34,557 bases of DNA from positions 1 to 34,557 of the forward strand of contig SMXS01000099.1 of assembly GCA_004356955.1 (NCBI GenBank), read 5' to 3'. The DNA is from Alphaproteobacteria bacterium. GTDB lineage: Bacteria > Pseudomonadota > Alphaproteobacteria > SMXS01. The notes under the pieces are model-generated. The model was not told the origin of the DNA, searched no databases, and worked only from the letters and a program-made list of their open reading frames with translations. The position numbers and the translations under genes were made by a program. Position 1 is the stretch's first letter; every line of letters begins with the position of its first letter. Below are positions 1 to 34,557 of this stretch, piece by piece.

Positions 1-372
1 ATCCGCCGCAAAGGGCGACCCGACCTGCCCGTCGAGAATACGTTCCATCACAAAAAAAGGTCGGTCCAGCCACTTGGGATCAGTTTCCAAAAACAGGGGC
101 TCGGGCACCGGTACCGAGCCATGGAACGCCCGATAGGCCGCAAATTCAACATCGCGTTCCGTTTCGATCAGGCCTGTGGTTGGGTCGCGTCGGAAGATCA
201 GCGGTTTGGAAACAGTCTCTCCGCCCTGTGACCAATTGGCGGTCAGGGCATAAGTTTCCCGACTGGCCCCGCCATGGATGCGGCTTAACTCGTCAACAGA
301 CAAATCATTCGCATCGGGATAGCAATGAACCAAATAGGCGGTAATCTTGTCTGCTAGGTCCTTGTCAATCAT
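1..372 (-). CDS. APH-family phosphotransferase, N-terminal part (cut by window edge)
   Basis: Only the first 124 codons are visible; the frame stays open to the window edge. The start is the ATG at 372-370, preceded by an AGGA ribosome site about 8 bases upstream. The N-lobe looks like the aminoglycoside-phosphotransferase/ACAD10-type kinase fold: a short glycine loop (HGGASRETY, about residues 34-42) followed by a strand ending in LIFRRDP, which is typical of this subfamily, and later PFFVMERI. Family members phosphorylate small hydroxylated substrates; the ACAD10/11-like branch is linked to hydroxy-fatty-acid breakdown. It lies 20 bp after the thioesterase gene on the same strand, so all three minus genes from 2059 down are probably one transcript. 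The catalytic HxD and DFG-like loops lie outside the window, so activity cannot be judged. Confidence 0.8.
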   Translation of the reverse strand, partial: MIDKDLADKITAYLVHCYPDANDLSVDELSRIHGGASRETYALTANWSQGGETVSKPLIFRRDPTTGLIETERDVEFAAYRAFHGSVPVPEPLFLETDPKWLDRPFFVMERILDGQVGSPFAAD

Positions 373-392
373 GATCTATTTCCTGGCATGGT

Positions 393-1247
393 CTATTCCC
401 TGGGTTCCATGGTCTTTTCTATCATGTCGATCTGTTCTTGCGTCCATTCCCGCACAATTAATGACTGGCTGGCCGTGGCCAGCAAGCGTCCATCCTCGGT
501 CCACAGATGCGCCGTACCATGACCAAAGCCATTCTGCACCCCATGAATGCGGATGTCGCACAGCACCCAATCGGTCGGATATATCGCGTAAATACGGATT
601 GTATTGTCGAGGCTGTTGCCCCCAACGCGGCCCCCTACAACCGATTGCGACAGGCCAGACGGCACCCAGTCGGCAATGATCGCCAGTGTTCCTGATGATA
701 GCTCCAGCCCTTCACCCATGCGCACCCACAATGCCGACCGTCCCGGCTCGGGCCGTTTGTCACCAACCCAGCCACCTTTGACCCGGCCCATGGCCAGGCG
801 GATATCGGCGCGCTTTTCGATGCTCATCAAGTCAGGCAACCGCGACCGCCAATCGTCTGCCGAACAGTCTTCAGGCTTTGGTACATCGGGCATCGACGCC
901 CAATCACCCGACACGCCAATTTGCCGCCGACCCAGCGCTGCATTTACGGTCAGGATTTCCTTGTCACCGACATGCCCGACAGCGCGCGCCTGGGTCACGT
1001 TTCTACCCATGACGGGGACACGTACATCCAAATCAAGAACACTGCCCGTCTTGCCATAGGACAAATATTGCGCCGTGGCCCAAATCAACGGTCGGTCGCT
1101 GACATGTTCCAGCGCCGTCACAGCGGTTGCCAGGCCACAACCCCCAAACAGGAAGTTCCCCAGCGTGCTGATGCCCGGCGTAATCGGCAGCACCCAACGA
1201 TGCGGGTTATGGGTGCTTTGGATGCCAAGAAATTCGTCGATATGCAT
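393..1247 (-). CDS. TesB-like double-hotdog acyl-CoA thioesterase
   Basis: A 284-residue protein matching the acyl-CoA thioesterase II (TesB) layout of two fused hotdog domains. The N-terminal half carries GNFLFGGCGLA with a long helix. The C-terminal half carries the expected triad positions: Asp214 in SLDNTI, Thr245 in GHGTAHLW and Gln261 in ATASQSLI. TesB enzymes hydrolyse medium- and long-chain acyl-CoA to free acid and CoA in the cytoplasm. The gene sits 32 bp downstream of an SDR gene and 20 bp upstream of the partial kinase gene, which suggests a small acyl-CoA or side-chain degradation operon. The fold is a confident call; the substrate is unknown. Confidence 0.85.
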   Translation of the reverse strand: MHIDEFLGIQSTHNPHRWVLPITPGISTLGNFLFGGCGLATAVTALEHVSDRPLIWATAQYLSYGKTGSVLDLDVRVPVMGRNVTQARAVGHVGDKEILTVNAALGRRQIGVSGDWASMPDVPKPEDCSADDWRSRLPDLMSIEKRADIRLAMGRVKGGWVGDKRPEPGRSALWVRMGEGLELSSGTLAIIADWVPSGLSQSVVGGRVGGNSLDNTIRIYAIYPTDWVLCDIRIHGVQNGFGHGTAHLWTEDGRLLATASQSLIVREWTQEQIDMIEKTMEPRE

Positions 1248-1279
1248 TGTGTTTCCGTCTGTCCTGAAGACCTTAAAGT

Positions 1280-2059
1280 CTAGTAAATCGTGTAGCCGCC
1301 GTCGATAACGATCATATCCCCCGTGTGGAAGGTCGACGCGTCGCTGGCGAGATAAACTGCAATGCCTGCGAATTGTTCAGGGTCAGCCCAACCACGGATC
1401 GGCACGCGGCTGATGACCTTTTCGGTAAACTTGTCCCAGTTCTGCGACGCCTCGGTCATTCCGCTGCGAGTCCAACCCGGACAGACTGAATTAACGCGAA
1501 TTTTATAGCGGCCAAATTCCACCGCCATGGCGCGGGTCATAGAAACAACCGCCCCCTTGGTGGCACCATAAATCATATTGCGGCCAGCCCCATGGATGGC
1601 TGCGGTCGAGGCAATAGAAACCAACGATCCACCCGGGTCACCAGCCTTGGCACGCTCGATCATGTGCCGAGCTGATTCGCGCAAGGTGTAAAGCACGCCG
1701 CGCTGATTGACGCCCTCAACCTTGTCCAAATCCGCCATATCCACGTCAAAAATGTCAGAGTGGTTTTGCGATACGCCCGCATTGGCCACCGACATATCCA
1801 ACCGCCCAAAGTCTGCCAGCAACGCAGCCATGCCATCTTTGACGGCGGCCTCGTCAGACACATCGACAATACGCGCGGCCACCTTGGTGCCCTGTTTTGA
1901 CAGGCGCTCCAGGGCGCTGGTATTCTTGTCCGCATTGGTGCCCCAGATCACGACATCGGCACCGTGTTGGGCCATGCCTTCTGCCATGCCAAGGCCAATC
2001 CCACCATTGCCGCCAGTAACAAGGGCGACCTTACCAGCTAGATCAAACAGGTTGTTCAT
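1280..2059 (-). CDS. SDR-family NAD(P)-dependent oxidoreductase
   Basis: A 259-residue classical short-chain dehydrogenase/reductase. It has the TGGNGGIG nucleotide loop at 15-22, NAG at 93-95, Asn118, Ser151 and the YGATK catalytic motif (Tyr164, Lys168), and ends in the usual GDMIVIDGGY strand. The start is the ATG at 2059-2057, with GGAG about 8 bases upstream. It is first in a likely operon with the TesB-like and kinase genes and is divergent from the DUF454 gene 58 bp away. Family members oxidise or reduce hydroxyl/keto groups, but the specific substrate cannot be read from sequence. A 3-oxoacyl-ACP reductase or sugar-alcohol dehydrogenase role is equally possible by similarity alone. 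Confidence 0.9.
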   Translation of the reverse strand: MNNLFDLAGKVALVTGGNGGIGLGMAEGMAQHGADVVIWGTNADKNTSALERLSKQGTKVAARIVDVSDEAAVKDGMAALLADFGRLDMSVANAGVSQNHSDIFDVDMADLDKVEGVNQRGVLYTLRESARHMIERAKAGDPGGSLVSIASTAAIHGAGRNMIYGATKGAVVSMTRAMAVEFGRYKIRVNSVCPGWTRSGMTEASQNWDKFTEKVISRVPIRGWADPEQFAGIAVYLASDASTFHTGDMIVIDGGYTIY

Positions 2060-2117
2060 TCACACACTCCGCGTCTTAAGGGTTACTTATTTTACTTCAG
2101 TCTATATACAGTCTGGC

Positions 2118-2546
2118 ATGGATAGTGAAAGTAGCAACACGCCCTCTTATCTGGGCGACAATAACTCAACCGCCAAGCGCTATGTCTTGCTGATCATTGG
2201 CTGGTTTTTTGTGGCCTTAGGGGCCATCGGCGTCTTCTTGCCCATTCTTCCAACCACACCCTTTCTAATAGTCGCACTGTGGGCATTTTCCCGCAGTTCA
2301 AAGCGCTTTCACCATTGGCTGTATACCCATCGCTGGTACGGGTCCTATCTGGTGGCCTGGGACCAACATCGCGTTATCCCAATTCAGGCCAAGGTCATGG
2401 CCGTTGTTTTCATGGCCCTTGGCTGGGGCTTCTTCACAGTGTTTATTGCCCAAGGCTGGCTGTTGCCAGCGATTATCGGCACCATAGAGGTTTTGGTGGC
2501 GATCTATGTCTGCTCAAAGCCCAGCAAAATTCCCGAGAACGCATAG
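2118..2546 (+). CDS. DUF454 (YbaN-like) inner-membrane protein
   Basis: A 142-residue small membrane protein of the DUF454/YbaN family. It shows the family signature GAIGVFLPILPTTPFL after a first hydrophobic segment (about residues 22-45), then W-F-R-rich residues and two further hydrophobic segments near the C-terminus. The open frame extends upstream to 1707, but that part is antisense to the SDR gene, so I choose the ATG at 2118. No Shine-Dalgarno precedes this ATG, and a TATATA at 2103-2108 would put the transcript start almost at the ATG; a leaderless message is possible. The molecular function of DUF454 is unknown. Confidence 0.85.
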   Translation: MDSESSNTPSYLGDNNSTAKRYVLLIIGWFFVALGAIGVFLPILPTTPFLIVALWAFSRSSKRFHHWLYTHRWYGSYLVAWDQHRVIPIQAKVMAVVFMALGWGFFTVFIAQGWLLPAIIGTIEVLVAIYVCSKPSKIPENA

Positions 2547-2580
2547 TCTCAAGAACGAGCAGTGAAGACTCTGGGCAGAT

Positions 2581-2612
2581 AACAAAACTGCCGCTGGGTG
2601 ATCCTGCGGCAG
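2581..2612 (-). terminator. Intrinsic terminator of the luciferase-like monooxygenase gene
   Basis: An inverted repeat CTGCCGC (2588-2594) / GCGGCAG (2606-2612) with an 11-base loop lies 27 bases past the stop of the minus-strand monooxygenase gene. Read on the minus strand the stem is followed at once by TTTTGTT, a U-rich tail. It may also work in the other direction for the DUF454 gene, although no T-run follows on the plus strand. Confidence 0.6.
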
Positions 2613-2639
2613 CTGATTGTCATACTTAGCGAATAGGCT

Positions 2640-3728
2640 TTATTCAGCGGCTTCTGCCTGACGCTTCCAGGACTGCACTTCAGGCAGTACTTCCTTGGCG
2701 AACAGCCGCATGCTGCTTTCAGCATCTTCCGGGCTCATGCCACCGTAAGAAACCTGGACTGTCAGATCAAAATCACCCAGGAACTTGCCCCGGTTATCGA
2801 GCTTCTCGAGGATTTGTTGAGGCGTGCCCCATGTGTTGATATCGACAAAACTGTTTGCTGCATCTTCCAAGCCCGTTGCCGCCAAGATAACGGCGTTATC
2901 GGCATAATCGCCATAGCCCTTCATGTTCTTGAAGTGATCACCAGCCATGTCGTAATGGTCCATCACGGTGACGTAGTAATTGGCCATATGTTCGCGAGCC
3001 AGTGCCTCTGCACGCTCGGCGCTTTCATCGCACGCCAAAAAGTCTACGCAGACGGGCGGTGGCGCGGGCTTGTTGTGATGTTGCATATACAGGGTGCGAT
3101 AGGTGTCGAAATGATCGACCATTTCTTCCCAGGGTTTTTGCGCAAAACTCATCATCTGGGCGCCCAGCTTCGCAACCACGGGCACGGAATCAGAAGACAT
3201 GGCGACGCTGTAAAAACGCCCTTCAAAACTGGCATAGGGCCGGGGGCGAACCTCGGTCCGCACTTGCTTGAAGTGCTGGGTATCGGCTTCGACAAAACCC
3301 GTTTCCAGACCGGCGAGGATGATCTCGGCAGATTGGTCGAAGCGATCCCGGGCTTCATCCATATCAATGCCGAAGGCCTCATATTCCTTGCGCGCCAATC
3401 CCCGGCCAATGCCAAACAGGGCGCGTCCCTTGGACAGATGGTCCAGCAAAATCATTTTCTCGACGATCCGGATAGGATCTTTCCACCAGGGCAAGATCAC
3501 CGCACCTGTCATCAGGCGGATGGTCGAGGTCTTGGCTGCCATATAGCTGAGGAACTGCATATTGTCCGGCGCCATGGCATAGCTGTTAAAGTGATGTTCC
3601 ACCCCACCCAGAATATCAAAGCCCAAGGGCTCTGCCAGTTCGGCCAGATGTAAGTCACGTTCATAGGCAGCCTGGTCCGATGTGCTGTCCATAAAGTTTT
3701 GAAAAACCATCAAGAGTCCGACTTGCAT
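2640..3728 (-). CDS. LLM-class flavin-dependent monooxygenase (luciferase-like)
   Basis: A 362-residue protein of the bacterial-luciferase-like superfamily. The N-terminus MQVGLLMVFQNF, followed by LAEPLGFDILGGVEHHF, KTSTIRLMTGAVILPWW, DPIRIVEKMILLDHLSKGRALFGIGRG and WGTPQQILEKL, follows the family TIM-barrel core. These enzymes use reduced FMN or F420 to oxidise a substrate. Neither cofactor nor substrate can be fixed here, and no flavin reductase gene is adjacent. The start is the ATG at 3728-3726, with a GGGGATC ribosome site upstream. It is divergent from the second SDR across 168 bp; a shared regulatory region is plausible. Confidence 0.88.
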   Translation of the reverse strand: MQVGLLMVFQNFMDSTSDQAAYERDLHLAELAEPLGFDILGGVEHHFNSYAMAPDNMQFLSYMAAKTSTIRLMTGAVILPWWKDPIRIVEKMILLDHLSKGRALFGIGRGLARKEYEAFGIDMDEARDRFDQSAEIILAGLETGFVEADTQHFKQVRTEVRPRPYASFEGRFYSVAMSSDSVPVVAKLGAQMMSFAQKPWEEMVDHFDTYRTLYMQHHNKPAPPPVCVDFLACDESAERAEALAREHMANYYVTVMDHYDMAGDHFKNMKGYGDYADNAVILAATGLEDAANSFVDINTWGTPQQILEKLDNRGKFLGDFDLTVQVSYGGMSPEDAESSMRLFAKEVLPEVQSWKRQAEAAE

Positions 3729-3896
3729 GGCATGATCCCCTATTTTTGTAGTTGATTGTCAGTTGCTGCAAATCTAGGCCACATTGGTCAGTTGATCAAG
3801 CGCGCCCACCGTTTTTTTGCTCCTATTACACAAAGAGTCCCCACCCAGGCAAAATTGCGTTACCAATATCGCAATCAAAACTTAGGAGAGAATAAA

Positions 3897-4658
3897 ATGG
3901 ATATTCAGGGAAAATGTGTGGTTGCAGTTGGCGGCGCGTCTGGCATGGCGCTAGCCTCATTGAAAGAGCTGATGAAACACGGCGCAAAGGGGGCCATCGT
4001 CGACCTGCCAACATCAAAAGGCGCTGAAGTTGCCGAGGAACTGGGCATCACCTTCCATCCTTGCGACGTCATGAACGCCGAGGAAACCGAACAGGCGCTG
4101 AACGACGCAGTCGAGGCCATGGGTGCCCTGCATATTGCCATCAATACGGCTGGTGGCGGCCATGCGCGCAAAACGCTGAACAAAGATGGCCCCTATCCGA
4201 TCGATGATTTTCGCCGGATTATCGAGCTGAACCTGATTGGCACATTTAACCTGAATCGCCTGCAGGCAGAACACATGTCCAAAAACGAACCAGACGAAGA
4301 CGGCGAACGCGGCGTGATGATCAACACCGCCTCCATCGCCGCTTTCGAAGGCCAGATTGGCCAGGTTTCCTATACAGCCGCCAAGGCTGGTATCGCCGGC
4401 ATGACACTGACCATGGCCCGCGATCTGGGCAGCTATGGCATCCGCGTCATGACCATCGCCCCCAGCCTGTTCGCAACAGGCCTGACGGCAGGCATCCCGG
4501 ATGAAGCTGAAAAAATTCTGACCAAAGACGCCGCGTTCCCCAAGCGCATGGGTCGGCCGCATGAATATGCGATCATGGCGCGCGCCATTGTTGAGAACCC
4601 GATGATGAATGGCAGCACCATTCGCATCGATGGTGGCCAGCGCTTCGCACCAAGATAG
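3897..4658 (+). CDS. SDR-family oxidoreductase, 17beta-HSD10/3-hydroxyacyl-CoA dehydrogenase-like
   Basis: A 253-residue short-chain dehydrogenase resembling the HSD17B10 (type II 3-hydroxyacyl-CoA dehydrogenase) branch: MDIQGKCVVAVGGASGMA start, Asp36 after the second strand (NAD preference), Asn112, Ser146, Tyr159 and Lys163 (SYTAAK), and the tail GSTIRIDGGQRFAPR. The frame is open from 3756, but AGGAG at 3884-3888 places the start at the ATG 3897. The nucleotide loop is unusual: the canonical TGxxxGxG reads VGGASGMA, so both the Thr and the last Gly are replaced. A role in fatty or branched-chain acyl-CoA oxidation fits the local context but is inference. Confidence 0.88.
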   Translation: MDIQGKCVVAVGGASGMALASLKELMKHGAKGAIVDLPTSKGAEVAEELGITFHPCDVMNAEETEQALNDAVEAMGALHIAINTAGGGHARKTLNKDGPYPIDDFRRIIELNLIGTFNLNRLQAEHMSKNEPDEDGERGVMINTASIAAFEGQIGQVSYTAAKAGIAGMTLTMARDLGSYGIRVMTIAPSLFATGLTAGIPDEAEKILTKDAAFPKRMGRPHEYAIMARAIVENPMMNGSTIRIDGGQRFAPR

Positions 4659-4677
4659 AGAAACACGGATTGAGCAA

Positions 4678-4705
4678 GTTGGGCAGGAAGTAATTTCTGC
4701 CCAAC
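4678..4705 (+). terminator. Strong hairpin after the second SDR gene
   Basis: A perfect 9-bp stem (GTTGGGCAG / CTGCCCAAC) with a 10-base loop lies 19 bases past the stop codon. No T-run follows, so it may be a transcript-stabilising or Rho-assisted end rather than a full intrinsic terminator. Confidence 0.45.
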
Positions 4706-4787
4706 GCACGCCGCGCCTGCGGTCTGGCTAAACCCGCGCCAAAGCGCTAGTTTCCCCCAGTCAGACAAATATCAAGGGGGAATACCA

Positions 4788-4961
4788 ATGAGCGACCTTT
4801 CCAACAACCAGCCGCTGATGATCGTCATCGCTATTCTGCTGCCGCCGCTGGCCGTATTCCTGAAAAAAGGTGCAGGCAGCGACCTCATCATCAATATCGT
4901 ATTATGCGTCTTCTTTTGGGTGCCGGGCATCTTGCACAGCCTGTGGGTCACACTGCGCTAG
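4788..4961 (+). CDS. Pmp3/YqaE-family small membrane peptide
   Basis: A 57-residue peptide with the two hydrophobic segments of the Pmp3/YqaE (UPF0057) family: about residues 11-25 (IAILLPPLAVFLKKG) and 32-52 (LIINIVLCVFFWVPGILHSLW). The motif LPPLAVFLKKG, then a short polar turn and a second helix with the PGILHSLWV end, is diagnostic. An AAGGGGG ribosome site sits 7 bases before the ATG. Family members are inner-membrane peptides induced by salt, cold or membrane stress and affect membrane potential in yeast and plants; their bacterial role is poorly known. It ends 27 bp from the 3' end of the opposing tRNA gene. Confidence 0.88.
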   Translation: MSDLSNNQPLMIVIAILLPPLAVFLKKGAGSDLIINIVLCVFFWVPGILHSLWVTLR

Positions 4962-4988
4962 GCAATCACTCACATATGCCGTGAAGTT

Positions 4989-5064
4989 TGGTGCTCCCTA
5001 CGGGACTCGAACCCGTGTTTCCGCCGTGAGAGGGCAGCGTCCTAGGCCACTAGACGAAGGGAAC
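4989..5064 (-). tRNA. tRNA-Glu (anticodon CTC)
   Basis: A 76-base cloverleaf on the minus strand. The acceptor stem is GTTCCCT/AGGGAGC, the discriminator base A, and the CCA end is encoded (4989-4991). The anticodon stem CTGCC/GGCGG encloses loop CTCTCAC, giving anticodon CTC, which reads GAG. The T arm is ACGGGTTCGAACCCGT. One T-G and one T-G-type wobble pair occur in the acceptor and anticodon stems. Conserved tRNA-Glu features such as TTCGTCTAG after the acceptor are present. Confidence 0.96.
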
Positions 5065-5097
5065 ATGGCCAAATGCGCTTCTAAACGAGCGCGCGCC

Positions 5098-5127
5098 TTA
5101 ATAGTCTGTAGAGGCCAGCGGGATCAA
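5098..5127 (-). promoter_or_regulatory. Sigma70-type promoter of tRNA-Glu
   Basis: On the minus strand TTGATC (5127-5122) and TATTAA (5103-5098) are 18 bases apart. They are followed by a GC-only discriminator (GGCGCGCGC), the arrangement typical of growth-rate and ppGpp-controlled stable RNA promoters. It lies about 34 bases from the mature tRNA 5' end. Confidence 0.5.
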
Positions 5128-5164
5128 GCGAATTATCGACAGTCTGGCCAGACCCATTATTGCC

Positions 5165-5584
5165 CTAGTCGGTCACTTGGATGTCAATCTTGGCAAATTC
5201 GCTGAAAGCGTCGGAATAGACAGAGGCTGACAACTCCGCCTCAATTGCCGTCACTGCCACAATGATCCAGACCATGTCGTCTTCCCAGGCGCTTTTCAAG
5301 TCGGTCGCCGAGGGCTTGGCGGTGCCATCGGGGTGGGAATGATAGTGGCCGATGATCCGTCGCCCCGTGCCGCGCAGTTCTTTTTGCAAGCGCAGACGTA
5401 GACGCATGTCAACTTCAAAATTTTGCGCCGGTGTTGGCGACAGGTTTTCACTGGCCGCCAGATCATCAATGACCCAATCCTGTTCTTCTTTGTGGCCAAT
5501 GATCAGGCCACAACATTCATGGGGATGCTCAGCACGCGCAGCAGCGATCAAAAACTGATGCTGTGCTGCGGTCAGTCTGATCAT
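5165..5584 (-). CDS. JAMM/Mov34 (MPN) domain metallopeptidase-like protein
   Basis: A 139-residue single-domain JAB1/MPN/Mov34 protein. The zinc-peptidase motif is complete: Glu23 in HECCGLI, then HxHx7SxxD with His82, His84, Ser92 and Asp95 (HSHPDGTAKPSATD). Bacterial stand-alone JAMM proteins (M67 peptidase family) cleave isopeptide-like or C-terminal tails of ubiquitin-like sulfur carriers in cysteine and thiamine sulfur pathways, but no carrier gene is nearby. It begins 3 bp after the stop of the small membrane protein gene and lacks a clear ribosome site, so coupled translation is likely. Catalytic activity is predicted from the intact motif; the substrate is unknown. Confidence 0.88.
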   Translation of the reverse strand: MIRLTAAQHQFLIAAARAEHPHECCGLIIGHKEEQDWVIDDLAASENLSPTPAQNFEVDMRLRLRLQKELRGTGRRIIGHYHSHPDGTAKPSATDLKSAWEDDMVWIIVAVTAIEAELSASVYSDAFSEFAKIDIQVTD

Positions 5585-5587
5585 CAG

Positions 5588-5950
5588 TTATTGAGGCTGT
5601 TTAAACCGGACGGTCCGTATGAGCGCACCGTCAGACTGGTTAACTACCAGAACTTGTTGGCCATTCACCGTCTCAAGCAGCACCAGATAGTGCGCACCTT
5701 CGGCGCTGACACTAACGACACGACTGCCAAGAGGGATGACGATATCCAGGCCCTGAAGGTTGGGCACAGGCAGGGTGCCAGGGTCAATTAGGTCAACTTT
5801 TTCAACGGCGACGGCCTCTTCGGCACTCATTTGCGACATGCGATAGGCCATCGTGCCGACCACAATACAAAAACAAATAAACAGCAAAATACCGAGACCG
5901 ATAACGAGTCGCTTGAGCCTGAGCTGTTTTTGGTCCACTTGTTCTGTCAT
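5588..5950 (-). CDS. Small single-pass membrane protein (DUF6476-like)
   Basis: A 120-residue protein with one hydrophobic segment (about residues 17-38, VIGLGILLFICFCIVVGTMAY) and a periplasmic part ending in a compact beta-rich region: VIPLGSRVVSVSAEGAHYLVLLE, then VLVVNQSDGALIRTVRF. This resembles the uncharacterised DUF6476 proteins often encoded beside RluA-type synthases in alphaproteobacteria; the family assignment is from memory and tentative. The frame runs to 6139, but an AGGT ribosome site 9 bases before the ATG at 5950 sets the start. That ATG overlaps the start codon of divergent rluD by two bases. It is probably cotranscribed with the JAMM gene. Confidence 0.82.
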   Translation of the reverse strand: MTEQVDQKQLRLKRLVIGLGILLFICFCIVVGTMAYRMSQMSAEEAVAVEKVDLIDPGTLPVPNLQGLDIVIPLGSRVVSVSAEGAHYLVLLETVNGQQVLVVNQSDGALIRTVRFKQPQ

Positions 5951-6944
5951 GAGTACATCACCTACTGAAATATTTACGGTCGCCATCGACGAAGAGACCC
6001 AAGCGCGCCGCCTCGACAAAGCCCTGGCAGACGCGTTGGAAGACATCTCCCGTGCCCGGATCAAAGTGTTGATCGAGGCTGGACAGGTCACCCTGCGTGA
6101 AAGCGGGGCGACGATACTGGACCCATCGGCCAAGGTCAAACCCGGCCAGTCTTATCAACTATCGGTCCCGCCAGCCGCGGACCCAACACCCCAGGGCGAA
6201 GACATCCCGCTGGACGTTGTGTTTGAAGATGATGATTTGATCGTCATCAACAAGCCGGCTGGGCTGGTGGTGCACCCCGCCCCTGGTCATGCTGGCGGCA
6301 CCCTGGTGAACGCGCTGATCGCCCATTGTGGTGATACGCTGTCGGGGATCGGCGGCGTTAAACGCCCTGGCATTGTCCATAGGCTGGATAAGGACACGTC
6401 GGGCCTGCTGGTCGTGGCCAAGAATGATGCCACCCATCAGGGCTTGTCGGACCAGTTCGGCGTGCATTCTATTGAACGGGTCTATTACGCCATCTGCTGG
6501 CGTGCGCCCCGGCCCCGTCAGGGCACCGTGGATGAACCAATAGGGCGCAGCCGCCATAACCGGCAGAAAATGGCTATACTGACGAGCGGTGGTCGTGAAG
6601 CCGTCACCCACTATGCGGTCAAGGAACTATATGGCCCCCCGCATGCCCCCTTTGCCAGCATGATAGAATGTCGTCTGCAAACCGGGCGTACGCACCAAAT
6701 CCGCGTTCACATGACCCATATTGGCCATGCGCTGATCGGCGACCCTGTTTATGGCCGCGGCAAAGCAGTTGGTGGATTAACGCCTGAGGCCCGCGCGGCG
6801 GTGAAAGGCTTTGGCAGGCAGGCACTGCACGCTGGTATCCTGGGTTTTGACCATCCAATTTCAGGTGATCCCTTGAAATTTAAAAGCAAATTACCAAATG
6901 ACATGAAGGCGTTGGCCAGGATTTTAGCCGAGCCATCGCCATAG
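5949..6944 (+). CDS. rluD: RluA/RluD-family 23S rRNA pseudouridine synthase
   Basis: A 331-residue pseudouridine synthase. An S4 RNA-binding domain (about 20-75: RRLDKALADAL...RARIKVLIEAGQV) is followed by the catalytic domain with HRLDKDTSG at 144-152 (nucleophile Asp147) and a C-terminal TGRTHQIRVHM box. RluD modifies uridines in helix 69 of 23S rRNA; RluC-type activity cannot be fully excluded. I place the start at the ATG 5949, which gives the usual length before the S4 domain. No Shine-Dalgarno precedes it and the ATG overlaps the opposing ATG, so a leaderless message is plausible; an in-frame ATG at 5853 would run through the divergent gene. It is followed 62 bp later by rpoH. Confidence 0.93.
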   Translation: MSTSPTEIFTVAIDEETQARRLDKALADALEDISRARIKVLIEAGQVTLRESGATILDPSAKVKPGQSYQLSVPPAADPTPQGEDIPLDVVFEDDDLIVINKPAGLVVHPAPGHAGGTLVNALIAHCGDTLSGIGGVKRPGIVHRLDKDTSGLLVVAKNDATHQGLSDQFGVHSIERVYYAICWRAPRPRQGTVDEPIGRSRHNRQKMAILTSGGREAVTHYAVKELYGPPHAPFASMIECRLQTGRTHQIRVHMTHIGHALIGDPVYGRGKAVGGLTPEARAAVKGFGRQALHAGILGFDHPISGDPLKFKSKLPNDMKALARILAEPSP

Positions 6945-6952
6945 GAGGAAAT

Positions 6953-7001
6953 TTCCCTTATATTGGCAGTTAGGGGGGATGAAGTTTCAGCCAAGAGGGA
7001 A
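6953..7001 (+). promoter_or_regulatory. Stem masking the rpoH ribosome binding site (candidate RNA thermometer)
   Basis: In the rpoH leader TTCCCT (6953-6958) pairs exactly with AGGGAA (6996-7001), which contains the Shine-Dalgarno. Inside it, TTGGC (6963-6967) pairs with GCCAA (6990-6994). The two helices are separated by a 4-base/1-base internal loop, and a short TGA/TCA helix is possible in the apex. A stem broken by an asymmetric loop around the ribosome site resembles known heat-sensing leaders, but no ROSE or fourU consensus is evident. Confidence 0.5.
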
Positions 7002-7006
7002 CCATT

Positions 7007-7918
7007 ATGGCGTCCAATCAACTTCCTGTCGTTATCAGCCCGGAAGGCAGCCTTTCGCGCTATCTGCAGGAAATCCGCAAATTCCCGCTGCTCTCAAAAG
7101 ATGAAGAGTACATGCTCGCCAATCGCTGGCAAGAGCACGAAGACACCGAAGCCGCGCATCAGCTGGTGACCAGCCATCTGCGCCTGGTGGCCAAGATTGC
7201 TATGGGCTATCGCGGTTATGGCCTGCCCTTGGGCGAGCTGATCTCTGAAGGCAATGTCGGCATGATGCAGGCGGTCAAACGGTTTGACCCGGAGCGGGGC
7301 TTCCGCCTGGCGACCTACGCCATGTGGTGGATCCGCGCATCCATTCAGGAATATGTGCTGCGGTCGTGGTCCCTGGTAAAAATGGGCACGACGGCGGCCC
7401 AAAAGAAACTGTTTTTCAACCTGCGTCGCATCAAGGGTCAAATAGAGGCCATCGATGATGGCGACCTGCATCCTGATCATGTCACCGAAATCGCCACCAA
7501 ATTAGGCGTGCCCGAACATGAAGTTGTCAACATGAACCGCCGCATGAGCGGTCAGGACAGTTCACTGAACGCCCCCCTGAAGTCAGATTCAGATACCGAC
7601 TGGCAGGACATGCTGGTGGATGATGAAATCGATCAGGAATCACAGCTGGCCGAACAAAGCGAGATGGACCTGCGCAGGGAATTGCTGCTGGAAGCCATGC
7701 AGGGTCTGAATGAACGTGAACAGCACATTTTGACCGAACGCCGCCTGAAAGACGACATATCGACCCTTGAGGACCTCAGCCAGATTTATGACATTTCGCG
7801 CGAGCGAGTGCGTCAAATTGAGGCCCGTGCCTTCGAGAAGCTGCAAAAAGCCATGAAGAACGCCATGCGCGAACGACTGCTCGCCAGCGAAGAAGCGCGC
7901 GAAGAGCACGTCAGCTAA
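7007..7918 (+). CDS. rpoH: RNA polymerase heat-shock sigma factor RpoH (sigma32)
   Basis: A 303-residue group 3-like sigma factor. Region 2 is present (SHLRLVAKIAMGYRGYGLPLGELISEGNVG ending in TYAMWWIRASIQEYVLRSWSLVK); the RpoH box QKKLFFNLR is at 132-140; region 4.2 reads ISRERVRQIEARAFEKL. The RpoH box separates it from RpoD. The protein directs polymerase to chaperone and protease promoters during heat and envelope stress. It is degraded by FtsH in many proteobacteria, and ftsH is also in this window with a sigma32-like promoter. The start is the ATG at 7007, with GAGG 8 bases upstream; that ribosome site can be paired by an upstream leader segment. It converges on purA. Confidence 0.97.
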   Translation: MASNQLPVVISPEGSLSRYLQEIRKFPLLSKDEEYMLANRWQEHEDTEAAHQLVTSHLRLVAKIAMGYRGYGLPLGELISEGNVGMMQAVKRFDPERGFRLATYAMWWIRASIQEYVLRSWSLVKMGTTAAQKKLFFNLRRIKGQIEAIDDGDLHPDHVTEIATKLGVPEHEVVNMNRRMSGQDSSLNAPLKSDSDTDWQDMLVDDEIDQESQLAEQSEMDLRRELLLEAMQGLNEREQHILTERRLKDDISTLEDLSQIYDISRERVRQIEARAFEKLQKAMKNAMRERLLASEEAREEHVS

Positions 7919-7920
7919 AA

Positions 7921-8007
7921 TAATTAAGGGGACACAATACTTAATTGTAGGCCAGCAGCGCGTATAGCTCGGCCAATAGGCAATTAAGTATTGTGTCCCC
8001 TTAATTA
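7921..8007. repeat. Palindromic MITE/REP-like element, perfect 27-bp terminal inverted repeats
   Basis: Bases 7921-7947 and 7981-8007 are exact reverse complements over 27 bp, separated by 33 bases that contain a further GGCC/GGCC pairing (7950-7953 with 7971-7974). Each arm contains the core AAGGGGACACAATACTTAAT. I recall closely similar AATTAAGGGGACA-type arms beside Y1/RAYT-type transposases in other proteobacteria, but I cannot check this here. No ORF lies inside. AT-rich TTAATTA steps continue to 8030. It starts 2 bp after the rpoH stop and could also act as a bidirectional transcript end. Confidence 0.8.
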
Positions 8008-8035
8008 CCTTTAATTATAGGCCCTTAATTTTCCA

Positions 8036-8087
8036 GGCCACAAGTGGCCCGGCGCTCGTGCGCCGCCCCCGCGGAGTCGTGCGCGAC
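8036..8087. terminator. Cluster of three GC-rich hairpins between rpoH and purA
   Basis: Three perfect hairpins occur in a row: GGCCAC-aa-GTGGCC (8036-8049), CGGCGC-tcgt-GCGCCG (8050-8065) and GTCG-tgcg-CGAC (8076-8087). Neither strand has a proper T-run directly after them, though GGAAAATT follows the first stem on the minus strand. They may end or stabilise the purA and rpoH transcripts. Confidence 0.4.
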
Positions 8088-8109
8088 AGCGCATTGGCGT
8101 GAGCGATAA

Positions 8110-9402
8110 TCAGTCCGCAAATGGATCCTTTACCATGATCGTGTCTTCGCGTTCGGGGCTGGTGGACAACAAAGCCACCGGTGCCTCGATCAATTCCTCG
8201 ATCCGGCGGATATATTTAACCGCTGTTGCGGGTAAATCAGCCCAGGACCGGGCACCATAAGTGCTCTCACTCCAGCCTTCCATCGTTTCATAGATCGGCA
8301 CAACGCCCGCCTGGTTTTCAACGCCATTGGGGAAGTAGTCAATGCGTTCGCCATTCAACTCGTAGCCCACGCAGACCTTCAGTTCTTCCATGCCATCGAG
8401 CACGTCAACCTTGGTCAGGGCGATGCCCGTGATACCCGCAATTTTAATGGCCTGGCGCACCATGACGGCATCGAACCAACCGCACCGGCGTTCGCGCCCG
8501 GTGACGGTGCCAAATTCGTGCCCCCGTTCGCCCAGACCCCGGCCAATTTCGTCATGCAGCTCGGTCGGGAAAGGACCCGCCCCAACGCGCGTCGTATAGG
8601 CTTTGGTGATCCCGAGAATGTAATCCAGCGTGCCGGGGCCAACGCCTGACCCGGCGGCGGCCTGTCCCGCCAACGTGTTGGACGACGTCACAAAGGGATA
8701 CGTGCCGTGGTCGATATCCAGCATGGTGCCCTGCGCACCTTCAAACAGAATGCGACAGCCTTTGGTTTTCTTTTCATCCAGAAAGCGCCAGCCAGAGCAG
8801 GCAAATTCGAGAATTTTCGGGGCGATCTCCATCAACTGGTTGACCAGCGTATCGCGGTCAGCCTCGGCATGGCCCAGGCCTCTGCGCAGCGGGTTATGAT
8901 GGGCCAGCAACACATCAACCCGCGCTGCAACAGCGTCTCGGCTGGTGAGGTCACATACGCGGACAGCACGACGACCAATCTTGTCTTCATAGGCCGGACC
9001 GATCCCACGACGCGTCGTGCCAATCTTGGTTGCATCAGCCGAGGCATCTTCACGAATGCCATCCAACTCGCCGTGCAATGGCAGAATAAGCGACGCATTA
9101 TCAGCGATGTGCAGCACATCCCGGTCAATCGTGACGCCCTGGCTGCGCAATTGTTCAATTTCTTTCATCAACGCCCACGGGTCGACAACAACACCATTGC
9201 CGATCAGCGACGGGCGGCCGCGCACGACACCCGATGGCAGCAGCGACAGCTTATAGGTCGTATTGCCGATGACCAGCGTATGGCCCGCATTGTGCCCGCC
9301 CTGAAAGCGCACGACAACGTCTGCGCGCTCTGACAGCCAATCGACAATCTTGCCTTTACCTTCGTCGCCCCACTGCGACCCCATGACCACTACATTTGCC
9401 AT
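8110..9402 (-). CDS. purA: Adenylosuccinate synthetase
   Basis: A 430-residue full-length enzyme that joins IMP and aspartate with GTP to make adenylosuccinate, the first committed step to AMP. The N-terminal [16 protein letters not shown] phosphate loop, GGHNAGHT, the [19 protein letters not shown] block, [21 protein letters not shown] and [10 protein letters not shown] are all in place. Its ATG overlaps the stop of hisZ by one base (TAATG), so translation is probably coupled to hisZ; a G-rich ribosome site lies in the hisZ end. It is last in the minus-strand run and converges on rpoH across the palindromic spacer. Confidence 0.98.
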
Positions 9403-10574
9403 TACGCCCCCTGGGCCTCTTTAATTTCAATTACTTGCCCGTCCAGATAGACATGGCGGCAACCCAGGCGCTGGGCCTCGGCAGTTGGGTCATCACAAGG
9501 CCTAAGGCCCGCAATCACCCGGTGTCCATCGACGCGCAATGACGCCGCCGAACCGGCATCTGCCCCCAGCGGGACAAACACCAGATCAGCCTCACTGCTC
9601 GCGACACCAGCGCGCATCAGCGAATCCACATAGATGGTAAAGCCAACAGCAGGTTCCGTGGCACCGCCGTCGCCAACAACACCATAGCGCCCACCCCGAC
9701 CCAATTCGCCTTCGCCGTTACCGGCAAAGAGGGTAAAACAAAGGCCCACATGGTATTCAAAATTCCGATATTCGCCCGGGTCAATCGTCAAGGTCACGTC
9801 GGGATTCTCGGCACGCAGCGCAGAAACAAAAGCGGCCAATTCGTCGACCTGTGCCTGCGCACTGGCGGGCAGCGACATGTTTTGTAAAGCGTCCAAGGCG
9901 CGGTCAGCAGGACCTGCAGCCGATAACAAGGCCTTGAACAAAGGCCCGGCGTCACCATCCTGGGCGGCCAGCGCGTCTATATTTTTGGTGTCCAGCGCCT
10001 GGCGGATGCCGTCAGCAACGGCGGCATCCAAGCCTAATTCTGCCGCCAATTCAGGGACAAACTGCGGCATGGTCAGATCAATTGTAAAATTGTCGACGCC
10101 TGCCGCCCGGACTGCCTCGATAGCCAGCGATATCACTTCAACTTCGGCAGCCTGCGAGGCCTCGCCAATCAGCTCTACCCCAGCCTGGCCCACCTCGCGT
10201 TCACGGCGCAACTGGCCGCCCTCGACACGCAGAACCTGGCCAGCGTAACACAGGCGCAGAGGACGCGGCTCGTTGGCCAACCGGGTCGTCGCAATGCGGG
10301 CAATCTGCGTGGTAATATCGGTGCGGATGCCCAGCATTTTCTTGGACGCCGGGTCCATCAGCCTAAACATGCGCGGGCCTTCGGATGCCCCGACGCCGGC
10401 CAGCAATGTAGCTTCAAATTCGGCCAATGGTGGGGCCACTTGGGCATAGCCATAATGGTAAAAACAGGACAGCAGCGTCGATACAGTAATGGCTTCACGC
10501 TCGGCATTTGGCGCAAGCGTGTCGTGCAGCCCAACGGGCAGCAAAGCTTTTGAGGCGGTGTCTTTCATCGCCAT
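9402..10574 (-). CDS. hisZ: ATP phosphoribosyltransferase regulatory subunit HisZ
   Basis: A 390-residue class II aminoacyl-tRNA synthetase-like protein without the tRNA-binding extension. It shows [55 protein letters not shown] (motif 2 region), [31 protein letters not shown] and GRGGRYGVV. This matches HisZ rather than HisS. HisZ partners the short HisG in the first step of histidine synthesis, so a short-form hisG should exist elsewhere; none is in the window. Two start codons are possible: ATG 10574, or ATG 10568, which has a better-spaced AGGG. It follows serA by 49 bp and overlaps purA. Confidence 0.93.
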
Positions 10575-10623
10575 AACCCTAACTGATGCTCCTGCATTAT
10601 CCGAAGACTAAAAGCCCGTTACC

Positions 10624-12210
10624 CTAGAACGACAGCGCTTTTGCCAATTTGACCTGGGGTAAAGCGCAAACCTTGCGCAACAGTTCTTGCGAGATTTCTT
10701 CATCCACATGAATCAACGCCAGCGCGCCATTATCTTCAGCACTTGATGCCCGGCCCAAATTAAAGTTGGCGATGTTGACGCCCGCTTCACCCAGTATCGT
10801 GCCCAGGGCGCCGATGAAACCGGGTTCATCCACATTCCTGACGAACAGCATATGAGGCGCCAGCTGCGCTTCGACATCAATGCCCATCAGATGCACGATC
10901 CGTGGCTGTTGGTCGGAAAACAAAGTGCCCTCAATGACCCGCGTTGTCTTTTGCGATTTCACGGTCAGGCGGATCAGGGTCGTATAATCCCCTTCCCGGC
11001 TATGCTTGGTTTCGCATACATCGATATTGCGGTCTTTGGCCACAGTTTCCGCATTCACCATGTTAACCGATACATCCAGCACAGGCGCCAGCAGGCTTTG
11101 CAGAATGATGGACGTCAGCGGGCTTGTATTGATTGTCGTGGCGTGGCCCTCATACTCGACATCGACCTGGGTTATCCCCGATTCAGCGATCTGGCCAATA
11201 AAGCTGCCCAATTGTTCCGCCAGCACCATATAAGGTTTCAGCCGCGGGGCTTCTTCGGCCGACACTGAGGGCATGTTCAACGCATTTGTAACGGCCCCGT
11301 CGACCAGATAGTCGGACATCTGTTCAGCAACCTGGACGGCGACATTGACCTGGGCTTCTGCAGTCGAGGCACCAAGATGCGGTGTCGCGATAAAGTTTTC
11401 ATGACCAAACAGGGCGTTTTCTGTGGCCGGTTCGTTTTCGAACACATCGAAGGCTGCACCGGCGATTTTGCCGCTATTGAGACCGTCCAGCAGGTCGGCC
11501 TCGACAACCAATCCACCACGGGCGCAGTTGATGATGCGGACGCCATCTTTCATTTTTGCAATGGCCGCCGCGTCAATGATACCGCGCGTACTATCGGTCA
11601 ATGGCGTATGCAGCGTAACGACATCAGCGCGGGCAAACAGCGCATCAAGTTCGACCTTCTCGACACCCAGATCAATCGCCCGTTCTGGCGACAGATAGGG
11701 GTCAAAAGCGACAACTTTCATGCGCAGGCCCAAGGCGCGTTCAGCGACGAGGGAGCCAATATTACCACAACCGATCAGGCCCAGCGTCTTGCCCGTTAGC
11801 TCGACCCCCATAAAGCGGGACTTTTCCCACTTGCCTTCCTGGGTGGATCGATCTGCCAAGGGGATCTGACGGGCGAGGGCAAACATCAAGGCAATGGCGT
11901 GTTCTGCTGTAGTGATGGAATTGCCAAAAGGCGTGTTCATGACCACAACACCACGACTGGTTGCAGCCGGGATATCGATATTATCGACACCAATACCCGC
12001 ACGGCCCACGACTTTAAGATTCGTCGCTGCCGCCAATATTTCTTCGGTGACCTTGGTGGCCGACCGGATGGCCAAGCCGTCATAGTCGCCAATGCACGCG
12101 ATCAGTTCTTCTGGCGACATGCCAGTGATCTGGTCAACTTCGACGCCGCGTTCCTTGAAGATTTCGGCCGCGCGAGGGCTTAACTTGTCGGATATGAGGA
12201 CTTTGGTCAT
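10624..12210 (-). CDS. serA: D-3-phosphoglycerate dehydrogenase
   Basis: A 528-residue enzyme opening the phosphorylated serine pathway by oxidising 3-phosphoglycerate to 3-phosphohydroxypyruvate with NAD. GCGNIG (147-152) marks the nucleotide fold; the catalytic residues Arg231 (NCARGG), Glu260 and His278 (PHLGAST) are present. The length and C-terminal part indicate the long type with an intervening domain and a final ACT domain (about 452-528, [20 protein letters not shown]), which usually gives feedback control by serine. The frame is open 12 codons further upstream, but the ATG at 12210 overlaps the serC stop (ATGA) and has GAGGT upstream. It forms an operon with serC. Confidence 0.97.
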
Positions 12211-13370
12211 GGGTTCTTTACCTCTGCAAACGCCCAGTCTAGCCATGGCGTCAGGGATTCTAAATCAGATTGTTCGATGGTCGCACCGGCCCAAATGCGC
12301 AAGCCCGGTGGGGCGTCGCGATAGGCACCAATATCCAATGCTACACCTTCAACTTCCAGCAAGGATGCAATCTTTTTAGCGGTGGCAGCCTGATCGTCTT
12401 CGCTTAGCCCTACAAACCAGGGCTCAACGATCTTTAGGCACACGGACGTGTTGGATCGGATGGCCTTGTCTTCTGCCAGGAATGCAGCCCAGTCGGACGC
12501 CTCGACCCACTGTTCCAACGCGGCCAGATTTCCCGTCGCCCTGTCGATCAGGCCAGACAGGCCGCCAACATCGTCGGCCCAGCGCAGGGCATCAAGATAG
12601 TCCTCCACGCACAACATGGACGGCGTGTTGATGGTTTCACCCCGGAAGATTCCTTCGATCAGCTTGCCGCCCTTTGTCAGGCGGAAAATCTTGGGCATCG
12701 GCCAGGGGGGTGTATAGCTTTCCAGCCGCTCGACAGCCCGGGGGCTAAGGACCAGCATGCCGTGGGCGGCTTCGCCACCCAAGACTTTTTGCCAGGAATA
12801 GGTTGTCACATCGAGTTTGGACCATGGCAGATCCATGGCAAACACAGCCGAAGTTGCATCACAAATGGTCAGGCCCGCACGGTCATCTGCAATCCAGTCG
12901 CCATTGGGAACACAAGCACCAGAGGTCGTCCCGTTCCAGGTAAAGACGATGTCACGGTCAGCCTCGACCAGAGAAAGATCGGGGATTTTGCCATAGTCGG
13001 CATTGATTCGGCGCACATCATCCAGCTTCAACTGGTTCAGCACATCACCAACCCAACCTGCACCAAAGCTTTCCCACGCCAACAAGTCGACACCGCGCGC
13101 GCCCAGCAGTGACCAAAGGGCCATCTCGACCGCGCCTGTATCAGAGGCGGGCACTATGCCAATACGATAGTCGTCGGGGATGCCCAGCACAGCCCGCGAG
13201 CGGTCAATCGCCTCGGCCAGCTTGGCTTTGCCGTCTTTCGAGCGATGTGACCGACCCAGGCAGGCATCCTGCAAGGCGTCCAGCGACCAACCTGGTCGTT
13301 TGGAACAGGGGCCCGAGGAAAAATTAGAGTTGGCAGGCCGTTGGTTTGGCTTTTGTACTGGTACATTCAT
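12207..13370 (-). CDS. serC: Phosphoserine aminotransferase
   Basis: A 387-residue PLP-dependent class V aminotransferase that makes O-phosphoserine from 3-phosphohydroxypyruvate and glutamate. It begins [15 protein letters not shown], typical of the alphaproteobacterial/Methanosarcina-type SerC. PLP contacts include Asp171 (CDATSA) and the Schiff-base lysine Lys195 in [15 protein letters not shown]. The frame is open 26 codons upstream, but those codons coincide with the likely leader, and the family N-terminus starts near the ATG at 13370. It overlaps serA by ATGA. A strong promoter and a structured leader lie upstream. Confidence 0.94.
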
Positions 13371-13399
13371 GGTGGGAGCTCTGCATTCGTTACTCTCGA

Positions 13400-13434
13400 C
13401 CGAAACCGCCGCTTTCAGGCTGATTTCGGGGCGG
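13400..13434 (-). promoter_or_regulatory. Interlocked inverted repeats in front of serC
   Basis: On the coding (minus) strand the order is CCGCC, CCGAAA, 13 bases, GGCGG, TTTCGG. The first pairs with the third and the second with the fourth, so the two stems exclude each other. A regulatory leader RNA is known upstream of serC-serA in alphaproteobacteria; whether this is that family I cannot tell. The predicted transcript start falls inside the 5' strands, so a DNA operator is an alternative reading. Confidence 0.35.
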
Positions 13435-13462
13435 ATAATAGGGGCCAAGGCCCTGTTGTCAA
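13435..13462 (-). promoter_or_regulatory. Sigma70-type promoter of serC-serA
   Basis: On the minus strand a perfect TTGACA (13462-13457) is separated by 16 bases from TATTAT (13440-13435). The spacer carries the dyad GGGCC-tt-GGCCC, a possible operator. It is the strongest promoter-like match I found in the window and separates serCA from the upstream thiD gene. Confidence 0.65.
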
Positions 13463-13513
13463 CGAAGCATTTTTCCTATCTGGAATGCAAAAAACGCAGG
13501 TTATAAAACAGAT

Positions 13514-14326
13514 TTATCCACGGGTGTATCCGCTGGTTTGAAATGGGTGCCCATGATTCAGCGGACCATGGCCAGACCCGTATCCGGGCGCGGTCCGAAT
13601 GGCCTCTTGCACATAGCTTCGGGCACCGACAATGGCCGTCGGTAGTGCCTGCCCCAGGGCCACCAGTGTGGCAATGGCGCTGGCCAGCGTGCAGCCCGTC
13701 CCATGGGTGTTTTTTGTGTCGATGCGACGGCTTTCATAAGACGTAAAACCACCTTCGGTGACCAACATATCAACCAGGTCGTCGCCTTCCAGGTGCCCGC
13801 CTTTGACCAAGACGTTCTGTGCGCCCATGGCCCTGATTTTGGCCCCTGCCATGGCCATATCGTCGGAACCTGTGATGCCAATGCCCGTCAAGGCTTCAGC
13901 CTCGGGAATATTAGGGGTCACCAGCCAGGCCAATGGGATTAACTCGTGGATCATCACGGACAGTGCATCGTCCGGCATTAATGAAGCACCACCCTTGGCG
14001 ACCATCACCGGGTCAACAACAATGCGTAGGCCTTCGCTGAGATTTCGAATTGTCTTGGCGACGTGGCTGATCATGGCCCCATCCCCCAGCATACCAATCT
14101 TGATGATGTCCGCGCCGATATCGTCCAGCACGGCCATCATCTGGTCGGACACGAATTCGGGCTCGATGGATTTGATCGACTGTACGCCCAGACTGTTCTG
14201 CACCGTCAGGGCCGTAATCGCCGTCGCTGCATAGCCCCCCAAGGCAGTCACGGTCTTGATATCTGCCTGGATGCCCGCGCCGCCGCTAGAGTCAGACCCG
14301 GCAATGATAAGGACACGCCCCGTCAT
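13514..14326 (-). CDS. thiD: Hydroxymethylpyrimidine/phosphomethylpyrimidine kinase
   Basis: A 270-residue ribokinase-fold enzyme that phosphorylates HMP and HMP-phosphate in thiamine synthesis. The N-terminal IAGSDSSGGAGIQADIKT motif, VDPVMVAKGG, TPNIPEAEALTG and the anion-hole segment THGTGCTLASAIA (catalytic Cys212) are all typical. The start ATG overlaps the glmM stop (TGATG), so it is translated with glmM although the pathways are unrelated. No other thi gene and no TPP riboswitch is seen nearby. Confidence 0.96.
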   Translation of the reverse strand: MTGRVLIIAGSDSSGGAGIQADIKTVTALGGYAATAITALTVQNSLGVQSIKSIEPEFVSDQMMAVLDDIGADIIKIGMLGDGAMISHVAKTIRNLSEGLRIVVDPVMVAKGGASLMPDDALSVMIHELIPLAWLVTPNIPEAEALTGIGITGSDDMAMAGAKIRAMGAQNVLVKGGHLEGDDLVDMLVTEGGFTSYESRRIDTKNTHGTGCTLASAIATLVALGQALPTAIVGARSYVQEAIRTAPGYGSGHGPLNHGHPFQTSGYTRG

Positions 14327-15675
14327 CAGGCCCCTGCTGCCTGTACGGCAGAAACAATGTCGTCGATGACGGACCGCAGCAAGACTTCGTCATCGCATTC
14401 ACCCATGACCCGAATCAAAGGTTCGGTACCCGAAAGCCGGATAAGGAGCCGCCCCTTGCCATCAACCCGGCGCTCACCATCTGCAATGGCTGCCTTGACC
14501 TGCGCATTATCAAGCGGCGCGCCACCAGAATAAGTAACGTTTTCAAGGATCTGTGGCGTCTTCTCGAAAATCTTGCAAACCTCGCTGGCGGGCGCGTCAG
14601 TATTCACCAGCGCGTTGAGCACCTGCAAGGCCGACACCAGCCCATCGCCTGTGGTGCCATAGTCGGTCATCACAATATGGCCCGATTGTTCGCCTCCCAA
14701 ATTATAGCCATGGGCCCGCATGTGTTCGACCACATAGCGATCACCCACCTGGGTACGGATGAAGTCCAGACCCTGGGCTTTGATGTGGCGTTCCAGACCC
14801 AAATTCGACATCACGGTCGCCACCAGGCCACCACCTTTGATCATGCCGCGGCGTTGCCACTCAATCGCGATCAGGCCCATCAGCTGGTCTCCGTCGATCA
14901 ATTGGCCTTTTTCGTCAGCCATCAATACTCGGTCTGCGTCACCGTCAAGGGCAATGCCCAGATCGGCCTTGTTGTCGATGACGGCCTGTTGCATCAGGGC
15001 CGTGTCCGTGGACCCGCAACCATCATTGATGTTGAATCCATTGGGGGATACGCCCAGCGGAATAATCTCTGCTCCCAGCTCCCACAACACTTTAGGGGCC
15101 ACTTTGTAGGCAGCCCCATGGGCGCAATCGATAACGACTTTCAGGCCGTCCAACGTCTTGCCAGTAGGGAAGGTCGCCTTGGCATATTCGATATAGCGGC
15201 CTTGTTCATCATCCAGCCGCCGCACACGACCAATATCTGCAGAATCAGCCAACGCGCTATCAAGGTCACCTTGCATGGCCTTCTCGATGGCCAGTTCGAT
15301 ATCGTCGGAAAGCTTGAACCCGTCCGGCCCAAACAGTTTGATACCATTGTCGTAATACGGATTATGCGAGGCCGATATCATCACACCGATATCGGCACGC
15401 AAAGATTTGGTCAGCATCGCCACGGCGGGTGTTGGCATCGGCCCCACCAAAAACACATCCATACCGACGGATGAAAACCCCGAGGTCAACGCCGCCTCCA
15501 ACATATAGCCAGAAAGGCGCGTGTCTTTGCCAATCAACACCCTATGGCGATGATCCCCTCGGACAAAATGACGACCCGCAGCCATCCCGACCCGCTGGGC
15601 GATATCGACAGTTATGGGGTGGGCATTGGCCCGGCCCCGAATGCCATCTGTGCCAAAATACTGACGTTCTGTCAT
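14326..15675 (-). CDS. glmM: Phosphoglucosamine mutase
   Basis: A 449-residue alpha-phosphohexomutase converting glucosamine-6-phosphate to glucosamine-1-phosphate for UDP-GlcNAc, the precursor of peptidoglycan and lipopolysaccharide. It starts [12 protein letters not shown]; the phosphoserine is Ser103 in [15 protein letters not shown]; the metal site is DGDADR (about 243-248); the sugar loop is GGEQSGH; and the C-terminal phosphate site is [12 protein letters not shown]. It is 21 bp downstream of folP and overlaps thiD by one base. The folP-glmM pairing after ftsH is common in proteobacteria. Confidence 0.98.
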
Positions 15676-15696
15676 AAATTTCTACTCAATCCGCCA

Positions 15697-16572
15697 TTAG
15701 GAATCGTGGATCGCCTGCCAAACGTCTAAAGCCTGTCTGGTTTGCGCCACATCATGCACCCGCAAAATATGAACGCCTTGATCGATCCCCGCAAGGGCTG
15801 CGGCAATGGAACCTGGTAATCTGTCCCCAGCATTCGGCACTGGCGTGATGTGGTCGATAAAGCTTTTTCGCGACACCCCCAACAAAAGTGGGCGTCCCAG
15901 CGCGTGCAGTGCCTCCAACCCCGCCAGCAGGGCCAGATTGTGGTCCAGCGCTTTGCCAAAGCCAATGCCCGGGTCCAGGATCACACGCTGTGGGTCGATA
16001 CCGGCATCTTTGCAAGCTTGTATTCGCCCCTCAAAATACGCCAGAACTTCGGCCACCACATCATCATATTGCGGGGCGTCCTGCATGTCTTTGGGCTTGC
16101 CCTGAGCATGCATCAGGATAATCGGTCCCTCTGTACTGGCCGCCACCTGCATCGAATCGGGGTCATGGGTCAGGGCCGTGACATCATTAATGATCTCGGC
16201 ACCCGCTGCTAATGCCGCACGCATGACATTGGCATTGCGCGTATCAATGGATACGGGGACGCCCACCCCAACAAGGCCCTCTATAACGGGGAGGACACGG
16301 TCCAGTTCTTCCGCTGGCGTGACAGGGTCAGCGCCAGGCCTGGTAGATTCGCCGCCAATATCAAGGATATCTGCCCCCTCGACGACCAATTGCCGTCCAT
16401 GCGCAACCGCTGCTGTCGGGTCCAGGAATGCACCCTCGTCGAAAAAGCTGTCGGGGGTAACATTGACAACACCCATGATCATTGGACGTGAAAAGTCCAG
16501 TGGTCCAATAGACCCAATTAGTCCGGGGGATGCCATTTGTTGATTGGGGGCCATTTGTTGCGTGGAGGCCAT
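15697..16572 (-). CDS. folP: Dihydropteroate synthase
   Basis: A TIM-barrel enzyme that condenses 6-hydroxymethyl-dihydropterin diphosphate with p-aminobenzoate. It carries MGVVNVTPDSF, GADILDIGGESTRPGA, PVSIDTRN, IINDVTAL, LDPGIGFGK and GVSRKSF. At 291 residues it is slightly long because of an N-terminal tail, MASTQQMAPNQQMASPG, that repeats QQMA. Three in-frame ATGs (16572, 16554, 16536) lie in this tail, created by an 18-bp duplication, and none has a clear ribosome site, so the true start is uncertain. It starts 13 bp after the ftsH stop. Confidence 0.95.
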   Translation of the reverse strand: MASTQQMAPNQQMASPGLIGSIGPLDFSRPMIMGVVNVTPDSFFDEGAFLDPTAAVAHGRQLVVEGADILDIGGESTRPGADPVTPAEELDRVLPVIEGLVGVGVPVSIDTRNANVMRAALAAGAEIINDVTALTHDPDSMQVAASTEGPIILMHAQGKPKDMQDAPQYDDVVAEVLAYFEGRIQACKDAGIDPQRVILDPGIGFGKALDHNLALLAGLEALHALGRPLLLGVSRKSFIDHITPVPNAGDRLPGSIAAALAGIDQGVHILRVHDVAQTRQALDVWQAIHDS

Positions 16573-16585
16573 GGTCAGGCCAGGC

Positions 16586-18520
16586 TTAGGTGCCTTGGGG
16601 TTCGGGACTGCTCGATATGGGCGGGCGCTTTGACTTGCCAGTCGTCGGAACTGTCTGTGGTGTTCTCACCACCGCTGGTTCGTCGTCCGGATCCTGGTCC
16701 CGCTGAATGTCTTCCCCGTCAAGCAAGGCGCGGAGTTCATCCCCTGTCAGGGTTTCATATTCAATAAGCGCCTGAGCAATGGTTTCCAGATCCGCTGACT
16801 TTTCGCGCAGTACTTTACGTGTAAACTCGTAGGCGTCATCCACAAAACGTCGGATTTCGCTATCAATCAGTTTGACTGTCTCTTCAGACATATTCTGAGT
16901 CTGCGCAATCGAATGACCCAAGAAAATTTCAGTTTCGTTATCGCCGTAAGCCAATGGTCCCATCTTGTCGCTCATGCCCCATTGGGTGACCATGGAGCGG
17001 GCCAGTTTGGTGGCTTGCGAAATATCCGATGACGCACCGGACGTGACTTTGTCGTACCCGAAGATCTGTTCTTCAGCGACACGTCCGCCCATCATAACGG
17101 CCAGGCGAGAATGCATCTGTTCACGGCTTGAAGACAATTTGTCGGACTCTGGCAGTTGCAATACCATGCCCAGAGCCATACCACGCGGGATGATCGTCGC
17201 TTTGTGAATGGGATCTGTGTCGGGCACGTTGAAGGTCATCAGGGCGTGGCCAGCTTCGTGATAGGCGGTTAGCTCTTTTTCTTTCTCTGACATCACCATC
17301 GAGCGACGCTCGGGGCCCATCATCACCTTGTCTTTGGCATCTTCAAACTCTTGCATGGCGACAACTTTTTTGCCGCGACGCGCGGCCAACAAGGCAGCTT
17401 CGTTCACCAGATTCGCAAGATCAGCACCCGAGAATCCGGGGGTACCACGGGCGATGACCATGGCCTTTACATCCGCGGCCAGCGGCACATTGCGCATGTG
17501 GATTTTCAAGATTTTTTCACGGCCAAGAACATCAGGGTTCGGCACAACAATCTGGCGGTCAAAGCGACCCGGGCGCAGCAAAGCCGGATCCAGCACATCG
17601 GGTCGGTTTGTGGCCGCGATGATGATCACGCCTTCATTTTCTTCAAAGCCATCCATTTCGACCAGCAACTGGTTAAGCGTCTGTTCGCGTTCATCATTAC
17701 CACCGCCCACGCCGGCGCCACGGTGGCGGCCAACGGCATCAATTTCATCGATGAAGACAATGCACGGGGCATTCTTTTTGGCCTGTTCAAACATGTCGCG
17801 GACGCGGCTGGCACCAACACCAACAAACATTTCGACAAAGTCAGAACCCGAAATCGTAAAGAAGGGCACCTTGGCCTCGCCTGCAATGGCGCGGGCCAGC
17901 AATGTCTTGCCTGTCCCTGTCGGCCCCACCAACAAGGCACCACGGGGAATTCTGCCGCCCAAACGCTCAAATTTCTGGGGGTCTTTCAAGAACTCGACAA
18001 TTTCCTCGACTTCTTCTTTGGCTTCTTCAACGCCTGCAACGTCATCAAAGGTGACGCGCTTGGACGATTCCGTCAGCAGGCGCGCTTTGGACTTACCAAA
18101 GCCCATGGCCTTGCCGGCGCCAGACTGCATTTGGCGCATGATAAAGATCCATACCCCAACCAGCAGCAGCATGGGCAATAGCCAACTCAGCAGCATGCTC
18201 CAAAACGCGCTTGCTTCTTCAGGGTCGTATTCATACTCGACGCCCTGGGCATCCATCAAGGCGGACAGATCAGAGTCCAACTCGGGGCCCTTAGAGACCG
18301 TGAAGCGTCCATCGCTGTTGCGATAATTACCACTGATAGAGGTCGCGCGGATTACGGCGTCTTCAATATTGCCCTTGCGCACTTCGGCTTTGAAAGTCGA
18401 GTACTTCAATACCTCGACATTGGCGCGGCTGCCCGAACTCTGAAACTGATTGAACAGTGCAATCAACACCAAGGCGATGATCGTATAGATGAGTATGTTA
18501 CGGCCCATTTTTTGGTTCAC
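16586..18520 (-). CDS. ftsH: ATP-dependent zinc metalloprotease FtsH
   Basis: A 644-residue membrane AAA protease. It has two membrane segments (about 8-25 and 106-128) flanking a periplasmic loop, Walker A GPTGTGKT (199-206), Walker [13 protein letters not shown], the second region of homology [20 protein letters not shown], the zinc motif HEAGH (421-425) and third ligand Asp499. It degrades misassembled membrane proteins and, in proteobacteria, RpoH and LpxC. The start is GTG 18520 with AGGA 9 bases upstream; the ATG four codons later has no spaced ribosome site. A sigma32-like promoter and a short tandem repeat lie in the leader. The acidic, proline-rich tail after residue 600 is normal. 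Confidence 0.98.
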
Positions 18521-18531
18521 TACTACGCTTC

Positions 18532-18569
18532 CTGTCTAACCAGTGGTTGGCTGTCTAACCGGTGCCTGG
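18532..18569. repeat. Two 19-bp tandem copies in the ftsH leader
   Basis: CTGTCTAACCAGTGGTTGG (18532-18550) is followed directly by CTGTCTAACCGGTGCCTGG (18551-18569), identical at 16 of 19 positions. The first copy ends 11 bp upstream of the GTG start and reaches into the ribosome-site region. Each copy can form a small AACC/GGTT helix in the RNA. Confidence 0.7.
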
Positions 18570-18648
18570 GTTTTAGAGGCAATTTGCCCGTGGCGCATCA
18601 ATGCGCGAAAGGATCAACTTTCACAGATGCAGCCCCATATAAATTGAA

Positions 18649-18676
18649 ACATAGGGTTTCTACGCCTTCAGACAAG
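18649..18676 (-). promoter_or_regulatory. Sigma32-type (heat-shock) promoter of ftsH
   Basis: On the minus strand CTTGTC (18676-18671), 14 bases, then CCCTATGT (18656-18649) fits the alphaproteobacterial RpoH pattern CTTG-N-CCTATAT better than a sigma70 site. It lies about 130 bases before the ftsH start in the 194-bp spacer after tilS. ftsH is a classic RpoH regulon member. Confidence 0.55.
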
Positions 18677-18714
18677 GTTTAATTCCACCCTGAAATGGTT
18701 AGCGAAACGTGAAA

Positions 18715-20151
18715 TTACAACCTGCGAAAGGCTATAAATTCAATATATACAGTGATTTCTGTCCCCTCGGCTGCAAACCCCAGCCCCGGCACCGCCACCA
18801 ATTCGTCATCCTGCCGCACAGCAGGCAGATTAATCCCGGCCATTCTGGGCACTTGTTTCAGCAAATTTGGCGCAATTTTACGAATCGCTATCCATCCATC
18901 GGCGCCTAATCGCCCAACGGTCAGGTGACCCACCTGATCCCCTGCTGATACACGCAGACGATACCGCCGATCCCAATTCGTCGGTTTGCCCACCTCTAAT
19001 TCAATGATGTCGGCGACAGAACGAGATTCGCGGCAGATCAACACGACATCACCCTGCCCGCCGACGGGCACGATACGACATCCTGAAAGGGTGCGGCCGC
19101 CGCCCAGCCCGTCACCGAGGATTGCCCTCAACAATGATTCCAACCGTTCGACACGCGGGCTAAAGGCCTGCCCACCCAATGCCGACAGCAACCGGCCCAA
19201 CAGACGCAATTGTACCTCCTCGGATGCCTTGCGATAGGCCGATACAGTCATTTGACAATAACCTGCATCGTCAATTCGCAAGGCCTGATCCCGCAGGTGC
19301 CGGGCCGCGTCGTCCAAGGCCTCTTTTGTTCGCCGCAGTGTCTTGGCTGTTTTTGCCAGGCGCTGTGGCGTTAGGCCGATGTCTGCCAGGGACTGGCTCA
19401 TACGCCGCAGCCGATTGCGGGCGTATTTTGTGTCCTGATTGGTCGGGTCTTCTATCCAGTCTTGCGCGGCGTGTTGCAGCGTTTTTGTTAGTCGCCCCTT
19501 TGGCACGTCCAATAGAGGGCGCACCCGCCAGGGACCGGCCTCAAAGCGTGGCGCAACTTGTGTGGCCATGGCAGATAGGCCATCAACACCAGACCCTCGG
19601 CCCAAACGCAGCAATAATGTCTCAGCCTGATCTTCCAGATGATGGGCCAACAGCAAGACACTGACTTGGTGGGCGGCACACCAATTTTCCATCAATGTGT
19701 AACGCGCATCCCTTGCCCAGGCCTGCAGGTTTGATGACGGCGCAGCATCAATGACCGTGAGTGTCTGATGCGGAATGCCCCGTTCAATAAGCCATTGTTG
19801 TACTTGTCTGGCCTCTGTTTTGGCCGCAGGCCGGATGCCATGATCCACAGTAAGCGCCATGAAGGGTCGGTTTTGCGTCTTTGCCCAGGCAAAGGCCAAC
19901 AGGCACAGGGCCATGCTGTCGGCCCCACCAGACACAGCAACAGCGACGCCCCCGTCCGCTGGCGCTGACACCGACACGGGCTTGCAGACATTCATCATGT
20001 CCTGAAACTGGTCTTCTGAAATGGGCGGAAGGTCGGTCAGGGGCTCCCCACCACGTCGCTGGCCCGGGTTATGAGCACCCTGCTTTTGTGCGTCCTTAGG
20101 AGCACCCTGCTTTTGTGCGCCCTTAGGAGCACCCTGCTTTTGTGCGCCCAT
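18715..20151 (-). CDS. tilS: tRNA(Ile)-lysidine synthase
   Basis: An N-type ATP-pyrophosphatase that converts C34 of the AUA-reading tRNA-Ile to lysidine. The PP-loop SGGADS is at 74-79, followed by ALTVDHGIR, LLLAHHLEDQAETLLLRLGRGSGVDGLSAM, PLLDVPKGRL and IEDPTNQDTKYARNRLR. With the ATG at 20151 the protein has 478 residues, and its first 28 are three near-identical 9-residue repeats (GAQKQGAPK type) that overlap the 3' end of cpoB in another frame. Family members usually start about 20 residues before the PP-loop, so the ATGs at 19998 or 19995, with AGGA upstream, may be the true start (about 427 residues). Confidence 0.93.
   Translation of the reverse strand: MGAQKQGAPKGAQKQGAPKDAQKQGAHNPGQRRGGEPLTDLPPISEDQFQDMMNVCKPVSVSAPADGGVAVAVSGGADSMALCLLAFAWAKTQNRPFMALTVDHGIRPAAKTEARQVQQWLIERGIPHQTLTVIDAAPSSNLQAWARDARYTLMENWCAAHQVSVLLLAHHLEDQAETLLLRLGRGSGVDGLSAMATQVAPRFEAGPWRVRPLLDVPKGRLTKTLQHAAQDWIEDPTNQDTKYARNRLRRMSQSLADIGLTPQRLAKTAKTLRRTKEALDDAARHLRDQALRIDDAGYCQMTVSAYRKASEEVQLRLLGRLLSALGGQAFSPRVERLESLLRAILGDGLGGGRTLSGCRIVPVGGQGDVVLICRESRSVADIIELEVGKPTNWDRRYRLRVSAGDQVGHLTVGRLGADGWIAIRKIAPNLLKQVPRMAGINLPAVRQDDELVAVPGLGFAAEGTEITVYIEFIAFRRL
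20071..20151. repeat. Three tandem copies of a 27-bp unit at the cpoB/tilS junction
   Basis: Units 20071-20097, 20098-20124 and 20125-20151 share the core GAGCACCCTGCTTTTGTGCG and differ only at their edges and one internal C/T. On the minus strand the first unit contains the end of cpoB and the annotated tilS ATG; the next holds the cpoB stop codon. Confidence 0.9.
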
Positions 20152-20977
20152 CGATTGCGCCCTCCTTCACGGCGGCGCTCGCATCATTATAGCGCCGGTC
20201 CAATTCATCAAAGGCGCTGCAGGCTTCCTGATTTTGCCCCAATTGTTCGAGGCTCAACCCCAGATGCAACAATATCTCGGCCCCTTTTTCGCTGTCCGCA
20301 TGTTTGTTATAGGCGTCGACCAATACGCGGGCGGCGTCGACATGGTTGTGTTGGGCAGCATAAGAACGCCCCAGCCAATAGGCCGCATTAGCGCGATAGA
20401 TGTGATTAGGATAAAGGGTGATAAAGGCGCGGAAAGACAGGATTGCTTTGTCCAATTCGTTCCGACGCACCAGAAAAAAGGCCGCGCGAAATTGCTCTTC
20501 CGGCGTGCCTGGTTCTAAAAATTGCTCAGGATGAGTCTCTGGCGTGGCTTTGAGCGATGCTGGCGGGGCCACGGCTTCAACCGGTGGATTGGCATGATCA
20601 ACAGCAGTCAGCAGAATGGGCTGATCGGTGCCATCCAGGATGATCTGGCCCTCACCGGACAGATCAGGCATGGTGGGCACAGGCTGTTGCCCGCGCTCTA
20701 TCTGTTGCAGGCGAAATTCCATATCTGACAGGGCATTTTCCAGCTGACGGTTCATCTGCGTCAGCCGGTACATGGCCTCTTCATATTGGCCTGTCACGGT
20801 GCGAAAGCGCGATTCCATTTCCATCAACCGGACTTCGGTTTCAGACCGAAAGCGATCTTGCGCTTCGTCAGCCTGGACAGGCCATGCACCCAGCACCAAC
20901 AGAGCAACAACCAGTCCCCAAGATTTAGGGCGGGGTTTAGGGTGGGATTTAGGGTGGATCTTATTAATTCGCACCAT
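20123..20977 (-). CDS. cpoB: Tol-Pal system protein CpoB/YbgF
   Basis: A periplasmic coordinator of peptidoglycan synthesis with outer-membrane constriction. After a signal peptide (hydrophobic SWGLVVALLVLGAWPVQA, cleavage near QADEA) come a coiled coil (about 45-95, EVRLMEMESRFRTVTGQYEEAMYRL) and TPR repeats from EEQFRAAFFLVRRNELDKAI onward, the usual YbgF plan. I use the ATG at 20977 (284 residues); a TTG at 21001 would add eight residues. The positively charged start of the signal peptide is made of a 12-bp tandem repeat coding for P-K plus two variable residues. The 3' end overlaps the long tilS form by 29 bases. Confidence 0.93.
   Translation of the reverse strand: MVRINKIHPKSHPKPRPKSWGLVVALLVLGAWPVQADEAQDRFRSETEVRLMEMESRFRTVTGQYEEAMYRLTQMNRQLENALSDMEFRLQQIERGQQPVPTMPDLSGEGQIILDGTDQPILLTAVDHANPPVEAVAPPASLKATPETHPEQFLEPGTPEEQFRAAFFLVRRNELDKAILSFRAFITLYPNHIYRANAAYWLGRSYAAQHNHVDAARVLVDAYNKHADSEKGAEILLHLGLSLEQLGQNQEACSAFDELDRRYNDASAAVKEGAIDGRTKAGCS
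20923..20958. repeat. Three 12-bp tandem units in the cpoB signal-peptide region
   Basis: ATTTAGGGCGGG, GTTTAGGGTGGG and ATTTAGGGTGGA follow each other without gaps. On the coding strand they give a P-K-rich stretch (PKSHPKPRPKS) directly before the hydrophobic core of the signal peptide. Confidence 0.85.
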
Positions 20978-21000
20978 GCCAGACCATCCAAAAGCAGCCA

Positions 21001-21026
21001 AGGAACCGTAGGAAGGAACCGTAGGG
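21001..21026. repeat. Two 13-bp tandem units between pal and cpoB
   Basis: AGGAACCGTAGGA (21001-21013) is followed by AGGAACCGTAGGG (21014-21026), identical at 12 of 13 positions. They lie between the pal stop and the cpoB start. Confidence 0.8.
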
Positions 21027-21046
21027 CCCAGCTGCCTTATGCTGAA

Positions 21047-21595
21047 TTATTCAATCAAAGTGACCGCACGGCGATTGCGCGACCATGAAGTTTCGTTGGA
21101 AGCCGCCATCTCGGGCCGTTCCTTGCCATACGAAATGGTCCGAACACGCGAGCCATCAACACCAAGCACCATCAAATAGCGCCGCACCGATTCGGCCCGA
21201 CGGGCACCAAGGGCCAGATTATATTCCCGCGTGCCACGTTCATCACAATGGCCTGCGATAATGATGCGTTTGCCGGGATTGTTGCGCAGCCAATTGGCCT
21301 GATTGCGCAACACCGTCTGAGAGGCTGACGACAGATCATACTGGTCATATCCGAAATAGACCCGCGAGCCGACCAGCCGGTCCAGCTCGTCTTGCGTGCC
21401 AGGCTTGGGCGCGGCGAGGGTGCCCTGGGTGACATCAGAACCACCTGCGCCTGATCCGCTGCTAGCGGTCCCTGAGCCCGCTCCGGGTGCCTGGGTCACA
21501 GCACTGCTGTCACTGTCTTGCCCTGAACAAGACGCGACAAAGAGTGTCAGCACCAATACGCCAAAAAGTTTCGGTTTCAGCCCTGCGATCATCAT
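21047..21595 (-). CDS. pal: Peptidoglycan-associated lipoprotein Pal
   Basis: A 182-residue outer-membrane lipoprotein. The lipobox VASC makes Cys23 the lipidated residue; a Gly/Ser/Ala-rich linker (about 30-60) leads to an OmpA-like peptidoglycan-binding domain with VYFGYDQYDLSSASQTVL, AGHCDERGTREYNLALGARRAESVRRYL and the YGKERP motif. Pal ties the outer membrane to peptidoglycan and binds TolB. A strong GGAGGA ribosome site precedes two successive ATGs (21595, 21592). It is separated from tolB by 135 bp carrying a terminator-like hairpin, unlike the tight spacing elsewhere in the operon. Confidence 0.97.
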   Translation of the reverse strand: MMIAGLKPKLFGVLVLTLFVASCSGQDSDSSAVTQAPGAGSGTASSGSGAGGSDVTQGTLAAPKPGTQDELDRLVGSRVYFGYDQYDLSSASQTVLRNQANWLRNNPGKRIIIAGHCDERGTREYNLALGARRAESVRRYLMVLGVDGSRVRTISYGKERPEMAASNETSWSRNRRAVTLIE

Positions 21596-21710
21596 CCGCC
21601 TATATCCTCCGATGAGTGGGGCGAGTATTTCTGCCCCGATGAATCAATATTCGGCACGAAGTGTACCTTGTTGTGCCTTCATGTGCAGGCTTTTCCGCCC
21701 TGCCGTCTCT

Positions 21711-21734
21711 AAAAAACTAGGGTCGACGTCCTAG
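21711..21734 (-). terminator. Intrinsic-terminator-like hairpin at the tolB stop codon
   Basis: On the minus strand CTAGG, an 8-base loop, CCTAG and then TTTTTT. The tolB TAG stop lies in the 5' arm of the stem, so translating ribosomes would cover it. The stem is only 5 bp, so termination may be partial. Confidence 0.5.
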
Positions 21735-23086
21735 GGTATCAAGGGCGACCATGCCGGATCGGATGCATCACCATCAGTAGGGATTTGTCGTTCGTTCCGA
21801 CCGGTTAGATCGATTGACCAGATTGAATAGGTACCGCCAGTACCAGCTTGGTTAAAAGGCGTTTGACGAAAGAACATCAGCACGCGGCCATTGGGTGACC
21901 AGGTCGGTCCTTCATCAAGGAAGCTTTCTGTCAGCATACGCTCATGACTGCCATCGGGCCGCATGACACCAATCGAATAACGCCGGCCACGACTATGGGT
22001 GAAGGCGATCAGGTCACCACGGGGCGACCACACGGGCGTTTTGTATCGCCCCTTGCCAAAGCTGATGCGTTTGACCTCGCTGCCATTAGCCTGCATGACA
22101 TAGAGCTGTTGGCTGCCCGACCGATCAGATTCAAAGACAATATATTTGCCATCGGGCGAAAAACTGGGCCCTGTGTCGATGTCGGGGTGTTTGGTCAGCT
22201 GCCGAACTTTGCGAGTTGGCAGGTCCATGAGAAAAATATCGGAATTGCCGCCACTGATCATGCTCATAACCACCTTTTTACCATCCGGTGAAAAGCGCGG
22301 CGCAAAAGTCATGCCATCAAAGTCGCCTAATACTTCCTGGCGACCGGTATCGACATTGTAGAGATAGACGCGCGGCCGATTATCGTAATAGGACAGATAG
22401 GTTATCTCTTGCGCGGTTGGCGAAAACCTGGGCGTCAGAGACAAAAACAGGCCATCCGTCAAAAACTGATGATTGGCCCCATCCTGGTCCATGATGGCTA
22501 GTCGTTTGACACGATTGGTTGGCGGACCCGATTCCGCCACATAGACAATGCGCGTATCAAAATAGCCACTTTCCCCGGTTAATCGTTCATAGACGGCATC
22601 GGCAACCCGATGCGCGATCTGGCGCCAATTGCCCTCGGTTGTCTGGAAGCGCACACCAGCGATTTGTTGTTGGGCAAACACATCCCACAGCCGGAACGTC
22701 ACATCGATCCGCCCATCGGCCAACAATTCGATGCCACCCACCACAAGAGCCTGCGCGTTGATTGCGCGCCAATCGGCAAATCGTGGTCGCTCATCGGCCG
22801 AGGCATCACGTTGGATATAGGCATTGCGGGGCAATGGCCTGAACAGCCCAGACCGCCTTAAATCATCGCTGACAACCTGAGCAAAGTCTTCCCCCAGCGA
22901 CACCATGTCTTGTTCTCGGTCCGCAAGGAAGCTGCTGCCATGGAACAACGATATGGCGACGGGCAGCGGGTCTACATTGAATTGGGTGATGTCGACTTCG
23001 ATCAATGCGCGTGACGGTGTCATCGACAGCATCGCAATAAGGGCTGCCAAGGCCATCATTGGCAATATTTTCAGTATTCTTTTCAT
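21731..23086 (-). CDS. tolB: Tol-Pal system beta-propeller protein TolB
   Basis: A 451-residue periplasmic protein. A signal peptide (about 1-27, ending TPSRA) is followed by the N-terminal alpha/beta domain and a six-bladed propeller built from repeats of the form [61 protein letters not shown] and [14 protein letters not shown]. TolB binds Pal and is released by TolA during cell constriction. The ATG start lies 4 bp after the tolA stop. Its stop codon forms part of a terminator-like hairpin. Confidence 0.98.
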
Positions 23087-23090
23087 GACG

Positions 23091-23906
23091 CTACATCTTA
23101 CTTGGGTCGAAGTTCAATTTGGTGTCTTTCCATTCATCATAGTCAGCCACGGGCAGGTCCAATGGTGTGCATCTTTGCACCGCACGTCTAGCGGCTTCTG
23201 CAGCTGCGCGGAAAAAACTGTCACTTTGCAGTCGCGACTGGTTCAGAATTTCAGGCGGGCGCAGCAGGCTGCCGTCCCGCGCAAGTTGGATCTTTATCTC
23301 GACAATCAGCGTCTCTGCATAGCTGGCACCCACCGGGGCAGACCAGCATCTGGATATCTGTGTATGGATCGCCTGCTCCAGGCTGGCCAGGCGGAGCCTT
23401 TGCGCCGCTGACGAGATGGTGGGTTCTTTATCGGGCTCGTTGACTGCGAATTTGCGCGGTGGTGGTTTTTGTTCTTCCTCTTGCCGTTTATCCAGCAGCG
23501 CCTCGATCCGATTGATGTTGAAGCGGCTGGGCGGCGCCGGTTTATCGCGCGGGGTGATATTCGGCACCGCCTGGGTCGCACGCGCCACTTGCACGGGCGC
23601 GGCAGGCGCTGCCTCTGTTGGCTCTGGCGGTAGGGGTGGTGGTAATTCTGGTGCGGCCTCTTCTATTCGACGCGGCGCGGGTTCTGGTTCAGGCTCTGGT
23701 TCTAGCTCAGGTTCTGGAAGTGGCGCTTCCTCGGGCTCTGGTTCGGGTGGTGGCATATATGACTGGTCAGCGATTTCATCATATTCGATGATCTCGACCT
23801 CCATGAACTCTGGATAGTCGTCTTCGCCAAACACAATAATATCGGCTGCGATCAGGCCGACCACAGCGCCATGGAAAAGTATCGATATCAACAGTGCCTT
23901 ACGCAC
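23091..23906 (-). CDS. tolA: TolA-like energy-transducing protein
   Basis: A 271-residue protein with the TolA/TonB plan. An N-terminal membrane helix (about 4-27, [21 protein letters not shown]) contains the Ser/His face typical of TolA; a stretch rich in Pro and Glu (about 50-105) with many PEPEP repeats spans the periplasm; and the C-terminal globular domain (about 170-260) has [11 protein letters not shown] and [13 protein letters not shown]. It is shorter than E. coli TolA, as in most alphaproteobacteria. The start codon is GTG at 23906, 5 bp after tolR. The tolQRAB context makes TolA, rather than TonB, the likely identity. Confidence 0.93.
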
Positions 23907-23911
23907 AGGGA

Positions 23912-24364
23912 CTACTCTTCTGCGCGCCCTCGCAGGCGCTTCAGGGGCTCGGTGACCAGGGCCACCCGGTTAAATCCAGCGGCATTAATGGTGCCCATCA
24001 CTTCCATAATGATACCGTAAGCAATGGATTTGTCCCCCCGAACATAAATCCGCGTGTCTTTTGATACTTCAGCAATCGCACGCAATTGCTCGATCAGGCG
24101 TCCCAGCTCAATTTTCTGGTCCTGCAAGTAAACCTGACCCGATGCGTCGATGGACACAGATAATGGCTGGCGCTGCTCGCCCAGGGGTGATGCCTTGCTT
24201 TGTGGCAGATCGACGGCGACGCCCACGGTCAACAGAGGCGCGGTCACCATAAACACAATCAACAGGACCAACATCACATCCACCATGGGTGTGACGTTAA
24301 TCTCGCTCATCGGGCGATAGCGGCTTGTCCCGATGCTGCGCCCTCTATTGAGTGGCGTGACCAT
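23912..24364 (-). CDS. tolR: Biopolymer transport protein TolR
   Basis: A 150-residue ExbD/TolR protein with a single membrane helix (about 27-47) holding the proton-path Asp in INVTPMVDVMLVLLIVFMV, then a periplasmic domain with VDLPQSKA and YVRGDKSIAYGIIMEVMGTI. It forms the proton channel with TolQ. The ATG shares one base with the tolQ stop (TGATG), so the two are coupled. Confidence 0.97.
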   Translation of the reverse strand: MVTPLNRGRSIGTSRYRPMSEINVTPMVDVMLVLLIVFMVTAPLLTVGVAVDLPQSKASPLGEQRQPLSVSIDASGQVYLQDQKIELGRLIEQLRAIAEVSKDTRIYVRGDKSIAYGIIMEVMGTINAAGFNRVALVTEPLKRLRGRAEE

Positions 24365-25101
24365 CAGCGCTGGCCTTCTTCCATCTGGCGCGACAGGATG
24401 GTGTTGAACTCTTGGACAAAGCCTTCGAGGCGCATGGCCAACTGGGCCATATCGCCCGAAAATTTATTGTAGGCAACAACAGCCGGGATAGCGGCCAACA
24501 GCCCCATGGCGGTTGCGAACAAAGCCTCGGCAATGCCAGGCGCAACCACGGCCAGGCTGGTATCGCTGCTGGCGGCAATGGATTGAAAGCTCCCCATAAT
24601 GCCCCAGACGGTCCCGAACAGGCCGATAAACGGCGCAGTAGACCCCACCGTCGCCAAAAAGCCCAAATAGCGCTCCAGTTGGTTGATCTCGCGATTGAGC
24701 GTGACGCGCATGATCTGATCAATCCGTTCGTGCAGGCGCGCGCCAAACCCACCCCGAATACTGCTGTCCACAGACCGACGCCATTCGGTCATGGCGGCCA
24801 CGAATAACGCGGCCATAGGATGGTCTGCATTGTCTTTCATACGTTTATAAAGTTCATCGAGCGATTGGCCCGACCAAAATTCATCTTCAAAGCCGTCGGT
24901 TTTGGCAACAACCCGACGATACAGCCCAATCTTGTTGAAAATGATGGTCCAGCACCACAAAGACGCCGCCACCAAGATCAGCAGGACAATCTGCACGACG
25001 GGGTCAGCCTCGATTAAAAGCGACCAGATCGACATATCACCAAAGGACCCTTCCAACTGGGTGCTGTCTACGAGCGGTGCGATAATATCATCTTCATTCA
25101 T
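24364..25101 (-). CDS. tolQ: Proton-channel protein TolQ
   Basis: A 245-residue MotA/ExbB/TolQ-family protein with three membrane segments: about 25-50 (IEADPVVQIVLLILVAASLWCW), about 146-170 (LGFLATVGSTAPFIGLFGTVWG) and about 190-215. The family signature STAPFIGLFGTVWGIMGSF is intact. With TolR it uses the proton gradient to drive TolA. It starts 20 bp after ybgC in the usual ybgC-tolQRAB order. Confidence 0.97.
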   Translation of the reverse strand: MNEDDIIAPLVDSTQLEGSFGDMSIWSLLIEADPVVQIVLLILVAASLWCWTIIFNKIGLYRRVVAKTDGFEDEFWSGQSLDELYKRMKDNADHPMAALFVAAMTEWRRSVDSSIRGGFGARLHERIDQIMRVTLNREINQLERYLGFLATVGSTAPFIGLFGTVWGIMGSFQSIAASSDTSLAVVAPGIAEALFATAMGLLAAIPAVVAYNKFSGDMAQLAMRLEGFVQEFNTILSRQMEEGQR

Positions 25102-25121
25102 AGGGATAGGGCCTTATCTGT

Positions 25122-25574
25122 CTATTCAATAGGTAAGAGCTCGCGCGCCATTTGCACAAAATTACTGGGCAGTCGGGTCGGCATTCCATTGTCGTTTAGG
25201 CAGGCTACCTTGACCAGCGACTTAATCAATAGCTGATCACCCCGAAAAACCTCCTGCTCCATGTGGATGGAGGCACCGCGCATGCGCGTCACCGTCGTTT
25301 TGACCTCGATCACATCATCCAGATGGGCCGGCATGACATAGTCAATTTCGCACCGAGTGACGGCAAAACTGATGCGGTCTTCGGGTGCAGCATTCATCTG
25401 CGCGTGTTGATGAATGCCACACAGGCGCAACATCTCGGTGCGGGCACGCTCGATAAACCGCAGGTAATTGGCGTAATAGACAATGCCTGCAGTGTCCGTG
25501 TCTTCGTAATAGACCCGCATTGTCATGTGATGGGCGCCATCGTGGAAAGTGCCACTGGTCGGCGACCCCGTCAC
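25122..25574 (-). CDS. ybgC: YbgC-type acyl-CoA thioesterase (Tol-Pal associated)
   Basis: A 150-residue single hotdog-fold thioesterase with the YbgC/4-hydroxybenzoyl-CoA thioesterase signature [20 protein letters not shown], in which the catalytic Asp lies in the DTAGIVY stretch. YbgC hydrolyses short acyl-CoAs and interacts with phospholipid synthesis enzymes in E. coli. The GTG at 25574 overlaps the ruvB stop (GTGA), linking the ruv and tol gene groups translationally; an ATG 16 codons downstream is an alternative start. Confidence 0.94.
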
Positions 25575-26644
25575 TTGCCCCCACTCCCCACGTCGCCATC
25601 ATTCAGGCTCAGTTGCCGCTGATCATTGCCGCGTGGTACCACCAGCCCCAGATGCTTGAACGCCGCATCTGTCAGCACCCGACCCCGCGGCGTGCGCTGG
25701 ATAAAGGCTTGCTGCAGCAGGTATGGCTCGATGATGTCCTCTATCGCGTCGCGTGGCTCTGACAAGGACGCTGCAATGGTTTCGATGCCCACCGGCCCGC
25801 CACCAAAGCCTTCGCCAATGCATGAAAGATACCGCCGGTCCATCGCATCAAGCCCCAACACGTCAACATCCATCCGCCTCAGTGCTTGGTCTGCAATCTT
25901 GGCGTCAATCAGCTTTACACCGGCGACATCGGCAAAGTCCCGCACACGCCGCAACAGCCGCCCGGCAATTCGTGGGGTGCCACGAGACCGTCGGGCAATC
26001 TCTATGGCACCAGATTCATCCATCGCGACGTTAAGCACCCGCGTGCCGCGCCGCACGATGGTGGTCAAATCGTCCACGTCATAGAAATCCAACCGCACGG
26101 GGATGCCAAACCGGTCCCTCAGAGGCGTGGTTAGCAATCCAGACCGGGTGGTTGCACCCACCAGGGTGAATTTGGGCAGATCAATCCGCACAGACCGCGC
26201 TGCAGGTCCTTCGCCAATGATCAAATCAAGTTGGAAATCTTCCATCGCCGGATAAAGAATTTCTTCGACCGCCGGGTTAAGCCGGTGGATTTCGTCAAGA
26301 AACAACAGGTCATTTTCCTGCAGATTGGTCAGGATTGCCGCCAGATCCCCCGCCTTGGAAATCACGGGGCCAGCCGTCGCCAAAATATTGACGCCTAATT
26401 CTCGGGCGATGATCTGCGCCAGGGTCGTTTTGCCAAGGCCCGGCGGACCGGCCAGCAACACATGATCCAGCGCCTCGCCGCGTGACTTGGCGGCCTGAAT
26501 GTACACCTCAAGATTATCGATGGTGGCCTTTTGGCCAATAAATTCCGAAAAGCGTGCCGGGCGCAGATTGGCGTCCACCCCATCGCCAACAGCCTCTGTT
26601 CCAGCCACCAACCGATCCTGATCATGGGGCGACTGACTGCTCAT
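25571..26644 (-). CDS. ruvB: Holliday junction branch migration helicase RuvB
   Basis: A 357-residue AAA+ motor. [12 protein letters not shown], Walker [16 protein letters not shown], Walker [12 protein letters not shown], the presensor loop [17 protein letters not shown], sensor [18 protein letters not shown] and the C-terminal winged helix [13 protein letters not shown]...RTPRGR are all present. RuvB hexamers drive branch migration with RuvA. It overlaps ruvA (ATGA) and ybgC (GTGA). Confidence 0.98.
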
Positions 26645-27258
26645 GCGCTAAGCTCTTTAAGACCGGCCGTGACCAACGTCTGCAGATCGGCATCACCGCC
26701 CTGTGCCTGGTTGGCCCGGGCAACAGCGCCCATGACATCGGCCCGGCGATACCCCAAATTCACCAATGCCGAGACGGCGTCGCTCAGGGCGCCGGCATCC
26801 GCCCCACCACTCCGCCCACTATTACCTAGGGCAGCAATTTCGATCTCTGATCCAAACGCGGGCACTTTGTCTTTCAGCTCTGTCAGAATGCGGGTGGCCA
26901 GTTTGGGGCCAACGCCACTGGGGCGCGCCATCATGGCCTTGTCCTGCGCCAGGATGGTCTGCGTCAGATCGCCGGGGTCGAGGGTCGACAAAATCGCCAG
27001 CGCCACCTTGGCCCCGACACCCTGCACGCCCAACAGCCGGTCGAACCATTCCTTTTCGGCGGCAGAAATAAACCCGAACAGATGGATATGATCTTCACGC
27101 ACATGGGTGATAATCGACATTTTGACAGCCTCGCCGGTCTGGGGCATGGCCTGCAGGGTCTTGGCAGAACAAAACGCCTGATAGCCAACACCGCCCACGT
27201 CGATGATCACCCAACCATCGCCGACCGCGTCCAAGATACCCTTCAACTGTGCAATCAT
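26641..27258 (-). CDS. ruvA: Holliday junction DNA-binding protein RuvA
   Basis: A 205-residue RuvA: OB-fold start [27 protein letters not shown], the [23 protein letters not shown] and [12 protein letters not shown] helix-hairpin-helix segments, and a C-terminal three-helix domain that contacts RuvB. The frame is open 19 codons further upstream, but the family N-terminus and the ATGA overlap with ruvC fix the start at 27258. The C-terminus overlaps ruvB. Confidence 0.97.
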
Positions 27259-27767
27259 GAGCGCACCCTGCCCGCCGCTATACGCGCAGCAGATTGCGCG
27301 TGATGAGCATGGCAAATCGCCACAGCCAGGGCATCGGCGGCATCGGGGCTGTCGATCTCGACCCCGGGCAACAGCATTGATACCATGGCAAATATCTGGT
27401 CTTTGCCCGCGTGCCCCACGCCAACCACGGCCTTTTTGACAGCGTTTGGGGCGTATTCAGCGACCTCGATGCCTTTCAGCGCTGGCGCCAGCATAACCAC
27501 CCCCCTCGCCTGTCCCAATTTCAGGGTCGACGACGGGTTCTTGTTCACAAAAACCTCTTCAACAGCCGCCGCTGTGGGCAGCCAGGCATTCAACACGACT
27601 TCAAGTTCTTCATGCAAAGTGACCAGCCGCTCGGCCGTAGACTTGCGGCTATTGGTCTTGATCGTTCCGTTGGCCAGGTGCCTCAAATGGCTTCCCTCAG
27701 TCTCGATAATCCCCCACCCGGTCTGTCGCAGGCCGGGATCTAACCCCAATAGTCGTATGGCTGCCAT
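27255..27767 (-). CDS. ruvC: Holliday junction resolvase RuvC
   Basis: A 170-residue RNase H-fold nuclease. The acidic residues are present: Asp in LLGLDPGLRQTG, Glu in AVEEVFV, and the Asp pair in DSPDAADALAVAICH, with KKAVVGVGHAGKDQI between them. It cuts Holliday junctions moved by RuvAB. It begins 3 bp after yebC and overlaps ruvA, so yebC-ruvCAB-ybgC-tol is continuous. Confidence 0.98.
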   Translation of the reverse strand: MAAIRLLGLDPGLRQTGWGIIETEGSHLRHLANGTIKTNSRKSTAERLVTLHEELEVVLNAWLPTAAAVEEVFVNKNPSSTLKLGQARGVVMLAPALKGIEVAEYAPNAVKKAVVGVGHAGKDQIFAMVSMLLPGVEIDSPDAADALAVAICHAHHAQSAARIAAGRVRS

Positions 27768-27770
27768 GCC

Positions 27771-28517
27771 TTACGAACTTAACCTTTCCATGACCTCGTC
27801 GCTCACCTCAAAATTGGCGAACACGTGCTGTACGTCATCATCATCTTCCAGCACGTCCAGCAAATTCAGCAATGTGCGGGCCTGATCTTCGTCGACTTCG
27901 ACTGTGTTTTGCGGTTTCCAGATTAGCCTCGCCACATCTGGTTCGCCCAGTGATTTTTCCAATGCGGAACGGATAGAGCCAAATTCTTCCAGCGGGCAGA
28001 ACACTTCATGGCCCTCGTCCGTGGACTCGATGTCTTCGGCACCGGCCTCCAGGGCGGCCTCAAAGACTTCGTCAGCGGTGCCAACGTCGGCCGGATATTT
28101 CATCATGCCGACATGGTCAAATTGGTAGGACACGCTGCCAGTTTCGCCCATATTGCCACCGTTTTTGGAAAATGCCACGCGTACTTCAGAAGCTGTGCGA
28201 TTGCGATTATCTGTCAGGCCCTCAACAATGATGGACACGCCGCCAGGACCATAGCCCTCATATTGCACTTCTTCGTAATTATCGCCCTCGCCACTGCTGG
28301 CGCGTTTGATGGCACGGGTAATATTGTCCTTGGGCATAGACTGGCTTTTTGCCGCTTGCACTGCGCCGCGCAATCGATGGTTTGAATCCAGATCTTCGCC
28401 ACCCATTTTTGCCGCAACCGTAATTTCGCGCGATAATTTGGAAAATAATTTGGACCGCTTGGCATCCTGCGCGCCCTTGCGGTACATGATGTTTTTAAAT
28501 TTTGAATGACCCGCCAT
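27771..28517 (-). CDS. yebC: YebC/PmpR-family (TACO1-like) regulatory protein
   Basis: A 248-residue YebC protein with the fixed N-terminus [32 protein letters not shown] and the central [28 protein letters not shown] motif. YebC proteins were described as transcription factors; recent work links the family to translation of proline-rich stretches, which would be of interest given the proline-rich TolA encoded downstream (inference). The gene next to ruvC is the usual place. An AGGA site precedes the ATG. Confidence 0.97.
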
Positions 28518-28587
28518 TATTCTTTAATCCTGCTTCTTCAAGTCTGATGCCGATACGATACCCCACGGGAGCTATCAGCCTGCATCT

Positions 28588-28596
28588 TTTATACCA
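28588..28596 (-). promoter_or_regulatory. Extended -10 promoter for yebC-ruvCAB-tol
   Basis: On the minus strand TGGTATAAA (28596-28588) matches an extended -10 element (TGn plus TATAAA). It lies 71 bases before the yebC start, in the only sizeable spacer (121 bp) upstream of this gene string. No good -35 is seen. Confidence 0.4.
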
Positions 28597-28638
28597 AATC
28601 TGCGTATGGCACACGCCACAATCGCAAGCAATTGCGGC

Positions 28639-29448
28639 TTAACCATGTCCGGTCTGGATTAACCGCCCCGATACGCGCACGGGCTCTACTTTTATGGCCA
28701 ACCCCGTTGTGTCGTCGGTTTCTGCCAATACGCCACACATCGTGCCGGGCCCTTTGGCAGGGGCGAACCGCCCCTTTATTTTTGTCGTGAAACGACGGAT
28801 TGGCTCTTCAATATCCATCCCGATCACCGAATTATAGTCACCGCACATGCCGGCATCCGTCTGATAGGCCGTGCCACCGGGTAAAATTTGGGCGTCGGCT
28901 GTGGGGACGTGGCTATGACTGCCGACCACCAGTGAGGCTCGACCATCGCTAAAATGCCCCATGGCCATTTTTTCCGATGTGGCCTCAGCATGGATGTCGA
29001 CAAAAACAGCCTTGCAATCCTGCCCCAGTCTGAATTTGTTCAGCGCCATATTGACGGCATGGAACGGGTCATCCAGCGGGTCCATGAACACACGACCCAG
29101 CGCGTTGACGACGCCAACGCGATCACCTTTGGCAGTTTCATAAATACCGATGCCAGACCCAGGCGTGCCTTCAGGGTAATTGACGGGCCGCAAAACGCGC
29201 TTGTCTTCGCGGATAAACTCGATAATTTCTCGCTGGTCCCAAGTGTGGTTGCCACCGGTCAGCACATCGACCCCGGCATCGAACAATTCTATGGCTGTTT
29301 TGCGGGTCAGGCCAAATCCACCAGCAGCGTTTTCGCCATTGGCCACCACAAAGTCGATGTCCAGGCGATCACGGATGCCTGCGAGGTGTTCACCAATGAC
29401 CTTGCGTCCAGATGACCCCAGCACATCGCCCAAAAACAACAGCTTCAC
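28639..29448 (-). CDS. YmdB-like metallophosphoesterase
   Basis: A 269-residue calcineurin-like phosphoesterase of the TIGR00282/YmdB type: LFLGDVLGSSGR, VANGENAAGGFGLT, VLTGGNHTWDQREI, VDIHAEATSEKMAMGHFSDGRASLVVGSHSHVPTADAQILPGGTAYQTDAGMCG. The metal ligands (Asp in GDV, Asn in NGEN, GNH, and the HAEAT and GSHSHVPT histidines) are in place. The Bacillus and Deinococcus homologues hydrolyse cyclic nucleotides; the role in alphaproteobacteria is not settled. The start is GTG 29448, overlapping the fau stop (GTGA). Confidence 0.93.
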   Translation of the reverse strand: MKLLFLGDVLGSSGRKVIGEHLAGIRDRLDIDFVVANGENAAGGFGLTRKTAIELFDAGVDVLTGGNHTWDQREIIEFIREDKRVLRPVNYPEGTPGSGIGIYETAKGDRVGVVNALGRVFMDPLDDPFHAVNMALNKFRLGQDCKAVFVDIHAEATSEKMAMGHFSDGRASLVVGSHSHVPTADAQILPGGTAYQTDAGMCGDYNSVIGMDIEEPIRRFTTKIKGRFAPAKGPGTMCGVLAETDDTTGLAIKVEPVRVSGRLIQTGHG

Positions 29449-30056
29449 GTATTACCTCTTTCAAACTTGATGACCCGTTGTTCGGTAACCAACGCGTCTA
29501 ATTTCTGGTCATGCGAGTCGACGGGTACGCTGTCGACCTCTTGGCCATCATAGGCCAGGCCAATGGCCACCACATCACCCCATTCCCGCCATGATGCAAG
29601 GGTCCGGTCGTAATAACCACCCCCCTGCCCCAGACGGCAACCGGCGCGGTCATAGGCCAGAAGCGGCACCAACGCAATGTCGGGGATGACATTGCCCGCG
29701 TCATAGTCTGTTTCCACCGGCACCAGAATGCCATGCGCCCCTTTGAACAGATCCATCCCCGGTTCCCACCGGCTAAAGTGCAGGGGCTGGTCTTCTGTAT
29801 CGACAATTGGCAACAGCAGCTGCCAACCACGACCGGCCAGCTCGTTCATCAATTCGATACAACTGACTTCGGACCCTGATGGCCAGTATCCGGCGATGGT
29901 CTTTGGCGTGACGTCATCAGCAAAACCGGCCAAAAAATTGTCGCGAATTTCGGCGCCGCATTCCCCCAAATCAAATTGCAGGTCAAACCGAGTGCGCCGC
30001 GCATGGATACGCAGGCCATCTTTGTCTTTGGGATTGGATTTGCCGGGCGGGGGCAT
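29445..30056 (-). CDS. fau: 5-formyltetrahydrofolate cyclo-ligase
   Basis: A 203-residue enzyme converting 5-formyl-THF to 5,10-methenyl-THF with ATP. IAGYWPSGSEVSC, the LHFSRWEPG core and the C-terminal phosphate-binding signature LAYDRAGCRLGQGGGYYDRTLA, then IGLAYDGQEV, identify the family. The position directly downstream of the 6S RNA candidate and zapA matches the conserved zapA-ssrS-ygfA order of proteobacteria, which supports both calls. It overlaps the phosphoesterase gene. Confidence 0.94.
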   Translation of the reverse strand: MPPPGKSNPKDKDGLRIHARRTRFDLQFDLGECGAEIRDNFLAGFADDVTPKTIAGYWPSGSEVSCIELMNELAGRGWQLLLPIVDTEDQPLHFSRWEPGMDLFKGAHGILVPVETDYDAGNVIPDIALVPLLAYDRAGCRLGQGGGYYDRTLASWREWGDVVAIGLAYDGQEVDSVPVDSHDQKLDALVTEQRVIKFERGNT

Positions 30057-30084
30057 GTGGCTTTGTCCTAAGCAACTAGGTAGA

Positions 30085-30240
30085 GGAGTCCTGATAAGTC
30101 AGGTGGTGGGACCGCTATCGCCGGGTGCAGTCGTTATTCCTCTGTGGCCTGCTCTCAGCAGGTGGGCACCATATGATAAAACCACGGTTCCATCAGGGAC
30201 AGTTCCCTTTGAGGTAGATGTTGGCCCCAGGAAATAGATG
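30085..30240 (-). ncRNA. ssrS: Likely 6S RNA (ends approximate)
   Basis: The 219-bp space between zapA and fau is the conserved 6S RNA position. On the minus strand it folds as a rod. The closing stem is GGGGCC (30228-30223) with GGTCCC (30113-30108). A large bubble contains a small GGGA-actg-TCCC hairpin on its 5' side. An inner CCGTGG/CCAC-aga-GG stem follows, and the terminal hairpin is CCTGCT-gag-AGCAGG (30162-30148). This is the layout of a 6S RNA mimicking an open promoter. A CCTGA/TCAGG hairpin (30103-30090) follows. The call rests on position and shape; exact ends are unknown. Confidence 0.65.
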
Positions 30241-30275
30241 TGCGTCGCACGAAGCAGAGCCCACCAAGGTCCCTT

Positions 30276-30581
30276 TTAGGCAGATTCGATCTGATCGGCA
30301 ATATTTTCAATTTGTGCGGCAGCTGCCAACACGGCCTCGGCGCTGGCACGGGCATCTGCAACCACCCGATCCGCCGCCGATGTTTCTGACCGACTTTCGT
30401 CCAGCAGCAAAAGGGCAGCCATCAACAAAAGCTTGGCATCGCCGATTTGCCCCATGGATTCAGACACTTCGCCAACCTTGGCAGATATCACAGTGCCCAG
30501 TTCTTCCAGATGTTTTTCTTCGCCTTCATTACAGGCCAAAGAATAGGGGTTGCCGTTAATATTGAGGGTTACCTGTGGCAC
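30276..30581 (-). CDS. zapA: Cell division protein ZapA
   Basis: A 101-residue ZapA: N-terminal VTLNINGNPYSLACNEGEEKHLEELG, then a long helix with SMGQIGDAKLLLMAALLLLDE, the family hallmark. It cross-links FtsZ filaments at the division site. The start is GTG 30581, with AGGA 8 bases upstream. It follows the coiled-coil gene by 24 bp; the 6S RNA candidate comes next. Confidence 0.94.
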   Translation of the reverse strand: MPQVTLNINGNPYSLACNEGEEKHLEELGTVISAKVGEVSESMGQIGDAKLLLMAALLLLDESRSETSAADRVVADARASAEAVLAAAAQIENIADQIESA

Positions 30582-30605
30582 GGTCGGTTCCTGTCTATAT
30601 TTTGA

Positions 30606-30899
30606 CTAGCTAGCCTTCAGCAGGTCTTGCAGCTGATCGATGGCATTGTCCAATTGCAAGGTCACGACGTTCTGTTGCGATTCTAGATCTGTGACCGAGG
30701 CCTGGCTGGTTTCAATTGATGCGTTGAGTTCTGCATTATCTTTGATCAGAACAGCGCATTGCGCGCGCAGCTCTTTGACTTCATTCTCCAGAGCCGAAAT
30801 CGTGTCTTGGGCATCATCTTTTGCGACGACCTTTTGCAATCGATCCAGCGCGTTCGTCAAACTGTCGGTTGCGGATTGCAAATTGGTGTCTTCTGTCAC
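30606..30899 (-). CDS. Small coiled-coil protein (DUF4164-like), zapA-linked
   Basis: A 97-residue, almost wholly helical protein with heptad spacing from about residue 8 to 95 (LTNALDRLQKVV, ISALENEVKELRAQCAVLIKDNAELNAS, LQLDNAIDQLQDLL). No enzyme motif or membrane segment is seen. Small coiled-coil genes annotated DUF4164 commonly precede zapA in alphaproteobacteria, and a division-site, ZapB-like role is a reasonable guess only. The start is GTG 30899, with AGGGGAG 7 bases upstream. Confidence 0.85.
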   Translation of the reverse strand: MTEDTNLQSATDSLTNALDRLQKVVAKDDAQDTISALENEVKELRAQCAVLIKDNAELNASIETSQASVTDLESQQNVVTLQLDNAIDQLQDLLKAS

Positions 30900-31088
30900 A
30901 GCGATTCTCCCCTTCTGGTGACAGGCATCTTAGGGGGAACTTTCGTTCTCTGCACCTGCCTTTTTTCAGCACCCCTTATATGGGTCCTGACCCTAGTTGA
31001 TACGCGGTCGAACTTGTCTGCGTCAAACATTCTGACAGGCTTGGGCGAAAACAAGTTGCAACACAGGGGATCATAGGCTCGTTGGCTG

Positions 31089-31132
31089 TTGACCTGACCA
31101 ATTCTACGGGTATTGTGGCGCCACTTTGGCGC
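31089..31132 (+). promoter_or_regulatory. Sigma70-type promoter of tkt with adjacent dyad
   Basis: TTGACC (31089-31094), 16 bases, then TATTGT (31111-31116). Directly downstream lies GCGCCA-ctt-TGGCGC (31118-31132), a perfect 6-bp dyad at the expected transcript start that could be an operator or a 5' RNA hairpin. I see nothing else defined in the 265-bp spacer 30900-31165. Confidence 0.5.
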
Positions 31133-31165
31133 TGAACCGACTCTCCTGACAACAGATCGCGACCT

Positions 31166-33172
31166 ATGACCAAGCAAGACATTGATATGAACGCTTTTCC
31201 GGCCACTCAAAAAGACATGGCGAATGCCATCCGCGCACTCACCATGGATGCGGTACAAGCCGCCAATTCCGGGCATCCTGGGATGCCCATGGGGATGGCC
31301 GATGTGGCGACTGTCCTCTTTGGCCAATTCCTGAAATATAGCCCGCGAGACCCTAATTGGCCCGACCGCGACCGATTCGTTTTGTCCGCAGGTCATGGCT
31401 CGATGTTGATGTATTCGCTGTTACACCTAACCGGGTATGACGGCATTTCCATCGAGGACATCAAAAATTTCCGCCAGCTCGGCAGCCCTTGCGCCGGCCA
31501 TCCAGAATATGGCGAAGCCCCTGGCATCGAAACCACAACAGGCCCATTGGGCCAGGGTATGGCCAACGCTGTCGGCATGGCCATGGCTGAAAAGCTGCAG
31601 GCCGCCCGTTATGGCAGCGATATTGTTGACCACTACACCTATACAATCGCCGGTGATGGTTGCCTGATGGAAGGCATCAGCCATGAGGCCATTTCCATGG
31701 CCGGGCACTTCAAACTTTCCAAGCTGATTGTTCTGTTCGACGACAATGGCATTTCTATTGATGGCCCCACGGACCTGACAGTCAGTGATGACCAATGCGC
31801 GCGATTTGCTGCTTGCGGTTGGCATGTCCAGGCCATTGATGGCCACGACCCTGCCGCTATTGCAGACGCCATTCGTGCCGCAAAGGCATCCGACAAGCCC
31901 TCGATGATTGCCTGTAAAACAACCATCGGTTTTGGGTCCCCCAACAAACAAGGCACGGCGGCCACCCATGGCGCTGCCTTGGGCGATGACGAAGTTGCTG
32001 CCACACGCGAAGTCCTTGGCTGGCCCCACGCGCCGTTCGAGATACCGACTGACGTATCTGATGCATGGCTGCAGGCTGGCAATCGCAGCGGTGCCGACTA
32101 CCAAAACTGGCAAGGCCGCCTGGCCAACATGGATACCGATGCGCGGGCCGCTTTTGAGGCTGCCAATGCGGGTGACCTGCCCGCATCGCTGGATGAAGCC
32201 ATCAACGCCTATAAGCGTGAATTGATTGCCGACCCCCAAAATGTCGCGACCCGCAAAGCCTCGCAGATGGCGCTGGAAGTCATCAATGGTGAAGTGCCCC
32301 ACACGCTTGGTGGTTCCGCCGATCTAACGGGGTCCAACAACACCAATTCTTCCAAGATGGTGCCGATCACCCCTGATGATTTCTCGGGTGACTTTGTCCA
32401 TTACGGTGTGCGTGAACACGGCATGGCCGCCGCCATGAACGGCATTGCCCTGCATGGTGGATTTATCCCCTATAGCGGCACCTTCCTGGTGTTCACAGAT
32501 TATTGCCGCCCGGCCATTCGCCTGTCGGCGTTGATGGGCCAGCGGGTGATCTATGTCATGACCCATGATTCCATTGGTCTGGGCGAAGATGGCCCAACCC
32601 ATCAGCCAGTCGAGCATGTCGCCAGCCTGCGCGCCATCCCTGGACTAAATGTCTATCGTCCCGCCGATGTAGTCGAAACCATGGAATGTTGGCAGCTGGC
32701 GCTACAATCCGCCGACGCACCTTCAATCATTGCCCTGACACGTCAGGGGCTGGCACAGGTCCGGCTGGAAAACACAGATGAAAATTTGTGTCGCCGCGGT
32801 GCCTATGAATTACGTGCCGCTGACGGTGACGAGCAGGTCAGCCTGTTTGCCACCGGGTCAGAAGTGGCCATTGCCATGGATGCCCGCGACGCTTTACAGG
32901 CCGAGGGCATTGCCACACGCATTGTGTCCATCCCCAGCTTTGAGCTGTTTGCCCAGCAGTCTGACGACTATCGCCAGGAAATTCTTGGGGGCGATACGGT
33001 CCGCATCGGCATCGAAGCCGGCATCAAAATGGGTTGGGAAGGCATCATCGGCGACAAGGGCGGCTTTGTCGGCATGAACAGCTTTGGTGCATCAGCCCCC
33101 ATCGACGACTTGTATAACCACTTTGGCATCACTGCAGAGCGCGTGATCATCGAGGCAAAAGCCCGCCTGTAG
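31166..33172 (+). CDS. tkt: Transketolase
   Basis: A 668-residue TPP enzyme of the pentose phosphate (and, where present, Calvin) pathway, moving two-carbon units between sugar phosphates. [27 protein letters not shown], the TPP/metal motif [13 protein letters not shown] (163 onward) with [10 protein letters not shown], then [20 protein letters not shown] and [18 protein letters not shown] are typical. Either the ATG at 31166 or that at 31187 could start translation; neither has a clear ribosome site. It heads a tkt-gap-pgk operon, with gap 28 bp downstream. Confidence 0.98.
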
Positions 33173-33200
33173 GCGGCACAACTGAAAAACGGAGCATAAA

Positions 33201-34214
33201 ATGACCATTCGGGTAGGAATTAACGGATTTGGCCGCATTGGCCGCCTTGTCATGCGCGCGATCCTCGAATCTGATCGCGACGACGTACAGGTTGTTGGCA
33301 TCAACGATCTTGGACCTGCTGATATGAACGCCTATTTGCTGCGCAAAGATTCGGTCCACGGCAATCTTTCCCAACCTGTCACCGTCAATGGCGACATCAT
33401 GAATGCTGGCAAGGGTGACATCAAGGTCACTGCTGAGCGCGATCCATCCAACCTGCCATGGGGCGAATTGGATGTTGATATCGCCTTTGAATGCACGGGC
33501 ATCTTTACCGCTCGTGACAAAGCGGCAGCCCATCTGGCAGCGGGTGCCAGCAAAGTTCTGATTTCTGCACCATCTGGCGATGCCGACAATATGGTCGTTT
33601 ATGGTGTGAACCACGACAGCCTGACGGCCGATCACAAGATCGTCTCCAACGCATCGTGCACCACCAATTGCCTGGCACCTCTCGCCATGGTTCTGAACAA
33701 TGGCGTCGGCATCGAAGCTGGTTTCATGACCACGATCCACGCCTATACCGGCGACCAAAACATCGTCGACAGCCTGCATTCCGACCCGCTGCGCGCCCGC
33801 GCTGCTGGTCTGTCCATGATCCCAACATCCACCGGTGCCGCGCGCGCTGTTGGCAAGGTTCTGCCAGAGCTGGACGGCAAGCTGGATGGCACATCCATTC
33901 GCGTCCCAATACCAAATGTTTCGGTGGTAGATCTGACTTTCACATCGTCACGCGACACAAATGTGGAAGAAGTGAACGCTTTGATTTCTGCGGCGGCAAA
34001 CGGCGGCGATGCCCTGGCATCCATTCTCGACATTGTTGAAGAGCCCAGTGTTTCCATCGACTTCAACCATTGCCCTGCAAGCTCGAGCGTTGATCTGGCC
34101 CAGACACAGGTTACCGGCAAGCGCCTGGTCCGTGTCCTGAGTTGGTATGACAACGAATGGGGTTTCTCTAACCGCATGTCCGACACAGCGCGCGTTATGG
34201 CGTCTTTGGGTTAA
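33201..34214 (+). CDS. gap: Glyceraldehyde-3-phosphate dehydrogenase, type I
   Basis: A 337-residue GAPDH. The NAD fold starts VGINGFGRIGRLVMRA, with Asn-Asp at 35-36 (GINDL) compatible with NAD use; catalytic Cys153 is in SNASCTTNCLAP and His180 in TTIHAYTGDQ; STGAARAVGKVLPEL and the C-terminal SWYDNEWGFSNRM are intact. It interconverts glyceraldehyde-3-phosphate and 1,3-bisphosphoglycerate. A GGAG site precedes the ATG. pgk follows after 28 bp, so consecutive glycolytic steps are cotranscribed. Confidence 0.98.
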   Translation: MTIRVGINGFGRIGRLVMRAILESDRDDVQVVGINDLGPADMNAYLLRKDSVHGNLSQPVTVNGDIMNAGKGDIKVTAERDPSNLPWGELDVDIAFECTGIFTARDKAAAHLAAGASKVLISAPSGDADNMVVYGVNHDSLTADHKIVSNASCTTNCLAPLAMVLNNGVGIEAGFMTTIHAYTGDQNIVDSLHSDPLRARAAGLSMIPTSTGAARAVGKVLPELDGKLDGTSIRVPIPNVSVVDLTFTSSRDTNVEEVNALISAAANGGDALASILDIVEEPSVSIDFNHCPASSSVDLAQTQVTGKRLVRVLSWYDNEWGFSNRMSDTARVMASLG

Positions 34215-34242
34215 GTCGAAGCGTCCGGCAGGATCGACCCGA

Positions 34243-34557
34243 ATGACCCAACGTAGTTTCAAAGGCCTTTCGGATATCGACATCGCTGGCAAGACGATTC
34301 TCGTTCGTGCTGACCTGAACGTCCCCATGCTGAATGGGCAGGTGTCTGACGACACGCGCATTCGGTCGGTTGTTCCCACCATTAAGACAATCCTGGATCA
34401 GGGCGGCAAGGTTGCCGTCTTGTCCCACTTTGGGCGCCCCAAAGGCAAAATTGTGCCCGCGGCATCCCTGGCCCCTATCGTGGCCCCCTTGGCCAAAGCC
34501 CTTGGCGTCGACGTTGGTTTCGCCAGCGACTGCATTGGCGACATCGCCAAGCAGGCC
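34243..34557 (+). CDS. pgk: Phosphoglycerate kinase, N-terminal part (cut by window edge)
   Basis: The first 105 codons are visible and remain open at the window end. LVRADLNVPMLNGQVSDDTRI and VAVLSHFGRPKG are the hallmark N-terminal motifs with the substrate-binding Asp, Asn and Arg. The enzyme transfers phosphate between 1,3-bisphosphoglycerate and ADP. An AGGA site lies 9 bases before the ATG, 28 bp after gap. Confidence 0.97.
   Translation, partial: MTQRSFKGLSDIDIAGKTILVRADLNVPMLNGQVSDDTRIRSVVPTIKTILDQGGKVAVLSHFGRPKGKIVPAASLAPIVAPLAKALGVDVGFASDCIGDIAKQA

Follow-up and report, generated by a model that had tools for sequence, protein, structure and literature searches.

A perfect inverted repeat directly behind rpoH, the gene of the heat-shock sigma factor (sigma-32), raises the question of whether this place holds an ordinary transcript end or a mobile element. 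The window, which is the whole stretch of DNA that was analysed, comprises 34,557 nucleotides of an uncultured alphaproteobacterium. As claimed in the original prediction, two arms of 27 nt and 100% complementarity lie 33 nt apart, and an inverted-repeat search found them to be the only inverted pair in the region 7700-8300. The left arm (7921..7947, plus strand) includes the core GGGGACACAATACTTAATT, the loop occupies 7948..7980 (33 nt), and the right arm (7981..8007, minus strand) is the exact reverse complement of the left. The motif GGGGWSAS is present in both arms, as GGGGACAC, at 7928-7935 in the left arm and at 8000-7993 of the minus strand in the right arm. When mismatches at the foot are allowed, the whole stem reaches 31 bp (7917..8011). 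The stop codon of rpoH (TIGR02392; 7007..7918, plus strand) precedes the left arm by two bases only; the converging gene purA (TIGR00184; 8110..9402, minus strand) ends 102 bp past the right arm. A 20-mer of the arm occurred twice in the window, against a mean of 0 over 100 shuffles.

Folding of the RNA of 7905-8025 gave -54.4 kcal/mol against -25.6 (sd 3.6) for dinucleotide shuffles, 0/200 of which were as low, and the hairpin was predicted to be very stable on both strands. The Rfam search returned no match above a gathering score. A simple rho-independent terminator that serves rpoH and purA in both directions and is a perfect palindrome by chance would agree with this stability and with the site between converging genes; in addition, the corresponding place in the sister species (G001) is occupied by an ordinary intrinsic terminator, in an rpoH-purA gap of approximately 77 bp compared with 191 bp in the source genome. 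However, no T-run follows the stem: a simple scan of 7850-8150 for G+C-rich stems with a T-run, allowing loops of 3-8 nt only, found no intrinsic terminator. Moreover, the arm sequence itself, and not pairing alone, recurs at other genes and in other phyla, and these ends are common to transposase genes (see below). We consider chance formation of a terminator very unlikely, and the ending of transcripts may be a secondary role. A role of the hairpin in ending or shielding the transcripts of rpoH and purA is conceivable and, since no terminator was found in the region where the sister species has one, the hairpin may plausibly have replaced that terminator.

The source genome (G000, 91.1% complete) was searched with one arm, as the original prediction had proposed. 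At up to 3 mismatches, 13 matches were obtained against 1 for the reversed control pattern, and these resolve into six inward-facing inverted pairs plus a single half cut off by the end of a contig (family A). A single copy kept at one place across relatives, the outcome named beforehand as contrary to a mobile element, was not what was found: the element has several copies, and the sister species lacks it. The GGGG form was seen in the window copy only, in both of its arms, the other copies of the source genome having AGGG or AGGA, while the loops of these family A copies were wholly different from one another. An alignment of seven own-genome copies showed no conservation of the GTAG tetranucleotide at the REP foot.

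When the source genome and its relatives were searched at up to 2 mismatches, 6 of the 191 genomes, including the source genome, had a match for the arm. The arm was absent, at the same threshold, from nine other genomes of the family, namely the sister species and eight more. In a genome from another family of the class (G131), 13 forward and 13 reverse matches form 13 dimers with the same core. Two further dimer families of the same build were found on contigs of the source genome: family B (GGTGACAGTTTACTAATTA), with at least 5 dimers in the stretches examined, and family C (GGGGACAGTGCATAATTAATT), with at least 6 dimers in the stretches examined and 8 forward and 7 reverse matches genome-wide. 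No match for family C was found in nine same-family genomes.

Other structures were observed next to the dimers. Partial second copies of the arm end lie beside the element in the window (8008-8030) and at L013, L036 and L040, as if the insertion place resembled the end or insertions piled up. A G+C-rich multi-hairpin repeat located directly downstream of the window element (8035-8107) has copies at G000:C64:3110-3182, C77 and C43:2286, and in the sister species; the C43:2286 copy is approximately 40 bp from another family A dimer. At G000:C149:10523-10612 (L010) a family A dimer lies beside, perhaps inside, palindromes (CGTCATGCCGGGA / GGATCCCGCATCAAGTGCGGGATGACG) similar to those named CGTC in PMC3733652.

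The 18-bp core GGGACACMATACTTAATT was found in at least 116 stretches in genome contigs and in 10 in IMG/VR. According to the record titles these belong to Alpha-, Gamma- and Deltaproteobacteria, Omnitrophota, Nitrospirae, Elusimicrobia, Planctomycetaceae, Actinomycetes, Clostridia and others; since almost all of these are MAGs, a binning error may have occurred in single cases. The 126 loci fetched by this core (936,543 bases) contain 902 ORFs at most 1 kb from an arm, and the commonest recurrent family among them was a Y1 transposase, present at 9 loci. The gene adjoins an arm in eight loci and, where both flanks were covered, the arms are inverted around it, the exception being L090, where only the upstream arm lies beside the gene. 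A scan of the 126 loci placed 12 of 16 Y1-like places at 0-44 bp from an arm (4 of the 12 being fragments), and the complete Y1 genes near arms lay between inverted arms where both flanks were covered. Neighbouring arm pairs within 150 bp were inward-facing in 73 of 91 cases, direct in 9 and 8, and outward-facing in 1, with one locus entered twice in this count (L044 = L127). The resemblance of the arm to sequences flanking Y1/RAYT genes, suggested in the original prediction, was borne out in this way: arms with the same core flank Y1 genes in other genomes, not in the source genome. Two side structures were seen among these loci: at L112 (315-1214) a TIRtron gene has a small arm cluster behind it, with one arm forward and three reverse at 29 bp spacing, and L080, L093, L100 and L114 (isolate B17T1B10) contain dimers with loops of 4-6 nt, distinct from the class of 33-43 nt.

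RAYT-like genes flanked by long TIRs, some of them sharing GGGGWSAS, have been described as TIRYT (PMC3733652). All eight TIRYTs checked here were above the cut-off of the Pfam domain PF01797, and the NCBIfam model for REP-associated tyrosine transposases (RAYT) gave 64-81 bits with a cut-off of 80 (five of eight TIRYTs scanned). The HUH and catalytic-tyrosine region was conserved among seven aligned TIRYTs, the conserved tyrosine presumably being the catalytic one. All full-length TIRYTs share a conserved C-terminal GRPLG..GPK region, in which no Pfam helix-turn-helix match was obtained at E 0.1; a C-terminal helix-turn-helix is given for subclass 2.1 (PMC6006769). On plasmids, no DNA match was found for a family A copy, and the TIRYT relatives were all below 60% identity.

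The source genome gave 0 matches to PF01797, so no cognate Y1 transposase was detected, and no Y1 gene was found in the sister species with the same model. Mobilisation by an enzyme encoded elsewhere, as suggested in the original prediction, fits these results more strongly than was meant. We infer that the enzyme that moved family A was lost from the lineage or lies in the unassembled part of the genome. Y1 genes, seven in all, occur in 4 of the 10 genomes of the family, and a GGKGACA motif was found upstream of every one of them. Their ends are of three types, one GGGGACACAATAC (A), one GGTGACAGTTTAC (B) and five GGTGACAGTGCA (C), which are those of the three dimer families of the source genome. 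The A-type enzyme of this family (L257) has the motif on its upstream side alone, and its tail is diverged. In G131, the TIRYT L034 has C-type ends and an adjacent dimer with a loop of approximately 34 nt, and no family A arms lie near either of the two Y1 genes of that genome. C-type ends were also present in the four examined of the eight TIRYT relatives found in IMG/VR.

A tree was built from 15 TIRYTs and an outgroup, leaving out the fragment L091; in it the C types formed one clade (100/99), the B type joined it (99/97) and the A types branched outside. L137, whose ends read GGGACAGCATAC, was labelled A by hand. The end-type labels required 3 changes on this tree, the minimum possible, and 0/200 shuffles were as low. 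The end type follows the transposase tree, with three end types tied to three lines of TIRYT.

No such element was found downstream of rpoH in the sister species, in G002 or in G003, which provides the empty site in a close relative that the original prediction had suggested looking for. A second empty site was identified for the G131 copy at C3:440760: the related genome G191, in which a search allowing up to 2 mismatches gave no arm at all, lacks both arms and loop at that place. No clear target duplication was seen there, and the joint was not exact because the flanks are only approximately 80% identical. These data bear on the possibility that the element is a MITE moved by a DDE transposase instead of a Y1 enzyme. 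MITEs of this kind usually look like short inverted-repeat elements with no gene, an appearance which the element shares. However, in the 126 loci the transposase genes clustering at the arms are Y1 genes, with no recurrent non-Y1 transposase, and the one resolved empty site, although inexact at its joint, shows no clear target duplication; this explanation is largely refuted and has hardly any probability left.

The position of the dimers relative to gene ends, a further point raised in the original prediction, was determined as well. Gene neighbours were assigned by an ORF rule and not from annotation for 30 dimers, one of which was untypable: the dimers lie at gene 3' ends, 18 of 29 between convergent genes, 9 between tandem and 2 between divergent genes. 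Since a genome has about as many gaps between converging as between diverging genes, the excess of 18 over 2 suggests that, as with REPs, copies in promoter regions are selected against. Operator sites of a regulon, repeated because one regulator binds them, would also be a conserved sequence recurring within one genome, but this 3' location and the absence from same-family genomes make that reading scarcely credible.

The original prediction had taken the perfect arms as a sign of recent insertion or of selection. Recent insertion does not follow, since arm variants co-vary within elements. Among the 13 family A dimers of G131, arm variants were shared within an element more often than between re-paired arms, 0/5000 permutations being as high; the corresponding values were 33/5000 for family C and 165/5000 for family B, and for family A in the source genome the sharing was not significant (692/5000). 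Identical elements were counted once here and for the untrimmed loop z values below. Hairpin-templated correction would give such co-variation, and perfect arms alone are therefore not proof of recency.

Between cores, the loops measured 34-42 nt in all but one of the 30 dimers, and 32 nt in the remaining one. In G131 the family A arms differed by 8% on average (78 copy pairs), and the closest pair of loops (identity 0.67) was no closer than shuffled loops (0.66). The loop of the window element had no relative in its own genome or in the sister species, and family A loops of the source genome were unrelated (z 0.1), while those of families B and C were diverged relatives (z 3.5 and 6.0). For the G131 loops a z of 4.6 was obtained untrimmed, and of 1.6 and 1.9 after trimming 3 and 5 bases, indicating that the apparent kinship comes mostly from the first and last bases. 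A pair of Clostridia MAG loci (L074/L158) has half a loop in common (score 15 against a shuffle top of 14, the half-loop being judged by eye). Together with the related loops of families B and C, this indicates that loops can be inherited. Loops thus change, whether by drift or by being made anew, at a far higher rate than the arms, which may be kept by enzyme recognition together with hairpin-templated correction. That the loop is not inherited on spread, each copy receiving or quickly remaking its own filler of approximately 35 nt between near-identical arms, seems to us rather unlikely, although simple whole-unit copying is hard to square with the 13 copies of G131.

Other sources of the loop were considered and rejected. 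Pre-existing host DNA enclosed between two insertions is contradicted by the empty site in G191 (one site), which has no loop, and by the absence of the window loop from the rpoH-purA gap of the sister species. A remnant of a deleted TIRYT gene is contradicted by scores of loops against TIRYT genes that were no better than those of shuffles. For an origin elsewhere in the genome, no second match was found in the stretches searched, which covered 4/13 of the G131 and 5/17 of the G000 dimers.

The element is in all probability a non-autonomous, REPIN-like TIR dimer of the TIRYT (TIRtron) branch of Y1/HUH transposases. The basis for this is formed by multi-copy dimers of fixed orientation, the same ends at Y1 genes elsewhere, an end type that tracks the enzyme clade and an empty orthologous place in the sister species. 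Against it stand the lack of a detected Y1 gene in G000 and G001, TIRYTs with no Pfam helix-turn-helix and the upstream-only motif of L257. Such a dimer would consist of two transposon ends facing each other around a filler of approximately 35 nt that stands where the transposase gene would be. On the model of REPINs, IS200/IS605 and TnpA-REP, the last of which cuts single-stranded REP (PMC8266576), the dimer would fold into a hairpin when single-stranded on the lagging strand, and a Y1 enzyme would recognise the ends through the GGGGACAC.. core. The enzyme would then cut and join the strand, a chemistry borrowed from the same systems, and the dimer would be moved or copied to a new intergenic place, mostly at gene 3' ends.

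If so, a mobile element has remodelled a heat-shock sigma factor gene at its 3' end, and this element belongs to a family of REPIN-like hairpins that is orphaned in its uncultured alphaproteobacterial host. The pairing of end types with TIRYT lines, three of each, provides a recognition code that can be tested in a branch of the HUH enzymes whose target recognition was left open by PMC6006769, and the loss of loop similarity while arms are kept poses a quantitative puzzle as to how such elements copy themselves.

A literature search with the letters of the arm gave nothing on such repeats, judged by title among the matches listed, and comparison was made with three known systems. The element shares with TIRtrons the GGGGWSAS core, inverted ends around a Y1 gene, and TIR dimers and clusters, which are reported for some genomes (PMC3733652). 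Unlike the TIRtrons of that paper, three dimer families occur here with no detectable TIRYT, and A-type arms are common to several phyla; fixed-length, unrelated filler loops are not described in its text, figures aside. The HUH/Y1 domain (PF01797) of the enzymes sharing the ends of the element is also that of the IS200/IS605 insertion sequences, from which the element differs by ends that are long inverted repeats and by having no transposase gene. In REPINs a short and very diverse spacer is enclosed by two REPs in inverted orientation (PMC8049555), with spacers less conserved and compensatory changes in the arms (PMC3116915); the element resembles REPINs as a non-autonomous, hairpin-forming inverted doublet with a diverse spacer and compensatory arm changes, and differs from them in having no conserved GTAG head and few copies. 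Subclass 2.1 holds 20 of the 26 described TIRYTs and 291 of 292 RAYT group 1 sequences (PMC6006769). The element very probably falls in this TIRYT branch (subclass 2.1 / RAYT group 1), whereas REPINs fall in groups 2 and 3; it adds a new example to a kind of repeat that is already known and is a further case of TIRYT/TIRtron ends.
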